Shown one piece after another: positions 1-64,000 of a stretch of 64,000 bases of DNA; positions within the stretch are counted from its first letter, which is position 1; the number at the start of each line of letters is the position of its first letter. This stretch comes from Bacteroides salyersiae WAL 10018 = DSM 18765 = JCM 12988. GTDB lineage: Bacteria; Bacteroidota; Bacteroidia; Bacteroidales; Bacteroidaceae. The notes beneath the pieces were generated by a model that made no database searches, was not told the origin of the DNA, and worked only from the letters and a program-made list of their open reading frames with translations. The stretch covers positions 1,424,693 to 1,488,692 of the forward strand of contig NZ_KB905466.1 in the NCBI RefSeq assembly GCF_000381365.1. The letters run 5' to 3'. The translations under genes were made by a program, and so were the position numbers.

Positions 1-462
1 AGAATCAGCCAACCAATACAGGCTGTCGCGACGATTGACCGCCCCTACATATTTCTTTAACTCCGAAGCACGAAACCATGCATAAGACATATCATACCCT
101 AATGTATCGGACAGCGAAAAACCGGTAGCCGCCAGTATCACCTTATTCCCCCGTTCTGCCAGACGCATAATCGCATTTCTATCGGTTTTCGTAAACTGAA
201 AGCGCTGGGCAACAGCAAGTATGGCAAGAGGTTCGTCCGTCGTATCATTCTCAAAATTATAGAAAGTCCAATCATTCAAATAATAATCTCCCGGCCAGGA
301 ATCCGTCAGCACATCATCGAAAATAGCACATCCAAACGGCTGGTAATCATACCGGCTGAAAGTAGGATTCCACACAAACTTCTTCGGCAGGTTATATTCC
401 ACCAGAAACATGACAGCCAGAAAGAGCACCATAGCGAGAATAAACCAACGACTGCCTTTCAT
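1..462 (-). CDS. DUF4350 domain-containing protein, C-terminus cut by window edge
   Basis: Reading in from position 462, an open frame runs to the window edge with no stop (154 codons). It starts MKGSRWFILAMVLFLAV, one N-terminal membrane anchor, followed by a soluble part containing LAILAVAQRF and ERGNKVILAATGFSLSDTLG, which fits the DUF4350 fold (a Rossmann-like domain that in this family sits on the outer side of the membrane). Its ATG overlaps the stop of the upstream DUF4129 gene as ATGA, so the two are probably translationally coupled. In Bacteroidetes this cluster normally continues with DUF58 and MoxR ATPase genes, which would lie beyond position 1. Biochemical function is unknown. 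Confidence 0.8.
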   Translation of the reverse strand, partial: MKGSRWFILAMVLFLAVMFLVEYNLPKKFVWNPTFSRYDYQPFGCAIFDDVLTDSWPGDYYLNDWTFYNFENDTTDEPLAILAVAQRFQFTKTDRNAIMRLAERGNKVILAATGFSLSDTLGYDMSYAWFRASELKKYVGAVNRRDSLYWLADS

Positions 463-1079
463 ACCCCACCTCCTTCTACCATTTCCTTCTGAAAGGCTTG
501 CATCTCACGATAAAGGATAACGGTTGCTTCAAAGTTACCATAGCGAACGCGAAGAAAACGATTGGTCAATTCACGGAAAGGAGTCTTCAGGGTGTCAATC
601 TTTATTTCATAAATATACTCGGTCGGCGTCTTATAAGGTTGCCAGTCTATTTTCCCGGCGTCACTCAAAAACTTCAAGGTCTGAAGATAAAGCAGTCTCA
701 CTGCTTCCCGGTAATCATTGCGGAAAACGGCCGCGTCTATCTCTTTCTGAAAATCCACGCCATAGATGGTATCCTCCTCCACCCCGTAGGACAAAGTTCT
801 TTTCGAACGCATAAACAGTTCCGGACGCTTCTTATAGATAAACCAGACAATCAATAATAGCGCAACGACAAACAACGCAACCAAGATCGTTTCCGTATAT
901 TTTTCAGCAAATGTGCTACCGAATATTTTCTGCAACAACTTACCCAACCACAAATTAAGCCACGCAATGAGATCGAACTCAGGCGTGATTAATTCACGGT
1001 TATAATCATACTCCGGTTGACCTTGCCAATAGGCAACGGTGAGCGAATCATAAACGATCGTATCGGCTGGTGCAGTCAT
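459..1079 (-). CDS. DUF4129 domain-containing membrane protein
   Basis: The protein has 206 residues, with an extracytoplasmic N-terminal stretch, one membrane segment at about residues 64-82 (ILVALFVVALLLIVWFIY) and a cytoplasmic C-terminal DUF4129 domain that includes EAVRLLYLQTLKFLSDAG and TPTEYIYEI. In this cluster type (SpoIIM-like, DUF4129, DUF4350, DUF58, MoxR) the proteins are thought to form a membrane-associated system akin to the aerotolerance and transglutaminase-linked operons, but the role is unproven. It lies 12 bp downstream of the polytopic membrane gene and overlaps the next gene by 4 bp, so it is part of one minus-strand operon starting near position 2970. Confidence 0.82.
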   Translation of the reverse strand: MTAPADTIVYDSLTVAYWQGQPEYDYNRELITPEFDLIAWLNLWLGKLLQKIFGSTFAEKYTETILVALFVVALLLIVWFIYKKRPELFMRSKRTLSYGVEEDTIYGVDFQKEIDAAVFRNDYREAVRLLYLQTLKFLSDAGKIDWQPYKTPTEYIYEIKIDTLKTPFRELTNRFLRVRYGNFEATVILYREMQAFQKEMVEGGGV

Positions 1080-1091
1080 CCGATCGTACTA

Positions 1092-2027
1092 TCAAAGATT
1101 ATCGAAATTATCAATGTCTTCTTCCACAGAAACACTGTCCACCACTTCGGAAGCATGTCCGTATTGATAAGCCAGGCCGATAATGGTGAATATGGTAGAA
1201 AGATACATTCCGAAAGCCTGTAGAATCCCCATTAAATAGAGGAAGAAATTATAAACGGGAGAGATGGTAACCGCACTTCCACTATCACTCATAGCGAAAA
1301 AGTATTTCACAATAGTAGCCACATACCAAGGCAGCATTGTGATACCTTGCAGGATACCGCCAATCAATCCCATTATCAAAGCAATGAGAAAAACACCGCC
1401 CCAAGTCGCAAATCCTAAACGGTACGTCTTTTTGAATGCTTCCCAGATACCGATATTTTCAAATAAATAAATCGGCGAAAACAAAGACAGAGGAATCACA
1501 CAAGCCACCAGCATCGGAAGAGTGAGAATCAAGGTGAAAGGAGTAAGAGCGGCCAACAACCCCATAACCACACATAGGATAATCATTATCAATATACCGA
1601 ACAAGGTAAGTTTCAACAACCGGCCCACATTTTTAAACAACAGAGATTTCAAAGAAGAAAGGGTAACTCCTTCCAAGCGCTCTTCACGTTCATTGTAGGT
1701 CTTGATCAGTGCATAAACCAGTGAGGTAAGGATAACAGAGCCGATGAGGTAACAAATTATAGTCAATCCGTAATTCACCCAGAACATCGTTCCGAAATCT
1801 GCCAAAGGATTGGCAGCGCCGGCCTTAACCCCCATCGTGATACCCATAGAGCCATTCATCAGCCCATTCAGGCTCAATGCCTGAATCAGACACAAGGGCA
1901 ATATCAGATACGTGGCAAACTTGAACAAAGGTTTCCAGTTCTCCTTTATAAAATCAAATGAAGCGTTCATCTTATCCCCGAAAGAACGCTTTACATACAT
2001 TGCTACTTTAGCTTTTTGTGACTCCAT
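1092..2027 (-). CDS. Polytopic inner-membrane protein, SpoIIM-cluster conserved hypothetical
   Basis: I chose the ATG at 2027 (MESQKAKVAMYVKRSFGDKM), giving 311 residues; a longer reading from 2075 would add 16 residues and overlap the upstream gene by 68 bp rather than 20 bp. At least five hydrophobic segments are visible (for example IICYLIGSVILTSLVYALI, LLKLTLFGILIMIILCVVMG and GGVFLIALIMGLIGGILQG), and the acidic tail is EEDIDNFDNL. The layout resembles glycerophosphodiester phosphodiesterase membrane-domain or DUF975-like integral proteins that sit next to SpoIIM-like genes in Bacteroidetes. No catalytic motif is seen. The role is probably shared with the SpoIIM-like, DUF4129 and DUF4350 partners; it may be a membrane scaffold or transporter part. 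Confidence 0.75.
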   Translation of the reverse strand: MESQKAKVAMYVKRSFGDKMNASFDFIKENWKPLFKFATYLILPLCLIQALSLNGLMNGSMGITMGVKAGAANPLADFGTMFWVNYGLTIICYLIGSVILTSLVYALIKTYNEREERLEGVTLSSLKSLLFKNVGRLLKLTLFGILIMIILCVVMGLLAALTPFTLILTLPMLVACVIPLSLFSPIYLFENIGIWEAFKKTYRLGFATWGGVFLIALIMGLIGGILQGITMLPWYVATIVKYFFAMSDSGSAVTISPVYNFFLYLMGILQAFGMYLSTIFTIIGLAYQYGHASEVVDSVSVEEDIDNFDNL

Positions 2028-2970
2028 GTTGTTTTCTATTTGGTAAATAAATATAGTAGAAGATAATAAATGCAAGTGAAAGCAGAATGATACCTAACCG
2101 GAGTACCGTTGGAAACTCGGTATGACGCGTAAGGAAACCTTCTATAAAACCCGCCATGATAAATACCGGAACGGTTCCCACAACTATTTTCAATCCCCTC
2201 TTGGCTCCCCGCCGGAAAGAAGCGGTGCGCGAATAAGTACCCGGAAACAGCCAGCCATTTCCAAGTGCCAGTCCGGCAGCACCTGCCACAATGATCGCCC
2301 ATATCTCAAGCGTACCGTGCAGCCAGATGGCCAGCATAGATTCGGCCAACAGTCCCTCTCCGTAAAAGAAAGTCTGAAAAGCCCCTACCATGATTCCATT
2401 GGAAAGCAACATATACCCTGTTCCGAAACTGGTCAACAATCCCATCGCAAAGCAATTGAAAGATACCATGATATTATTCAGCGTAATGCCCAAGAACATA
2501 GGCATCTCCTCCGAACCGTTATATACCGCCATCGGTTCACCATTAGCTATATTTTCAAGTGTCATATCCACATAGCCATTGCCCAGAATCAACCGGACAA
2601 AGTTCGGATCATTCCAAGCCGAAATGATACCTATCACAACACTGGCAGCGAAAATGAGAAAAGATACCAACAATTCCTTACGGGCATCATGCATCGTTTG
2701 CGGCACTTCCTGCGTCCAGAAAGTAATAATCCGAGTCCACTTTTCGCGCTTATTGCGATAAATCACATTGTGCAATGCAAAAGCCAGATTGTTGAGATAA
2801 ATGGTGATACGGGAAGAAGGATAATGGGTCTGTGCAAAAGCTAAATCGGCGGTAAGTTCCGTATATGCGTCGGCCAGACGGTCGGGATTAAACTTATCAG
2901 CTTTCTCCACCACCTTCTCTGTCTCTTTCCATTTTTCAATGTTCCGGCGAATAAACGTAACTTCTTTCAT
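2008..2970 (-). CDS. Stage II sporulation protein M (SpoIIM/DUF95) family membrane protein
   Basis: This 320-residue protein has a soluble, charged N-terminal third (MKEVTFIRRNIEKWKETEKV, then TYTELTADLA-like helices) and five to six membrane segments from about residue 100 on, including LLVSFLIFAASVVIGIISAW, MVSFNCFAMGLLTSFGTGYM, and HGTLEIWAIIVAGAAGLALG. The HG-T-E-WA motif in a membrane helix is typical of the SpoIIM/DUF95 family. The organism is not a spore former by the rest of the content, so the name is only a family label. It is the first gene of the minus-strand operon; a good promoter lies at 3012-3042 and a divergent RDD-family gene starts at 3070. Confidence 0.85.
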   Translation of the reverse strand: MKEVTFIRRNIEKWKETEKVVEKADKFNPDRLADAYTELTADLAFAQTHYPSSRITIYLNNLAFALHNVIYRNKREKWTRIITFWTQEVPQTMHDARKELLVSFLIFAASVVIGIISAWNDPNFVRLILGNGYVDMTLENIANGEPMAVYNGSEEMPMFLGITLNNIMVSFNCFAMGLLTSFGTGYMLLSNGIMVGAFQTFFYGEGLLAESMLAIWLHGTLEIWAIIVAGAAGLALGNGWLFPGTYSRTASFRRGAKRGLKIVVGTVPVFIMAGFIEGFLTRHTEFPTVLRLGIILLSLAFIIFYYIYLPNRKQHGVTKS

Positions 2971-3011
2971 CGTTTAAGGGATTCGAATAGAAGTTTTGTC
3001 CGAATCCGAAG

Positions 3012-3042
3012 CAAAAGTAAGAGATTTATGATATATTTGCAA
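3012..3042 (-). promoter_or_regulatory. Promoter of the SpoIIM-like operon
   Basis: On the minus strand a TTG (3042-3040) is followed after 20 bases by TACTTTTG (3019-3012), matching the Bacteroides -33/-7 pattern (TTTG, then TAnnTTTG). The expected start of transcription is near 3005, leaving about 35 bases of leader before the ATG at 2970. Confidence 0.6.
3032..3039 (+). promoter_or_regulatory. -7 element for the RDD gene
   Basis: TATATTTG matches TAnnTTTG exactly and would start transcription near 3046, about 24 bases before the ATG at 3070. It sits inside the spacer of the opposite promoter, so the two divergent promoters overlap. Confidence 0.5.
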
Positions 3043-3069
3043 CGGAATCACAAAAATGTTTAAAAAGAA

Positions 3070-3801
3070 ATGGCAGAATCCACTATTATTACAGGACAGT
3101 TTGTACGTATCAGCCAGACACCAGCAAGTATAGGCGAACGTATGCTGGCTCTGATTATAGACTATTTCTTCCTGTTCATTTATGTAATAGGATTTAGTGT
3201 TACTCTGTCTTATCTTAGGATTCACGCTTATTCCGGCTTTTCATTCTTCTTTCTTTTTGTGATTGTTTACCTGCCGGTACTCTGTTATTCGTTGTTGTGC
3301 GAAGTCTTCAATCGCGGGCAAAGTCTGGGAAAACGTCTGCTGAATATCCGGGTGGTGAAAGCTGACGGATCCACGCCGAGTCTTAGTTCTTATCTGCTGC
3401 GTTGGCTTCTCTTTCCTATCGATTTGCCGATCACAGGCGGATTGGGAGTTATCGTCATTTTATTGACTAAGAATCATCAGCGTTTGGGTGATCTGGCCGC
3501 CGGAACAATGGTCATTAAAGAAAAAAATTATCGTAAAATACAAGTCAGTCTCGACGAATACGACTACCTGACCAAAGGTTACCATCCGGTATATCCTCCG
3601 GCAGCCGATTTATCACTGGAACAAGTGAATGTAATTAATAAAACGCTCTCTTCTGGAAGTAAAGACCGTGCCCGGCGTATACGGCAACTGGCTGACAAAG
3701 TACGTACACTCCTATCCATAAAGCAGACAGAAGGAAGTGACGAGAAATTTCTACAAACGCTGTTGAGGGATTATCAATATTATGCCTTAGAAGAGATATG
3801 A
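3070..3801 (+). CDS. RDD family membrane protein
   Basis: This 243-residue protein starts MAESTIITGQFVRISQTPA. The RDD signature is visible: ERMLALIIDYFFLFIYVIGF (Arg and Asp in the first membrane helix), then a second and third helix, with RGQSLGKRLLNIRVVKADG and NHQRLGDLAAGTMVI, both hallmark segments of the family. The C-terminal 80 residues are soluble and charged. RDD proteins are integral membrane proteins of mostly unknown function; some are linked to Na+/H+ exchange. It is divergent from the SpoIIM-like operon, and in Bacteroidetes the two are habitual neighbours, which suggests a shared membrane function. Transcription runs towards the long palindromic repeat at 3.8-3.97 kb. Confidence 0.87.
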   Translation: MAESTIITGQFVRISQTPASIGERMLALIIDYFFLFIYVIGFSVTLSYLRIHAYSGFSFFFLFVIVYLPVLCYSLLCEVFNRGQSLGKRLLNIRVVKADGSTPSLSSYLLRWLLFPIDLPITGGLGVIVILLTKNHQRLGDLAAGTMVIKEKNYRKIQVSLDEYDYLTKGYHPVYPPAADLSLEQVNVINKTLSSGSKDRARRIRQLADKVRTLLSIKQTEGSDEKFLQTLLRDYQYYALEEI

Positions 3802-3810
3802 TAAAAGAGT

Positions 3811-3972
3811 AGTAAGTATTTAAGTAGTGAGTAGTTAAGTAGTCAAGTAGTAAGTAGTAAGTAGTTAAGTGGTAAGTAGATAAGTAGGTAAGTAAGAGAA
3901 ATACATTAAGCAAATCATTTCTACTTGACTACTTAACTACTCACTACTTGACTACTTAACTACTTAGCTACA
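3811..3972. repeat. Degenerate short-unit repeat forming a long hairpin
   Basis: A run of imperfect units of the type AGTAGTTAAGTAGTCA is followed by its inverted counterpart. The arms 3822-3850 and 3921-3949 are perfectly complementary over 29 bases, separated by about 70 bases of the same repeat. It lies exactly between the convergent ends of the RDD gene (plus) and the small acidic-protein gene (minus), so it could act as a bidirectional transcription stop or mRNA 3' end. Related but differently spelled elements occur at 11.2, 17.4, 55.0 and 57.1 kb. Confidence 0.75.
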
Positions 3973-3992
3973 ACAGGAATTCCGGAAACGAG

Positions 3993-4328
3993 TTATTCTA
4001 CTTGCCCCAGAGAGTTTCCATATTCCATTTCTCCCTGTACCACAAAAAGAATCTCTTCGGGATCAAACTCTCCCATTTCATCTTTCTTGGCCTCCTTAAC
4101 AATATAGTCCACCACTTGCTCCAAGTCAATGTTGACATAACCTTCTTCATCGGGTTGGGCATCCAAGATACCACTTTCAGAGTAATACTCGTCAATTAAA
4201 TCCAAGAAATAGTAAAGTTCATCATCAGTGAACTTTTCCTTCAGTTCCTGCGGCAAATAGTTTTTGATATACTCGATGGTTTTTTCATCATCGGCATCAG
4301 CAAGTAAAAAATCGTCTTCCAGTCCCAT
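3993..4328 (-). CDS. Conserved hypothetical acidic protein downstream of trxA
   Basis: This 111-residue, strongly acidic soluble protein begins MGLEDDFLLADADDEKTIEY. It has no signal peptide or membrane segment. Segments such as LPQELKEKFTDDELYYFLDL and VNIDLEQVVDYIVKEAKKD predict a helical fold. I do not recognise a named domain; it looks like a Bacteroidetes-restricted conserved protein. It starts 32 bp after trxA on the same strand and is probably co-transcribed with it. Its 3' end faces the long hairpin repeat. Confidence 0.7.
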   Translation of the reverse strand: MGLEDDFLLADADDEKTIEYIKNYLPQELKEKFTDDELYYFLDLIDEYYSESGILDAQPDEEGYVNIDLEQVVDYIVKEAKKDEMGEFDPEEILFVVQGEMEYGNSLGQVE

Positions 4329-4360
4329 AGTTCAATGTTATTAAGTTGAAAGCTTATAAA

Positions 4361-4675
4361 TTATAATAAGTTCTTCACTTTTTCCACAAATACAGGTTTG
4401 CCAACCGCACCTACCTGCTTATCTACAATCTCTCCGTTCTTAAAAAAAAGAACAGTCGGAATATTACGGATACCATATTCGGCAGCCATATCGCTATTTT
4501 CATCTACATCGCATTTACCGATGATAACCTGTCCTTCAAACTCCGTTGCCAATTCCTCGATGATAGGACCTACCATCTTACAAGGCCCGCACCAAGGGGC
4601 CCAAAAGTCAACAACAACCGGCTTTCCTTCTGTGAGGATCTCCTTATAGTTGCTGTCTGTAATTTCTAAAGCCAT
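4361..4675 (-). CDS. trxA: Thioredoxin
   Basis: This 104-residue cytoplasmic thioredoxin carries the full active site WAPWCGPCKM at about residues 25-34 and the cis-proline segment YGIRNIPTVLFFKNGE. Length and motif order match canonical TrxA; there is no signal peptide, so it is the cytosolic disulfide reductase rather than a secreted TlpA type. It is transcribed on the minus strand from a promoter-like TATATTTG in the narrow gap after dnaE and is followed 32 bp later by the acidic conserved gene. Confidence 0.97.
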   Translation of the reverse strand: MALEITDSNYKEILTEGKPVVVDFWAPWCGPCKMVGPIIEELATEFEGQVIIGKCDVDENSDMAAEYGIRNIPTVLFFKNGEIVDKQVGAVGKPVFVEKVKNLL

Positions 4676-4741
4676 AATTTTAAAAGTTAATAGTTAGAAT
4701 TAAGCAGCCCGGAAGTTTCATATACCCTCCGTGCTACGTTG

Positions 4742-4749
4742 CAAATATA
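4742..4749 (-). promoter_or_regulatory. -7 element for trxA
   Basis: The minus strand reads TATATTTG, an exact TAnnTTTG, placed just after the dnaE stop codon and about 67 bases before the trxA ATG. It suggests trxA is not solely dependent on dnaE readthrough. No convincing -33 box was found. Confidence 0.45.
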
Positions 4750-4750
4750 A

Positions 4751-7700
4751 TCAATTTATCCGAAACTCAAGTTCGGGACGTTCCTTTAAATAAGAGATCA
4801 ATTCTCTCCCTACCGACAATTTTACCGGGCGGGATATCAGATCGACCACCATCTTTTCATCCTTATCGGTTACCTTAAAATAAAGCTCGGTATTTCCCGG
4901 ATGATCTTTGGTCAATGAAGACAGTTCCGCCACAAGAGCAGAGTTCAAAGCAGACAAAGGAATCAGAATTGTAATCTTCTCCACTAGTTTCTCTTTTACA
5001 TCGGGAAGCAACTCCATCGAGGTGATCTTGACATCCAATTCTTCCGGACGCCATTGCTTAGGCTGGCAACGCGCCTTTATAAACAAGAAAGTACCTTCAC
5101 CCAGATAACCCTGGAAGGTAACCCAATCGTTTCCGAAGAAAGGAAGTTCTGCCGAGCCGGAATAATCTTCTATCTTGGCAATGCCGTAAGGATTACCGTT
5201 CTTGCTGATTCCTCTGCGCACACTGGTCACAATACCTCCCATCGTAATCTCCCTACCGGCCAAAGCAGTCTTATCTTCAAGTTCGGCCATATGCGTATTG
5301 CAAACATGATCGAGCACAATGGCATATTCGTCCAACGGATGAGCCGACAGATAGATACCTACCAGTTCCCTCTCTTTATTCAGACGTTCCAAATCTCCCC
5401 AGCGCTCAGCCGGCAGAATCTCCGGTGTTGCAATATCGATCACATTTTCTCCGCCAAACAACGAATTAACCGCAGCCGCCTTGTCAGCTTGGTAACGGTT
5501 ACCATAACGCATCAGTGTTTCAAGGAAAACTTCTCCTTTCGAATTGACAGCAAAGAACTGTTCACGTTTCAACTCCGGAAAACTATCAAAACCACCCGAC
5601 AACGCAAGGCATTCCATATTCTTCTTATTACAAGCATTCAAGTTGACCCGCTGTACAAAATCAAAGATACCCTTATACGGACCATTTGCCCGCCGTTCGT
5701 CCATGATACTCTGTACTGCAGCCTCTCCTACTCCTTTTACAGCACCAAGGCCAAAGCGAATGTCACCATGCTTGTTTACCGTAAACTTCAAGTTACTTTC
5801 ATTCACATCCGGCCCCAATACCTGAATACCCATTGCCTTACATTCATCCATCAGCTTCGTGATATCGGTAATGTTCGACAAGCTTCGACTCATAACGGCA
5901 GCCATATACTCCGACGGATAATTTGCTTTCAGATAAGCTGTCTGATAAGCCACCCATGAATAACAAGTAGCATGCGATTTATTAAACGCATACGAAGCAA
6001 ACTTCTCCCAGTCAGTCCATATTTTTTCCAATACTTTCGGATCGTGCCCATTCTTCCGACCACCTTCAATGAACTTTGGTTTCATGTGGTCCAGCTTATC
6101 ACGCAATTTCTTACCCATCGCCTTACGCAGAGCATCCGACTCTCCACGGGTAAAATCGGCCAACAAACGGGACAGGAGCATCACCTGTTCCTGATATACA
6201 GTAATACCGTATGTATCTTTCAGATATTTCTCCATTATGGGAATATCATACTCGATCGGTTTGCGTCCGTGTTTACGATCGATGAAATCGGGAATGTAAT
6301 CCATCGGTCCCGGACGATAAAGGGCATTCATGGCAATCAAGTCTTCAAAAGTCGTAGGTTGCAACTCCCTCAGGTATTTTTGCATGCCGGCAGACTCAAA
6401 CTGGAACGTACCGACCGTACGCCCGTCACTATAGAGCTTGTAAGTAGCCGGGTCTTTAATGGAAATCGTATCGATATCCAGCTTTTCTCCTTTACTCAAC
6501 CGAATATTTTCAACCGCTTCCTTAATGATGGACAAAGTTTTCAATCCCAAAAAGTCCATCTTAATCAATCCCGTATCTTCAATAACCGATCCCTCATACT
6601 GGGTAACAAGCATCTTTTCGCCTGTTTCCTTATCATCGGCCGTACTTACCGGCACCCAGTCGGTTATATCATCCCGGCAGATAATGGTACCACAGGCATG
6701 TACACCTGTACCACGCACATTACCTTCGAGCATCAAAGCATATTTCAATGTATCACGCACCAACGGATCAGGCGAAGCCTCAGCCGCCTGCAACTCCGGC
6801 ACATAATCGATGGCATTCCGCAAATTCAGCTTTTTATCAGGTATTTTATCAGGCACCAATTTCGCCAGTCTGTCCGATTCAGAAAGAGGCAGTTTCTGTA
6901 CACGCGCCACATCTTTGATAGCCAATTTCGTTGCCATCGTACCATATGTAATAATATGAGCCACCTTCTCATGACCATATTTTTCTGTTACCCAACGAAG
7001 CACTTCACCGCGTCCGTCATCATCAAAGTCAATATCGATATCAGGCAATGAAATACGATCCGGGTTCAGGAAACGCTCAAACAGCAAGTCATACTGAATC
7101 GGGTCGATTTTCGTAATCTGCAAACAATATGCAACAGCCGATCCTGCTGCCGATCCACGTCCCGGCCCGATGGAAACACCCATGTTCCGGCCTGCAGCGA
7201 TAAAGTCCTGCACAATCAGGAAGTATCCCGGAAAACCCATCGTCTTCATGATATGCAATTCAAAAACAAGCCGTTCCTTTACTTCCGGACTCAAAGGGTC
7301 TCCATAAAATTTCTTCGCACCGTCAAAGGTCAGCTTTTTCAGATAATCCGCTTCGAGCTTGATACGATATAATTTATCATAACCACCCAAACGCTTTATC
7401 TTATCGTTTGCCGCCTCTTCGCTCAACACTACGTTTCCATTCTCATCTTGTGTAAATTCGTCGAAAAGATCTTTCTCCGTATACTTTTTGCGGTATTCTT
7501 CTTCCGTTCCGAAATCTTCGGGAATAGCAAAAGTAGGCATAATGGGCGCATGGTCGATGGAGTAGTACTCTACTTTATCAAGAATTTCGAGTGTATTGCT
7601 CAATGCTTCCGGAACATCAGCAAAGAGTTCGTTCATCTCCTCACGAGTCTTCATCCATTCCTGTTTGGTATAAAGCATACGTTTCGGATCGTCCAAATCC

Positions 7701-8572
7701 TTGCCCGTACTTAGGCAGATAAGACGATCATGCGCCTCAGCATGCTCTTCATTCACGAAATGAACGTCGTTCGAACAGATCAGCTTTACATTATATTTTT
7801 TTGAATATTCAATAAGGTGCTTATTCACATTTACCTGCAAAGGATATGCCTCGTGGTTCGCGCGGGGCACAGTAGCCTTATGACGCTGAAGTTCCAGATA
7901 ATAATCTTCTCCGAACAGATTTTTATACCACTGAATGGCTTCCTCTGCTTCATCCAGCAATCCCTGAGTTATTTTCTTGGGTACTTCCCCTCCCAAACAA
8001 GCCGAACACACAATCAGGCCTTCGTGATACTTTTCCAATTCGTTGCGATCTGTACGCGGACGCATATAATATCCTTTCGTCCAAGCCTTAGACACTAACT
8101 TTATAAGATTATGGTATCCTTTCTCATTTTTGGCAAGAACAATCAAGTGATAGCCACTTTGGTCGGGTTTCCCTTCTTTCTTATCCAACGTACGGCGGGC
8201 TACATACATCTCACAACCTATGATGGGCTTGAATAATTTCGCTTCCGCTTCCGCTATTTTAGCCTTACAAGCGGCTATTTCCGCCTCCTTGTCTTCGCAC
8301 TCCACTTTTCCGGCTTCAATAGCAGCCAGACGTTTCTTCTGGTCCTTTATCTCGCCTTTCGGCCCACTGTTTTTCTTATTGACATAGTTCGTGAATTCCT
8401 TGATACCGAACATATTTCCGTGATCGGTAACCGCAATTCCCTTCATCCCGTTCTTCATCGCTTTATCAACCAGCGCACTGACACTGGCCTGGCCATCCAG
8501 AAGCGAATACTGGGTATGGACATGTAAATGAACGAAATCCTGCATATTGATAGGTTGATTATTTTGAGCCAT
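4751..8572 (-). CDS. dnaE: DNA polymerase III subunit alpha
   Basis: This is the replicative polymerase, 1273 residues from the ATG at 8572 ([20 protein letters not shown]). The frame stays open 41 codons further upstream, but the family homology starts at the PHP domain just after this Met and a promoter box lies at 8599-8606, so the longer reading is rejected. In order: N-terminal PHP domain ([13 protein letters not shown] and VTDHGNMFG), the Pol III palm with the catalytic [12 protein letters not shown] near residues 509-520, fingers, tandem HhH, and a C-terminal OB domain ([20 protein letters not shown]). There is no DnaQ-like exonuclease insert, so it is DnaE-type and not PolC. It is divergent from psd. 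Confidence 0.97.
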
Positions 8573-8598
8573 AAAAGTACAATCTATAAGGTTACTAA

Positions 8599-8606
8599 CA
8601 AAAATA
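8599..8606 (-). promoter_or_regulatory. -7 element for dnaE
   Basis: The minus strand reads TATTTTTG, an exact TAnnTTTG, 27 bases before the chosen dnaE ATG at 8572. It supports that start, since the longer reading would begin upstream of this promoter. Confidence 0.5.
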
Positions 8607-8650
8607 ATGCCCAAAAAGTTATCAACATGTGTATTTCTATCGCTATTTAC

Positions 8651-8681
8651 TTGCTGGATTTTCAAATTAAGTATATTTTTG
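8651..8681 (+). promoter_or_regulatory. Promoter of psd-pssA
   Basis: TTG at 8651-8653 is followed after 20 bases by TATTTTTG at 8674-8681, which is well-formed Bacteroides -33/-7 spacing. Expected transcription start is near 8688, about 20 bases before the psd ATG. Confidence 0.6.
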
Positions 8682-8707
8682 CAGACAATTATCATTCATT
8701 AGCGCAC

Positions 8708-9394
8708 ATGGGTCGACTTAAGAAATTAAAAAAGATACGTATTCACCGTGAAGGCACACACATATTATGGGGCAGCTTGCTGTTACTACTACTTATCAAT
8801 GTCGCCCTTTACTATGGAATAGAATGTAAACTGCCTTTTTATCTGGTGGTTCTGACCAGTATCATCGTTTACGGATTGATGGTTAACTTCTTCCGTTGTC
8901 CGAAGCGTCTTTTCGGAGAAGAAACGGAAAAGATAGTCGTAGCACCCGCTGATGGCAAGATTGTAGTTATCGAGGAAGTGGACGAACACGAATATTTTCA
9001 CGACCGTCGTATTATGGTATCTATCTTTATGAGCATCCTGAACGTACATGCCAATTGGTATCCGGTAGACGGGACAGTGAAAAAGGTATCCCACCACAAT
9101 GGTAAATTCATGAAAGCCTGGTTGCCCAAAGCCAGCACAGAAAACGAGCGCTCTACAGTAGTCATCGAAACCCCGGAAGGTGTGGAGATTCTGACACGTC
9201 AGATTGCCGGAGCAATGGCACGCCGCATCGTCACTTATGCCGAAGTAGGCGAAGAGTGTTACATCGACGAGCACATGGGATTCATCAAATTCGGTTCGCG
9301 TGTGGATGTATACCTTCCATTGGGTACAGAGATATGTGTTACAATGGGACAATTAACAACCGGTAATCAAACGGTTATCGCCAAACTGAAATAA
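8708..9394 (+). CDS. psd: Phosphatidylserine decarboxylase proenzyme
   Basis: The product has 228 residues from the ATG at 8708 ([18 protein letters not shown]); an in-frame extension to 8528 exists but lies upstream of the promoter at 8651-8681. It decarboxylates phosphatidylserine to phosphatidylethanolamine at the inner membrane. Seen: a membrane segment at about residues 20-60, the domain core with [20 protein letters not shown] and [18 protein letters not shown], and the self-cleavage Gly-Ser at residues 196-197 in [12 protein letters not shown], which generates the pyruvoyl group. The short length fits the archaeal-type (PSD-A) subfamily common in Bacteroidetes. pssA follows after 11 bp, so the two PE-synthesis steps are in one operon. 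Confidence 0.95.
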
Positions 9395-9405
9395 AAACTG
9401 TCACA

Positions 9406-10113
9406 ATGGCAAACATTTTCACTAAATATATCCCCAACACAGTAACCTGCCTAAATCTTTTTTCCGGTTGCATTGCTTGTGTCATGGCTTTTGAAGCACG
9501 CTACGAATTGGCTTTTATTTTTATTATACTAAGTGCGGTTTTTGACTTTTTCGATGGCATGCTGGCACGCTTACTGAATGCTCATTCCCCAATCGGTAAA
9601 GATTTGGATTCATTGGCTGACGACATCAGTTTTGGCGCAGCACCTGCATTTATCATCTTCTCCCTATTTAAAGAGATGCACTATCCTGCAAATATCGAAT
9701 TCATAGCTCCTTATATGCCATATGCAGCTTTTCTTATTGCAGTGTTTTCAGGCCTGCGATTAGCTAAATTCAATAATGACACTCGTCAAACTACTTCTTT
9801 TATCGGTCTTCCGGTACCTGCCAATGCACTGTTTTGGGGATCATTGATAGTAGGAGCCCATGATTTTCTCATAACTCCGGCTTGTCATCCCGTCTACATT
9901 TTAATATTGGTAATGCTTTTTTCATGGCTATTGGTGTCGGAGATTCCAATGTTCTCATTAAAATTTAAAAATTTATCCTGGAAAGACAACAAAGTCAGTT
10001 TCATCTTTCTGATCATATGTATTCCACTACTTATTTTATTAGGCATTAGCGGATTTGCAGCAGTAATCGTATGGTATATTATACTTTCACTTTTTACAAG
10101 AAAAAATAAATAA
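9406..10113 (+). CDS. pssA: CDP-diacylglycerol--serine O-phosphatidyltransferase
   Basis: This is a 235-residue integral membrane enzyme joining serine to CDP-diacylglycerol, the step just before psd. The CDP-alcohol phosphatidyltransferase signature D-G-x2-A-R-x8-G-x3-D-x3-D is fully present: FFDGMLARLLNAHSPIGKDL followed by DSLAD, at about residues 47-71. Six to eight hydrophobic helices fill the rest. It starts 11 bp after psd and is followed 62 bp later by the DUF4834 gene. The order psd-pssA makes a compact phosphatidylethanolamine module. Confidence 0.95.
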   Translation: MANIFTKYIPNTVTCLNLFSGCIACVMAFEARYELAFIFIILSAVFDFFDGMLARLLNAHSPIGKDLDSLADDISFGAAPAFIIFSLFKEMHYPANIEFIAPYMPYAAFLIAVFSGLRLAKFNNDTRQTTSFIGLPVPANALFWGSLIVGAHDFLITPACHPVYILILVMLFSWLLVSEIPMFSLKFKNLSWKDNKVSFIFLIICIPLLILLGISGFAAVIVWYIILSLFTRKNK

Positions 10114-10175
10114 ACAATCCTTTTGGCACGTTTGTTGTACTATCAGTTTCAAACAACGTATAAAACTAATAGCCC

Positions 10176-10460
10176 ATGCATATCTTAGGATTAATATTCA
10201 TTTTTATCATAGCTATCTTTATTATCGGCGTCTCAGTCATAGGCGGCATCCTACGAGCTATTTTCGGCTTCGGACGACGTTCACGACCAACTCCGCACAC
10301 TTATGCAACATCCGGTGAGAGGAGACAACAGCAAAGTTCTCAAAGAAGAGAGGAAGAAGAGGAAGTATGCAATACGGAAGAGAACATCCACCCCCGAAAG
10401 CATAAGAAGATCTTCACGAAAGACGAAGGAGAATACGTTGACTTTGAAGAAATTAATTAA
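10176..10460 (+). CDS. DUF4834 family small membrane protein
   Basis: This 94-residue protein has one N-terminal membrane segment (MHILGLIFIFIIAIFIIGVS), a glycine-rich turn (GGILRAIFGFGRR) and a charged tail ending FTKDEGEYVDFEEIN. The arrangement and the acidic EYVDFEEI tail are typical of the Bacteroidetes DUF4834 family, which has no known function. It probably belongs to the psd-pssA transcript. Its end is only 7 bp from the end of the convergent tadA gene, leaving no room for separate terminators. Confidence 0.8.
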   Translation: MHILGLIFIFIIAIFIIGVSVIGGILRAIFGFGRRSRPTPHTYATSGERRQQQSSQRREEEEEVCNTEENIHPRKHKKIFTKDEGEYVDFEEIN

Positions 10461-10467
10461 TAATTAT

Positions 10468-10902
10468 TCATCTTTTCGCTGCAAAAAAGGCTTTCATCAA
10501 TGCAGCACACTCTTCCGCAAGCACCCCTTTGACAACGATCGTTTTGGGGTGCAATGCCCGAGCGGCATACCGTTGATATCCACGCTTCTCGTCTTCCGCT
10601 CCAAATACTAATCTTCCAGTTTGTGCCCAAGCTATAGCCCCGGCACACATTACGCAGGGTTCCACAGTTACATAGAGCGTACATTCATTCAGATATTTTC
10701 CACCAAGAACATTAGCGGCAGCAGTGATGGCTTGCATCTCGGCATGGGCAGTCACATCATTCAGTGTTTCCGTCAGATTGTGGGCACGCCCGATAATACG
10801 CTCCTTACATACGACCACAGCACCTACGGGAACTTCTCCCCTATCAGCCGCTTTCTGCGCTTCAACAAGCGCTTGCTTCATAAAATAAGTATCATCCAGC
10901 AT
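10468..10902 (-). CDS. tadA: tRNA-specific adenosine deaminase
   Basis: This 144-residue zinc deaminase converts A34 to inosine in tRNA-Arg. The cytidine/deoxycytidylate deaminase signature is complete: HAEM (zinc His and catalytic Glu) in NDVTAHAEMQAITAAAN, and PCVMCAGAIAWAQTGRLVFG with both zinc cysteines. Length matches TadA of other bacteria. It lies 12 bp downstream of the small basic-protein gene on the minus strand, so they are likely co-transcribed, and converges with the DUF4834 gene. Confidence 0.95.
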   Translation of the reverse strand: MLDDTYFMKQALVEAQKAADRGEVPVGAVVVCKERIIGRAHNLTETLNDVTAHAEMQAITAAANVLGGKYLNECTLYVTVEPCVMCAGAIAWAQTGRLVFGAEDEKRGYQRYAARALHPKTIVVKGVLAEECAALMKAFFAAKR

Positions 10903-10914
10903 ATCATTACATTA

Positions 10915-11148
10915 TCAGCGTCTCATATCGTGCTCACCAAAAAGGGTGGGATAATCTTCTTCCATATTCTTATGAATAAACATAAGAATCGTCTCGCGAA
11001 GCCAACGTGATTTATTTGTGATCTTATACTTTTCCAAATAACGATCTACAATCATCTGCTCGTCTTCGCTTAATAAAATGCTCATCCTCCGTTCACGCTT
11101 TGTAACTTCGTCGTGCATTCTCAGACACTTTTTCCCTCTCCTTTTCAT
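10915..11148 (-). CDS. Small basic conserved protein, possibly ribbon-helix-helix-like
   Basis: This 77-residue protein reads MKRRGKKCLRMHDEVTKRER and then RRMSILLSEDEQMIVDRYLE, with SRWLRETILMFIHKNM further on. The strand-like RMSILLSEDEQ followed by two predicted helices with a WLRETI helix recalls ribbon-helix-helix or MobC-like DNA-binding proteins, but this is a weak structural guess. Met11 (position 11118) is an alternative start: the TAATTTTG promoter box at 11157-11164 lies so close to the first ATG that the longer form would be almost leaderless. It is co-oriented with tadA, 12 bp upstream of it. Confidence 0.65.
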   Translation of the reverse strand: MKRRGKKCLRMHDEVTKRERRMSILLSEDEQMIVDRYLEKYKITNKSRWLRETILMFIHKNMEEDYPTLFGEHDMRR

Positions 11149-11156
11149 ATATTCTG

Positions 11157-11164
11157 CAAAATTA
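11157..11164 (-). promoter_or_regulatory. -7 element for the small basic gene and tadA
   Basis: The minus strand reads TAATTTTG, an exact TAnnTTTG, about 9 bases before the first ATG of the downstream gene. Transcription would start around 11150. Confidence 0.4.
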
Positions 11165-11199
11165 CTTTTCCTTCTGTAAAAACAAAGAATAAAAAAGAG

Positions 11200-11207
11200 T
11201 ATTTTTG
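11200..11207 (+). promoter_or_regulatory. -7 element for yraN
   Basis: TATTTTTG is an exact match to TAnnTTTG and lies 85 bases before the yraN ATG. The leader would contain the short repeat at 11231-11286. Confidence 0.45.
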
Positions 11208-11230
11208 CATTCCGACAGCTAAATTATGGT

Positions 11231-11286
11231 TATTAGCCACTAAGTCCCAGCTGCCAGCTACTAAATTCTAACTACTGACTACTCAA
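11231..11286. repeat. Short degenerate repeat in the yraN leader
   Basis: Imperfect units of the CTACTAA / CTGACTACT type (for example CCAGCTGCCAGCTACTAA) fill the leader just upstream of yraN. The spelling resembles one arm of the elements at 3.8 and 55.0 kb, but no long opposite arm is present here, so it may be a half-element. Confidence 0.45.
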
Positions 11287-11291
11287 AAAAT

Positions 11292-11657
11292 ATGGCCGAG
11301 CACAACGAATTAGGAAAAGCCGGAGAAACTGCTGCGGTAGCTTATCTGGAAGCCCGTGGTTATGTGATCCGACACCGAAACTGGCGAAAGGGTCATCTCG
11401 AATTGGATATTGTGGCAGCTAAGGATAATGAATTGATCGTTGTAGAGGTCAAAACACGAAGTAGCAATGATGTCATGCAACCGGAAGATGCAGTAACCCA
11501 CCAAAAGATAAAAAACACGGTGAGAGCCGCAGATACCTATATCAAACTTTTCCAAATTGACGCACCGGTACGCTTTGATATCATCACAGCCATAGGCCGG
11601 ACCGGCAATTTTAAAATAGAGCATATAAAAGAAGCTTTTTATCCACCCTTATTTTAA
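11292..11657 (+). CDS. YraN family (UPF0102) protein
   Basis: This 121-residue protein begins MAEHNELGKAGETAAVAYLE. It has the restriction-endonuclease-like core of UPF0102: ELDIVAAKDNELIVVEVKTR, giving the D...E-x-K arrangement of PD-(D/E)XK nucleases at about residues 37-55. Family members are widespread, and a role in processing or Holliday-junction-like DNA has been proposed; the substrate is unproven. It is followed 6 bp later by the YjbR-family gene, so yraN, the YjbR gene and birA form an operon on the plus strand. Confidence 0.88.
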   Translation: MAEHNELGKAGETAAVAYLEARGYVIRHRNWRKGHLELDIVAAKDNELIVVEVKTRSSNDVMQPEDAVTHQKIKNTVRAADTYIKLFQIDAPVRFDIITAIGRTGNFKIEHIKEAFYPPLF

Positions 11658-11663
11658 AAAGAC

Positions 11664-12020
11664 ATGAATGTAGAAAGAGCCAGAGAATACTGTTTAAACA
11701 AAAAAGGAACGATTGAATGTCTTCCATTCGATGACGTGTCACTCGTAATAAAAGTAATGGGCAAAATGTTTGCTCTTATCGATCTGGAAAGCGCCAATAC
11801 CATCGCCTTAAAATGTGATCCTGAGTATGCCCTTGAACTGCGTGAACGTTATACCGCCATAGAGGGTGCCTATCACTTCAATAAGAAATACTGGAATAAA
11901 GTCTGCTTTGACCTGGATGCAGACGATCGTCTGATAGAGCAGTTAATAGATCACTCATATGAAGAAGTCATAAAAAAATTCACGAAGAAATTACGCGCCG
12001 AATATGATGCACTTCCCTAA
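11664..12020 (+). CDS. MmcQ/YjbR family DNA-binding protein
   Basis: The 118-residue sequence opens MNVERAREYCLNKKGTIECL, then FDDVSLVIKVMGKMFALIDL and HFNKKYWNKVCFDLDADDRL, with the helix EQLIDHSYEEVIKKFTKKLR at the end. This is the full-length CyaY-like YjbR fold. Family members carry a predicted double wing DNA-binding surface, but the role in the cell is unknown. It overlaps the birA start by 17 bp and follows yraN by 6 bp. Confidence 0.85.
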   Translation: MNVERAREYCLNKKGTIECLPFDDVSLVIKVMGKMFALIDLESANTIALKCDPEYALELRERYTAIEGAYHFNKKYWNKVCFDLDADDRLIEQLIDHSYEEVIKKFTKKLRAEYDALP

Positions 12021-12771
12021 AACATTCCCTGTCCCTTTGATTCATTTGGAAGAGACAGATTCGACCAATAAATACCTGAATGAACTCTGTAACAAACAAT
12101 GTGTAGAAGAGCTGACTACCATAACCGCCGATTTCCAAACTTCGGGCAGAGGTCAACGCGGCAACAGTTGGGAATCGGAAGCCGGACAAAACCTGATGTT
12201 CAGCTTTGTCCTCTATCCCACTTTTCTGAAAGCTCGCAGACAATTCCTGCTATCGCAAATCATATCATTGGCCATTAAAGAAGAATTGGAAAGATATGTT
12301 TCGAACATTTCTATCAAATGGCCGAACGATATATATTGGAAAGACAAGAAAATTTGCGGCATGCTCATTGAAAACGATCTGACAGGTGTACATATCAGCC
12401 GCAGCATCACAGGGATCGGGATCAACGTCAATCAGGAAACGTTCTGTAGTGACGCTCCCAATCCCGTATCTCTGAAACAAATCAACGGTCAGTCGTATGA
12501 CTGTCCCCAGATACTCGCTTCCGTGATGAAACGGATAAAAACTTACTATAATTTGCTGGCAACCGGAAAAGCCGATATCCAATCTCTTATTGCCGACCGC
12601 TATGCCTGCTCCCTTTTTCGCAAGGAAGGTTTTCATCGGTACACCGATGCTAACGGAGATTTTATGGCCCGCTTGTTACGAGTAGAACCAGACGGACGGT
12701 TTATCCTTGAGGACCAAACAGGAACTATACGAAATTATCTATTTAAAGAGGTACAATACATACTTCATTAA
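12004..12771 (+). CDS. birA: Biotin--[acetyl-CoA-carboxylase] ligase, monofunctional
   Basis: The product has 255 residues and attaches biotin to carboxyl carrier proteins. The ligase motifs are visible: EETDSTNKYLNELC at about 15-28, FQTSGRGQRGNSWESEAGQN (adenylate loop, with the GRGQRG signature), IKWPNDIYWKDKKICGMLIE, and the C-terminal SH3-like cap near residues 205-255. There is no N-terminal helix-turn-helix, so unlike E. coli BirA it should be a ligase only and not the biotin repressor. The start overlaps the YjbR gene; the second Met is an equally possible start. Confidence 0.93.
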   Translation: MMHFPKTFPVPLIHLEETDSTNKYLNELCNKQCVEELTTITADFQTSGRGQRGNSWESEAGQNLMFSFVLYPTFLKARRQFLLSQIISLAIKEELERYVSNISIKWPNDIYWKDKKICGMLIENDLTGVHISRSITGIGINVNQETFCSDAPNPVSLKQINGQSYDCPQILASVMKRIKTYYNLLATGKADIQSLIADRYACSLFRKEGFHRYTDANGDFMARLLRVEPDGRFILEDQTGTIRNYLFKEVQYILH

Positions 12772-12826
12772 AACTTCGCATTGCACAAAAACACAATCAG
12801 TCTGCCTTTTCAAATACCTTAAGCAG

Positions 12827-13507
12827 CTATTTCATTTCCGCTTCCATCTTTTTTATCTTCTCCAGCGTTTTCATTACCTCTGCAGAGGGAAACTGTCGGA
12901 TCACATTCTGTAAATATTCTTTCGCCTTACCGTAGCCATCTGTCATAAGTTTACTTAATCCGTCTTTATAACGGGCATACTGCATCCGGGTAGGCGAACT
13001 GATCTTTTTATAATCACGCATCAGTTGCTGCTTTTCCTGCTCCGCCATCAGATAATAATAGTTTCCGACAAATATATTAGCGGCCAAATGATTTACATCC
13101 AGCGAAAGTACCTTCTGATAGGTCAGCAAGGCATCTTTTTCTTTTCCACGACACACTTCTGTTTCCGCGCAGGCAGCAAGCCACTTCACGTCATTAGGAT
13201 TCTTTTGAAGCACTTCTTTACAGAAGAGGTAGGCTTTGTCATAATTCCGCATAGTTTTGTAATGAAAAGCAAGTTCCTGAGCCATTTTAGTACCCACACT
13301 GCTAGCCTTATCAACGCTTGTCCAATAAAACATCTCCGACTTATCAGCATTCAACTGAATAGCCTGGCGGAACAAACTGACCGCTTGCTCCCACTGTTCG
13401 GCAGTCATGGCCACCGAAACCTTCTGCAGTACACCTTCGGCGGACTGAGCCGAAAGTGCCAACGGAAAAGAAATTAAAAAAGTAAATAGCAAAGTTAAGG
13501 TTTTCAT
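12827..13507 (-). CDS. Secreted tetratricopeptide repeat protein
   Basis: This 226-residue protein has a clear signal peptide (MKTLTLLFTFLISFPLALSA, cut before Q) followed by TPR-like helix pairs: AEQWEQAVSLFRQAIQLNAD, MRNYDKAYLFCKEVLQKNPN, GKEKDALLTYQKVLSLDVNH and YGKAKEYLQNVIRQFPSAEV. It is probably periplasmic and mediates protein contacts; no enzymatic motif is present. It converges with birA and diverges from the MATE gene. Its promoter box is at 13539-13546. Confidence 0.82.
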   Translation of the reverse strand: MKTLTLLFTFLISFPLALSAQSAEGVLQKVSVAMTAEQWEQAVSLFRQAIQLNADKSEMFYWTSVDKASSVGTKMAQELAFHYKTMRNYDKAYLFCKEVLQKNPNDVKWLAACAETEVCRGKEKDALLTYQKVLSLDVNHLAANIFVGNYYYLMAEQEKQQLMRDYKKISSPTRMQYARYKDGLSKLMTDGYGKAKEYLQNVIRQFPSAEVMKTLEKIKKMEAEMK

Positions 13508-13538
13508 CTCATTAATATTTATTTAGTTAAGCGCTCTG

Positions 13539-13546
13539 CAAAGATA
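13539..13546 (-). promoter_or_regulatory. -7 element for the TPR gene
   Basis: The minus strand reads TATCTTTG, an exact TAnnTTTG, 32 bases before the ATG at 13507. Confidence 0.5.
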
Positions 13547-13631
13547 ATGATTTTTATTCTCATTTGTTTATTACGAACTATTTAAATAGCGTTATTGTTC
13601 AGTTAAATTTCATGATATATATTTTTTAATA

Positions 13632-13639
13632 TAACTTTG
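13632..13639 (+). promoter_or_regulatory. -7 element for the MATE gene
   Basis: TAACTTTG matches TAnnTTTG and is only 8 bases before the ATG at 13647, so the mRNA would be nearly leaderless if this box is used. Confidence 0.35.
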
Positions 13640-13646
13640 CCTTCAA

Positions 13647-14975
13647 ATGGATAAAAAGAGATCGATCAACACCGGAAACAAACGCATCCTCAAGATAGCA
13701 ATACCCTCTATTATTTCGAATATAACAGTCCCTCTGCTGGGGCTGATCGACGTCACGATCGTAGGTCATTTAGGTTCCGCCGCCTATATCGGAGCAATTG
13801 CCATAGGAGGCATGTTATTCAATATTATTTATTGGATTTTCGGTTTTCTGCGTATGGGAACAAGCGGAATGACCTCGCAAGCCTACGGGCAACGCAATTT
13901 GGACGAAGTTACCCGCTTATTGTTACGATCTGTCGGCATAGGATTGCTGATTGCGCTTTGCCTGCTACTACTCCAATATCCCATACAAAAAACAGCTTTT
14001 ACCCTTATCACTACTACCCGTGAAGTAGAGAATCTGGCAACTCTCTATTTTCGTATCTGTATCTGGGGTGCCCCTGCCGTACTCGGACTTTATGGTTTTG
14101 CAGGATGGTTTATCGGGATGCAGAATTCACGTTTTCCCATGTATATCGCGATCACACAGAATATCGTGAATATAATAGCCAGCCTCAGCTTTGTCTACCT
14201 ACTGAATATGAAAGTAGAAGGAGTCGCCTTAGGCACACTCATAGCCCAATACGCCGGATTCCTGATGGCTCTCCTATTATGGATGCGCCATTACAAACCG
14301 CTACGTAAACGTATTGCCATAAAAGGCATTTGGCAAAAGCAGGCTATGTCCCGTTTCTTTTCGGTGAACCGTGATATTTTCTTCCGTACCCTTTGTCTGG
14401 TAATCGTCACGATGTTTTTCACATCTGCCGGAGCCGCACAAGGTGAGACCGTACTTGCCGTGAACACTTTGTTAATGCAACTATTCACCCTTTTCTCTTA
14501 TATTATGGACGGTTTTGCCTATGCCGGCGAAGCTCTGGCCGGTAAGTATATCGGTGCCCGTAACCGGACAGCCCTTCATCAGACTGTCCGGCAACTGTTT
14601 GGCTGGGGCATCGGACTTTCTCTATGTTTTACCCTGCTTTACGCTATTGGCGGTAGATCCTTTCTCGGATTACTCACCAATGAAGTCGATGTTATCAACG
14701 AAGCAGAAAATTATTTTTATTGGGTGCTTGCTATTCCTCTTGCCGGATTTTCCGCTTTTCTTTGGGACGGTATCTTTATCGGCGCCACAGCTACCCGGCA
14801 AATGCTTGTTTCTATGTTTATAGCTTCCACCTGCTTTTTTGCCACTTATTATTCCTTCCATAGCCTGATGGGAAATCACGCCTTATGGATGGCCTTTCTC
14901 ATCTACCTTTTTCTACGCGGAATCATACAGGCTTTCCTTTCAAGAAAAATCCTGAATATCTTTCCCACTACTTAG
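13647..14975 (+). CDS. MATE family efflux transporter
   Basis: This 442-residue protein begins MDKKRSINTGNKRILKIAIP and has about twelve membrane helices, with the MATE/DinF hallmarks PSIISNITVPLLGLIDVTIV near the N-terminus and LRMGTSGMTSQAYGQRN in the first loop region. The second half repeats the topology (GFAYAGEALAGKYIGARNRT). These transporters exchange Na+ or H+ for cationic drugs or metabolites in the inner membrane. The NorM/DinF subdivision cannot be settled by eye; the length and the QAYG motif favour DinF-like. It is a single gene, divergent from the TPR gene. Confidence 0.93.
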   Translation: MDKKRSINTGNKRILKIAIPSIISNITVPLLGLIDVTIVGHLGSAAYIGAIAIGGMLFNIIYWIFGFLRMGTSGMTSQAYGQRNLDEVTRLLLRSVGIGLLIALCLLLLQYPIQKTAFTLITTTREVENLATLYFRICIWGAPAVLGLYGFAGWFIGMQNSRFPMYIAITQNIVNIIASLSFVYLLNMKVEGVALGTLIAQYAGFLMALLLWMRHYKPLRKRIAIKGIWQKQAMSRFFSVNRDIFFRTLCLVIVTMFFTSAGAAQGETVLAVNTLLMQLFTLFSYIMDGFAYAGEALAGKYIGARNRTALHQTVRQLFGWGIGLSLCFTLLYAIGGRSFLGLLTNEVDVINEAENYFYWVLAIPLAGFSAFLWDGIFIGATATRQMLVSMFIASTCFFATYYSFHSLMGNHALWMAFLIYLFLRGIIQAFLSRKILNIFPTT

Positions 14976-15064
14976 AAAGTCCGTTTAGATTCTACTTTTT
15001 TTATACAGATCTCTATTTTGCATAGACCTTTGTGGAGTAAGTTGCCCTACCTTCATTCTGTATA

Positions 15065-15847
15065 TTAGATACCGGCATGGATAAACCCGGTCATAGTCCC
15101 CCCTTTCACCCAGCTATTCTCCAATGAACTCATATAGATACAATTCTGATCGACGTTCGCTTTCGAACTGGCTGGAGTACGCTCGAAAGAGATGTGTAAA
15201 TTCTCGATACCGATATTATGACGGATAGTCGTAATATTATTTATCTTATAAATATAGGCTTGTGCATAAGTCTTATCGAGCGTGTAGTACAACGGCGCAT
15301 CCAATGTAACGACATTCCCTTCTATCTTCTTGATATTCGGTGATAAGACATGTCTACATCACTCGTTTTCCACTTCATCGATTCATCCGTATTCCGATTG
15401 GAGTTCCCACCATGCCACACAGCCTCCAGCCAAGCCGTCGTCGTGAGATACTTCACGCAAATAAGATACCCCACTTTGTAGGCATCCGCATCTGCCACAC
15501 TGAAACTATAATCACCCGGCATCACTTTTTCCGTAGTAATATTAGTACGAGCACTTACCTTATTGATGGCAGCCTGAATGTGCGCCGTATTATCCGCAGC
15601 AACATCCGGCAGTGGACTGATCGTTTCCGTCCGGTCCGGCATATCTATTATCGGTACCGGTTCTCCATTCCTATATCCAGCCTGACTGAAATCAGGCAAA
15701 ACAAATCCGTCGGCATTTTGAATATAAGTCAGTGCTCCGTCACCGGCCACCTTTAAGAGTTGCGACTGCCAACTGTCCTGGGCTCGGAGAATCCCGCAAT
15801 AATGCAGAAACCACTCCCGTTAAAAGCAATTTAATACTATTCTTCAT
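15065..15847 (-). pseudogene. Decayed DUF4955/pectate-lyase-superfamily gene (frameshifts, truncated)
   Basis: Three collinear pieces in different frames make one broken gene. An ATG at 15847 opens a signal peptide (MKNSIKLLLTGVVSALL) that runs out of frame near 15795-15800. The second frame continues AQDSWQSQLLKVAGDGALTY and GFVLPDFSQAGYRNGEPVP, the usual start of secreted beta-helix DUF4955 proteins, as far as 15340-15360. There a second frameshift moves to the frame reading LSPNIKKIEGNVVTLDAPLY, then NCIYMSSLENSWVKGG and a stop at 15065. The family normally runs over 500 residues, so the C-terminal half is also missing. It would have been a glycan-degrading or glycan-binding secreted protein. 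No intact paralogue lies nearby. Confidence 0.8.
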
Positions 15848-16043
15848 AATAATTATTTTTTTGACCTCCAAAGAAAGGCAATATCCCTTATACCGCTTTG
15901 CAGCATTGTCCCAAATGTTATTACAATTATCTCAATCCGAAGCCGGGCAGACAACCCCTCTTTTCCGTAAATTACAAACAGTCCCCGATTACATATTTCT
16001 CACATCCTGTAAGCCAAACAATATGATATTCATTTATATTCCT
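15848..16043. other. Intergenic stretch between the pseudogene and pyrH
   Basis: About 200 bases of mixed composition without a convincing gene. It should contain the former promoter of the pseudogene (minus) and it ends in the pyrH promoter box. No repeat or terminator was seen. Confidence 0.4.
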
Positions 16044-16051
16044 TATATTTG
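16044..16051 (+). promoter_or_regulatory. -7 element for pyrH
   Basis: TATATTTG is an exact match to TAnnTTTG, 24 bases before the ATG at 16076. It supports that start over the in-frame ATG at 16049, which overlaps the box itself. Confidence 0.55.
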
Positions 16052-16075
16052 CACAAACTAAATAATATATATCTT

Positions 16076-16786
16076 ATGACAAAATACAAGAGAATCCTAT
16101 TAAAGCTCAGTGGTGAAAGCTTGATGGGAGAAAAGAAAAGCGGTATCGACGAGAAAAGACTGGCAGAGTATGCAGCCCAAATCAAAGAAATTCATGAACA
16201 AGGAGTACAGATAGGAATCGTAATCGGCGGTGGTAACTTCTTTCGTGGATTGACCGGTGCAGGTAAAGGATACGACCGCGTAAAAGGAGACCAGATGGGG
16301 ATGTTAGCTACCGTAATGAACAGCCTTGCCCTTAGTTCGGCATTGGTGGCAGCCGGTGTGAAAGCCCGTGTACTGACAGCTATCCGTATGGAACCGATAG
16401 GCGAATTCTACAGCAAGTGGAAAGCCATTGAATATATGGAAGCCGGAGAAATCGTGATCATGTCTGCCGGAACCGGAAACCCCTTCTTTACTACTGATAC
16501 CGGTTCTTCTCTCCGTGGCATCGAAATAGAAGCAGACGTCATGCTGAAAGGCACACGGGTGGATGGCATTTATACGGCCGATCCGGAGAAAGACCCGACT
16601 GCTACAAAATTCAATGACATCACCTATGATGAAGTGTTGAAGCGCGGCCTGAAAGTAATGGACCTCACAGCCACGTGCATGTGCAAAGAAAACAATCTGC
16701 CGATTGTAGTATTCGATATGGACACCGTGGGAAATCTGAAGAAAGTCATCGAAGGAAAAGAAATCGGTACAGTCGTGCATAATTAA
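16076..16786 (+). CDS. pyrH: Uridylate kinase (UMP kinase)
   Basis: The product has 236 residues from the ATG at 16076 (MTKYKRILLKLSGESLMG); the family's usual length and N-terminus match, and the promoter box at 16044-16051 rules out the start nine codons upstream. It phosphorylates UMP to UDP in pyrimidine nucleotide synthesis as a cytosolic hexamer. Amino-acid-kinase motifs are present: KLSGESL, GIVIGGGNFFRG, AGTGNPFFTTDT and DGIYTADPEKDPTA. frr follows 83 bp later with its own promoter, the common pyrH-frr arrangement. Confidence 0.96.
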   Translation: MTKYKRILLKLSGESLMGEKKSGIDEKRLAEYAAQIKEIHEQGVQIGIVIGGGNFFRGLTGAGKGYDRVKGDQMGMLATVMNSLALSSALVAAGVKARVLTAIRMEPIGEFYSKWKAIEYMEAGEIVIMSAGTGNPFFTTDTGSSLRGIEIEADVMLKGTRVDGIYTADPEKDPTATKFNDITYDEVLKRGLKVMDLTATCMCKENNLPIVVFDMDTVGNLKKVIEGKEIGTVVHN

Positions 16787-16793
16787 CAGTATA

Positions 16794-16825
16794 TTTGCAG
16801 ATAAGCAAAAAATAATCTACTTTTG
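16794..16825 (+). promoter_or_regulatory. Promoter of frr
   Basis: TTTG at 16794-16797 followed after 20 bases by TACTTTTG at 16818-16825 makes a well-spaced Bacteroides promoter. A further TATATTTG at 16790-16797 overlaps the -33 box and could be a second start. The leader to the ATG at 16870 would be about 38 bases. Confidence 0.55.
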
Positions 16826-16869
16826 TTCTATATTCAGTAAAAATAGCAAAACTATAAAAACTAAAAGAT

Positions 16870-17430
16870 ATGATAGACGTTAAGACTTGTATCAACGATT
16901 CACAAGAGAAAATGGATATGGCCATCATGTACCTGGAAGAGGCATTGGCTCATATTCGTGCCGGAAAAGCAAGTACGAGACTATTGGACGGAATCCGTGT
17001 GGATTCTTACGGAAGTATGGTACCAATCAGTAACGTGGCAGCTGTAACTACGCCGGATGCGCGTAGTATCACGATTAAGCCGTGGGACAAAAGCATGTTC
17101 CGAGTTATCGAAAAGGCAATCATTGATTCCGACTTGGGTATCATGCCCGAAAACAATGGAGAAATCATCCGCATCGGTATTCCTCCGTTGACTGAAGAAC
17201 GCCGTAAACAATTGGCAAAACAATGTAAGGCCGAAGGTGAAACAGCCAAAGTCAGTGTACGCAATGCGCGCCGTGACGGTATAGATACACTGAAAAAAGC
17301 AGTTAAAGAAGGTCTTGCAGAAGATGAACAAAAGAATGCCGAAGCCAAACTGCAAAAGATCCATGATAAGTATATCAAGCAGATCGACGACATGCTGGCT
17401 GAAAAGGATAAGGAGATAATGACAGTGTAA
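16870..17430 (+). CDS. frr: Ribosome recycling factor
   Basis: The product has 186 residues, the standard RRF length. It releases ribosomes from mRNA after termination together with EF-G. Diagnostic segments: LAHIRAGKASTRLLDGIRVD, VPISNVAAVTTPDARSITIK, the hinge IPPLTEERRKQLAKQCK and the C-terminal helix KIHDKYIKQIDDMLAEKDKE. It sits between pyrH and rsgA, all on the plus strand, and is followed directly by a long inverted repeat. Confidence 0.97.
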   Translation: MIDVKTCINDSQEKMDMAIMYLEEALAHIRAGKASTRLLDGIRVDSYGSMVPISNVAAVTTPDARSITIKPWDKSMFRVIEKAIIDSDLGIMPENNGEIIRIGIPPLTEERRKQLAKQCKAEGETAKVSVRNARRDGIDTLKKAVKEGLAEDEQKNAEAKLQKIHDKYIKQIDDMLAEKDKEIMTV

Positions 17431-17569
17431 ATTTAGTTGAAAGTTGAGAGTTGAAAGTTGAAAGTTACTATTCAGCGTGATTGCATAAGTAATTTTCCAC
17501 TTTTAAGTGACGGGTAACTCTCAACTATCTAAGAATTCTCAACTTTCAACTCTCAACTTTCAACTAAAT
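17431..17569. repeat. Long inverted repeat of AGTTGAAAGTTGAG units ending at the rsgA start codon
   Basis: The arms 17431-17461 and 17539-17569 are complementary over about 31 bases and each consists of imperfect 7-base units of the AGTTGAA/AGTTGAG kind, separated by about 77 bases. The right arm ends 5 bases before the rsgA ATG, so an RNA hairpin here would bury the translation start region of rsgA, or end the frr transcript. It is the same architecture as the 3.8-kb element with a different unit sequence. Confidence 0.8.
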
Positions 17570-17574
17570 AAAAT

Positions 17575-18507
17575 ATGCGTGGATTAGTTATAAAGAATAC
17601 AGGAAGCTGGTATCAAGTCAGGACAGATGACGGACAATTTATCGAGTGTAAGATAAAGGGGAATTTCCGTCTGAAAGGAATACGGAGCACAAATCCTGTG
17701 GCAGTAGGCGACCGGGTGCAAATTATACTGAACCAGGAAGGTACTGCATTCATTAACGAAATAGAAGATAGAAAGAATTATATCATCCGCCGGTCTTCGA
17801 ATCTTTCCAAGCAATCACATATTCTCGCCGCCAACCTTGACCAATGCATGCTGGTGGTGACAATCAATTACCCCGAAACATCCACCATCTTTATCGATCG
17901 TTTTTTAGCTTCGGCGGAAGCTTATCGTATACCTGTCAAACTGGTATTCAATAAAGTCGATGCATATGATGAAGATGAACTTCATTATTTAGACAGTCTC
18001 ATTAACCTTTATACCCATATCGGCTATCCCTGCTTTAAGATTTCCGCTAAAAGCAAACAAGGAATCGATGCCATTCAAAAAGAATTAAAAGGACGGATTA
18101 CGCTCTTCTCCGGACATTCGGGAGTAGGAAAATCCACACTTATCAATGCCATACTTCCGGGACAAGAAGTCAAAACGGCAGAAATATCTACTTATCACAA
18201 CAAAGGAATGCATACCACCACTTTCTCCGAAATGTTTCCCGTTGAAGGAGGAGGGTATATCATCGATACTCCGGGCATCAAAGGGTTCGGAACATTCAAC
18301 ATGGAAGAAGAAGAAATCGGACATTACTTCCCCGAAATATTCAAATTTTCTGCCGACTGTAAATACAACAACTGCACCCATCGTCAAGAGCCTGGTTGTG
18401 CAGTAAGACAAGCCGTAGAGCAGCACTATATCAGCGAATCACGCTATACCTCCTACCTCAATATGCTCGAAGATAAAGAGGAAGGAAAATACCGAGCAGC
18501 CTATTAA
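17575..18507 (+). CDS. rsgA: Ribosome small subunit-dependent GTPase A
   Basis: This 310-residue assembly GTPase acts in 30S maturation. The order is that of a circularly permuted GTPase: an N-terminal OB domain ([20 protein letters not shown] to about residue 75), then NKVD (G4, in [11 protein letters not shown]) before the Walker loop [14 protein letters not shown] (G1) and DTPGIKGFG (G3), and a C-terminal zinc-binding stretch C-x4-C-x-H-x5-C in [14 protein letters not shown]. The start at 17575 lies 5 bases after the hairpin arm. The next operon starts 128 bp downstream. Confidence 0.96.
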
Positions 18508-18635
18508 TTTATTAACTCTTTTTCACGCTACACATATTAAACTTTCCTGCCATACTCCTGTCTAACCTACAAGATTATCAATTGCTATATTTAACAGGTG
18601 CACTGCCACATGTACCTATATAACATAAAACATAC

Positions 18636-19715
18636 ATGGACAAGAGAATTAAATGGGGTATTATTATTCTTGTAGGTGCCGGATTAATAGGAGGTGGCAT
18701 CTACTCTCAAATGCCTAAACAAAATGAAGAATTGGCTGCTGCCGATAAAGTATCCAAAGCTCAGAAAGGGAACAAGAGAATTCTAAATGTAAATGCACGG
18801 ATTATCAAACCGCAACTGCTTACTGATGAAATCCGGATTAGCGGTAGCCTGCTGCCGGATGAAGAGGTAGACCTTTCATTCGAAACATCCGGAAAGATTG
18901 TAGAAATAAACTTTGACGAAGGTAGTACCGTTCAGAAAGGACAGTTACTGGCCAAAGTCAACGACCGACAGTTGCAAGCCCAACTTCAACGTCTCGTTTC
19001 CCAACTGAAACTGGCGGAAGACCGCGTATTTCGTCAGAATGCACTTCTTGAAAGAGACGCCGTAAGTAAAGAGGCTTACGAACAGGTAAAAACAGAACTG
19101 GCTACCCTGAATGCCGACATAGATATCGTAAAAGCCAATATCGCACTGACGGAACTCCGTGCACCGTTTGACGGAGTGATAGGTTTGCGCCAGGTCAGTG
19201 TCGGTGCATATGCCTCTCCCAGCACCATTGTAGCAAAACTCACAAAAATTTCCCCTTTGAAAGTAGAATTTTCCGTTCCGGAACGCTATGCCGGAGAAGT
19301 GAAAAGAGGAGCGAACCTGATTTTCAACCTGGAAGGAAAACTGGACGGATTCCCGGCTAAAGTATATGCCACAGAGTCTAAAATCAGTGATATGCACACC
19401 CTTACCGTACGCGCACTTTATCCGAACAGCAACGGGAGCATACTCCCTGGCCGATACGTCAGTGTCCATCTGAAAAAAGAAGAGATTCCGAATGCCATTG
19501 CAGTACCTTCGGAAGCGATCGTACCGGAAATGGGTAAAGATAAAATATACCTTTATAAAGACGGAAAAGCGCAACCAGTGGAAATATTGACCGGTATCCG
19601 TACCGAAGCAGAAGTGCAAGTATTGCGGGGATTGCAAGTAGGCGATACAATCATCACTTCGGGAACCTTGCAACTCCGTACAGGATTACCAGTAACTCTT
19701 GATAACATCGATTAA
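18636..19715 (+). CDS. RND efflux periplasmic adaptor (membrane fusion protein)
   Basis: This 359-residue protein has an N-terminal membrane anchor (WGIIILVGAGLIGGGIY), a lipoyl/barrel-sandwich half-motif (GKIVEINFDEGSTVQKGQLL), an alpha-hairpin (about residues 108-160), then the second lipoyl half (TELRAPFDGVIGLRQVSVGA), a beta-barrel and a membrane-proximal domain ending GDTIITSGTLQLRTGLPVTL. It bridges the inner-membrane RND pump and the outer-membrane channel encoded directly downstream (12 bp and then a 4-bp overlap). The substrate cannot be told from sequence; no regulator gene is adjacent. Confidence 0.94.
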   Translation: MDKRIKWGIIILVGAGLIGGGIYSQMPKQNEELAAADKVSKAQKGNKRILNVNARIIKPQLLTDEIRISGSLLPDEEVDLSFETSGKIVEINFDEGSTVQKGQLLAKVNDRQLQAQLQRLVSQLKLAEDRVFRQNALLERDAVSKEAYEQVKTELATLNADIDIVKANIALTELRAPFDGVIGLRQVSVGAYASPSTIVAKLTKISPLKVEFSVPERYAGEVKRGANLIFNLEGKLDGFPAKVYATESKISDMHTLTVRALYPNSNGSILPGRYVSVHLKKEEIPNAIAVPSEAIVPEMGKDKIYLYKDGKAQPVEILTGIRTEAEVQVLRGLQVGDTIITSGTLQLRTGLPVTLDNID

Positions 19716-19727
19716 ACCTGCCGCCTT

Positions 19728-22700
19728 ATGAATATATCCGAATTAAGTATACGCCGGCCGGTATTATCGACGGTATTAACCCTCATTATCCTTCTCTTCG
19801 GATTCATCGGATACAGCTATCTCGGCGTCCGTGAATATCCGTCGGTAGATAATCCTATCATTTCGGTTTCCTGTTCCTATCCCGGTGCAAATGCCGATGT
19901 TATCGAGAATCAGATTACCGAACCGTTGGAACAGAACATCAACGGTATTCCCGGTATCCGCTCGCTTTCAAGCGTCAGCCAGCAGGGACAATGCCGCATT
20001 ACCGTAGAGTTCGAATTGTCCGTCGATCTGGAAACCGCAGCCAATGACGTGCGCGACAAAGTATCGCGTGCACAACGTTATCTTCCCCGCGACTGTGATC
20101 CTCCTACGGTATCGAAAGCAGATGCCGACGCTACGCCGATCCTGATGGTAGCTCTCCAAAGCGAACGGCGATCGCTGCTGGAACTGAGTGAAATAGCCGA
20201 CCTCACTGTAAAAGAGCAACTTCAGACAATATCAGATGTGAGCAGTGTATCCATTTGGGGTGAAAAGCGCTACTCCATGCGTCTGTGGCTCGATCCGATC
20301 AAGATGTCCGGTTACGGTATCACTCCCGTAGACGTGAAAAATGCAGTCGACAATGAAAACGTGGAACTTCCCTCAGGCAGCATTGAAGGAAATACGATAG
20401 AACTGACGATCCGTACTTTAGGTTTGATGCATACGGCAGATGAGTTTAATGATCTGATCATCAAGGAAGACAACAACCAGATTGTGCGTTTCAGCGATAT
20501 CGGTCGTGCCGAATTAGGCCCGGCAGATATAAAGAGCTACATGAAGATGAACGGCGTTCCGATGGTAGGTGTGGTAGTCATCCCCCAACCGGGAGCTAAC
20601 CATATCAAAATAGCCGATGCCGTGTACGACCGTATGGAAAGGATGCAAAAAGACCTTCCCGAAGATGTACATTACAATTACGGATTCGACAATACCAAAT
20701 TTATCCGTGCTTCTATCGATGAGGTCGAACAGACTGTATACGAAGCATTCATATTGGTCATCATCATTATCTTCCTCTTCTTACGTGACTGGCGCGTAAC
20801 ACTCGTGCCTTGCATCGTGATCCCCGTTTCATTGATCGGTGCATTTTTCGTCATGTATCTGGCAGGATTTTCCATCAATGTGCTTTCCATGCTTGCCGTC
20901 GTACTATCGGTGGGACTTGTGGTAGACGATGCCATTGTAATGACAGAGAACATCTATGTGCGTATCGAACAAGGAATGGCACCTAAAGAGGCCGGTATCG
21001 AGGGAGCAAAAGAAATTTTCTTTGCCGTTATCTCCACCACCATCACACTGGTAGCCGTATTCTTCCCCATCGTATTCATGGATGGTATGACAGGTAAACT
21101 CTTCCGTGAGTTCAGCTTGGTTATTTCAGGATCGGTTATCATTTCCTCTTTCGCCGCATTGACTTTCACACCGATGCTTGCCACCAAGCTATTGATAAAA
21201 CGTGAAAAGCAGAATTGGTTTTACAGGAAAACAGAACCCTTTTTCGAAGGGATAAACCGCATTTACAGCCGTTCACTGGCAGCTTTCCTGAAAAAGCGCT
21301 GGTTGGCACTTCCGGTTATCGCCGTTACCATCGGTATCATTGTCTTTTTATGGGGATACATTCCGGCAGAAATGGCTCCGCTTGAAGACCGCTCACAAAT
21401 CAGTATAAATACACGCGGAGCAGAAGGAGTAACCTACGAATATATACGGGATTATACAGAAGATATCAATGATTTGGTAGACTCGATCATTCCCGATGCG
21501 GAATCTGTGACAGCCCGCGTTTCGAGCGGTAGCGGAAACGTGCGTATCACATTGAAAGACATGAAAGACCGAGATTACTCTCAGATGGACGTAGCCGAGG
21601 AGTTATCAAAAGCCGTACAGAAAAAAACAATGGCGCGTTCTTTCGTGCAGCAGTCCTCATCTTTCGGCGGACGTCGCGGTGGCATGCCGATACAATATGT
21701 ATTGCAAGCCACCAACCTGGAAAAACTGCAAGAGGTACTGCCGAAATTCATGGCAAAGGTTTATGAAAATCCGGTATTCCAAATGGCCGATGTCGATTTG
21801 AAATTCAGCAAGCCCGAAGCCCGTATCAATATCAATCGTGATAAAGCCAGTATCATGGGAGTCAGTACCCGTAACATAGCCCAGACACTCCAATACGGTC
21901 TGAGCGGACAACGTATGGGATACTTTTACATGAACGGAAAACAATACGAGATTTTAGGTGAGATCAATCGCCAGCAACGCAATAAACCGGCCGATCTGAA
22001 AGCCATCTATGTGCGAAGCGACAAAGGGGATATGGTACAGCTCGACAACCTCATAGAACTGACAAACGGTATCGCCCCTCCGAAACTGTATCGTTACAAT
22101 CGTTTTGCATCGGCCACGGTTTCCGCAGGATTGGCAGAAGGAAAAACTATCGGTCAGGGGCTGGACGAAATGGATAAGATAGCCAAAGAGACATTGGACG
22201 ACTCTTTCCGTACCGCACTGACCGGAGACTCCAAAGAGTATCGCGAAAGTTCATCAAGTCTGATGTTTGCTTTCATATTGGCTATTTTCCTGATCTATCT
22301 GATCCTCGCTGCTCAGTTCGAAAGCTTCAAAGACCCGTTAATCGTAATGCTGACCGTGCCCCTCGCCATTGCCGGTGCACTGATATTTATGTACTTCGGT
22401 GGAATAACGATGAATATCTTCAGCCAGATCGGTATTATCATGCTCATCGGATTGGTGGCTAAAAACGGTATCCTTATCGTGGAGTTCGCCAACCAAAAAC
22501 AGGAAAGCGGTAAAGATAAAATGAACGCCATCAAAGATGCTTCATTACAGCGTCTGCGCCCTATCCTAATGACGAGTGCATCTACCATATTGGGACTGAT
22601 ACCACTTGCCTTTGCCACCAGTGAAGGCTGCAACCAGCGTATCGCCATGGGAACGGCAGTAGTAGGCGGTATGCTGATCTCCACACTGATGACGATGTAC

Positions 22701-22760
22701 ATCGTCCCTGCCATATACAGCTATATTTCAACGAACCGTAATAAGTTAAGAGAATCATGA
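19728..22760 (+). CDS. RND (AcrB/MdtB-type) efflux pump permease
   Basis: The product has 1010 residues, full length for the HAE-1/MdtBC type. It begins MNISELSIRRPVLSTVLTLI, the typical first helix, followed by the large periplasmic loop with FDNTKFIRASIDEVEQTVYE, helices 2-6, the second loop, and helices 8-12. The proton-relay aspartates are present in SVGLVVDDAIVMTENIYV (helix 4). It drives proton-coupled export of hydrophobic compounds through the adaptor and TolC-like partner. The stop overlaps the next ATG as ATGA. Strong operon structure: adaptor, pump, channel. Confidence 0.96.
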   Translation: MNISELSIRRPVLSTVLTLIILLFGFIGYSYLGVREYPSVDNPIISVSCSYPGANADVIENQITEPLEQNINGIPGIRSLSSVSQQGQCRITVEFELSVDLETAANDVRDKVSRAQRYLPRDCDPPTVSKADADATPILMVALQSERRSLLELSEIADLTVKEQLQTISDVSSVSIWGEKRYSMRLWLDPIKMSGYGITPVDVKNAVDNENVELPSGSIEGNTIELTIRTLGLMHTADEFNDLIIKEDNNQIVRFSDIGRAELGPADIKSYMKMNGVPMVGVVVIPQPGANHIKIADAVYDRMERMQKDLPEDVHYNYGFDNTKFIRASIDEVEQTVYEAFILVIIIIFLFLRDWRVTLVPCIVIPVSLIGAFFVMYLAGFSINVLSMLAVVLSVGLVVDDAIVMTENIYVRIEQGMAPKEAGIEGAKEIFFAVISTTITLVAVFFPIVFMDGMTGKLFREFSLVISGSVIISSFAALTFTPMLATKLLIKREKQNWFYRKTEPFFEGINRIYSRSLAAFLKKRWLALPVIAVTIGIIVFLWGYIPAEMAPLEDRSQISINTRGAEGVTYEYIRDYTEDINDLVDSIIPDAESVTARVSSGSGNVRITLKDMKDRDYSQMDVAEELSKAVQKKTMARSFVQQSSSFGGRRGGMPIQYVLQATNLEKLQEVLPKFMAKVYENPVFQMADVDLKFSKPEARININRDKASIMGVSTRNIAQTLQYGLSGQRMGYFYMNGKQYEILGEINRQQRNKPADLKAIYVRSDKGDMVQLDNLIELTNGIAPPKLYRYNRFASATVSAGLAEGKTIGQGLDEMDKIAKETLDDSFRTALTGDSKEYRESSSSLMFAFILAIFLIYLILAAQFESFKDPLIVMLTVPLAIAGALIFMYFGGITMNIFSQIGIIMLIGLVAKNGILIVEFANQKQESGKDKMNAIKDASLQRLRPILMTSASTILGLIPLAFATSEGCNQRIAMGTAVVGGMLISTLMTMYIVPAIYSYISTNRNKLRES

Positions 22761-24076
22761 AACGAATCTTAATGCTCGCTATCGTTTGCAGCCTGCTCCT
22801 CACCGGACAGGCTCAGAAACAAGTATATACTTTAAAGTCCTGTCTGGAAGAAGGACTACAGAATAACTATTCGTTGCGCATCACCCATAATGAAGAGCAG
22901 GTCAGCAAAAACAATGCAACGTTAGGAAATGCCGGCTATCTGCCTACGCTCGATTTCAGTGCCGGATACAAAGGAACTGTAGACAACACACGAACGAAAG
23001 TCCGTGAAAGCGGAGAAACAATCAAAGAAAACGGTGTATTCGATCAAACAATCGATGTAGGGCTTAATCTCAACTGGACTATTTTCGACGGCTTCAACAT
23101 TCAGGCCAACTACCAAAAGCTCAAGGAACTGGAGCTACAAGGCGAAACAAATACCCGTATAGCCATCGAAGACTTTGTGGCCAGCCTTGCCGCAGAATAC
23201 TATAACTTTGTCCAGCAAAAAATACGTCTCGCCAATTTGCACTATGCCGTAAAACTGTCTAAAGAACGGCTCCGCATCGTGGAAGAACGCTATCACATCG
23301 GTAACTTCTCCCGTCTCGACTATCAGCAAGCCAAAGTAGACTTTAATGCAGACAGTGCCAAATATATGAAACAGCAGGAGTTGCTGCATACCTCCCGTAT
23401 CAATCTGAATGAGCTGATGGCAAATGCGGATGTAGACCAGCCGCTCTTCATCGAAGACTCCATCATCAAAGTAAACGCCCATCTGAACTTTGAGGAGCTA
23501 TGGAATGCCACGCTGCAAACCAATGCGTCTTTACTGAAAGCCGACCAGAATACTACCATTGCCCAACTGGACTATAAAAAAGTAAATTCACGTAATTATC
23601 CGTACCTGAAACTGAACACCGGTTACGGATATACTTTCAATAAATACGACATAGCTTCCAACAGTCAACGGGGGAACTTGGGATTCAATGGCGGACTGAC
23701 CATCGGTTTTAATATATTCGACGGAAACCGCCGGCGTGAAAAACGCAATGCCAGCATTGCCGTAAAAAATTCCCGTCTGCAACGTCAAGAACTGGAACAA
23801 GCATTACGGGCAGACATCAGTAACCTGTGGCAAGCTTATCGCAATAACCTGCAATTGCTCAATCTGGAACGCCAAAATCTTATAGCCGCCAAAGAAAACC
23901 ATGAGATAGCTATGGAACGTTATATGCTCGGTGACCTCGCCGGTATCGAAATGCGTGAAGCTCAAAAGAGCCTACTGGATGCCGAAGAACGAATACTCTC
24001 TGCTGAATATGATACAAAGCTGTGCGAGATCTCACTTTTACAGATTAGTGGCAAGGTATTGAAATACATGGAATAG
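22757..24076 (+). CDS. TolC family outer membrane efflux protein
   Basis: The product has 439 residues with a signal peptide (MKRILMLAIVCSLLLTGQA). Two repeats of the OEP domain are visible: LKSCLEEGLQNNYSLRITHN and then long coiled helices, RIVEERYHIGNFSRLDYQQA in the first repeat, and AMERYMLGDLAGIEMREAQK in the second. It forms the trimeric outer-membrane tunnel for the RND pump encoded upstream, with which its start overlaps by 4 bp. There is no lipobox, so it is anchored as a beta-barrel only. Confidence 0.94.
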   Translation: MKRILMLAIVCSLLLTGQAQKQVYTLKSCLEEGLQNNYSLRITHNEEQVSKNNATLGNAGYLPTLDFSAGYKGTVDNTRTKVRESGETIKENGVFDQTIDVGLNLNWTIFDGFNIQANYQKLKELELQGETNTRIAIEDFVASLAAEYYNFVQQKIRLANLHYAVKLSKERLRIVEERYHIGNFSRLDYQQAKVDFNADSAKYMKQQELLHTSRINLNELMANADVDQPLFIEDSIIKVNAHLNFEELWNATLQTNASLLKADQNTTIAQLDYKKVNSRNYPYLKLNTGYGYTFNKYDIASNSQRGNLGFNGGLTIGFNIFDGNRRREKRNASIAVKNSRLQRQELEQALRADISNLWQAYRNNLQLLNLERQNLIAAKENHEIAMERYMLGDLAGIEMREAQKSLLDAEERILSAEYDTKLCEISLLQISGKVLKYME

Positions 24077-24148
24077 GGATTAGGTATAAGTGATCATTTT
24101 TTCTCCCACATAAAACAATATTTACCTCTTCTTCCCCCTGTTTTCCCC

Positions 24149-24156
24149 TATCTTTG
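24149..24156 (+). promoter_or_regulatory. -7 element for the PL10 gene
   Basis: TATCTTTG matches TAnnTTTG exactly and would start transcription about 28 bases before the ATG at 24191. Confidence 0.5.
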
Positions 24157-24190
24157 CCACATACAATAAGGTAATAAACAACAGCAAACC

Positions 24191-25285
24191 ATGAAGAAAA
24201 TTTTATTAATTGCCCTGTCATGCTTCTTTCTGACAGGTCTTTCTGCCCAAACGGACACCAATTACAAAGAGAAACACCCATATAAAGACTGGGTAAAGAT
24301 TGCACCGAAATTTGACGATGCATTTTTTAAAACGCCGGAAGCCATCCGCATTGCCGACAATGTATTACTGTATCAGCAAATTACCGGAGGATGGCCTAAA
24401 AACATTTATATGGCGGCCGAACTGACAGACCAGGAACGTAAAGATGCTCTCAAGATGAAAGAGAACGTGAATTTAAGCACAATCGACAACCGTGCTACCA
24501 TCACAGAAATGAATTATCTGGCCCGTATCTATCTGGCAACTCAAGATGAAAAATACAAAGACGCCTTCCTCCGTGGACTACAATATCTCTTCGAAGCACA
24601 ATATGAAAATGGAGGTTGGCCACAATTCTATCCACGTCCCAAAGGGTATTACATCCATATCACATACAATGATGACGCCATGATCAATGTGATGAAGCTT
24701 TTGAGAGATATAACCAAAGCGAAAGCTCCCTATACTTTCGTTCCCGATGCGGCACGGCAACAAGCACAGGTAGCTTTGGACAAAGGAGTGGAATGCATTT
24801 TGAAAACCCAAGTAAAACAAAATGGCAAACTCACCGTATGGTGTGCACAGCACGACCGCGAAACACTTGCTCCTGCCAAAGCACGCGCCTACGAACTTCC
24901 TTCGCTAAGCGGACAAGAATCAGACGATATCGTACTCTTCCTTATGTCCTTATCTAAACCGACTCCGGAAATGATTGCTTCCATCGATGCTGCTATCGAA
25001 TGGTTTAAGGAATCGGAAATAAAAAATATAAAGAAAGAGTATTTCACCAATGCAGATGGCAAAAAAGACTACAGAATGGTACCTTGTACAGATTGTGAAC
25101 CACTATGGGCCCGTTTCTACGAATTAGAGACCAACCGCCCTTTCTTCTGTGACCGTGACGGAATTAAGAAATATGATATCTCCGAAATCGGTTATGAACG
25201 CCGTAATGGTTATAGTTGGTACAACAATGGAGGTCTGAAAGTATTGGCAAAGTACAAAGAGTGGAAGAAGAAATTAGAGAAGTAA
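24191..25285 (+). CDS. Secreted pectate lyase, polysaccharide lyase family 10
   Basis: This 364-residue enzyme has a signal peptide (MKKILLIALSCFFLTGLSA). PL10 features: YQQITGGWPKNIYM near residue 70, STIDNRATITEMNYLARIY (the DNRAT motif), QYENGGWPQFYPRPKGYYIH, TYNDDAMINVMKLL and WCAQHDRETLAPAKARAYEL. These build the (alpha/alpha)3 toroid that cleaves homogalacturonan by beta-elimination. It is most likely periplasmic. It stands alone, without SusC/SusD neighbours, between an efflux operon and a strong terminator, so its regulation may be remote from any pectin locus. Confidence 0.93.
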   Translation: MKKILLIALSCFFLTGLSAQTDTNYKEKHPYKDWVKIAPKFDDAFFKTPEAIRIADNVLLYQQITGGWPKNIYMAAELTDQERKDALKMKENVNLSTIDNRATITEMNYLARIYLATQDEKYKDAFLRGLQYLFEAQYENGGWPQFYPRPKGYYIHITYNDDAMINVMKLLRDITKAKAPYTFVPDAARQQAQVALDKGVECILKTQVKQNGKLTVWCAQHDRETLAPAKARAYELPSLSGQESDDIVLFLMSLSKPTPEMIASIDAAIEWFKESEIKNIKKEYFTNADGKKDYRMVPCTDCEPLWARFYELETNRPFFCDRDGIKKYDISEIGYERRNGYSWYNNGGLKVLAKYKEWKKKLEK

Positions 25286-25311
25286 TCATCCTCCCCAATA
25301 TATAAATTATT

Positions 25312-25362
25312 AAATCCCATTATTTGCAGTTAGTACACCTACTGTAAATAATGGGATTTTTA
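25312..25362 (+). terminator. Strong rho-independent terminator after PL10
   Basis: The arms 25312-25330 and 25341-25359 pair over 19 bases (AAATCCCATTATTTGCAGT with its complement, one G-T wobble), with a 10-base loop, followed by a T-run to 25362. The stem begins with A's, so it could also act on the opposite strand. Confidence 0.85.
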
Positions 25363-25392
25363 TCATAACACATCAGATAGTTTCTACTTATT

Positions 25393-25498
25393 GAAACCAA
25401 TGGTTCCATCGGCATGGAACTGTTGGTTTCGTTCGTATGGAACTCTTCGTTTCATCCGTATGGAACCAATGGTTTCTCCGAAAGAAACCTTTCGTTTC
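25393..25498. repeat. Tandem array of five GGAAC-N5-GTTTC mini-hairpins
   Basis: Five consecutive units of about 22-23 bases, each with a small imperfect palindrome: GAAACcaatgGTTCC, GGAACtgttgGTTTC, GGAACtcttcGTTTC, GGAACcaatgGTTTC and GAAACctttcGTTTC, joined by spacers such as ATCCGTAT. It lies between the PL10 terminator and the duplicated accessory locus. The array looks like a protein-binding or RNA-hairpin array rather than coding sequence; the small open frame over it is low quality. Confidence 0.7.
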
Positions 25499-25611
25499 AT
25501 ACGGGGAAACAAAATCAAACACAACATCTACAAAAACAGAGCAAGAAGCTTCATCCTATTGATTTTCATTAATCTTTATGTGTTTTTCCAAATTTCCCTC
25601 GATGAATTAAT

Positions 25612-26466
25612 AATAAATTCTTAATATTGCAAATGTTACCATCATCAACTGCTATGAACAAATCGTTAACCATACTCCTCATTACTTTATGTAGTTGCTA
25701 TTCTTATGCTCAATTACCGGTGATTCCGGTACCTGTTCCTAATGCGATGGATACTTATGGAACAAACATTAATTTCCCGTCTTCTCCCGGGCCATCTGCT
25801 CCCTTTACCCCAAGTAAACAGCAAAACAATATATACGACCCCAATGAACTGATACGCCGGAGACAAAGAGCACAACAAGAGATAGAGGAGGCAACCGCCA
25901 TAATGAGAGAAATAGAAGAATGTTACAGTATAGCGAGCTCTCTGACAAAAAATGGCTTTCCATCTCAAGCCAATATCCCCGGCACAGAATATTTCCGTTC
26001 TGCTTATCAAGAAATTAGCGACATGTTGCATGACTCCATTACTCTAAATCTGAAACGGGCTATTTTCCTGATAGAAAACGCATTCCTGAACAACCAATTA
26101 AACTTTAACGATTTTCAAAAAGTATCAGTGAAAAGGCAGACTATTGTAAATGGAGAATGAGAGAACTAAAACTCAATCCGCATGACAGACTGGCACAAAA
26201 TATGGCTATCTTCAGCTTGCTCACCGATACCTTGAATGTCCGGCAACCCGGAAACATTAAAGAAAATATCACCGGAAGCTTATAAACATTATGAACATAT
26301 GCATAAGCTCTATAAGGAAATCGACAACAGTGGCTATGAGGATATGCCTAAAGAAATCTATGCACGTCGGTTACGCCATGTAGAGAAACTTAAAAAAGAA
26401 GAAGACGGACATGACTAACCCGCTATAAGAAAAACAGTGAAATAACAATCTTAAACAAAATATGGA
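25612..26466. repeat. Direct repeat copy 1 of the transglutaminase-like gene
   Basis: From AATAAATTCTTAATATTG at 25612 to ATATGGA at 26466 this segment is nearly identical to 27294-28697, except for a 3-base and a 1-base gap and one 545-base internal deletion. The similarity covers promoter, gene and the 3' non-coding stretch, so a whole transcription unit was duplicated. Confidence 0.85.
25654..26418 (+). pseudogene. Broken copy 1 of the secreted transglutaminase-like protein
   Basis: From the ATG at 25654 (MNKSLTILLITLCSCYSYAQ) the sequence follows the intact copy at 27336 almost base for base up to 26119. There a G is missing (TTTCAAAAAGTATC against TTTCAAAAGAGTATC), so the frame stops at 26160. 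A further 545 bases, including the catalytic Cys/His/Glu region, are absent. In the intact copy the endpoints carry the 8-base direct repeat ACCCGGAA (27932-27939 and 28477-28484), pointing to slipped recombination. The two lesions together restore the frame for the last 60 codons (NPETLKKISPEAYKHYEHMH). No function should remain apart from a possible secreted N-terminal fragment of about 168 residues. Confidence 0.85.
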
Positions 26467-26576
26467 CTGGATCGGATAAAAAGCAAGGTCACTCGATCAT
26501 GGATTTTTATGACCAAATAACCAATCTTCCAGAGGGACGTTATCAATTTATAGATGGAAAGTTTATTTCATATTAA
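26415..26576 (+). pseudogene. Leftover C-terminal tail of a lost effector
   Basis: Immediately after the end of repeat copy 1, a frame without a usable start reads TGSDKKQGHSIMDFYDQITN and LPEGRYQFIDGKFISY before a stop at 26574-26576. In copy 2 the matching position holds the start of the mini-Rhs effector gene (28693). I infer that an effector gene once stood here and that all but its toxin tail has been deleted. The tail family is not recognised with certainty. The membrane-protein gene that follows 12 bp later would be its partner. Confidence 0.5.
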
Positions 26577-26588
26577 ATTACGTATACA

Positions 26589-27140
26589 ATGAAAGCACTA
26601 TTTTCTAAAAAGAGTATCATAACGCTGTCGATCTTATTGGTAATTGATATAATTATGATTGGTTGTTGGACGTTGTATAGCCAACCTGATGAAAGTATGA
26701 CTATCATATTATTATTCATTATTCCTATGGTATTTTTAGCCAATTTAATGATTGCCGGTATATTCTATTTTATCAAAATATATTACACTCCTTTTTTCGT
26801 GATTAATGCTTTTTTATCTTCTTTTTTAGTGTACCTTTTTTTTGTACAATATATTGAAATTGATAAACGTATTCGTATGGATAGTTGGAAGTTTTTTATT
26901 GGTGGAGTTGAATATACCATATCGTGCGACGACATCAATAAAGATGGTAGTTATTATAGCATACAACATAGTCCTGAACCGGGTTTATCAATTGGTGGTG
27001 AGAATGAAAGAGGAATAGTTTTCACTCGAAACGATACTGTATATTTCACTGCCATAGATAGTACAACATATTTCATTTGTAACAATTATTTATATGGATA
27101 CAAAAATATTGATAAAGTAAAAGTGAAAAAGAAGTATTAG
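26589..27140 (+). CDS. AT-rich membrane protein, candidate immunity protein
   Basis: This 183-residue protein has three membrane segments in its first half (IITLSILLVIDIIMIGCWTL, TIILLFIIPMVFLANLMIAG and PFFVINAFLSSFLVYLFFVQ) and then a soluble domain of about 90 residues (SWKFFIGGVEYTISCDDINK, ERGIVFTRNDTVYFTAIDST). No family was recognised. It directly follows the leftover effector tail and precedes repeat copy 2. It is visibly more AT-rich than the core genes, suggesting acquisition by transfer. The position just behind an effector remnant suggests an orphaned immunity protein; this is inference from context only. Confidence 0.6.
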   Translation: MKALFSKKSIITLSILLVIDIIMIGCWTLYSQPDESMTIILLFIIPMVFLANLMIAGIFYFIKIYYTPFFVINAFLSSFLVYLFFVQYIEIDKRIRMDSWKFFIGGVEYTISCDDINKDGSYYSIQHSPEPGLSIGGENERGIVFTRNDTVYFTAIDSTTYFICNNYLYGYKNIDKVKVKKKY

Positions 27141-27293
27141 TCGGGGGTTATTGAATTATTAATAGCAATATCATTGTAACATAATTCTCCCATTCCGCTT
27201 TCTGATAAATAATAAAAGACAAGAAAAAGATACATTATTAAAGCATTTCACTAATTATCAATCATTTTTTCATACTTTTCTTGATCAAGTAAC

Positions 27294-28697
27294 AATAAAT
27301 TCTTAATATTGCAAATATTACCATTATCAACTGCTATGAACAAATTGTTAACCATACTCCTCATTACTTTATTATGTAGTTGTTATTCTTATGCTCAATT
27401 ACCGGGTATTCCGGTACCCGTCCCTAATGCGATGGATACTTATGGAATAAACATTAATTTCCCGTCTTCCCCCGGACCATCTGCTCCCTTTACCCCAAGT
27501 AAACAGCAAAACAATATATACGACCCCAATGAACTGATACGCCGGAGACAAAGAGCACAGCAAGAGATAGAGGAGGCAACCGCCATGATGAGAGAAATAG
27601 AAGAATGTTACAGTATAGCGAGCTCTCTGACAAAAAATGGCTTCCCATCCCAAGCCGGTATCCCCGGCACAGAATATTTCCGTTCTGCTTATCAAGAAAT
27701 TAGCGACATGTTGCATGATTCCATTCCTCTAAATCTGGAACGGGCTATTTTTCTGATAGAAAACGCATACCTGAACAACCAATTAAACTTTAACGATTTT
27801 CAAAAGAGTATCAGTGAAAAGGCAGACTATTGTAAATGGAGAATGAGAGAACTAAAACTCAATCCGCATGACGGACTGGCACAAAATATGGCTATCTTCA
27901 GCTTGCTCACCGATACCTTGAATATCCGGCAACCCGGAACAGAAAAGACGGTCACACATTATCCCCTGAAATACAATTTGGACGATTATGACAGCCAAAA
28001 GAATTTTACCAGTCATTTTGTAAATACCCTACTGACAACCAATGTAGGGCAATGTCATTCGATGCCTCTTCTTTATTTGATTTTAGCAGAAAGGTTAGGT
28101 GCAAAAGCTTACTTGGCTTTGGCTCCTCAACATTCGTTTGTGAAAATACAGGATGATAATGGAGCCTGGTATAATCTGGAGCTTACTTGCCGCTCCATCT
28201 TGAGTGACTATCACTATATGAACAGTAGTTATATCAAAAGTGAAGCCATACGCAATAAACTATATATGAACCCACTAAGCAAGAAAGAAACGGTTGCTTC
28301 TCTTCTTACCACGCTGGGGCAATATTATCTCATGAAATATGGTTATGATCCGTTTATTTTGGACTGTTTACATACGGCGGAATCCTATTCACCTCATGAT
28401 ATTTATAATAAAATCATGGAAGCCGACTATGAAACCAGATTAACTTTGGAAATAGCCCGTTTGTTGAATGCCCGCCACCCGGAAACATTAAAGAAAATAT
28501 CACCGGAAGCTTATAAACATTATGAACGTATGCATGAGCTCTATAAGGAAATTGACAACAGCGGCTATGAGGATATGCCTAAAGAAATCTATGCACGTTG
28601 GTTACGCCATGTAGAGAAACTTAAAAAAGAAGAAGACGGACATGCCCAACCCACTATAAGAAAAACAGTGAAATAACAATCTTAAACAAAATATGGA
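27294..28697. repeat. Direct repeat copy 2 of the transglutaminase-like gene
   Basis: Full-length counterpart of the segment at 25612-26466. It includes a promoter-like TAATATTG (27304-27311, one base off TAnnTTTG) before the gene and ends inside the start codon region of the effector gene. Confidence 0.85.
27336..28676 (+). CDS. Secreted transglutaminase-like (SirB1-type) protein, intact copy
   Basis: The product has 446 residues from ATG 27336, with a hydrophobic leader MNKLLTILLITLLCSCYSYA that could be cut before Q or lipidated at Cys (LCSC). A proline-rich stretch (IPVPVPNAMDTYG) and coiled helices (RRRQRAQQEIEEATAMMREI) follow. The core from about residue 200 resembles the transglutaminase-like Transglut_core2/SirB1 fold: GQCHSMPLLYLILAERLGAK with Cys240, LALAPQHSFVKI with His266 and WYNLELTC with Glu282. 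So a cysteine hydrolase or acyl-transfer activity is possible, but the substrate is unknown. The next gene, a mini-Rhs effector, starts 16 bp later. Homologues: broken copy at 25654, diverged copy at 30975. Confidence 0.75.
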   Translation: MNKLLTILLITLLCSCYSYAQLPGIPVPVPNAMDTYGININFPSSPGPSAPFTPSKQQNNIYDPNELIRRRQRAQQEIEEATAMMREIEECYSIASSLTKNGFPSQAGIPGTEYFRSAYQEISDMLHDSIPLNLERAIFLIENAYLNNQLNFNDFQKSISEKADYCKWRMRELKLNPHDGLAQNMAIFSLLTDTLNIRQPGTEKTVTHYPLKYNLDDYDSQKNFTSHFVNTLLTTNVGQCHSMPLLYLILAERLGAKAYLALAPQHSFVKIQDDNGAWYNLELTCRSILSDYHYMNSSYIKSEAIRNKLYMNPLSKKETVASLLTTLGQYYLMKYGYDPFILDCLHTAESYSPHDIYNKIMEADYETRLTLEIARLLNARHPETLKKISPEAYKHYERMHELYKEIDNSGYEDMPKEIYARWLRHVEKLKKEEDGHAQPTIRKTVK

Positions 28698-29601
28698 TAT
28701 GAAGAAATTTACGGGACTTATCATGTTGGTAATTGCAACCTGTTTGAAATTACAAGCCCAGCACTCCGAAGGAAATCCATTTGCACGTTTGGGGTATAAA
28801 GCCGATGTGTATACTTTCGGAGAGAAAGAAGAATTTCACGATCAAGAAACGATTGTAGAAATTGGGGAGGTACTGTTTAATACGAAGACAAACGAGGTAG
28901 TCGGCTTTGTAAACGGTGCAGATTCGTTGATAGAACTAAAACCGGAATTACAAAGTATGTCAATTGATCCGCACTGTGAGAAGTATTACTCGATTAGTCC
29001 TTATGCATATTGCATGAATAATCCGGTAAAATATATTGACCCAAATGGAAAAGATGCCGTTCTTGTCGTTTTTCCTGATTATAAAATATCAACTCCTATT
29101 GGCAAAATGGGAAATTTAGGGCATGCGGGAGTTCTTCTTATCAATAACAAAACAGGACTTACAAAATATTATGAATATGGACGATACGACAAAGAAGGGA
29201 AAGGAGAAGTTCGCAACATTAAAATCTCTAATGTAAAAATAGATAAAAACGGTAAACCAACCACGGAATCATTAAACAAAGTCATGGGAGAATTATCAAA
29301 AAAAGCAGGGCAAAACGGACGTATAGATGGAGCATATATCGAAAGCGATAAATTTGAAAATATGGATAAATATGCTACGATAAAGGAAAATGAAAATTCA
29401 AACCCATCCAGAAAAACATATAGCCTCACAGGGAATAACTGTGGAACATTCGCAGCTGATGTTGTAAATCAAGATGAAAATGTAAATAAGAAAGCACCTA
29501 TTATAGTTGATCCACGCCCCAACAGTATAGTCGAAGAATACCAAGACAAATTTAAAACAATAACATATAATCCCAATATAAACAGAACTGAACTCAAATA
29601 A
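28693..29601 (+). CDS. Mini-Rhs effector with permuted papain-like Cys/His domain
   Basis: This 302-residue secreted protein has a signal peptide (MKKFTGLIMLVIATCLKLQA). The region NPFARLGYKADVYTFGEKEE matches the short Rhs-type leader common in Bacteroidales, and the Rhs core remnant YSISPYAYCMNNPVKYIDPN is at about residues 98-117. The variable C-terminal domain has GHAGVLLINNKTGL with His144 and LTGNNCGTFAADVV with Cys250: His before Cys, the order of permuted NlpC/P60 (LRAT/YiiX-like) papain folds. I infer a hydrolase toxin (peptidase, amidase or lipid acyl target). The large Rhs shell is absent. The next gene starts 2 bp after the stop, as immunity genes often do. Confidence 0.7.
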   Translation: MDMKKFTGLIMLVIATCLKLQAQHSEGNPFARLGYKADVYTFGEKEEFHDQETIVEIGEVLFNTKTNEVVGFVNGADSLIELKPELQSMSIDPHCEKYYSISPYAYCMNNPVKYIDPNGKDAVLVVFPDYKISTPIGKMGNLGHAGVLLINNKTGLTKYYEYGRYDKEGKGEVRNIKISNVKIDKNGKPTTESLNKVMGELSKKAGQNGRIDGAYIESDKFENMDKYATIKENENSNPSRKTYSLTGNNCGTFAADVVNQDENVNKKAPIIVDPRPNSIVEEYQDKFKTITYNPNINRTELK

Positions 29602-29603
29602 AA

Positions 29604-29912
29604 ATGGAAAACCAATACCCTATTTCACTAATAGATCTAATAATATTAAACATATATTTAGGAAGTATTATATTCATATTAGGAACTATTTTACTCTTCT
29701 TTCTTATTAAAAGAAGAAACAAACTAAAAATTTCTTTTTTGGCTACAGTAGCGCAATTAGGTGGTAGTATCTTTTTGTCTTTATTAATATGGAAATTATG
29801 GCCTTTTAAAACAGATATAATGTACAGTTTTATCTTCTACCCTGCATTATGTTCAGAAATAGGAACTATTTTATTAACTTGGGGCATTTTTAACAAGTGG
29901 AATCCCCACTAA
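29604..29912 (+). CDS. Small membrane protein, candidate immunity protein of the mini-Rhs effector
   Basis: The product is 102 residues with three membrane segments (ILNIYLGSIIFILGTILLFF, ISFLATVAQLGGSIFLSLLI and YSFIFYPALCSEIGTILLTW) joined by a basic loop (IKRRNKLK). It starts 2 bp after the effector stop, so translation is coupled. Very AT-rich. No family recognised. A membrane-embedded immunity protein would fit an effector acting in the periplasm or at the inner membrane; this is positional inference. Confidence 0.55.
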   Translation: MENQYPISLIDLIILNIYLGSIIFILGTILLFFLIKRRNKLKISFLATVAQLGGSIFLSLLIWKLWPFKTDIMYSFIFYPALCSEIGTILLTWGIFNKWNPH

Positions 29913-29929
29913 TCAAATATTTTCGATAG

Positions 29930-30286
29930 ATGAATCGTCTTATAAATCCCATTAAAAGAACATTGCTTACTTTAATGACATTAATAATACTATTAATCAT
30001 AGGTGGGACTATCTTCATTGAAAAAGAAAAAGTAGACACTTTAACTTTTTTAGTATACTCTTTTTATCCAACTCCGTTTATTTGCATGGCATCTTTTGTT
30101 ATAAGTTCGTTTTTTTTATCGGTCTTGGGTAAGGAAACACAAAATAGTAACTATTATAATCTCAACAATTCTAATCAGCTGGGTGTCATATATCTTTTTC
30201 TATATAAGTTCACTTTAAATAAAATATGTGGCACATTAAAACAAAGAAGTATAGATTATAAGAGATGGAAACAAAAAAATCGCTAA
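29930..30286 (+). CDS. Small AT-rich membrane protein of the effector locus
   Basis: The product is 118 residues with two membrane segments (LLTLMTLIILLIIGGTIFI and YPTPFICMASFVISSFFLSV) and a basic tail (LNKICGTLKQRSIDYKRWKQ). It starts 17 bp after the previous gene and overlaps the next by 22 bp, so it belongs to the same transcript. No family was recognised. Possible second immunity or accessory protein. Confidence 0.55.
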   Translation: MNRLINPIKRTLLTLMTLIILLIIGGTIFIEKEKVDTLTFLVYSFYPTPFICMASFVISSFFLSVLGKETQNSNYYNLNNSNQLGVIYLFLYKFTLNKICGTLKQRSIDYKRWKQKNR

Positions 30287-30813
30287 CCCCAATCTATGAA
30301 TTAGAATTGTCAGATGGCATTTCTTTAAAAATTCATGTAAAGAAAGCAAAAACAGGTATACTAAGTATTATTTTATTTTTTGCACTTTCAATCTTTTTTA
30401 TTCCAATAATAGTCTTTATATATTTAGCTACAACCAGTGAAGGTATTCCTTTTGGTTTCATTATCACTTGTATAGTAGGTTTTCTTTCTTCAGGTTATTT
30501 ATTGAAATTATATTTATGGAATAAATATGGGACAGAAGTCTTTATTATAAAAAAGAAAAATTTAGTACTATATTATGATTACAAACTATTCAAAGATAAC
30601 TATAAAAAGATTCCTTTTGAGTCAATTCAAGTTTATTTTGAAGACAACGGTATATTGATGAATGCACCTCAGGGAGTTAATGTTCCTAAGGGGAATACGA
30701 ATGTAAACAATGTGATTTGCTTTGATTTAGATGGTAAAGAAGTAAAATCTGAAGGTGAAATACCTCTTGAAGTAATTATAAAAATCAGCAAACATTTGCA
30801 TCAAAATCGCTAA
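30265..30813 (+). CDS. Membrane protein with soluble C-terminal domain, effector locus
   Basis: The 182-residue product has an N-terminal soluble strand region (IYELELSDGISLKIHVKKAK), two membrane segments (ILSIILFFALSIFFIPIIVF and IPFGFIITCIVGFLSSGYLL), then a C-terminal domain (EVFIIKKKNLVLYYDYKLFK, DNYKKIPFESIQVYFEDNG) whose layout recalls bacterial PH-like/YdbT-type or YcxB-like domains of membrane proteins. AT-rich, overlapping the upstream gene by 22 bp. Role unknown; probably part of the same immunity/accessory set. Confidence 0.55.
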   Translation: METKKSLTPIYELELSDGISLKIHVKKAKTGILSIILFFALSIFFIPIIVFIYLATTSEGIPFGFIITCIVGFLSSGYLLKLYLWNKYGTEVFIIKKKNLVLYYDYKLFKDNYKKIPFESIQVYFEDNGILMNAPQGVNVPKGNTNVNNVICFDLDGKEVKSEGEIPLEVIIKISKHLHQNR

Positions 30814-30863
30814 TAAGTAGTTCATATATAGTATAATATCAGGAAAGTGCTTATAGAAAATGA

Positions 30864-30974
30864 TATAGTTTTATCTCTCCTAAAGATAAACATGAAAGCA
30901 TTAATTATTTCAGTAAAGATACTGGTTCCAAAGTTAATTTCAGATGTATCAAAACTAAAGAAAAGAAATATAGG
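30864..30974 (+). other. Possible C-terminal coding remnant
   Basis: A frame without a start codon, open from 30864 and running in frame into the next gene, reads KDKHESINYFSKDTGSKVNF and RCIKTKEKKYR. The text looks protein-like and the NFRCI ending recalls formylglycine-generating-enzyme-like tails, but it is short and may be chance in AT-rich DNA. No promoter for the downstream gene was recognised in this gap. Confidence 0.2.
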
Positions 30975-32009
30975 ATGAAAAGACTGATAAAAGCAATCGG
31001 GTTATTGTACGCATTATTAATCGTAACTGCATACCCTGTATATTCCCAGGCCGCCTACTTCAAAGAGCAATTAACACTTGCCAACATGCTTTCCGGCAAA
31101 GATTCTTTGAATCTTCAAAAAGCTGTTTATGCTGTCGAAAACGCTTATTACAACGATAACTTGAACGAAGAGGTTTTCAATCATCAGATAGAATGGTATG
31201 CTAATTTCTGCCGAGGAATTATGCAATCCGGCGACATCCGATACGAAGGACAGGGAGACGAACAAGCTGCCAAAGCACAATGTGCTGTTTTCGTATTCAT
31301 GACGGATTCTATTCCTATGCAAATAGGAGATACAGTGGTAGCACATCTGCCTTTCGAATACAACTTCGATGATTATGCCGGACGTCAAAATTGGAGCAGC
31401 ATGTTCGTATCGTATATGATGGAAACAAGAAAGGGAAATTGTCATTCCATGCCACTACTATACAAATTAATCATGGATAAGCTCGGTGAAAAGTGCTGGC
31501 TTTCATTGGCACCGAATCATATGTACATAAAAGCATGGAACAAACGTGCCGGATGGTACAATATAGAATTAACCTGTGCGGATTTTCCAACCGACGCTTG
31601 GCTGACAGCATCCGGATACATACACCTGGATGCAATAAGAAACGGCATATACATGGATACACTTTCCGTACAGCAATCAGTGGCACTATGCTTGACTGAT
31701 CTGGCGCAAGGATACATGCATAAATATGGAACCGAAGACGGGCATTTCATTGTACAATGTTGTGACACTGCCTTGAAATATTATCCGGATTACATCAATG
31801 CGCTATTGCTAAAAGCACAAATCATTGCAGAGCAATATAAACGAAGCCCTTCGGTTACTTCCCAAAAACACATGAATGAATTATATGCCAAAATCCATCG
31901 TCTGGGATACCGGAAAATGCCGACCGATATGTATCTGAACTGGCTATATTCACTAAATGAATACAGTAACGAATACCGGATAAAGAAAATAATCAGCTAT
32001 TCAAAGTAA
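30975..32009 (+). CDS. Secreted transglutaminase-like protein, diverged third copy
   Basis: The product has 344 residues with a signal peptide (MKRLIKAIGLLYALLIVTAY, cut near SQA). It lacks the proline-rich and coiled N-terminal part of the 27.3-kb copy but keeps the same core: LPFEYNFDDYAGRQNW, GNCHSMPLLYKLIMDKLGEK with Cys156, LAPNHMYIKAW with His182 and WYNIELTC with Glu198. It also shares the C-terminal helical region ending YAKIHRLGYRKMPTDMYLNW. A catalytically competent transglutaminase-like/SirB1-type enzyme is therefore plausible. Base composition is closer to the chromosome than the small membrane genes. Its conservation next to the effector module suggests a linked role. Confidence 0.72.
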   Translation: MKRLIKAIGLLYALLIVTAYPVYSQAAYFKEQLTLANMLSGKDSLNLQKAVYAVENAYYNDNLNEEVFNHQIEWYANFCRGIMQSGDIRYEGQGDEQAAKAQCAVFVFMTDSIPMQIGDTVVAHLPFEYNFDDYAGRQNWSSMFVSYMMETRKGNCHSMPLLYKLIMDKLGEKCWLSLAPNHMYIKAWNKRAGWYNIELTCADFPTDAWLTASGYIHLDAIRNGIYMDTLSVQQSVALCLTDLAQGYMHKYGTEDGHFIVQCCDTALKYYPDYINALLLKAQIIAEQYKRSPSVTSQKHMNELYAKIHRLGYRKMPTDMYLNWLYSLNEYSNEYRIKKIISYSK

Positions 32010-32093
32010 CGCTTACCAGAGAAAAACAAAAGGAGCGCATCAACAGTAATCTTTCTGACACACTCCTTAAGAAGAATTGAAAGCATTTTTACC

Positions 32094-33251
32094 CTATCCC
32101 ACAATGTACTTCGCTTTCTTTCCGCAACAACGGTAGATCACCCAAACGATAAGCCATGATACGGCAAAAGCAATCACTGCCGCTACCGGAATCTGAACCG
32201 GGGCGGGTACACCGAGGGCACGTACCAACTCTACGCTCGGCCCTGTCAGGAAGTAATGCACCATATAGACGCCAAAACCGCAAAGGGTAAGATTAGCCAA
32301 AGCTTTCTGTACTTTCTCCGAACGGATTTGTACTTTCTTCGCCAGCATAAACACGGGAATCGTCATCATCACCACGTTGATGGAGCAATAAGTGAAAAAG
32401 AGTTCATACATTTCGTCCGTATATTCCGGCAGTGAAGAAATATAACGGAAACCGAAGAAAGTAATCGCATAACCGACAACAAACATCGGAATACCGATAG
32501 CCAAAGTTTTACTCAAAGACCAATCTAATTTTCTCAAATAATGCCCCAACAGCAGATACCCATTGAAACCGGCAAAAGCATAGAACATGCCAAACGCATT
32601 CCAGGAACATGTGCCCCACAGATACGAAGCAACAAACTGGTGATAATAAGGCAATAATAAGGTGACTCCCCAAGCTGCAAGAAACCAGAGCTTGGCACGA
32701 TCGGACGCTTTTTCTACCCAAGCCGAAAAGATCGGCAGATAAAGATAAAGCCCTATCAGCAAGTAGATGTACCACATGTGTACGGCTATCGGAGAAAAAT
32801 TCAGAGGAATCTGCGATATATACTCCAAAGCCACAGAGAAGGACTGACGCATCACTTCTTCACCGGCATAAGGGAAAAAATTAAGTATAACCTGCGGTTC
32901 AAAGCCCAATACTCCCGTTATCCACGGAAAAAGATTGTAAAGCACGGACCAGATGAGGAACGGAAAAAATACACGTGGAATACGTTTCTTATAAAACACG
33001 GAGGCATCGCCACGTACGGGCAAGAGTAAAGCTCCCGTAATCATTACAAACAGTGGAACGCAAGGACGCAGGACTGCTCCGTAAACCGCCCCCCAGAATT
33101 TTATTTCATCAATATTGGAGGCTGTGCCCGGATAGAAATTGAACGGATCGGTGCAATGGCAACAGACCACGGTAAACATGGCTATCAGTCGCACGACATC
33201 CAGCCAGACAATGTGATTTTTTTGTTGTAGCTCAATCGGTGCTTGTTTCAT
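32094..33251 (-). CDS. Acyltransferase family 3 membrane protein
   Basis: The product has 385 residues from ATG 33251 (MKQAPIELQQKNHIVWLDVV); the frame is open 12 codons further but that part overlaps the fumarase terminator side and has no family similarity. Ten or so membrane helices are present, with the Acyltransferase_3 signature WLDVVRLIAMFTVVCCHCTD (the R...H pair in the first helix). Such proteins O-acetylate sugars or lipids at the inner membrane; the acceptor is unknown. No polysaccharide genes are adjacent. It converges with the transglutaminase-like copy 3 gene. Confidence 0.9.
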   Translation of the reverse strand: MKQAPIELQQKNHIVWLDVVRLIAMFTVVCCHCTDPFNFYPGTASNIDEIKFWGAVYGAVLRPCVPLFVMITGALLLPVRGDASVFYKKRIPRVFFPFLIWSVLYNLFPWITGVLGFEPQVILNFFPYAGEEVMRQSFSVALEYISQIPLNFSPIAVHMWYIYLLIGLYLYLPIFSAWVEKASDRAKLWFLAAWGVTLLLPYYHQFVASYLWGTCSWNAFGMFYAFAGFNGYLLLGHYLRKLDWSLSKTLAIGIPMFVVGYAITFFGFRYISSLPEYTDEMYELFFTYCSINVVMMTIPVFMLAKKVQIRSEKVQKALANLTLCGFGVYMVHYFLTGPSVELVRALGVPAPVQIPVAAVIAFAVSWLIVWVIYRCCGKKAKYIVG

Positions 33252-33274
33252 GATATGTATTAGTGTTTTTATTA

Positions 33275-33316
33275 CAAAAAAGGGCATCTGTACTTAATAA
33301 GAAGATACAGATGCCC
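33275..33316 (-). terminator. Terminator of the fumarase gene
   Basis: On the minus strand GGGCATCTGTA (33316-33306) pairs with TACAGATGCCC (33292-33282) in an 11-bp stem, followed by a six-T run (33281-33276). Confidence 0.85.
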
Positions 33317-33363
33317 GGAATTATTTCAGTCGTTACAGGTCGTACAACGACGCAATATGAATA

Positions 33364-35016
33364 TTATTTGCCATCACAACTACCACCTGCACAACGCGGC
33401 TTAATCTGTTTGAAGAAGTCATTGCCTTTGTCGTCTACCAGGATAAATGCCGGGAAATCCTCCACTTCGATCTTCCAGATAGCCTCCATACCTAATTCAG
33501 GATACTCCACGCATTCGATGCTCTTAATGTTATTCTGAGCGAGGATAGCAGCCGGACCACCGATAGAACCGAGGTAGAAACCACCGTATTTCTTGCAAGC
33601 ATCGGTCACCTGCTGGCTACGGTTACCTTTAGCAAGCATAATCATACTTCCACCGTGACTTTGGAACAGGTCTACATACGGGTCCATACGTCCGGCAGTA
33701 GTCGGGCCCATAGAACCGCAAGCCATACCGGCAGGAGTCTTTGCCGGACCGGCATAATAAATAGGATGGTCTTTGATATATTGAGGCAGATCTTCACCAC
33801 GATCCAAACGTTCTTTCAATTTGGCATGAGCGATGTCACGTCCTACGATGATCGTACCGTTCAGCGACAAACGGGTAGCCACCGGGTACTTAGTCAACTC
33901 TTTCAGAATCTCCGGCATCGGACGGTTCAAATCGATCTTCACTACGTTGCCTTCACCGGCATTGCGAAGTTCTTCAGGAATCAAACTGCCCGGATTTTCA
34001 TCCAGCTTCTCAATCCAGATACCATCCTTGTTGATTTTACATTTGATGTTACGGTCGGCAGAGCAAGAAACTCCCAAACCGACGGGACATGATGCACCGT
34101 GACGGGGCAGGCGGATGATACGTACGTCGTGTGCCAGGTACTTACCGCCGAACTGTGCACCGAGGCCGATCTTATGAGCTTCCTCGAGTACCTGTTTTTC
34201 AAGTTCGATATCACGGAAAGCACGTCCGTACTCATTACCTGTAGTAGGCAATTCATCATAATAATGAGTAGAAGCCAATTTCACAGTCAGCAGGTTTTTC
34301 TCGGCAGAAGTACCACCGATTACGAATGCGATGTGATAAGGAGGACAGGCTGCCGTACCAAGGGTTTTCATCTTTTCGACTAAGAACGGAACCAGCGTAG
34401 CAGGGTTCAAGATAGCCTTTGTTTCCTGATACAGATAAGTTTTATTGGCAGATCCACCACCTTTTGTTACGCAAAGGAATTTGTATTCCATGCCCTCCGT
34501 TGCTTCGATATCGATCTGGGCAGGCAGGTTACATTTGGTATTCACTTCATCGTACATATTCAAAGGAGCATTCTGCGAATAACGCAGGTTCTCTTCCGTA
34601 TAAGTTTTATAGACACCCAGCGAAAGGGCTTCTTCGTCGGAATATCCGGTCCATACCTGCTGTCCTTTTTCACCATGAACGATGGCCGTACCGGTGTCCT
34701 GGCAGAAAGGAAGTACACCTTTGGAAGCCACTTCCGCATTGCGCAGAAAAGTAAGTGCCACATATTTGTCATTCTCGCTTGCTTCGGGATCGCTCAGGAT
34801 CTTCGCTACCTGTTCGTTATGCGAACGGCGAAGCATGAACGACACATCACGGAATGCAGCATTTGCCATAGCTGTCAGACCCTCTTTCGCCACTTTCAGA
34901 ATCGGATTTCCTTCAAACTCGCTTACCGATACATAGTCTTTCGTAAGCAGATAATACTCAGTCTTATCTTCGCCATGCTCGAACATGGGCTGATACTTAA
35001 ACGGAGGTGTTGCCAT
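33364..35016 (-). CDS. Fumarate hydratase, class I (iron-sulfur)
   Basis: This 550-residue cytosolic enzyme interconverts fumarate and malate. It has the single-chain class I structure: the N-terminal alpha-like domain with [20 protein letters not shown] and [14 protein letters not shown], then the beta-like domain with [20 protein letters not shown] and [17 protein letters not shown]. Cysteines in [16 protein letters not shown] and related positions fit a 4Fe-4S ligand set. The short Cys-containing tail is [10 protein letters not shown]. In anaerobic Bacteroides it serves the fumarate-to-succinate branch. Own promoter at 35054-35061 and own terminator at 33275-33316, so monocistronic. Confidence 0.95.
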
Positions 35017-35053
35017 ATTTTTACTTTTTATTACGTAATGTTAGTTAGTGTGG

Positions 35054-35061
35054 CAAAGGTA
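35054..35061 (-). promoter_or_regulatory. -7 element for the fumarase gene
   Basis: The minus strand reads TACCTTTG, an exact TAnnTTTG, 38 bases before the ATG at 35016. Confidence 0.5.
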
Positions 35062-35214
35062 ACAATAGTTTTTCGAAGTACAGAAAATGGAGGGCTAAAA
35101 AAGATAAACAGAAGATTATAGACATATTAGGACAAAAAAAGAGCGAAAAAAAGAAAAGGCTGAGCAATTACTGAAATCTTGCCAAAAACAGTCCGGTTGA
35201 TTTTTATGAACAGT

Positions 35215-35784
35215 TTAAATATCAATATCATATAAATTAAATAATCGTTCCTTGATCTCATTCTTTTTCTGTTCTACATCTTGGCAACTATTCCGATTAA
35301 CGATAAGATAAGAACTAACTTCCGGAAACTCATAGTCCTGAAAGATAGAATCACCAAACAAATGTTCAGCAACGTATTTATATAACCTAAAGCGTTGATT
35401 ATTTGCTTTACTTTCAATTTTATCCGACTTCTTATCTATGGTCTGCGCACCATTGATAACAAACGAAGCAAATGGATGGTCAGACAGTATCAAAGGGACA
35501 ACACTTGCACAAGTCAGAAAGATACGTAATGTTTGTGAATAGTTATATGCTTGAATAAGACGATTGTATTTGTTATCTAATTTACCATCACGTGCTGCAT
35601 AGAACTTAATAGCAAATAAATCGCCAATAGCTTCCACCCGTATGATATACTTTAAACTTTGATATTTTACTGTTCTTTCCGTACGGAACTTATAAATATA
35701 TGAAAAATCAAAAGCGTCACCATTGCTTGTCGGAGACGCTTTTTGGATAAAGTGAATATCGTATGGTTCTATACTGTCTAACAT
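35215..35784 (-). CDS. Hypothetical soluble protein, unknown family
   Basis: The product has 189 residues without signal peptide or membrane span (MLDSIEPYDIHFIQKASPTS, YKFRTERTVKYQSLKYIIRV, AIGDLFAIKFYAARDGKLDN). The LFAIKFYA segment and alternating strands suggest an alpha/beta fold, and the C-terminus is a charged helix (QDVEQKKNEIKERLFNLYDI). I do not recognise it. Its ATG overlaps the stop of the 62-codon gene upstream (TGATG), so the pair is translated together. It could be an accessory or toxin-antitoxin-like pair, but no known family supports this. Confidence 0.6.
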   Translation of the reverse strand: MLDSIEPYDIHFIQKASPTSNGDAFDFSYIYKFRTERTVKYQSLKYIIRVEAIGDLFAIKFYAARDGKLDNKYNRLIQAYNYSQTLRIFLTCASVVPLILSDHPFASFVINGAQTIDKKSDKIESKANNQRFRLYKYVAEHLFGDSIFQDYEFPEVSSYLIVNRNSCQDVEQKKNEIKERLFNLYDIDI

Positions 35785-35972
35785 CAGGGAACGAGTTTAA
35801 CTCTTGTAGAGCGGCATGTTTTTACTACTGGTATACCATCCCCTACAACAGTTCTTAAAGGCACAGGCCTATACCCGGACAAAGATTCCCATCCGAGACG
35901 CTCTCCTTTACTCTTCTTCTGGCCTTTAGTTTGGACAGAATTTTCTTTTCTTACATTAAATTGGTTTCCCAT
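35784..35972 (-). CDS. Small basic hypothetical protein
   Basis: The product has 62 residues from ATG 35972 (MGNQFNVRKENSVQTKGQKK, then ERLGWESLSGYRPVPLRTVV). The frame is open further upstream, but an exact TATATTTG promoter box at 36000-36007 leaves only the later ATG inside the transcript, about 20 bases downstream of the predicted start. Basic and probably disordered at its N-terminus. It overlaps the next gene by one base. No family recognised. Confidence 0.5.
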   Translation of the reverse strand: MGNQFNVRKENSVQTKGQKKSKGERLGWESLSGYRPVPLRTVVGDGIPVVKTCRSTRVKLVP

Positions 35973-35999
35973 GTTGATCTTTGTTGTAATAACATTGTG

Positions 36000-36007
36000 C
36001 AAATATA
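36000..36007 (-). promoter_or_regulatory. -7 element for the two-gene unknown operon
   Basis: The minus strand reads TATATTTG (exact TAnnTTTG), 28 bases before the chosen ATG at 35972. Confidence 0.45.
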
Positions 36008-36121
36008 GTGATTTTATTAAACTTATTACAGAACAGCCATTACATTTTGTATATAATTCACGATTTATACAATTCATCATGCTAAAAGTATACCCTCATA
36101 TTTTTCCTTTCAGCAACAACC

Positions 36122-38620
36122 TTATTCCGTTTCAACGGTCAGTAGCGCTTTCTTCAATCCTTTTCCGGTTGCTTCCAGAACGATCTTCCCGGCTTTATCC
36201 GAAGATTGCACAATGGCTGTCATCATGCCGTTAAACACGTGCATCTGTGGCAAATGAAACTGTTCCAAGCTGGCCGGATTACCATTAGCACCGGCACGAT
36301 AACTCCCTTCTCCTTTCACCCTGAATTGAATCAAAGTCTGTGCATCGGGACAAAGATTCCCATCTTTGTCAACCACTTTGACCGTCACAAACGCCAAATC
36401 TTTCCCATCTGCCCGAAGCCGGTTTCTATCGGCAACCAATTCAATGTGATGAGGCTTTCCGGCAGTATGCATTTCTGTTTCGGCAACCGCTTTCCCGGTT
36501 TTATCGTAGGCAACGACTTTCACCGTTCCCGGCTCATAACGTGTATCCATCCACATCAGACGGTAACGTTGCTGACGTTTAAACTCGAATATAGAAGTAG
36601 AATCGGCACTGTTGTGTACCGTAACGCTAAGGTCTTTCGTACGCCTTCCCTGGCTCTTCCCATTGATGAAGAGTTCGGCTGACGGATAGTTGGTATACAC
36701 GAACACCGGAGTGACCTCTCCTTCGCGTCCTTCCCAATTCCAGTGGGGCAAAACATGCAAAATCTCTTGCTCCTTGTTCCAATGGCTGCGATAGAGAAAA
36801 TACCGGTCTTTAGGCAATCCTGCCAGATCGACTACACCAAACAGAGAAGAATGGCTGGGCCAATCGGTATAGTATGGAGTCGGTTCTCCCAAATAATCGA
36901 ATCCGGTCCATACGAATTCGCCGATGCAATAAGGTAAATCCTCGTGCTGGATAAAATCATCTTCCGGTAAATTAGACCATGCACAAGATTCTACGTCATA
37001 GGAAGAAGACTGATGATCATCGTATTTCTTCATCCACTGACGAGTTACGGGAAATTTGTATACTCCACGGGAACTGACGGTAGAAGCTGTCTCACTTCCT
37101 AAAATGATCTGTTGCGGCAATTTATCGTAAGCAAGCTGATATTTGTGAGGGCGATAATTGAATCCGGGAATATCCAACGTAGCAGCCATATTATTCTTTA
37201 TAACGGCATCCACGCCATCCATCCCCATTGTAACCGGACGCGTAGGGTCTTCCCGATGACAGATATCCCGCAGGAAACGGGTAATCTTTGCTCCCAATTC
37301 TCCGGCTCCCCACTGTTCGCTCACTTCATTCCCGATGCACCACATGACAATACTTGGATGATTGCGATACTGATGCAACAGGTTTACCAGATCCTTTTCC
37401 GCCCATTCGTCAAACACTTTATGATAACCGTTCATGCATTTTTCTTTTTTCCATTCATCAAACGATTCGGCCATAACCATCATTCCCATTTCATCACAAG
37501 CCTTTATCAGTTCCGGAGCCGGCATGTTATGTGAAGTACGAATGGCATTGCACCCCATATCCTTCAAAATACGAATCTGTCGGCGGATAGCCGCATCATT
37601 GACAGCAGCACCTAACGGGCCTAAATCATGATGCATACAAGCACCCTTGAAATAAGTCTTCTTTCCATTCAAGAAAAAACCTTTATCGGGGATGAACTCA
37701 AGCGAGCGGATACCAAAGGGGGTGGTATGCTCGTCAATCAACTCCTGCCCGTCATAGACTCTCGAAACAGCAGTATACAGGACAGGAGTTTCAGGCGACC
37801 ATAATTCCGGTGAACGTACCACAAAACTCTGCTCGAACACATTCCCGTCGCCATAAGCCAGTACCTTGTCACCACTCGCAACCACTTTACCCCACTGATC
37901 TTTCAGTTCTGTCACAATCCGATAACCGCTTGCTTCGGGTTGTCCCGTTTCCAAAGCCGTATTCAAATGAACTTTAGCATATTCACTTTTCACAACCGGA
38001 GTAGTGAGGTAAGTCCCCCAAACCGGTATATGCACCGGCTTATTCACCCGTAAATGCACATTACGATACAAACCCGCTCCCGGATACCAACGGGAAGACT
38101 CGGTCTCATTCTCCAGCCGGACAGCTAACAGGTTACTCTCTCCCGGCTTCATATAAGGAGTGGCATCCAGATAGAAAGAGTTATACCCATAAGGCCAATA
38201 GCCAATCTCATGCCCGTTCAGGTAAACTTTAGCATGACTCATCGCTCCATCGAATATCAATGTAGCTTTATCGGAGGAAGTAAACGCAGGTGCTTCAAAC
38301 CGGAGACGATACCACCCAACTCCGACAAAAGGTAATCCGCCCGTACGTCCGGCATGTTCCAATGCCGCCTTTTGCCCATCCTGCACAATGGCTACTTTTT
38401 GCTGATCATTATGAATGCTGAAAGGGCCGTAAATAGCCCAGTCGTGAGGTATTTTCACCGATTGCCAACGGGCATCGTCATACCCGGGTTTCATAAAGTC
38501 TGTCCCGTCTTCACGGGTAAATTTCCATCCTTTTTCAAACAGGTACTCCGTACGTACCTGCGCCTTCGTACACAAAGTACACAACACTAAAAATAACAGT
38601 ACACTCAAATTCTTCATCAT
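36122..38620 (-). CDS. Secreted glycoside hydrolase family 2 (beta-galactosidase-like)
   Basis: The product has 832 residues with a signal peptide (MKNLSVLLFLVLCTLCTKA). Order: sugar-binding jelly roll (about 20-190), immunoglobulin-like domain, TIM barrel with GCNAIRTSHNMPAPELIKAC and the acid/base Glu432 in MWCIGNEVSEQW, nucleophile Glu510 in ILGSETASTVS, then a DUF4982-like domain and a C-terminal Ig-like domain (LRADGKDLAFVTVKVVDKDG). The layout is that of Bacteroides PUL beta-galactosidases, though beta-mannosidase or glucuronidase activity cannot be excluded by eye. Last gene of the minus-strand PUL, 6 bp after the GH20 gene; probably trims galactose from the same glycan. Confidence 0.92.
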   Translation of the reverse strand: MMKNLSVLLFLVLCTLCTKAQVRTEYLFEKGWKFTREDGTDFMKPGYDDARWQSVKIPHDWAIYGPFSIHNDQQKVAIVQDGQKAALEHAGRTGGLPFVGVGWYRLRFEAPAFTSSDKATLIFDGAMSHAKVYLNGHEIGYWPYGYNSFYLDATPYMKPGESNLLAVRLENETESSRWYPGAGLYRNVHLRVNKPVHIPVWGTYLTTPVVKSEYAKVHLNTALETGQPEASGYRIVTELKDQWGKVVASGDKVLAYGDGNVFEQSFVVRSPELWSPETPVLYTAVSRVYDGQELIDEHTTPFGIRSLEFIPDKGFFLNGKKTYFKGACMHHDLGPLGAAVNDAAIRRQIRILKDMGCNAIRTSHNMPAPELIKACDEMGMMVMAESFDEWKKEKCMNGYHKVFDEWAEKDLVNLLHQYRNHPSIVMWCIGNEVSEQWGAGELGAKITRFLRDICHREDPTRPVTMGMDGVDAVIKNNMAATLDIPGFNYRPHKYQLAYDKLPQQIILGSETASTVSSRGVYKFPVTRQWMKKYDDHQSSSYDVESCAWSNLPEDDFIQHEDLPYCIGEFVWTGFDYLGEPTPYYTDWPSHSSLFGVVDLAGLPKDRYFLYRSHWNKEQEILHVLPHWNWEGREGEVTPVFVYTNYPSAELFINGKSQGRRTKDLSVTVHNSADSTSIFEFKRQQRYRLMWMDTRYEPGTVKVVAYDKTGKAVAETEMHTAGKPHHIELVADRNRLRADGKDLAFVTVKVVDKDGNLCPDAQTLIQFRVKGEGSYRAGANGNPASLEQFHLPQMHVFNGMMTAIVQSSDKAGKIVLEATGKGLKKALLTVETE

Positions 38621-38626
38621 ACAATT

Positions 38627-40600
38627 CTATTCCTTACAATAATTATAAACTTTCAGATTCTCAACGCGACTCTTAAAATCACCGGCTTTTTGCAACGGAA
38701 AAACAAGTGTGCGGAAATACGGCATGGAATCTTTTCCGCAGTTATAATAAAGTTTCCGGGTATTCAACCGGTCAATCAGCTTTCCATCCACTTTAAGTGT
38801 TGTCGAATGAGGCGTACCTTCTATCTGTACATTCACTTTCTCACCTTCACGCACTTTGTATCTAAAGGTATCCAAATAGCCGTCACGTGCAAACCCAACC
38901 AATCCTTTCACTGGGTCGGCCAGATAAAAGACAGCTTCCGGAGAACGGAAAAGTATGGTGCCCGGAGTCTCTTCCCTGCCGGCCAAATCAAAGTTCACCA
39001 TATAATCATACCCGATTTCAGTTAAACCATTTTCACTTCCTGCCGGAACATCCGATTTCTGATAAACTAAAGTCCCCGGCTTCCCGGCTCTACCCAACCG
39101 ATTCACTCCCGGTGCCTCACTTAATGCGGCACGAGCCTCATCAAACACAGCATAAGGCAACGTCGGATTCTTACCCGTCCACATCTTCACTGCCAATGTC
39201 TGTAAGGCAGGAAAAGCCCGGTAATGAATATCTTTCACCGTAATACCATTACCCACATGATCATTCCATAGAGCAAACATTCCTCCGAGAATGGACGGAT
39301 GCTTTTCTTCAAATACACTTTTTCCGATAACGGCAGGAGTCCACTCATTATACAACTTTTCTTCTTCCAGATAATCGTGATAGTAGGATGCTCCCGGCAC
39401 AATATATACCGACTGGTCATTCATACTAATCAATTGATATCCTTCCGAAATCATCTCTTGAGGATCGGCAAAACCGGGATTCCATAAATTCATAATTACA
39501 TTTTCCGACTTCACGGGAGTAGTCCCCTTGGCATGGGTCAATGCTCCCCATACGCAAGCCTGTTTCCCATATCCTTCTACCAGATCGATATAGTGATCCG
39601 TAAACTCACGAAACTTCTCCACCAATTCCTGCGTTTCATTCGAGTATTCATCCGTACCGATGTGTACGCGCTTTCCGCAGAATACCGGTTCATCACCTTC
39701 CAGATACTCTTTAAAAAGAGCATCGATAAAAGGATATGTTTCGGGAGCAAACAAATCCAGATGATCCATACCATATTTTTTACTGCCTATCCTTGGGGTA
39801 TACTGCGTGAAAGCCAACGAATGAGCCGGAACATCGATTTCCGGGATAATCTCCACCCCTAACTCCATCGCCTGTTTCTGCAAATCAATAAACTCCTTTT
39901 TAGTATAAAACCCATCATAGGCAGCCAATCCCGGATACGTTTCCGACTCCAGACGGAATGCCGAATAAGTCTTACTCCAATCATGCTCGAAATACTGCTT
40001 GAAACCATTGTCATTCAAATGAATCTGTAATGTATTCATCTTATAGTAGGACATGATCTTTACCAAATCCTGCAAATAAGATATCGGGATAAACTTCCGA
40101 CCGCAATCGAGCATAAAGCCACGTAAGGAATAATCGGGATAGTCACGAATTTCTCCTTTGGGCAAACAACCGTTTTCATTTTGTTCAGCCATTTGCAACA
40201 AGGTACGGGTTCCCCAGTACACACCTTCTGTCTGGGAAGCCGACAAAAATATTTTATCGGATATTTTAATGGAATATCCCTCTCTACCCAGATGCTTATC
40301 CGGCTTCAATGCCAATACGATATCACCGTTTTTTGCCTTGCCGGATACAACCTCCGGCTTCCGCTGAAACAACCTGAAACAATCATCGGCCATCAGTTCG
40401 GCTATACGGAGTAACTCCGGCTGCTTCGCGTCATACACAATTCTTGTTCTGCTGCCTAAGGTCATGCTTCCCTGGGCGGGCTTCCACTCTTTCAGTTCCG
40501 GAACCACAAATGGTTTTCCGGAAAAAGAAGCCATCAGCTTGGCGCTCATCACCAAACACAATAGCAACAGACTCCATTTTCTACAAATCATACTTTCCAT
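38627..40600 (-). CDS. Secreted glycoside hydrolase family 20 (beta-N-acetylhexosaminidase)
   Basis: The product has 657 residues; the second Met gives a good signal peptide (MICRKWSLLLLCLVMSAKLM). It has an N-terminal GH20b domain (SRTRIVYDAKQPELLRIAEL), then the barrel with GFMLDCGRKFIPISYLQDLV, LQIHLNDNGFKQYFEHDW, PEIDVPAHSLAFTQY and the catalytic pair Asp317-Glu318 in VHIGTDEYSNE. The usual H-x-G-G-D-E motif is H-I-G-T-D-E here, a modest variant. A C-terminal beta-sandwich (about 500-657, LVYQKSDVPAGSENGLTEIG) may bind sugar. It removes terminal GlcNAc or GalNAc. The GH2 gene follows after 6 bp. Confidence 0.92.
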   Translation of the reverse strand: MESMICRKWSLLLLCLVMSAKLMASFSGKPFVVPELKEWKPAQGSMTLGSRTRIVYDAKQPELLRIAELMADDCFRLFQRKPEVVSGKAKNGDIVLALKPDKHLGREGYSIKISDKIFLSASQTEGVYWGTRTLLQMAEQNENGCLPKGEIRDYPDYSLRGFMLDCGRKFIPISYLQDLVKIMSYYKMNTLQIHLNDNGFKQYFEHDWSKTYSAFRLESETYPGLAAYDGFYTKKEFIDLQKQAMELGVEIIPEIDVPAHSLAFTQYTPRIGSKKYGMDHLDLFAPETYPFIDALFKEYLEGDEPVFCGKRVHIGTDEYSNETQELVEKFREFTDHYIDLVEGYGKQACVWGALTHAKGTTPVKSENVIMNLWNPGFADPQEMISEGYQLISMNDQSVYIVPGASYYHDYLEEEKLYNEWTPAVIGKSVFEEKHPSILGGMFALWNDHVGNGITVKDIHYRAFPALQTLAVKMWTGKNPTLPYAVFDEARAALSEAPGVNRLGRAGKPGTLVYQKSDVPAGSENGLTEIGYDYMVNFDLAGREETPGTILFRSPEAVFYLADPVKGLVGFARDGYLDTFRYKVREGEKVNVQIEGTPHSTTLKVDGKLIDRLNTRKLYYNCGKDSMPYFRTLVFPLQKAGDFKSRVENLKVYNYCKE

Positions 40601-40634
40601 TTTTTAAGGGGCTATCAAATACAAACGACTATAA

Positions 40635-40856
40635 TTATTCGGTCAGAATACCGATCTCTCCTACGGTAACCAATTGTTTTCCATTGATTTCTGTCAGTGG
40701 CTCCAATTTCAAATAACGTGCAGATTGTTTCTGCCAACGTACAAACCGAGGCAAAGGATTGTGCATGATATTACTAAATTCTCCACTTACATCACATTTC
40801 GTCCATTGTTTGCCATCCCATGTTAGTAGTTGTTGTATAGTCAATCTTCTTATCAT
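40635..40856 (-). pseudogene. Fragment of an F5/8 type C (discoidin) carbohydrate-binding domain
   Basis: This 73-codon frame (MIRRLTIQQLLTWDGKQWTK, CDVSGEFSNIMHNPLPRFVR, SARYLKLEPLTEINGKQLVT, VGEIGILTE) is the last half of a discoidin-like domain: the ARYLKLE and VGEIGIL strands are hallmark ends. It has no signal peptide and no N-terminal half; a stop lies just upstream of the Met. It is probably what is left of a glycan-binding lipoprotein gene between SusD and the GH20, or an old C-terminal domain of a neighbour. If expressed at all it would be a cytoplasmic fragment. Confidence 0.65.
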
Positions 40857-40874
40857 AACTTATATTCTCATAAA

Positions 40875-40919
40875 AGAAACGGTGGACAATATACGATTAT
40901 TTTATCATTATTGCCCACC
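40875..40919 (-). terminator. Hairpin after susD (terminator or processing site)
   Basis: On the minus strand GGTGGGCAATA (40919-40909) pairs with TATTGTCCACC (40891-40881) over 11 bases with a wobble, followed by a loosely T-rich GTTTCTTTT. It sits between the SusD gene and the downstream fragment/GH20/GH2 genes and may reduce, rather than abolish, readthrough. Confidence 0.55.
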
Positions 40920-40994
40920 ACCTCCAAGATTTATTTATAAAAACCTATCAAAAAAATCCACCTTATGGCTTCACTCTATCATCTCTATCTATCC

Positions 40995-42902
40995 TCATTT
41001 ACTATATCCCGGATTCTGGTCATTAATAGAAATCATATCATTGGTGGTCAATTCCATTTGTGGAATAGGAATCAACTGATTACGTACCAGATAACTATTC
41101 CAATCCTCTTCTCCATCACTCGGATACCAATACTCTCTCCACGGAGCAGCATACCCATTTTCAAGGCCATAATGATAACAAGCAGAAGTTATATGGTGAT
41201 TATTATTACGTTCAAGCAGTTTCTTGCGCCATTCAATACCTCTCCTTCTTGTGTCCGTAAACCCGTCAAACTCTGCTGCCAATTCGAAAAGACGTTCATG
41301 GAAAATATATTCCCTCACTGCCTCTTTCGACAAGCCGGCCGATAAATCTTTCGGATAAGTGGATGCCGGTTTCACCGAAGCACGTGCACGCGACAAAACC
41401 CTGTTTACCAAAGACACAGCAGTACCAGTATTCCCCAACTCATTCTCAACATCTGCCATCAGTAAAAGGAAATCAGCAAAACGATATACATATAGATTGT
41501 TATTAGCATAACGTCCGGAACAATCGTTAGTCATATACTTCCCAAAATAAGGCCAGTCATTGATGTTCCAATCAGACGGTCCTTTCGTCTTGCAATACGC
41601 TTCCTGTAACAAAGAATCCAGTTCTTCCACTTTCGGATTCGTCGGATCCTCATATCCGCCATTGATATAATCGATAGAATCTACCAATTCTCTGTGAGTT
41701 GTTACTACCGGCACCTTTATAGGAGGTCTTCCCGGTCTGACAATCGAATCTACCCAAACCGTATCATTAAAAGATTTCATCACATACGGATAAGCAGCCT
41801 GCCACTCGTCCGACGGCATTTTATTAACATACTTCACCCATTTAGAAATGAAAGTGACTTTCAAGCGTGGATCATCCTGATAAGTGCCATGCGCCCAGTC
41901 ATAAAAAGATTTATTAGGTTGCGAACGTCCCCAAGTTTCCCCCTGAGAAGAGTTCTGAGGAGAAAATGTCCAATGTAGTGAATTGTATCCTACATTCTCT
42001 GTCGTATTTTTAGTAGCATCGATTACGAAGACAAATTCTTTAGAAAAGCTGAGACGTGTACCATTATATAAAGTATTAAAATCCGGTTCAAGGTCAAAAT
42101 CACTTTTATCCAACACCAAGTCACCATATTCCTTCGCCTTCTTAAAATAAACAGTACTGGCCTGCATTTCCGGCCATGTTTGTTTCAGAATACCCGTAGC
42201 CCAATAGTCACCGTTTTCAGCAGCCCAGGCATTACATCCCATTACCCAATAAAGTTTTGCCAGATAAGCATATGCCGAATATTTATTAGGAGCAGTAGGC
42301 TTATTACTTGCCAAAGAAGAAGTTTCATCCAAATCAACAGCAGCCTCTGTCCAATCCTTTATAATTTGGTCGATTGTCTGTTGCCGGGTAGCACGTGATA
42401 TCGCCAAACTTTCCCGATCAGACGGTTCTAACCGTAAAGGTACTCCTCCATAAAAAGAATAAAGAACATAGTAACATACTCCCCGCATAAACTTAGCCTG
42501 GGCCACCATATTGGCTTTCGTACTCCAATCAGCACTTTCACTGTCTTCACATGCCTTTATAAAAATATTACAGTTCGCAATAGCCTGATAAAGCGCACCC
42601 CATACAAGATTATTAAATTCATTTTCAGTAGGAATAGCTCCTGCAGTATACTGGCAACGGTTATCGGAGGTATTATAAGAAGTCCAGCACAAGCCGGAAG
42701 CCTCGGTATTAATCTCAGGAAGCAATTGTGCAAAGGATCCTTGTACAGCCATCAGACCATAAATTCCGGTCAGAGCCATTTGTGCTGACTGTTCGTCACT
42801 GTATACCACTTTAGAATTTGTAGTATACTTCGGATCCTCGTCCAAACAAGACCCGAAAACAGCCAACATTAAAAACAGATAAATTATATTGATTCTTTTC
42901 AT
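40995..42902 (-). CDS. SusD/RagB family glycan-binding outer-membrane lipoprotein
   Basis: The product has 635 residues from ATG 42902 (MKRINIIYLFLMLAVFGSC); two codons upstream only a TTG is available. Lipobox VFGSC, then LDEDPKYTTNSKVVYSDEQS as expected for SusD. The N-terminal SusD-like domain contains the TPR helices (FMRGVCYYVLYSFYGGVPLR, APNKYSAYAYLAKLYWVMGC), and the C-terminal RagB region includes FADFLLLMADVENELGNTGT and ERLFELAAEFDGFTDTRRRG. It binds the glycan above the SusC barrel. It starts 15 bp after the SusC stop and is followed by a hairpin at 40.9 kb. Confidence 0.94.
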   Translation of the reverse strand: MKRINIIYLFLMLAVFGSCLDEDPKYTTNSKVVYSDEQSAQMALTGIYGLMAVQGSFAQLLPEINTEASGLCWTSYNTSDNRCQYTAGAIPTENEFNNLVWGALYQAIANCNIFIKACEDSESADWSTKANMVAQAKFMRGVCYYVLYSFYGGVPLRLEPSDRESLAISRATRQQTIDQIIKDWTEAAVDLDETSSLASNKPTAPNKYSAYAYLAKLYWVMGCNAWAAENGDYWATGILKQTWPEMQASTVYFKKAKEYGDLVLDKSDFDLEPDFNTLYNGTRLSFSKEFVFVIDATKNTTENVGYNSLHWTFSPQNSSQGETWGRSQPNKSFYDWAHGTYQDDPRLKVTFISKWVKYVNKMPSDEWQAAYPYVMKSFNDTVWVDSIVRPGRPPIKVPVVTTHRELVDSIDYINGGYEDPTNPKVEELDSLLQEAYCKTKGPSDWNINDWPYFGKYMTNDCSGRYANNNLYVYRFADFLLLMADVENELGNTGTAVSLVNRVLSRARASVKPASTYPKDLSAGLSKEAVREYIFHERLFELAAEFDGFTDTRRRGIEWRKKLLERNNNHHITSACYHYGLENGYAAPWREYWYPSDGEEDWNSYLVRNQLIPIPQMELTTNDMISINDQNPGYSK

Positions 42903-42917
42903 AATCAAACCAGAATA

Positions 42918-45900
42918 TTAGAATGAAACATTAAGTCCAAAAATAAACGAACGGGTATGAGGCATAGAACTCGTATCGATACCCGGACGCGTTCCGTCAA
43001 AAGCGAAGCTGTTTACTTCAGGATCATAACCGGAGTAATTGGTTATTATAAACGCATTTTTCACTGATGCATAAATCCCAATGCTATTAAACCCAATCTT
43101 TGAAACCAGATTTTTCGGCAGATTGTATCCCAATGTAATGTCCGAACAACGCAGATAACTTCCATCCTCCACATATCTGTCCATTATGACCTTAGGAGTG
43201 ACCGCACTTGGTGAAGGCATTTCATTTCCATGATATTCCCCTATCCACGGATTATCGTTTCTCCACATTTTTTCAAAAGAGCTTTTATAAATCATACTGG
43301 TGGAGTTAGACGGCAAGATAGAATAACGTGCATTCGTATTTAAAATATCATTCCCCTGTACACCGGTAAATGCCATAGAAAGTGATAAGTCTTTCCATCT
43401 GAAATCAGTCTGGAATCCATAAGTAAAGTCCGGATTCGGATCTCCCAGAATGACCCGATCTTTTTCATTAATAGCGCCGTCACCGTTCTGATCTACAAAC
43501 TTCAAGTTACCGGCCTTTACCGTTCCTATAGATTTTGTCGCATCTATCTGTTTTATATAAGGATCATTCTCCTGAATAATTCCATCCGTCTGATAGCCAT
43601 AAAACAAACCGGGAGCTTTTCCGGCAATAAATATATTCGCTTCACCGAAGTGATCACCCAAACTGTTTCCCATATAGGCCTTCCAATTTTGTCCGGTTCC
43701 CCATTCTTCCTCCGGTAATCCGAAATCCAGAATTTCAGGCCGATTGAAAGCTATATTACCGGAAAGCGACCAAGTAAAGTCCTTCGTACGAATAATATCT
43801 CCATGCAACGAAACCTCCAAACCGTTGTTACGCAAACTTCCCTGATTGATTGTCATTGATTTATAACCTGTTGAAGGTGGCAAGTCACGCTGTATCAGCA
43901 AATCTTTCGTCTTTTTGGAATATAAATCAACAGTACCTCCGATACGATCCTGAAAAAAGGAAAAGTCAACTCCGACATTATAAGAAACAGTTCGTTCCCA
44001 TTTCAGTCCATCATTTTCCATTTTGTCTACTACAAGTCCTATCAATTTATCACCACTACCGGTTGCTCCTTGTGCCGGTTTTTCCGCCCCCTGCGGCGTA
44101 TTTGTAAATTGCGTACCATAGCTTGAGAATGTGCTGTACGGGTCAATAGATTGAGAACCCGTTTCACCGTAACCGGCACGTAACTTTAATTGATTAATCC
44201 ATGAATGGTCTTTTATGAACTCTTCCTGTTCCAGACGCCATGCAACTGTTGCGGCAGGGAAGTATGCCCATTGGTTACCTTTTTTAAACTTACTGGAACC
44301 ATCACCACGAATAGATGCCGTCAGTAAATAGCGCCCTTGCAAAAAGCTCAAATTGGCACGTGCCAGAAAAGACAACAGTTGATAATCCCGTTGAGCCGGT
44401 TGTTTATATTCCACATTGCCGGCCATATGCATGCCATTTGAACGGAAACTATAATTATTAAAATCATTTCCGACAGTCAGTGTATTTAGCGAACGGTAGG
44501 TATCATACGTAATACCGGCCGTAGCATTAATATCTACAATGCCCTTTACCTCGTGATTAAACTGGAACACGTTCTCTACCGAATAGTTGCTACGGTTAAA
44601 ATCCGACTGAGTAATATAACCGTTCTGTGCAGAACCGGTATAAAGCGTAATGTTGAACCAACGATCACGGTCTTGAATAGAGATATTACCACCGGCACGT
44701 AGGTTATAAGATAAAAACTTGAATATTTTCCAATTCAAATCCAATGATCCACGGAACGTTTTCTCAATAGTAGTGTCGTCATAGTCTTCCACCCATGTCC
44801 AAACCGTGGCCCGGTCGGCAAGATTCGGAGTCGTCAGTTCCATTTCTTCCTGTGATTTAACATAAGGCGCACTCGACAGAGCCACATTCGAGATAGAACC
44901 TGTAGCACCACCAGTCGTATTACCACCGGACATCATATCATTCTGTTTGATAGACCCATTCACAGAAATTGCCATTGTGATATTCTTGGCAAGCGTAGAA
45001 TTCAAATTCAAGCGAAAGTCACCTTGTTTCAGGCCAGTGCCTTCCACTAATCCTTCAATATCCTTATAAGAAGCCGAAGCAAAATAAGTTGTTTTCTCAG
45101 AACCACCATTTAGTGTAACTGAATAATTCTGTGAGAAAGCAGTACTATATATCTCTTTCTGCCAATCTATCGGATTCAACAGCGTCCACTTCTCTTTCAA
45201 CTTAGAGTTTTCACCATTTTTCCTGTACACACCGCCATCTTGTAAAAAGAACTGGAAAGCATCGTTCCATTCATTTTCGCCTGTTTCCTTATTTATCTTC
45301 CATAAGTTCCAATCCCCGTTGTCATCCTTTTTATAACCTCCACCATATACCAAACGATATTGAGCATATTCCTCAAGACTCATCAAATCCAGCAAATTGG
45401 CAGCATTAGCAACCGTAAAGTTAGCCGATACTCCCACAGTCGTCTTTCCCGACTTACCTTTCTTGGTAGTAATCAAGATAACCCCGTTCGCACCACGAGA
45501 ACCATAAATTGCAGTAGCCGAAGCGTCTTTCAACACTTCGATACTTTCAATATCGGCCGGATTCAAAGAGCTCAATGCATTGGTTGCAATGGTAAAAGTA
45601 CCGTCATTACCGGAATTTGCAAATTCCCCAGTAGAAGCTTGGGGAATATTATCGATAACATACAAAGGCTGGTTATCTCCACGCAATGAATTGGCACCAC
45701 GAATCGTTACCGACGAAGCAGCACCCGGAGCATCGATAGAAGCTCCGATCGAAAGCCCGGCAATCTTACCTTGCAACATGTTATCGATAGAAGCTATTTT
45801 ACCAACTTCCTTTTCATCGGGACGATAGGAAGAAACGGCACCCGTCAAGTCACTTTTCTTCATAGTACCATAGCCTACCACTACCACCTCATCCAACATC

Positions 45901-46205
45901 TCACTGTCATCTTTCAGAACAACGTCAATAGTGCGTTGCTTACCCACGGTTATTTCCTGCGTAGACATACCGATGAAACTATAAACCAGTACCGATTTTT
46001 CGGATGGAACAGATATGCTGTAGTTACCATCCACATCAGTGATAGTGCCATTTGTAGAACCTTTCAGTAGTACATTGGCTCCCGGCATTCCAAAGCCGTC
46101 TTCTGCTTTCACTGTTCCTTTCACCATTATCTGTGAAAAAGCCAAAGCAGGAAGAAATAACAAACAAAACAACGCTAAGATGCGTCCCTGTGTTTTTCTT
46201 TCCAT
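42918..46205 (-). CDS. SusC/RagA family TonB-dependent glycan transporter
   Basis: The product has 1095 residues with a signal peptide (RILALFCLLFLPALAFSQ). An N-terminal CarboxypepD_reg-like domain (VKGTVKAEDGFGMPGANVLL) is followed by a DEVVVVGYGTMKKSDLTGAV segment (TonB-box/SusC signature), the plug domain with SVTIRGANSLRGDNQPLYVI and GSRGANGVILITTKKGKSGK, then the 22-strand barrel ending in aromatic Phe (SFIFGLNVSF). It imports oligosaccharides across the outer membrane as the partner of SusD. It follows the GH18 gene by 11 bp, so the unusual order GH18-susC-susD forms one transcription unit. Confidence 0.95.
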   Translation of the reverse strand: MERKTQGRILALFCLLFLPALAFSQIMVKGTVKAEDGFGMPGANVLLKGSTNGTITDVDGNYSISVPSEKSVLVYSFIGMSTQEITVGKQRTIDVVLKDDSEMLDEVVVVGYGTMKKSDLTGAVSSYRPDEKEVGKIASIDNMLQGKIAGLSIGASIDAPGAASSVTIRGANSLRGDNQPLYVIDNIPQASTGEFANSGNDGTFTIATNALSSLNPADIESIEVLKDASATAIYGSRGANGVILITTKKGKSGKTTVGVSANFTVANAANLLDLMSLEEYAQYRLVYGGGYKKDDNGDWNLWKINKETGENEWNDAFQFFLQDGGVYRKNGENSKLKEKWTLLNPIDWQKEIYSTAFSQNYSVTLNGGSEKTTYFASASYKDIEGLVEGTGLKQGDFRLNLNSTLAKNITMAISVNGSIKQNDMMSGGNTTGGATGSISNVALSSAPYVKSQEEMELTTPNLADRATVWTWVEDYDDTTIEKTFRGSLDLNWKIFKFLSYNLRAGGNISIQDRDRWFNITLYTGSAQNGYITQSDFNRSNYSVENVFQFNHEVKGIVDINATAGITYDTYRSLNTLTVGNDFNNYSFRSNGMHMAGNVEYKQPAQRDYQLLSFLARANLSFLQGRYLLTASIRGDGSSKFKKGNQWAYFPAATVAWRLEQEEFIKDHSWINQLKLRAGYGETGSQSIDPYSTFSSYGTQFTNTPQGAEKPAQGATGSGDKLIGLVVDKMENDGLKWERTVSYNVGVDFSFFQDRIGGTVDLYSKKTKDLLIQRDLPPSTGYKSMTINQGSLRNNGLEVSLHGDIIRTKDFTWSLSGNIAFNRPEILDFGLPEEEWGTGQNWKAYMGNSLGDHFGEANIFIAGKAPGLFYGYQTDGIIQENDPYIKQIDATKSIGTVKAGNLKFVDQNGDGAINEKDRVILGDPNPDFTYGFQTDFRWKDLSLSMAFTGVQGNDILNTNARYSILPSNSTSMIYKSSFEKMWRNDNPWIGEYHGNEMPSPSAVTPKVIMDRYVEDGSYLRCSDITLGYNLPKNLVSKIGFNSIGIYASVKNAFIITNYSGYDPEVNSFAFDGTRPGIDTSSMPHTRSFIFGLNVSF

Positions 46206-46216
46206 AATATTAAGAT

Positions 46217-48790
46217 TTAATTAATATGTATTTTTTGTGTGTAATTTCCATTATGGGTACGTACTTGTATCAAATAAGTCCCCTTTGTCAAAGATAACGG
46301 AATTACATTTGTAACGGCATTCAGACACTCTTGCATTACAACCTTACCATCTATTGTACAAATCTCACAGAAAGCATTTCCTGCATCCTCTTCTACGGAA
46401 AGAGTTAAAGTTATCTGATTACCGGATGGACTGAGATAAAATGAAAATGTTTCAGTTTGACCTTTCTTTTCCATATTCTGTATTCCTACCGGTCCCAAAT
46501 CCACATTCGTAATCAATGTATCCACATTGGATGCAAGTACATCATTTTGTGCACGTATCAAACTCTTATAATCACTGACAGGTTGATCATTCCCCATATC
46601 AAAGTACATTGTTCCACGACAATCTTTTTCTATAATAAACTCTTGCTTACGTTTCGTTTGATTCACCCCATTATAATACTTGACAATACCATCACAATCC
46701 CATGAATTCAAAGCCGGATCAAAATTACTATCATTCATTCCGTATTTTTCAAACAGATCTTTATAGCCTTCCTCGCCATTATTAACGAGCAATACTCCAC
46801 AAGACATCAAAATCTTATCTTTAGGAAATCCGTAATTTATAAACCAATTGTAGGCTTCCGGATAATACTCCCAATAATAAGTCTCTTTATTAGGTCCATA
46901 GAGTTGGAAGGTAAAGAAATCAACATCATTTATCATTGCTTTATCAAATCCACCATAAGACACTTTATGCAATGAACAAGAAAATGTTTTTGTATCTCTA
47001 TGACCTGCCATGACTTCGTCAATCAGACGTTTTACGACGTGGTTATAGATAGTCCAATCAGACGAACTGTACATCCATTCCAAATCAACATCCAAACCAT
47101 CACAATATGTCAATAGCTTTTTTGCATCATTAATCATATTATCCAGATATTCCTCTTTATTCAAAACACCCCATTTCCATTTTTCTCCATCCGGATAAAT
47201 AATACCCATACGAATTTTCATACCACGATGTCCGGCATAATAATTACGGATAAATTCGATCATACCAATATAGCTCTGAGAATCCTTACCTATATTTTCA
47301 GGGTCATCCCCTTTCCAATAGGCATTTAAGAAAATATTATTCCAACTTCCGATATTCCATTGATAACCGTTTTCAGCATCATTCTTCGCCGATCCGGAAC
47401 GGTCACTTCCCCAAACCATAACCTCATCCAGTTTTCCATCCAGATTATCTCCTAACGTTATTGTGCTATTTGCAAATACCGGTACCACTTTTATTGTCAT
47501 ATCTTTACCACTAAGTTCTACGGTTTTACTGGAAATCTTATCATGTATTACATAATCAACACTTATAAAAATCGGATTGAATCTACGACCTGTTATTTCT
47601 CCTTCGGATGGTTTAAAACAAACACTCAAATAATGCCATTTTCCAACTTCCACTTGATTCTTCAGAGTAGCTATAGTTCCGCAAAAATCAACAACAATCT
47701 CTTTATTAGTCTCTTGTCCCAATTTAATAATCATACAATTATCTTCGTCCTGATAATTAGAAAATATTCCAGCACCTTCTACCCATTTATCAATATAAAT
47801 CCAACCCGAGACAGTGGCAACGTTAGGAGTACCACAACCAAATCGTTCAGTTGGATCAAAAGGTGCACGACCATCTTCTGCTACCATCTTAGACCCTATT
47901 CCATGAAAATCCATCACTCCCTTATGTCCCTCAAATTCGTCCAAATAAGATACATTTACAGGAACGGCAGAGTTATCCGGGTATTCTGGAAACAAAGATC
48001 CGTCTTGCTGTACTTTAGCAGAAAGCAGAATCAAATCATTGGTCATTAGAAACATATCCCGATTAATATTACCCCGGTCTGTAAAACGCATCAGATTCGT
48101 ATATCCGGTCACGATACGATAGCGCATCACAGCATTATCTTCAACAACCACGCGCTGTAAATTATTAATAATTCCATGATGAGCAAATTGGTAATCAACT
48201 AAATTCTCACATTGTTCCTGATCGCATTTCCAATAAGAGACCAATGTATCATAATTAGGATTAAACTTATTCAACGTATTGTTCCAAAAAAAGTCTTTCT
48301 GTTCCAATGCTTTCTTCCAAACACGTATTTCATCTATTTGCCCTTTAAAGTTCTTACCAATATAACAAGTATGCACTGCATCCGGTAAAATTGCCGGTAA
48401 TGTGCCTGTTGTCTCTTTCAGTTCATTATTTACATATAACTTTACTGTACCATTATCGTATACCATGGTCAATTGCGACCAGGTATTCAGTGCAATTTCC
48501 GGAGTACAAGTAACAGAAGAAGTCCCGGCTTTTACAATCAGCGACCGGTTTTCTCCCAATTCCATAATCAGATTACTTTGATTATAAAGCTGAGCACCTT
48601 TCACCCATTCTACTGGTTTAATCCATATTTGTACGGTAGCTTCCGCCAGTCCGTTCAACTCATTTATAATGGTTGACGTTTGAACAAAACCAGTGCCATC
48701 ATTATTTATCGCATAATTGGTTGTTTGCGAAAAAGAGTTTAAAAAGAAGCATCCCAAAATGCATGCTAACATAACTTTTTTTAAAACCAT
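46217..48790 (-). CDS. Secreted LamG-LamG-GH18 protein with C-terminal sorting-like tail
   Basis: The product has 857 residues from ATG 48790 (MVLKKVMLACILGCFFLNSF); only a TTG lies upstream in frame. Two LamG/concanavalin-like domains come first (about 20-170 with WSQLTMVYDNGTVKLYVNNE, and 290-470 with WHYLSVCFKPSEGEIT), then a GH18 barrel with the catalytic D-x-x-D-x-D-x-E in DGLDVDLEW, acid Glu571, and a tail (about 785-857) like a Por-type C-terminal domain (KGTYLIQVRTHNGNYTQKIH). It is predicted to cut beta-1,4-GlcNAc linkages: an endo-GlcNAcase on N-glycans, or a chitinase. Second gene of the PUL, behind an internal terminator. Confidence 0.88.
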   Translation of the reverse strand: MVLKKVMLACILGCFFLNSFSQTTNYAINNDGTGFVQTSTIINELNGLAEATVQIWIKPVEWVKGAQLYNQSNLIMELGENRSLIVKAGTSSVTCTPEIALNTWSQLTMVYDNGTVKLYVNNELKETTGTLPAILPDAVHTCYIGKNFKGQIDEIRVWKKALEQKDFFWNNTLNKFNPNYDTLVSYWKCDQEQCENLVDYQFAHHGIINNLQRVVVEDNAVMRYRIVTGYTNLMRFTDRGNINRDMFLMTNDLILLSAKVQQDGSLFPEYPDNSAVPVNVSYLDEFEGHKGVMDFHGIGSKMVAEDGRAPFDPTERFGCGTPNVATVSGWIYIDKWVEGAGIFSNYQDEDNCMIIKLGQETNKEIVVDFCGTIATLKNQVEVGKWHYLSVCFKPSEGEITGRRFNPIFISVDYVIHDKISSKTVELSGKDMTIKVVPVFANSTITLGDNLDGKLDEVMVWGSDRSGSAKNDAENGYQWNIGSWNNIFLNAYWKGDDPENIGKDSQSYIGMIEFIRNYYAGHRGMKIRMGIIYPDGEKWKWGVLNKEEYLDNMINDAKKLLTYCDGLDVDLEWMYSSSDWTIYNHVVKRLIDEVMAGHRDTKTFSCSLHKVSYGGFDKAMINDVDFFTFQLYGPNKETYYWEYYPEAYNWFINYGFPKDKILMSCGVLLVNNGEEGYKDLFEKYGMNDSNFDPALNSWDCDGIVKYYNGVNQTKRKQEFIIEKDCRGTMYFDMGNDQPVSDYKSLIRAQNDVLASNVDTLITNVDLGPVGIQNMEKKGQTETFSFYLSPSGNQITLTLSVEEDAGNAFCEICTIDGKVVMQECLNAVTNVIPLSLTKGTYLIQVRTHNGNYTQKIHIN

Positions 48791-48822
48791 ACTAATCAAT
48801 TTAGATCATTAAATACATGATT

Positions 48823-48879
48823 AACAAAAAAAGAAACGAATCTTGACCCCTGCTATGAAGTTGTAAAGATTCGCTTCTT
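48823..48879 (-). terminator. Internal terminator/attenuator behind the first PUL gene
   Basis: On the minus strand AAGAAGCGAATCTT (48879-48866) pairs with AAGATTCGTTTCTT (48844-48831) over 14 bases with one G-T wobble, and is followed by a seven-T run (48830-48824). No TAnnTTTG box was found between it and the GH18 ATG, so downstream genes probably depend on partial readthrough. Confidence 0.8.
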
Positions 48880-48892
48880 AAATTTCTCAAAA

Positions 48893-49948
48893 TTACAACA
48901 CTATTTTTCTACAACTTTCTCCGATCTTAACAATATAAACTCCCTTTTGAGCTACAGGAATTGTTGTTACACTTGAAATAGGAGATTTGAAGGAAACCAA
49001 TTTTCCTGAAACTGAATAAACCTGAATAGGAGATTTTGCATCTACCACCGTAATTTCACCGTTAGATGCCCAAACAACAGCGTTCTGGTCAGCTATCTTA
49101 TAGCTTATTCCGGTTGGAGAATCATTCCACTCCACATCTTCTATTTTCCCCGGAACATACTTATTATCAATTGTTTCTATTTTCTCCAGTTTTATATCAC
49201 TAAACAATACAATCGCATTTTCAATACCACTACCTAACCACATCTTTATTACCAAAGGCAACTCTTTATAGTTAGGATCTGTATTATCTGCAATAGTTAT
49301 ATCCATGGTAGCAGTACTCCAATAGTCATTAAAGTCAGCATAGAAAGGTAGTTCCAATTCGCGATAAGTCCCGTTAGCCAAATCAGTACCATTATCTATT
49401 CCATCATAAGCAGAAGTAGCCAAAGTCAATTTCATTGCATTATTCCCTGAATTTGCAATAACCCGATATCCCATAGAAACACGGTAATTTGCTGCCAAAG
49501 GAATATCTGTATTTGAAAGCCAGAACATAGTAGCATTAGGCATTGCCTTGCTATTCTTTACAGCTCTGGGGTCAGACATGGTAGAAGCACTACCTTGATA
49601 GCAGAACAAATTGCCTAACTCACCACCATCTACAATCTGACATGCTTTATAAAACTCTTCAAACACAGCTTTATCTGCATCAGTTACATTAGCATACAAA
49701 TCACTTCCCGGTCCTGTCACATCACCACCCACAGCGCATGCCAACCCGATAGAACCATCTAAGGCGTCTCCTAAACGGAAAGGAGCTTTACAGTTCCAGT
49801 TCGTAGAAGCCATTTCTTTAATGAATAATCCTGCTGCGCTACCCTGCTGTTGCTTACTAAATGTCCATGCAGCAGGAGCATAATTCTGAGCTGTTGCACC
49901 TAACGAAAAAAGACAAACAGTTGAAACCAAAAGTAAACTTCTTTTCAT
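48893..49948 (-). CDS. Secreted PUL protein of unknown fold with C-terminal sorting-like tail
   Basis: The product has 351 residues with a signal peptide (MKRSLLLVSTVCLFSLGATA). The mature part (YAPAAWTFSKQQQGSAAGLF, FRLGDALDGSIGLACAVGGD, MKLTLATSAYDGIDNGTDLA) looks like a beta-sandwich of the carbohydrate-binding or LamG/CBM kind but I cannot name the family. The last 75 residues (WASNGEITVVDAKSPIQVYS, VAQKGVYIVKIGESCRKIVL) are a Por-type secretion tail. First gene of the PUL, so it should be the most abundant product; it may be a surface glycan-binding protein. Promoter at 50036-50043 and terminator right behind it. Confidence 0.75.
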   Translation of the reverse strand: MKRSLLLVSTVCLFSLGATAQNYAPAAWTFSKQQQGSAAGLFIKEMASTNWNCKAPFRLGDALDGSIGLACAVGGDVTGPGSDLYANVTDADKAVFEEFYKACQIVDGGELGNLFCYQGSASTMSDPRAVKNSKAMPNATMFWLSNTDIPLAANYRVSMGYRVIANSGNNAMKLTLATSAYDGIDNGTDLANGTYRELELPFYADFNDYWSTATMDITIADNTDPNYKELPLVIKMWLGSGIENAIVLFSDIKLEKIETIDNKYVPGKIEDVEWNDSPTGISYKIADQNAVVWASNGEITVVDAKSPIQVYSVSGKLVSFKSPISSVTTIPVAQKGVYIVKIGESCRKIVL

Positions 49949-50035
49949 AATAATAAAATTAAAGTTAATAAATAAAACATTGATGTAACATCAATCAAAT
50001 TATCATATTATATAATAATTCGATTTTTATTGGTG

Positions 50036-50043
50036 CAAACATA
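50036..50043 (-). promoter_or_regulatory. -7 element of the PUL operon
   Basis: The minus strand reads TATGTTTG, an exact TAnnTTTG, which would give a leader of about 80 bases before the ATG at 49948. PUL promoters are usually activated by the adjacent hybrid regulator. Confidence 0.5.
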
Positions 50044-50752
50044 GATGATTAAATACAAATTAATGTTCAAAAACGGCTGTTTGTTATTCCAAAAATGTAC
50101 CAAACAACGCATGTATAGGAGTTTTGAACGATTTTTGAAAATATATGATTGATTTTGAAAATAGCCCGGTTTAACAACTCATGATACCAAGACAAATGAA
50201 TATATACACATATAAAGTAAAGGATATACAGTATCCATTACATATATTTGCAATTATTTATGTAGTATGCTTTCTGTTCGTCTCTTTTGTCTTCAAATGC
50301 GTGTTAGAATAATAGGACATCAACGCAAAATCACATAAAATATTCGTTTTTTGAAGCATTATTATATTTAACTTGAATTCGATATAAGATTAAAATTATC
50401 TTTCTTAGAAATAAAATTTTGCACAATCTTTCTTTTATATTGATTCGTGATATCCTACTATGTTCATCTACTCCAAGCATCACTTTTGTAACAACAAATC
50501 CGTTTCTACCGACTTTAGCGGTCTCTTCTCTGGTAATCCTAAACACCTAGTACTTGAAACAACTTCAAACATAATAAACAATTTTAAACACCGGAGACAA
50601 TAAAGCACACCGTCTATTTATACTTATTTAAATCACAATTAAAATTACAGAAACTTGGTAATAGAGAATGATTACAATAAAATAAATCGCTATAACAATA
50701 CCACCATAACATACTCATATTCAATAATTAAACAAGTAAATTTATTACTATT

Positions 50753-50840
50753 GCAAAAGTATACACTTAAGCTTGTGTTAATAACGTTTCTTTATACAAT
50801 AACAGTATATACTTTTGCATGATAAAAGTATATATTATTG
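50753..50840. promoter_or_regulatory. Inverted-repeat cluster of AAAAGTATA half-sites, candidate operator
   Basis: GCAAAAGTATACAC at about 50753 is followed by an inverted pair: CAATAACAGTATATACTTTT (50797-50816) and AAAAGTATATATTATTG (50824-50840), complementary except for a 3-base bulge. The left arm also includes TACTTTTG (50810-50817), a -7 match. Placed 150-240 bases upstream of the regulator ATG, it may bind the regulator's AraC-type domain or another factor. Confidence 0.5.
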
Positions 50841-50898
50841 TATTCATTAATTTTATAGTTAAAGAAATAGATTAACAATGTTAATAACTACCCCCCGT

Positions 50899-50906
50899 TA
50901 TCTTTG
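50899..50906 (+). promoter_or_regulatory. -7 element of the hybrid regulator gene
   Basis: TATCTTTG is an exact TAnnTTTG match. It implies transcription from about 50913 and supports the ATG at 50992 rather than the in-frame ATG at 50878, which lies upstream of the promoter. Confidence 0.5.
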
Positions 50907-50991
50907 CTTCAAAAAGACATTATTTTCCCATACCCTTTGTTTATCTGTCACATTTGTTTTAATTTTGTCTACACTAATCAAAAAAACGATT

Positions 50992-53900
50992 ATGAAAAAC
51001 TATGGAAACGTACTAACCAGTTTATGCCGGTTTGTCGGATGTGTTCTATTGATGCAATGCTCCGTTTCTTCCTTACACGCTTTTCCTGATTATTATTTCA
51101 AACAACTATCCCTACAAGAAGGGCTATCACAGACAACGGTCAACTGCGTACTCAAGGATTACAAAGGAATCATCTGGATTGGTACTCAAATGGGATTGAA
51201 TCGTTTTGATCAGTATGAACTTAAAAATTACTTTTATGATTCATATTCTCCTAATTCATTACCAGACAATGATATCTGCTTTCTAAAAGAAGACTCCCTG
51301 CTCAATCTATGGATAGGTACTCAGGAAGGATTGGCAATTTACAACCGGGGAGAAGATAATTTCACTTTGATCTATCATAACAATGCCCCTGTACAAGCAA
51401 AGGCCGCTTGTCTGCTGACGGACGGAATATTATTTGCAGGAACAGGACTGTGGATATACAGCTATGCCGATCGCCAATTGCACAGTCTCCCCATTATTAA
51501 TAAAGGCAAAGCAATTAATGACTATTTTAAATATATCAAACCTTGGAAAAAAAATACGTATGTGGTAGGCACCCAATGGAAAGGTGTTTATCTCTACCAC
51601 ACAGACAGCCACCAATTAACCCCTTTCACCTCTTGCAAAAAACAACATATAAGTTCTTATTTTATTGACAAACAAAAAAACTTATGGTTATCACCTTATG
51701 GTGAAGGTATGATATGTTATGATGTAAACGGCCAAGAAATCGCCCGCTATTCCACACAAAATTCCGATTTGTGCAATGACATTATACTTGACATGCTCAT
51801 TTACAAAGACGAACTGTGGATAGCTACCGACGGAGGTGGCATTGCGCGTTTAAATCTCGCAGACCGTACCTTTCGCACCATCGAACAGCAAAGCGGAAAC
51901 AACAACTCACTGCCCAGCAATTCAATAAAAAGCCTGTATGTGGATCATTCACAAAACCTATGGGCCGGTACCATCCGAAACGGACTGTTGAATATTCGCG
52001 AAGTATACATGCACACCTTTCAAGATGTACCTTTAAACAACCTTTATGGTCTGAGTAATAAAATAACCTTATGCTTGTATGAGGAAGACGGTTTTATGTA
52101 TATCGGGACAGATGGCGGAGGTATCAACCGGCTAAACCAAACTGAAAATATATTTAAGCATTACCCCTCATGCAGCAAAGAGAAAGTAGTATCGATAGCA
52201 GGATATAATTCAGAAGAACTGATCGCCTCCTTTTATGGGAAAGGACTCTATTTCTTCAACAAAAGAACAGGCCTCTGCCGTCCGTGCAACTTTATAAGCC
52301 CGAATCTCAGAGAGCAAATCAATTCCATGGGAATAGCTATCAACATATATCAATTTTCTCCCGGAAAATATTACATACTGGCAGAACAAGTATATATTTA
52401 TGACCTGAAAACAGCCCGGCTTACCCCTGTACAGATGACACAAATACGCAAAGATACAGACACTCCAATCAGTAATCTTAAAGTTATTGCCTCAAACGAC
52501 TCCATCACCTACCTTTATGGAGTTAAAAATATTTTTTGTCTGAACAACCGCACCCAAACACTGTCACCGATCTATTATTCCGATTTCAATATCACTATCA
52601 ACTGTGTCTGCTGCGATTCGCAAGGAGATTTCTGGATAGCAACCAATCGCGGGTTACTAAGATACAACCGTCACAATAAATCTGCTGAAAAAATCGAGAC
52701 GTCTCTGTTCAGTGAAGCCAGAACAACCGTTTATGATCCTACAGACCGAATTTGGATCGGTGCCCGAAACATGCTGTTCGCTTATTCCATATCGGATAAA
52801 CGATTTACCATCTTCGACGAAAACGACGGGGCTTTAGCCAATGAATATATGTATACCAACGTTCCCATATCACAATCGGGAGACATTTACCAATGCGGAG
52901 TAAACGGCTTATTGCGTATTTGCAAAAATTACCCGTTTAAAGACGGCAATATTCCCACCATAAAATTAATGGATATAGAACTGAATGGAGCAACCATCAC
53001 CAATCAAGTCTCAGCAACAGGCAAATTGACCATTCCCTATCATTACACCTCACTTATCATCAAACTGATAAGAAATGAAGAGGATGTATTTCGACGGAGA
53101 ATATACCGGTTTCACATTTCCGGTTTGGCACGCGATATCGAATCGTATGCTCCTTCTTTGGCTCTCTATTCACTATCTCCCGGTCATTATGAAGTATCCG
53201 TTTCGTGCAGTAACAGAGATGGTAGCTGGACAGAAATGACACCTATATTAAATCTGGAAATCCCCACTCCATGGTGGCAAAGTCCTTATCTGAAACTGGC
53301 ACTGATTATTCTCTTTATCATTATCTGCATAGGTTATGTGACTTATTACAACCGGAAAAAAGAGCGTAAACTGCAATGGGAGCTGAAAGAACACAAGCAA
53401 AATATGAATGAAGAAAAAATACGTTTCCTCATCAATATGAGCCATGAGTTGAGAACACCCCTTATGCTTATATATGCACCGCTCAAACGTCTGCTTAATA
53501 AAGAGGCAATAACCGACAATAAACTAAAAGAACAACTGGAAAGTATCTGCCGGCAAGTCAGACGTATGAAAAATCTGATTGAAATGGTACTTGATGTACG
53601 TCGCATAGAAATGGGGCAGAAAGTATTACATCTTTCCACTTGTACGTTCAACAATTGGTTGGAAGAAATCGCCGGGAGTTTCACAAATGAATATGCCAAC
53701 AAGAATGTACGTCTCCTATATAATTTTGACAACCGTATTAAAGAATGGACATTTGATACCAGCAAATGTGAAATGATAGTATCCAATCTATTAGCAAATG
53801 CATTAAAATTCACTCCGGAAGGAAATTCCGTGACATTAACAACGCAAAAAGAAAAGGGAAACATACGTATTTCCGTCATCGATGAAGGTATCGGACTGGA

Positions 53901-54993
53901 CGAAGAAGACATAAAACAGCTTTTTGTACGCTTCTATCAGGGAAAAGACTCAAAAGAAGGAAGCGGCATCGGGCTATCCTATGTGAAAGTACTGGTGGAA
54001 CTGCAAGGAGGAAAGATCGAAGCCTATAATAATGAGAAAACAGGGGCCACTTTCTGCTTCGAATTGCCCGAAAGAGAAGATAAAAAAAATCCTTCTGAAC
54101 AGTCCGTCAATATATCACTCAACGATGTGCTCCGTTTTTCCGACAGAGAAAGACAAGAACAAAAACCATCCCAAGAGGAAGAGAATTTCGACACACGCAA
54201 CTATTCAATACTAATAGTAGAAGATAATATTGAACTGTCCAACTTTCTCAAAGAGGCCTTGAAGGAGCACTTCCAAAAAGTATATACAGCCAACAACGGA
54301 GAAGATGCATTCAACATTGCCACACAAAAATTACCCGATATCATTGTCAGCGATATCATGATGCAACAAGGCGATGGTCTGGAACTATGTCAACAAATAA
54401 AAAGGCAAGAAAAAACCTGTTTCATTCCCGTGGTGCTACTCACTGCGCGAACGGACATGGAAAGTACAGCATCCGGCTATAAATCGGGAGCTGATATCTA
54501 TCTTACCAAACCTTTTGAAGTAGATGAATTAATAGTTATAGTACGCAATTTATTGAAAAATCGTAAGATATTACAAAAACACTATCGTAACTATGTGAGT
54601 AGTATATCCTCCTATCCAAATATAGAAGAAGAACCGAGTAATGCGGACGAAAGATTTCTCTTCAAACTAAATAATATTATCATAGAGAATCTAAGCAACA
54701 ACCAATTGGACGTAGATTTTATAGCAGACAAAATGGGCATGTCGCGAACCACGCTCTACAACAGAGTAAAAGCAGTAAATTATGTGGGTATCAACGACTG
54801 CATCAATAATTTCCGTATAGAAAAAGCCCTTCAAATGCTACGTGAAACAGATTGCAATATGCTCGAAATATCAGAAGCGGTAGGGTTTAGCAGCCAACGT
54901 TATTTTAGCACATTCTTCAAAAAAATGGTAGGTTGTACCCCATCTAAATACAGAGAAGAAAATCAGAAACAGGAGTTAGAAGCAGGAAGTTAA
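50992..54993 (+). CDS. Hybrid two-component system regulator (HTCS) of the PUL
   Basis: The product has 1333 residues from ATG 50992 (MKNYGNVLTSLCRFVGCVLL, a signal peptide). Periplasmic sensor: two seven-bladed Reg_prop propellers (repeats such as GIIWIGTQMGLNRFD, LWIATDGGGIARLN, MYIGTDGGGINRLN) and a Y_Y_Y domain, then a membrane helix at about 768-786. Cytoplasm: HisKA with His818 in INMSHELRTPLM, HATPase_c (NLLANALKFTPEG, GSGIGLSYVKVLVELQGG), a receiver with Asp1121 in IIVSDIMMQQGDG, and an AraC-type helix-turn-helix to the end (GFSSQRYFSTFFKKMVGCTP). It should sense an oligosaccharide released in the periplasm and activate the divergent PUL. All phosphorelay residues are present. Confidence 0.95.
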   Translation: MKNYGNVLTSLCRFVGCVLLMQCSVSSLHAFPDYYFKQLSLQEGLSQTTVNCVLKDYKGIIWIGTQMGLNRFDQYELKNYFYDSYSPNSLPDNDICFLKEDSLLNLWIGTQEGLAIYNRGEDNFTLIYHNNAPVQAKAACLLTDGILFAGTGLWIYSYADRQLHSLPIINKGKAINDYFKYIKPWKKNTYVVGTQWKGVYLYHTDSHQLTPFTSCKKQHISSYFIDKQKNLWLSPYGEGMICYDVNGQEIARYSTQNSDLCNDIILDMLIYKDELWIATDGGGIARLNLADRTFRTIEQQSGNNNSLPSNSIKSLYVDHSQNLWAGTIRNGLLNIREVYMHTFQDVPLNNLYGLSNKITLCLYEEDGFMYIGTDGGGINRLNQTENIFKHYPSCSKEKVVSIAGYNSEELIASFYGKGLYFFNKRTGLCRPCNFISPNLREQINSMGIAINIYQFSPGKYYILAEQVYIYDLKTARLTPVQMTQIRKDTDTPISNLKVIASNDSITYLYGVKNIFCLNNRTQTLSPIYYSDFNITINCVCCDSQGDFWIATNRGLLRYNRHNKSAEKIETSLFSEARTTVYDPTDRIWIGARNMLFAYSISDKRFTIFDENDGALANEYMYTNVPISQSGDIYQCGVNGLLRICKNYPFKDGNIPTIKLMDIELNGATITNQVSATGKLTIPYHYTSLIIKLIRNEEDVFRRRIYRFHISGLARDIESYAPSLALYSLSPGHYEVSVSCSNRDGSWTEMTPILNLEIPTPWWQSPYLKLALIILFIIICIGYVTYYNRKKERKLQWELKEHKQNMNEEKIRFLINMSHELRTPLMLIYAPLKRLLNKEAITDNKLKEQLESICRQVRRMKNLIEMVLDVRRIEMGQKVLHLSTCTFNNWLEEIAGSFTNEYANKNVRLLYNFDNRIKEWTFDTSKCEMIVSNLLANALKFTPEGNSVTLTTQKEKGNIRISVIDEGIGLDEEDIKQLFVRFYQGKDSKEGSGIGLSYVKVLVELQGGKIEAYNNEKTGATFCFELPEREDKKNPSEQSVNISLNDVLRFSDRERQEQKPSQEEENFDTRNYSILIVEDNIELSNFLKEALKEHFQKVYTANNGEDAFNIATQKLPDIIVSDIMMQQGDGLELCQQIKRQEKTCFIPVVLLTARTDMESTASGYKSGADIYLTKPFEVDELIVIVRNLLKNRKILQKHYRNYVSSISSYPNIEEEPSNADERFLFKLNNIIIENLSNNQLDVDFIADKMGMSRTTLYNRVKAVNYVGINDCINNFRIEKALQMLRETDCNMLEISEAVGFSSQRYFSTFFKKMVGCTPSKYREENQKQELEAGS

Positions 54994-55121
54994 GAGTTAG
55001 GAGTTGGGAGTTAGAATAAGAAAATAGCGAAAGGCATCCTCTACTTACTACTTGACTACTGGCTACTAACTACTATATTCCAGCTCCTAAATTCTGACTC
55101 CTAACTCCCAAATTCCAACTC
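54994..55121. repeat. Degenerate short-unit repeat between convergent genes
   Basis: AGTTAGGAGTTGGGAGTTAG-type units on the left are met by inverted CTCCTAACTCCC / CTACTTGACTACTGG units on the right, giving an imperfect hairpin. It separates the convergent regulator and DUF4954 genes, as the 3.8-kb element separates another convergent pair. Parts of the right arm share the CTACTTGACTACT spelling with the 3.8-kb element. Confidence 0.65.
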
Positions 55122-57113
55122 CTACCCCAACTGTCCGATACGATTTATCAGTTCGTCACCCAATGCATTCTTATCATCGATATGCTCCAGTACGGCAGTT
55201 ACAAATGGATTACTTTCAAAATCTCCACGAACTTGCTCGAAATCAAGTTTCATCTCATCTTGCGACCCGTCAGCTCCAAAACCAGTCATTGATGACATGG
55301 AGAATTCCTTACGTGCATCGTTATACACCATACGATCCAGCCCGATAACAGCTTCTTTCCAGGATTTTACAATACAGATAATGTCTTTGGCGGTAATTGT
55401 CTCCGGATCAAGACCATAAAACTCCTGAATCTTATTATAAGCCCATGTCCACTCATAGGTATAGTAATTGTTGTGCATCTCGGCAAAGCGGGCATTTATT
55501 TCTTTCAAACGATTAATTTCACCACTTTCTATCCCGGCCATCAGCTTTTCTATTTCACTCTTCGGAGCGATCAATCCGGATATGTCAACCCATTCTCCCA
55601 AACCTATCTCCGTATCCGGTTTCAGCCGTTGGCGAATTTCCTCGTTACTCTGGAACTTAATACCTTCAAGACGTTTGATGATAGAATTGCCCAAAAATTT
55701 ATGAATGGCTATCTCATAATAACGAATACCGCTATTCAGGGAAGAATTCTTAATCTTGGCACTCTGATAAGAATAAGTTTCGGAAGTTTCGCCGGATACA
55801 CGTTTCAAATCCTTTAAAATAAAACGCCCCTTAAACATTTTCTGAATAGTATATGGGCTCAGCAAATTATAATTAATATAATCGAGCTTGTTCGGATCTT
55901 TACGTTTATCGCGTTTCGGCCATTTCTGGGCATCACGAATGGTACCCACACTCCGTAAGTTCACTCCCGGTACAAGGAAAGTGGTATTCTGCTGTTCGAT
56001 CAGATAAGAAAACGGCAGATTGGATGTATCGGCATGGTTCACATGACGTCCCATTACCAATGAAAATGCACCGACACGGGCCGGCCAGAGGATATAAGAA
56101 TCCGAAGTGGTCTTCGCTCCACGTTCCAATGTACCTTGGTGAATAGGACCGAGTTTATACATGTGGTTACTCTGATTAGACCCGGAACCGGCATTCATAA
56201 ACGAAAACATACCGGCAATCAGCAAGGTCGACTTATGATGTGTAACCGTATAAGGGCCGGCGAAAATAGCACAAGCCTCTCCGTTTTCTCCCTGACAATT
56301 ACTGAAAAATAAGGAATCGGAAGCCGAATAATTATGCCCTAACTGACAAGCTTGTCCCACAAAACAACGAGTCAGCAGCGCACCGTCATCCACGTGTGAT
56401 CCGGAAGAAATAATGAAATCGTCACAGATCACCCCGTGTCCGATATGAACCGGTGCCACCGCATTACTATTGACACTACCATTCGATAAACGGCATGTAC
56501 CGCAAATATGACAACAATCGCCTATCCGTACATTTTTAATGGAACCGGTATTAAGTATCATCACATGATTACCGATTGTCCCCACAGTGGAAGCATGCTT
56601 ATTAGAATAATAATCGGTAATCTTCTTCATACGGTCTATCAGCTCCGGACGATGACGATATAAAGCTAAGATATAAGCCTGATGCGCTGAAAGTTTGTCA
56701 TTAATCAGCACTTCCCGGCCACCCGTTTCATTTAGAACAGCAACTTCTACTCCATTGCCAAAAGTCGTACGACCATCTACCAAAATGATATCTACATTTT
56801 CAATAAATGCATTATCCCCAATTTCATAGTTCGCAATGTAGTTCTGAATATTTTCAATGCAGCAGTTATCCCCTACTGTCACATTGTGCAGTGTCACATG
56901 ACGTAGGCCGGCATGTTTTTTTATTCCACCCGGCAATGTAAAATCCGAATGAAAAACTCCTAACTTTACTTCACCCGAAAAGCGGGTGTGATGAACGTAC
57001 TCGGTGGTAAAATCTTCTGCTACAAAGACTTTTCCCCAATCATCCGCCAGACACGACTGACTCTTTAACTGAAGAATTTCGTCTTCAGTCAATCCTCGGT
57101 AAATTTTTCCCAT
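55122..57113 (-). CDS. DUF4954 family protein (left-handed beta-helix, nucleotidyltransferase-like)
   Basis: The product has 663 residues from ATG 57113 (MGKIYRGLTEDEILQLKSQS); the frame is open 17 codons further, but homology and composition favour this Met. Hexapeptide-type repeats dominate the middle (VTLHNVTVGDNCCIENIQNY, IGDNAFIENVDIILVDGRTT, NVRIGDCCHICGTCRLSNGS, HVDDGALLTRCFVGQACQLG), typical of acyltransferase or GlmU-like beta-helices. The C-terminal third is helical. DUF4954 is common in Bacteroidetes and spirochaetes; activity is unproven. It lacks an obvious nucleotide-binding loop. It lies 123 bp downstream of hflX. Confidence 0.88.
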   Translation of the reverse strand: MGKIYRGLTEDEILQLKSQSCLADDWGKVFVAEDFTTEYVHHTRFSGEVKLGVFHSDFTLPGGIKKHAGLRHVTLHNVTVGDNCCIENIQNYIANYEIGDNAFIENVDIILVDGRTTFGNGVEVAVLNETGGREVLINDKLSAHQAYILALYRHRPELIDRMKKITDYYSNKHASTVGTIGNHVMILNTGSIKNVRIGDCCHICGTCRLSNGSVNSNAVAPVHIGHGVICDDFIISSGSHVDDGALLTRCFVGQACQLGHNYSASDSLFFSNCQGENGEACAIFAGPYTVTHHKSTLLIAGMFSFMNAGSGSNQSNHMYKLGPIHQGTLERGAKTTSDSYILWPARVGAFSLVMGRHVNHADTSNLPFSYLIEQQNTTFLVPGVNLRSVGTIRDAQKWPKRDKRKDPNKLDYINYNLLSPYTIQKMFKGRFILKDLKRVSGETSETYSYQSAKIKNSSLNSGIRYYEIAIHKFLGNSIIKRLEGIKFQSNEEIRQRLKPDTEIGLGEWVDISGLIAPKSEIEKLMAGIESGEINRLKEINARFAEMHNNYYTYEWTWAYNKIQEFYGLDPETITAKDIICIVKSWKEAVIGLDRMVYNDARKEFSMSSMTGFGADGSQDEMKLDFEQVRGDFESNPFVTAVLEHIDDKNALGDELINRIGQLG

Positions 57114-57236
57114 AATGTAAGTAATATAATGATGTGCCGATACAACAATGTATCCATACGACAATTGGCCGCACTATATTATTTACTAATACACCGCACG
57201 GCAATTGGCACATTGGCGTATTGACACATTAAATAA
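57114..57236. repeat. Short imperfect repeat between hflX and the DUF4954 gene
   Basis: Units around GACAATTGGCCG and CGGCAATTGGCA, plus CACATTGGCGTATTGACACATTA, form a loose inverted and direct repeat. It resembles the other intergenic elements of this window in style but not in sequence. It would lie in the mRNA between two minus-strand genes. Confidence 0.5.
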
Positions 57237-58499
57237 TTATTCCTCCTCTTCTTCGTAAGTCTGATAAAGGAAATCATTATAGGGATACTTCTGTACGTGT
57301 AACTCTTTTACGCGTTTATAAACTACACTCTTCAGTTCTTCTATATTGATTCGTTCGCGGGCGGAAATGAACAGGCAATTGTCTTCCATTTTTGCCATCC
57401 ACGTCTTCATCAGTTCTTCGAGTGTTAAGTTTTCTTTTGTTCTGGGGGTAAGGTCGTCTGCCGCTTTCTCCACGTAGGTATAAGCGTCTATTTTATTAAA
57501 TATAAGTATCATAGGTTTCCCGGCACCACCGATATCGGCCAGGGTTTTATTCACCACCTCTATCTGTTCCTCAAATCCGGGATGGGAAATATCGACAACA
57601 TGCAGCAACAAATCCGCTTCACGCACCTCATCGAGAGTAGATTTGAAAGAGTCTACGAGGTCCGTCGGCAATTTACGGATAAAACCGACGGTATCGGACA
57701 GCAAAAAAGGCAAATTGTCAATTATTACCTTGCGTACGGTAGTATCGAGAGTTGCAAAGAGCTTATTCTCGGCAAACACTTCACTCTTTGCAAGAAGATT
57801 CATCATGGTCGACTTTCCGACATTGGTATATCCCACAAGAGCCACACGAATCATTCTGCCACGATTTTTCCGTTGAGTAGATTTCTGTTTGTCAATTTCT
57901 GCTAAACGTTCCTTCAACAACGACATACGGTTCAATATGATACGGCGGTCCATCTCGAGCTGAGTTTCACCGGGACCACGAAGTCCCACTGAGCCACCTT
58001 TACCACTACCCGATCCGGAACCACCCCCCTGTCGTTCAAGGTGAGTCCACAAACGCTGCAAACGGGGGAGCATGTACTTATACTGAGCCAGCTCCACTTG
58101 CGTTTTCGCATTGGCAGTCTGTGCACGCATCGCAAATATGTCGAGGATAAGCGAAGTACGGTCCAATATCTTGACTTTCAGTTCCGCTTCGATGTTACGT
58201 ATCTGTTTAGCCGAAAGTTCATCGTCAAAAATGACCATTCCGACTTCCCGTTCGTTTTCTTCTTCATTCAGGATATATTCTTTTATCTCTTCCAACTTTC
58301 CTTTTCCCACATAAGTTACAGAATTGGCGGTCGGCAACTTTTGGGTAAACTTTTTCACAACTTCCGCCCCAGCCGTCTCGGCAAGGAATGCCAGTTCATC
58401 GAGATACTCGTTCGTTTTACGCTCATCCTGAACTTGCGTAATAATACCGACAAGTATCGCTGTTTCGACCTGAGCTTCGGAGATTACAAATTCTTTCAT
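57237..58499 (-). CDS. hflX: GTPase HflX
   Basis: The product has 420 residues and binds 50S ribosomes, splitting stalled or hibernating ribosomes. Order: N-terminal HflX domain (GAEVVKKFTQKLPTANSVTY, GMVIFDDELSAKQIRNIEAE), glycine-rich linker (GGGSGSGSGKGGSVGLRGPG, then ETQLEMDRR), coiled helix, and a G domain with ALVGYTNVGKSTMMN (G1), LLSDTVGFIRKLP (G3) and ILIFNKIDAY (G4). Full length, with an acidic tail YEEEEE. Promoter box at 58528-58535. The DUF4954 gene follows on the same strand. Confidence 0.95.
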   Translation of the reverse strand: MKEFVISEAQVETAILVGIITQVQDERKTNEYLDELAFLAETAGAEVVKKFTQKLPTANSVTYVGKGKLEEIKEYILNEEENEREVGMVIFDDELSAKQIRNIEAELKVKILDRTSLILDIFAMRAQTANAKTQVELAQYKYMLPRLQRLWTHLERQGGGSGSGSGKGGSVGLRGPGETQLEMDRRIILNRMSLLKERLAEIDKQKSTQRKNRGRMIRVALVGYTNVGKSTMMNLLAKSEVFAENKLFATLDTTVRKVIIDNLPFLLSDTVGFIRKLPTDLVDSFKSTLDEVREADLLLHVVDISHPGFEEQIEVVNKTLADIGGAGKPMILIFNKIDAYTYVEKAADDLTPRTKENLTLEELMKTWMAKMEDNCLFISARERINIEELKSVVYKRVKELHVQKYPYNDFLYQTYEEEEE

Positions 58500-58527
58500 T
58501 CTTTATTTCTCGTATATAATATGTGCG

Positions 58528-58535
58528 CAAATATA
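58528..58535 (-). promoter_or_regulatory. -7 element for hflX
   Basis: The minus strand reads TATATTTG (exact TAnnTTTG), 28 bases before the hflX ATG, in the gap behind the lipoprotein gene. Confidence 0.5.
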
Positions 58536-58538
58536 TAG

Positions 58539-59075
58539 TTATTTTTGCAGAAAGCCTTGTTCTATAAGCTTATTTAATTCGGAAACAATATTTTTATAGT
58601 CCGCCCGCCGTCCGCATTCATGCCATTCAGTGATAGGGTCTTTATCTCGGATATGTGCTTTCAACTCCTCCATAGAGGGAGCTGAGGACAATCGGCTATA
58701 CTCTTCATAAGTATAAGAAAGGAAAGCGACATTCCGACCTATTCCCCTGTTGTCCAACCAATAGCCATCGTTCAGAAGAGTCGGCAGGCAGAGTTTTCCT
58801 CCAATAAAAAGATCACGCGGATGCGGATAAGAGAGAATTTGTGTACGGGAATCGTCCATCAATACCGGAACCAGATGAGAATAATCGCCTTTAGTCTTAT
58901 AAACAAACACTCTTGGGGAACTGACAGCCGCAGACCCTCCCCGTACAGGTGTCTCTATAATCATTTGATTTCCCATATTCTGCTCCTCTTTCAATTGTGT
59001 AGCCGGAGTACGACAAGCACTCAACATCAGTGCAAAAAACATACAACCGGCCGTGATACAAACAATCTGCTTCAT
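58539..59075 (-). CDS. Conserved hypothetical lipoprotein
   Basis: The product has 178 residues with a lipoprotein signal (MKQIVCITAGCMFFALMLSA followed by Cys, lipobox LSAC). The mature part contains SSPRVFVYKTKGDYSHLVPV, LSYPHPRDLFIGGKLCLPTL and NDGYWLDNRGIGRNVAFLSY; this resembles a Bacteroidetes conserved protein of unknown function, without an enzymatic motif that I recognise. It has its own TATTTTTG box at 59099-59106, 23 bases before the ATG. It ends 39 bp before hflX starts. Confidence 0.72.
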   Translation of the reverse strand: MKQIVCITAGCMFFALMLSACRTPATQLKEEQNMGNQMIIETPVRGGSAAVSSPRVFVYKTKGDYSHLVPVLMDDSRTQILSYPHPRDLFIGGKLCLPTLLNDGYWLDNRGIGRNVAFLSYTYEEYSRLSSAPSMEELKAHIRDKDPITEWHECGRRADYKNIVSELNKLIEQGFLQK

Positions 59076-59098
59076 GTAGATAACTTTGTGATTTCAAA

Positions 59099-59106
59099 CA
59101 AAAATA
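59099..59106 (-). promoter_or_regulatory. -7 element for the lipoprotein gene
   Basis: The minus strand reads TATTTTTG (exact TAnnTTTG), 23 bases before the ATG at 59075. Confidence 0.45.
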
Positions 59107-59186
59107 GAAATAAAACACAAAACCGGCAAGTTTGAATGCTATTTGTTTCAAACTTACCGGTTACCTTTATTTAATTATATTTACAC

Positions 59187-59318
59187 CTATCCGGATCGTT
59201 TCTTAATAAACTTCCCACGATAAATCTTATCCTCAGAATGTAATATAAGAATGTAACCTCCTTTAGTCAGAACGTCTACCGGCAAAGCATAAGTCTCGCC
59301 ATCGTGTATAGGTGGATA
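59187..59318 (-). pseudogene. C-terminal remnant of a DUF3244/Por-tail-like protein
   Basis: A short frame bounded by a stop at each end reads HDGETYALPVDVLTKGGYIL and ILHSEDKIYRGKFIKKRSG. Such GxY-I-L-I...Y-x-G-x-F endings close DUF3244 and sorting-tail domains of secreted Bacteroides proteins. No start codon and no upstream domain remain, so it is a gene remnant downstream of the second SusC/SusD pair. The whole 59.08-59.44 kb gap holds only this and the terminator at 59331. Confidence 0.5.
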
Positions 59319-59330
59319 TCATTGCCATAC

Positions 59331-59364
59331 AAAAAAAGACCATTCTTTCACAAGAACGGCCTTT
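59331..59364 (-). terminator. Terminator of the second SusC/SusD operon
   Basis: On the minus strand AAGGCCGTTCTT (59364-59353) pairs with AAGAATGGTCTT (59348-59337 region) over 12 bases with two G-T wobbles and a 4-base loop, followed by a seven-T run. Confidence 0.85.
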
Positions 59365-59439
59365 CAAAAACACTTTATTTATAATGTAAAGGGACGAAAC
59401 CCTTTAAACATTTCATTGATTATCAATTCAAGCAGTAGA

Positions 59440-61089
59440 TCACAACCCTTCATTCAAGTCGGTTTCTCCAGTAGGTATCGACCACTTCCAGAATGTCTTG
59501 TCACATACTCCGTCTTTGTAGCCGAATGTTCCGGAAACAGAAGCATCATAGTTACCGCCTTCTGCAAATGATTTTCTGACAACAGCAATTCCCCAACGTT
59601 TGCAATCGAGCCAACTATGTCCTTCACCCCAAAGCTCCAAACGTCTATACTTAGCTATTTCCTCAAAAAGCTGCTCTCCTGTCAAGTCACAAGAATACTC
59701 CGGATCACGGCCGGATGTTTTATTCAATTCAATCAGATTATCCCGTGCCGGTTGAGGGTTACCGCTATTCAGGAAATAATTGGCTTCTGCTTCAATTAGC
59801 AACATTTCCGAAGACCGGATCAACGGAATGGAACCGATTCCCGGCATACCTTCACAGGCATATTTAAGGCTGGTATAAGCATTATAAGGAGTCTCTGTCA
59901 TATCTGAGAAATTGGTTTTGATGTATTCTTCTGCATTTGCATATGCTTCATCGCCGTCAGCACCGTCAGCAAACATTCCAACCATACTGGAAGTCTGTGT
60001 ATCCAAAACTTCTTCTACAGTTTTGCCCTCAGGAAGGAATGTTCCTTTGTGTAAGAATAATCCTTTACGAATATCACTGTCTGATATCTCATCGATAAAA
60101 TCACGAGCTACACAAACATGATAATGTTGGTTGGTAGCATAATAACCGTTTCGAGCGAAAACGACTAAAAAAGCACCGTAATACAGTGTTTCCTGCGCAT
60201 CATTAAATGTTCCCCAAATCCATTCGCTGTTGTTCTGGTAGAATCCTGCCTTATAGTCTGATACACTCATCAGAGAGCGACCTTCACGAGCTGCCTTGGC
60301 ATTGTCGAGTGCAGTCTGGTAGTCGCCTTTGGAAAGAGCCACACGGGCTAAAATAGCTTCGGCAACATTCTGATCGGGATAACAGGCAGCCGACGTTCCA
60401 TAGAAAGAATCACGAGTAATGTCACCGTTAGCTTTAAACAGGGAAATTGCTTGATTCAGATCCGAATAGATTTGCTCGTAGGTCTGAGCTAAAGTCGATA
60501 ACGGCATATCACCGGTAGATTCATCTATACGCAGAACGATTCCTTCGGATCCTCCGTTATTGCTTTCTTTCCATGAATCGCAATATATCTGGCTTAAGCG
60601 AAAGAAAGAATAGGCACGAAAAGTAAGTGCACCGGCTTTAATATAATCTTTTTCGCTTTGTTCGCCTTCGGCAGCATCGATATTTGCTAAAACCGTATTG
60701 GCGTTTCCTATGATGCTATAGTAGTAGTACCATGGATAAGCACAGTAACCGGATGTTACATTCTGTGTAAACTTATTATTAAATATAACAGACCATCCCG
60801 GCGACATCAACGGATAATTGAAATCACGCCCCGGATATTCTAAATAGTATTGTATGACAGTACCTTCGCCATTATTTGCAAAGTAATCCCAATATGCTCC
60901 GTGTTGCATACTCATCAATTTACATAAGCCATTGATTGCTTTTTTGGCATTTTCTGTCGTACTGAGAACAGCTTCATTCGAAGCCTGATCGGTCGGTTCG
61001 GTCTGCAGCCAACTGTCAGAGCAACTGCTACCGAAAATTAATATTCCACTTAAAGCGGAAGCAAGTATATATTTAGTCGAAATTTTCAT
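59440..61089 (-). CDS. SusD/RagB family outer-membrane lipoprotein, second pair
   Basis: The product has 549 residues with a lipoprotein signal (MKISTKYILASALSGILIFG, then SSC, lipobox GSSC). SusD features: the N-terminal SDSWLQTEPTDQASNEAVLS, GALTFRAYSFFRLSQIYCDS in the TPR-like helices, IRSSEMLLIEAEANYFLNSG and the RagB C-terminal region AKYRRLELWGEGHSWLDCKR. It binds glycan in complex with the SusC partner encoded 19 bp upstream. Closed downstream by the terminator at 59331-59364. No enzyme gene follows, so the substrate is unknown. Confidence 0.93.
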   Translation of the reverse strand: MKISTKYILASALSGILIFGSSCSDSWLQTEPTDQASNEAVLSTTENAKKAINGLCKLMSMQHGAYWDYFANNGEGTVIQYYLEYPGRDFNYPLMSPGWSVIFNNKFTQNVTSGYCAYPWYYYYSIIGNANTVLANIDAAEGEQSEKDYIKAGALTFRAYSFFRLSQIYCDSWKESNNGGSEGIVLRIDESTGDMPLSTLAQTYEQIYSDLNQAISLFKANGDITRDSFYGTSAACYPDQNVAEAILARVALSKGDYQTALDNAKAAREGRSLMSVSDYKAGFYQNNSEWIWGTFNDAQETLYYGAFLVVFARNGYYATNQHYHVCVARDFIDEISDSDIRKGLFLHKGTFLPEGKTVEEVLDTQTSSMVGMFADGADGDEAYANAEEYIKTNFSDMTETPYNAYTSLKYACEGMPGIGSIPLIRSSEMLLIEAEANYFLNSGNPQPARDNLIELNKTSGRDPEYSCDLTGEQLFEEIAKYRRLELWGEGHSWLDCKRWGIAVVRKSFAEGGNYDASVSGTFGYKDGVCDKTFWKWSIPTGETDLNEGL

Positions 61090-61108
61090 ATTTCTGAATT
61101 ATTTAGGG

Positions 61109-64000
61109 TTAAAATTTCAAGTTCAATCCGAATGAGACAACACGTGCGGTCACATAAGTCTGGTCTGCACCTCCACTGTAGCTATACTGTGGATTCATAC
61201 CTTTACGAGCAGCAATTGTAAATGCATTTTCGACTGAAGCATAGACACGTAAACCATCTATATTCAATTTATTAGTAATTTTAGATGGGAAATCATATCC
61301 CAAGTTAATATTCTTCATCACGAAATAAGATGCATTCTGTAACCACCGGGAACTTGATATACCAAAATATTGAGAAGCAGTAGACATGGCTGCACGAGGA
61401 ATTCCGTTCGGATCGATACGATTCGGAGATGTCTCTGTAATACCTTCGGGAGTACCATTCCATGATTGAAGCATGTCTTCATGTAATGCCGATGCACTAT
61501 TGGCAGACATTCCCATCAAACTGGCATAATTCGTATCATACACTTTCCCGCCTAAAGAGAATGTTCCCAACATAGATAAAGAAATTCCTTTATAAGTCAA
61601 CGAAGTATTGATACTGCCGTAAGTTTTTGGCAGAGCAGAGCCATGCCATTCACGAAGGCCGTAACTACCCGGATTATAACAATAATATTGACCATTGATT
61701 TCAAAAACATTTCCACTACTGATATTATCGTCCGTCACTTTTTCCGGATCGGCTACATATATGGCCATACCATCCATTTGATCGACACCCGCATAAGTGT
61801 AAGTAAAGAACTCATAGATACTCTTACCCTCACTCAACTTCTGCACCCCTTTAGTAATGTCTTTATGATCAGGCAGTTTGACTATTTCATTCTTAAGGAA
61901 AGTCAGATTGACACCTAAATTCCAACGCCAATTCTTATTATAGATAATATCAGCATCCAATGCCAAATCCACTCCTTTGTTGGATACAGTACCGATATTT
62001 TTAGTTATGATAGAACGTCCGGTAGGATCAACCGTAGTGGTTCCCCAAAGATCTGTAGGACCAGCTGACAACGGGTTATAAACATCGAATAACAGATCTT
62101 TGGAACGTTTGTCAAAATAATCGATAGAAAAGTTCAAACGATCAAACAGTCTTCCTTCCAACGCAATGTCAATAGAACTGGACTTTTCCCATTTTAATTC
62201 AGGATTGGCAAGCTGGCTCTTGATGTATGCTCCCTGGTGTGCATTGGTATCAGCCAGATATAATGCTTGATAAGCATAATAAGCAGCACTTTGGTCATTA
62301 CCCACTTCACCATAAGAAGCACGAAGCTTTAAGTTATTAATCCAATTGAGTGATTTCATAAAATTCTCCTCCGAAATGATCCAACTGGCACCGATTGACC
62401 AGAAGTTACCCCAAGGATCTCTGAAACGGGATGAACCGTCCCTACGAAATGAGAGATCTGCAAAATAACGCATAGCATAACTGTAACGTGCTCTTCCCAA
62501 ATAACTTTCCGTAGTATAATTATCCTCATATCCGGTCGCGCTTGTAGTTTCTGCAAAATTGGAACCTTGCGTATTCCCCTCAAGCATCATGTTGGTTTTG
62601 GAATACTGATTCAACGAGTAAGTCATTTTATATGCTTCGTGTGCCAACAACACATCTACATGATGAAAATCAAAGTCATGTTTCCAATAAAGCTCCTGAC
62701 TGAATCGATATTCACGCTGGCGGTCATCATAGTTAAACAATCGTCCGTTATTGGCCGCACCGTCTCCTACATTGGTATTATTAAAACGTACCCGGTTTTG
62801 ATTATATGTATAAATATCTCCCTTGACCGTCGCTTCAAAATCTTTTAAAAATGAAACAGTACCATAAGTCTGTCCACTGATTGTGGTTCTATTTTTACGG
62901 TCAAAGTCATTTTTCATTTCATAAATGATGTGACGGTCATTCAAGTAATCATTGGCACCTCCAATGTGCAGATTATATTCTTTACTTCCTTCTTCGTCAG
63001 TCATAATACTACCATCGGCATTATGTTTGTATATCGGGTACACCGGTGCCATCATCATAGTTTGATAAAACGGATTAGCATATGCTGCTCCACCTTCGCT
63101 GGCCCCCTCCGAATAATTATTCTTACTGACAGCTCCGTTAAGATTGACACCTGCCTTAAACCATTTCACCGGACGGAAATTAGCATTCAGACGAGCGGAG
63201 AAACGTTCAAAATCAGAACTGATAGTATATCCCTGCTCTTTCAAATAACCGAATGATGCAAATACGTCATATTTGTCTTTTGCGACATCACTGCTCATAT
63301 TGTATTCCTGACGGTGTCCGGTGCGTTCCACTTCTTTGCTCCAATCCAAATCGTCATATCCCGGAAGTACATTAGCGATGAAATTACCGTTACTATCAAA
63401 TAACTTATCATTTGCCGCATCAAATATATTCGATTTGATAATTCCCATCACATTCTTAGTTGCATATTCTCCCGGTGTCATAGAGCCCAACTTGTCAGCC
63501 ATGTCTATGGCTGCATATTCAGCTTCCCCTTTCCACATAGTTTCCATCCAATCTTTGATACCCAACCGATCATATTGTGGAAGACCACGCATATACATAC
63601 CCTGTTTGATGCTAACCCGGAAATTAAGGCGTTCCGATTTACCTCTTTTGGTATTAATAAGTATGACACCATTGGCTGCCTTATTTCCATAAAGAGCAGA
63701 AGAAGCAGCATCTTTCAATACCGAGATACTTTCGATATCATCACTGTTAACGTCATTGAGACTACCGCTATAAGGAGTTCCATCGATAACAATCAAAGGA
63801 GAGTTCTCACCGTTCACAGAACTAAAGCCTCTGATTCGAATAGACATTTTGTCGCTTCCGGGCTCACCATATGTATTATTGATTTGGATACCCGGTGCCG
63901 AACCTTCCAATGAACCGGCGGCATTGGTAACAGGACGCATCTCTATATCTTTTGCATCCAGGGCAGATACAGCACCTGTAATAGACTTTTTACTGGCTGT
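61109..64000 (-). CDS. SusC/RagA family TonB-dependent transporter, N-terminus cut by window edge
   Basis: The frame is open to the window edge (963 codons seen). The first residues visible are TASKKSITGAVSALDAKDIE, the segment just after the TonB box; the signal peptide and carboxypeptidase-like domain lie outside. The plug is complete (MSIRIRGFSSVNGENSPLIV, YGNKAANGVILINTKRGKSE), then the barrel to the end (VTARVVSFGLNLKF, with terminal Phe). It forms a transporter with the SusD gene 19 bp downstream. A regulator or enzymes would have to lie beyond 64000. Confidence 0.94.
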   Translation of the reverse strand, partial: TASKKSITGAVSALDAKDIEMRPVTNAAGSLEGSAPGIQINNTYGEPGSDKMSIRIRGFSSVNGENSPLIVIDGTPYSGSLNDVNSDDIESISVLKDAASSALYGNKAANGVILINTKRGKSERLNFRVSIKQGMYMRGLPQYDRLGIKDWMETMWKGEAEYAAIDMADKLGSMTPGEYATKNVMGIIKSNIFDAANDKLFDSNGNFIANVLPGYDDLDWSKEVERTGHRQEYNMSSDVAKDKYDVFASFGYLKEQGYTISSDFERFSARLNANFRPVKWFKAGVNLNGAVSKNNYSEGASEGGAAYANPFYQTMMMAPVYPIYKHNADGSIMTDEEGSKEYNLHIGGANDYLNDRHIIYEMKNDFDRKNRTTISGQTYGTVSFLKDFEATVKGDIYTYNQNRVRFNNTNVGDGAANNGRLFNYDDRQREYRFSQELYWKHDFDFHHVDVLLAHEAYKMTYSLNQYSKTNMMLEGNTQGSNFAETTSATGYEDNYTTESYLGRARYSYAMRYFADLSFRRDGSSRFRDPWGNFWSIGASWIISEENFMKSLNWINNLKLRASYGEVGNDQSAAYYAYQALYLADTNAHQGAYIKSQLANPELKWEKSSSIDIALEGRLFDRLNFSIDYFDKRSKDLLFDVYNPLSAGPTDLWGTTTVDPTGRSIITKNIGTVSNKGVDLALDADIIYNKNWRWNLGVNLTFLKNEIVKLPDHKDITKGVQKLSEGKSIYEFFTYTYAGVDQMDGMAIYVADPEKVTDDNISSGNVFEINGQYYCYNPGSYGLREWHGSALPKTYGSINTSLTYKGISLSMLGTFSLGGKVYDTNYASLMGMSANSASALHEDMLQSWNGTPEGITETSPNRIDPNGIPRAAMSTASQYFGISSSRWLQNASYFVMKNINLGYDFPSKITNKLNIDGLRVYASVENAFTIAARKGMNPQYSYSGGADQTYVTARVVSFGLNLKF

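Follow-up and report, generated by a model that had tools for sequence, protein, structure and literature searches.

Short-unit hairpins at gene ends of Bacteroides salyersiae are probably ORF-less copies of foldback elements that resemble the 23S rRNA intervening sequences

Results

Three short-unit hairpins in gene gaps

The window, which is the whole stretch of 64,000 nucleotides of B. salyersiae DNA that was analysed, contains three hairpins in the gaps at 3.8, 17.4 and 55.0 kb (Table 1). The inverted-repeat scan of the window found inverted arms of short units at 3813-3958 (41 nt, 93% complementary), 17431-17569 (36 nt, 94% complementary) and 54991-55124 (24 nt, 83% complementary), and the tandem-repeat scan detected tandem units at all three positions, so the shared architecture suggested by the original prediction was found at each site. 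RNA folding was far better than that of shuffled sequences at 3.8 kb (z -9.1) and 17.4 kb (z -10.1) and moderately better at 55.0 kb (z -2.8). Weaker hairpins had also been proposed at 11.2 and 57.1 kb; these gaps proved to hold an array on a single side only, and their folding was no better than that of the shuffles (z 0.4 and -1.1). The hairpins at 3.8 and 55.0 kb lie between convergent gene ends, in line with the two such positions predicted, and the 17.4-kb hairpin lies between the co-directional genes frr and rsgA.

Table 1. Positions of hairpin arms and short-unit arrays (window coordinates, except in the last row, where our locus numbers are given)
Feature	Position	Strand	Description
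3.8-kb hairpin, 5' arm	3808..3894	+	AGTAGTTA-class units, about 8 nt
3.8-kb hairpin, 3' arm	3918..3971	+	complementary units; RNA fold z -9.1
One-sided array without partner arm	11240..11284	-	AGTAGTTA/AGTAGTCA-like units; fold z 0.4
frr-rsgA hairpin, 5' arm	17431..17466	+	AGTTGAA-class 7-nt units
Stretch like the dispersed core	17468..17484	+	CTATTCAGCGTGATTGC vs CYATGCRGCRTNATRGC, compared by eye
frr-rsgA hairpin, 3' arm	17534..17569	+	RNA fold z -10.1
55.0-kb hairpin, 5' arm	54965..55014	+	GGAGTTAG-class units; overlaps end of upstream gene
One-sided array in loop of 55.0-kb hairpin	55041..55074	-	AGTAGTTA-like units
55.0-kb hairpin, 3' arm	55084..55124	+	RNA fold z -2.8
One-sided array without partner arm	57200..57230	+	GTGCCAAT class, reads GGCACATT; fold z -1.1
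In-frame AGTTGAA arrays	L004:954-2117 (carA), L007, L028, L030, L056, L057; L065 doubtful		

No Rfam family was matched in the window. Terminator-like sites (a G+C-rich stem and a short loop followed by a T run) numbered zero at the three hairpin gaps, and intrinsic terminators of the usual form were therefore rejected as an identity for them. A further inverted and tandem repeat, with 22-23-nt units (GAAACCAATGGTTTCATCCGTATGG-like), was seen in a gene gap at 25393-25500 of the window.

Dispersed unit classes and a shared core

The genome comprises 5.31 Mb in 6 contigs, and a sample of 464 kb, made up of the window and 20 spaced 20-kb stretches, was scanned. The strict scan returned 27 inverted repeats, including some that are not of the short-unit kind, compared with 0, 1 and 0 in three Markov controls. 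The laxer scan of the same sample returned 45, of which 13 had unit periodicity. Short-unit hairpins are real and are confined to a minority of gaps; with 13 periodic ones in 464 kb, most gaps were without one, an outcome that the original prediction had named as counting against it.

The 17.4-kb unit belongs to a dispersed class. For one AGTTGAA-class 13-mer, the genome holds 57 copies in forward and 51 in reverse orientation, a count for which the reversed-pattern control is void because the pattern equals its own reverse. From 100 of these 108 places, with the window's own excluded, 31 loci were read, one of them with a masked stretch. Unit dimers were present in both directions at 18 of the 31 loci, only forward at 8 and only reverse at 5, and in all 18 two-direction loci the forward units precede the reverse ones. 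Many of these loci have a common core between the arms. A genome-wide search for the core as CYATGCRGCRTNATRGCGCAGC, in which up to three mismatches were allowed, gave 35 places, and the reversed pattern gave none. In the 29 readable loci out of 30 fetched (L090 was cut), the arms that enclose it belong to at least four unit classes (AGTTGAA, GTGCCAAT, GGGAGATG-like and AGTGATT), and some of these loci have fewer than two good arms. The short hairpins have the features of MITEs, that is, terminal inverted repeats, no ORF and dispersed copies.

The unit sequence varies by site, as predicted, with several unit classes sharing one architecture. The further claim that each site makes its own unit is not supported, given the 57 and 51 copies of the 13-mer, the core common to at least four classes and the presence of the classes at protein-coding elements (see below). 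Nor are the units copies of one known repeat, the outcome that would have counted against the prediction, yet several of them are copies of dispersed families.

Some other features were observed among these loci. L082 is chimeric, with a GGGAGA-class 5' arm and an AGTTGAA-class 3' arm around a single core. In core loci L071-L100, positions 2, 7 and 15 co-vary in part (CTATGCAG..ATAG, CCATGCGG..ATGG), perhaps as small stems. G+C-rich hairpins with CCTCTCCCCAACCCTCTCC arms (L047:10068-10126, L047:11137-11257 and L050:17244-17355) form a dispersed class without a clear 7-nt period.

AGTTGAA arrays were also found inside genes. At 7 of the 31 loci, they are located in reading frames that are open across the array, giving peptides such as QLSTFNFQL. 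In carA (L004), residues 147-206, which contain the insert, lie between two aligned domains and amount to 60 residues, compared with 29 in a human relative.

IVP genes between inverted arms

One AGTTGAA foldback encloses an ORF of the family 23S_rRNA_IVP (PF05635), here called IVP; the window hairpins have no IVP ORF inside. Searching the genome with PF05635 gave 5 genes, all of which also matched TIGR02436 ('four helix bundle protein'). All five are located between inverted short-unit arms, with a different unit class in each (AGTAGTTA, AGTTGAA, ATTTATG, GTGCCAAT and ATTTACG). Three of them match the unit class of an array in the window (3.8 kb, 17.4 kb and the one-sided array at 57.1 kb), and no IVP gene in this genome accompanies the main unit class of the 55.0-kb hairpin. 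In this genome, the AGTTGAA, AGTAGTTA and GTGCCAAT classes are shared by IVP genes and ORF-less hairpins.

Across the genus, 34 of 60 genomes had an IVP match (55 matches in total), and of the 34 loci fetched, the 31 with full flanks were scored for arms. The score exceeded 15.5 at 27 of the 31 (the misses being L106, L113, L127 and L131). This threshold was set at the 95% level among 930 permuted pairs of flanks, the upper 1% of which is inflated by orthologous loci. In the controls, 15.5 was exceeded by 3 of 4000 intervals drawn at random from this genome and 1 of 4000 from relatives, by 1 of 657 ORFs of 90-170 aa, that one being an IVP gene, and by 1 of 27 frr loci and none of 26 loci of the RDD gene.

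When public genomes were scanned with an alignment of one IVP subfamily, at least 580 relatives were found, of which the best 80 were taken. Among these best 80 of at least 580, 60 of the 73 scorable IVP loci in named genomes exceeded 15.5, and the period was 7 or 14 in all 54 above-threshold loci with clear periodicity. The titles of the above-threshold loci in this set named Bacteroidota, Oscillospiraceae and other Clostridia, Verrucomicrobia, Leptospiraceae, Desulfohalobiaceae and Thiotrichaceae, although single taxon assignments may be wrong because many of the loci are metagenome bins. In 86 armed IVP elements, the best period was 7 in 82 and 8 in 4, in a test that tried 7 first and slightly preferred it.

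The core occurred at 2 places in ORF-bearing elements, which is not above chance (2 in shuffles); therefore, the descent of the short hairpins from such elements rests on their shared arms, and a reading of the core as an internal remnant of ORF-bearing elements was rejected. A half-core adjoins the 3' arm in three related-looking elements (L301, L312 and L328), and two further half-core matches are away from the arms.

A PADLOC search for defence systems gave no match among seven cargo proteins. The Avd model of diversity-generating retroelements matched one of the five IVPs with 34.2 bits, far under the cut-off of 80; an Avd identity was rejected, and the match is a weak hint at reverse-transcriptase partners. 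The sole PDB relative found for IVP was 2rld, with five chains, and the available text of PMC4990558 describes the Xanthomonas S23 protein as a pentameric ring. In Flavobacterium columnare, a four helix bundle gene flanked by those for guanylate kinase and an adenylyltransferase is filed under phage sequences in the part of PMC5524665 that was available.

GxxExxY genes and the relation between arm unit and protein

A second gene family, GxxExxY (PF13366), was found between arms in related genomes. It is present in 23 of the 60 genus genomes, with no PF13366 match in this one, and the two proteins checked matched TIGR04256. After two fragment loci had been left out, 26 of the 28 scored loci exceeded 15.5 (misses L260 and L264); this threshold was taken over from the IVP loci, as the permuted control was unusable with many loci being orthologous (95% level 108.5). 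The autocorrelation of the arms peaked at 9 with 0.42 in GxxExxY elements, less sharply than the 0.73 at 7 in IVP elements. One hairpin of this genome, at L038:405-469, has CACAGATT-like units, the class that surrounds the GxxExxY genes of relatives.

The similarity of the arm units rises with IVP identity (r 0.37; r 0.21 for pairs less than 65% identical; 0 of 999 permutations as high), based on 59 of the 60 named loci, L337 being excluded by a stricter end rule. This tracking indicates that arms and protein travel or evolve together. Arm mismatches of the G-U and A-C types numbered 74 and 60 in IVP elements and 20 and 18 in GxxExxY elements. As there is no clear excess of G-U and hence no clear RNA-strand bias, the folded strand could be DNA or RNA.

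The coupling between the unit classes in a genome and its resident IVP is loose. In G016, the AGAAGTTA array accompanies the IVP and recurs on three further contigs; G015 and G025 have it once each, and the B. salyersiae genome does not have it. AATTGAC arrays are present in 16 of the 60 genomes (reversed pattern: 0 in all 60), including 30 arrays in G006, which has an AATTGAC IVP, 36 in G047, where no IVP was found, and 19 in G038, whose IVP is of another class. G035 has 56 overlapping AGTTAGT-type places, and its only IVP is also of another class. A strict rule by which a unit class needs a resident IVP of that class is ruled out by G047, G038 and G035.

The same gaps in other species

The frr-rsgA gap was examined at 50 loci, of which 43 were analysed (3 were cut and the rsgA start was not found in 4). 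A hairpin above all 100 shuffles was present in 32 of the 43, 9 gaps were shorter than 40 nt, and 2 had no hairpin; G038, where a hairpin is visible by eye, is not part of this count. Some of the 32 hairpins are plain, without clear units (for example in G030, G065, G064 and G011). By-eye reading gave AGTTGAA as the unit class here, AGTAGTTA in G084 (Frr 98% identical), AATTGAG/AATTAAA in G115 (Frr 97%), and AATGAAG, AATTGAC or AGCTACG in other genomes; automatic grouping gave 9 groups, the largest of which (16) lumps classes through single linkage. In G061 (Frr 96%), the gap has no element. The prediction that the unit would differ at the same gap was thus confirmed, with the comparison made between species. 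The different classes in close species argue for turnover and not for the simple descent of one element, and since the loops differ along with the arms, replacement of whole elements is favoured. Of the active generating process that had been suggested, turnover therefore stands, and manufacture of units at the site does not, as the units belong to dispersed families.

For the 3.8-kb gap, the upstream gene is present in 28 of the 60 genomes, and among the 27 loci inspected by eye (one of them cut) a short-unit hairpin was seen only in this genome and, with another unit class, in G032; the downstream neighbour gene varies among several genomes. At the adk-obg gap (30 loci, one cut and the obg start not found in six), IVP elements are present in G000 and G043, G056 has an ORF-less hairpin in which GTGCCAAT units accompany the core, and the gap is only 11-32 nt in seven genomes. 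An IVP element occupies this gap in G016 as well. The three IVPs are orthologous by their flanks, and the other two share 76 and 80% identity with that of G000. Their units differ, both arms having changed together, which shows that arms can also change in place.

Discussion

Starting from the arms, their association with cargo genes, the unit period, the tracking of unit and protein, the class differences at one gap and the copies inside genes, all of which were observed, we consider that the hairpins are probably ORF-less, MITE-like copies of foldback elements resembling intervening sequences (IVSs), which are repeatedly replaced at the same gene ends. A complete element would consist of an inverted arm of tandem 7-nt (sometimes 8-nt) units, an IVP gene and the complementary arm, and in a second lineage the enclosed gene would be GxxExxY and the arm units about 9 nt long. 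The short hairpins, which contain no gene, would have the same kind of arms, in several classes and often around the shared core. Certain positions at gene ends may repeatedly gain and lose elements of different classes, with the result that close species would hold different classes in one gap. The elements may move, the cargo protein may recognise the unit of its own arms in a folded single strand, either DNA at the replication fork or RNA, and host functions could carry out the copying and insertion.

The hairpins could alternatively be generated in place, with slippage expanding a short unit and template switching copying it across a quasi-palindrome, so that each gap makes its own hairpin. 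The variation of units at one gap between species would fit this, and at adk-obg both arms of orthologous elements changed their unit while the IVP stayed, making rewriting in place possible. However, this process leaves the same unit and core at many sites unexplained, as well as the association with IVP and GxxExxY genes and the fixed period, and at frr-rsgA the loops differ together with the arms; we therefore regard it as unlikely. Selection for hairpins that function as RNA, be it as terminators, RNase III sites or the 3' ends of mRNAs, with a sequence that drifts while pairing is kept, is a slightly weaker candidate. The strong folding, the position at gene ends and the hairpins in 32 of 43 frr-rsgA gaps, some lacking clear tandem units, are what it would lead one to expect, but terminator-like sites are absent from the three gaps, 9 of the 43 frr-rsgA gaps are short and have no hairpin, the arms show no clear G-U over A-C excess and copies sit inside open frames. 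It is very improbable that the arrays serve to bind a chromosomal protein of the IHF/HU-like or nucleoid kind, which is what has been proposed for the paired arrays of Geobacter. Those arrays look alike in the available text of PMC2700814, being opposite-strand pairs at variable distance with one heptanucleotide class, but a regulator might be expected to retain a single site sequence, and here the units vary both inside a genome and from one genome to another, tracking the identity of the IVP that they enclose.

Beyond the reading of the hairpins as MITE-like copies, we tentatively propose an undescribed class of mobile elements, in which an IVP, of a ring-forming family, or a GxxExxY protein, which we take to be PDDEXK-like, would be the mobility factor that reads its own unit array in the folded strand. 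The unit length (7-8 or about 9 nt) would be set by the protein family, the unit sequence would co-evolve with the protein, and the elements would live off gene ends in several bacterial phyla. To our knowledge, the IVP/four-helix-bundle and GxxExxY proteins are small families whose function is not known. Most of the examined copies of both lie within foldback arms of family-typical period, which gives both a testable job: judged by their sequence context, they may be part of small selfish elements, with the arm unit of their own element as a possible binding site. The results also show that these genomes have a rapidly changing supply of hairpins between genes and of peptides inserted in frame.

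Several known systems resemble these elements. REPINs with their RAYT genes, and MITEs, are short palindromic non-autonomous copies that rely on a gene elsewhere; the partner here would be an IVP protein and not a known transposase. The IVP elements are the putative autonomous partner in that they share the unit class of the hairpins, with the reservations that IVP is no known transposase and that the coupling is loose. RAYT/REPIN itself was rejected, as there is no Y1 transposase (PF01797 had 0 matches in this genome, compared with hits in 5 of 14 control genomes). A likeness between the units and integron attC boxes was also considered and set aside. Drosophila foldback transposons have inverted ends of short tandem repeats, and Rickettsia palindromic elements are in-frame palindromic inserts in genes; compared by description, both differ in host and in having no IVP gene. 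No paper tying IVP or GxxExxY genes to short-unit inverted arms was found in a literature search that covered few subscription papers.

The IVS of 23S rRNA is described in the available text of PMC4990558 as a selfish stem-loop with complementary ends and a small ORF of the S23/IVP family in its loop. The elements described here share the complementary, stem-forming ends and, in five elements elsewhere in the genome, the IVP ORF. They differ from the IVS, as far as that text describes it, in being free-standing between or inside protein genes and not in an rRNA gene, and in having arms of tandem short units, many ORF-less copies and several unit classes. As the window hairpins lie between protein genes and match no Rfam family, we call them IVS-like and do not file them as rRNA IVSs. 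The paired sites of classes 2 and 3 in Geobacter metallireducens likewise consist of tandem short units on opposite strands at variable distance; in the part of PMC2700814 that was available, they are interpreted as regulator sites and no cargo gene is named. The TAACTGA arrays of Beggiatoaceae, Cyanobacteria and Bacteroidetes are also intergenic heptamers, whose reverse complement in another phase (AGTTATC) fits the form of the IVP arm units. They differ in being reported, in the available text of PMC4679880, as direct repeats with one inverted case, and a word search of that text for 'helix bundle' and '23S' gave 0. The proposed class of elements would unite these heptamer arrays, known piecemeal from Geobacter, Beggiatoaceae and Bacteroidetes.
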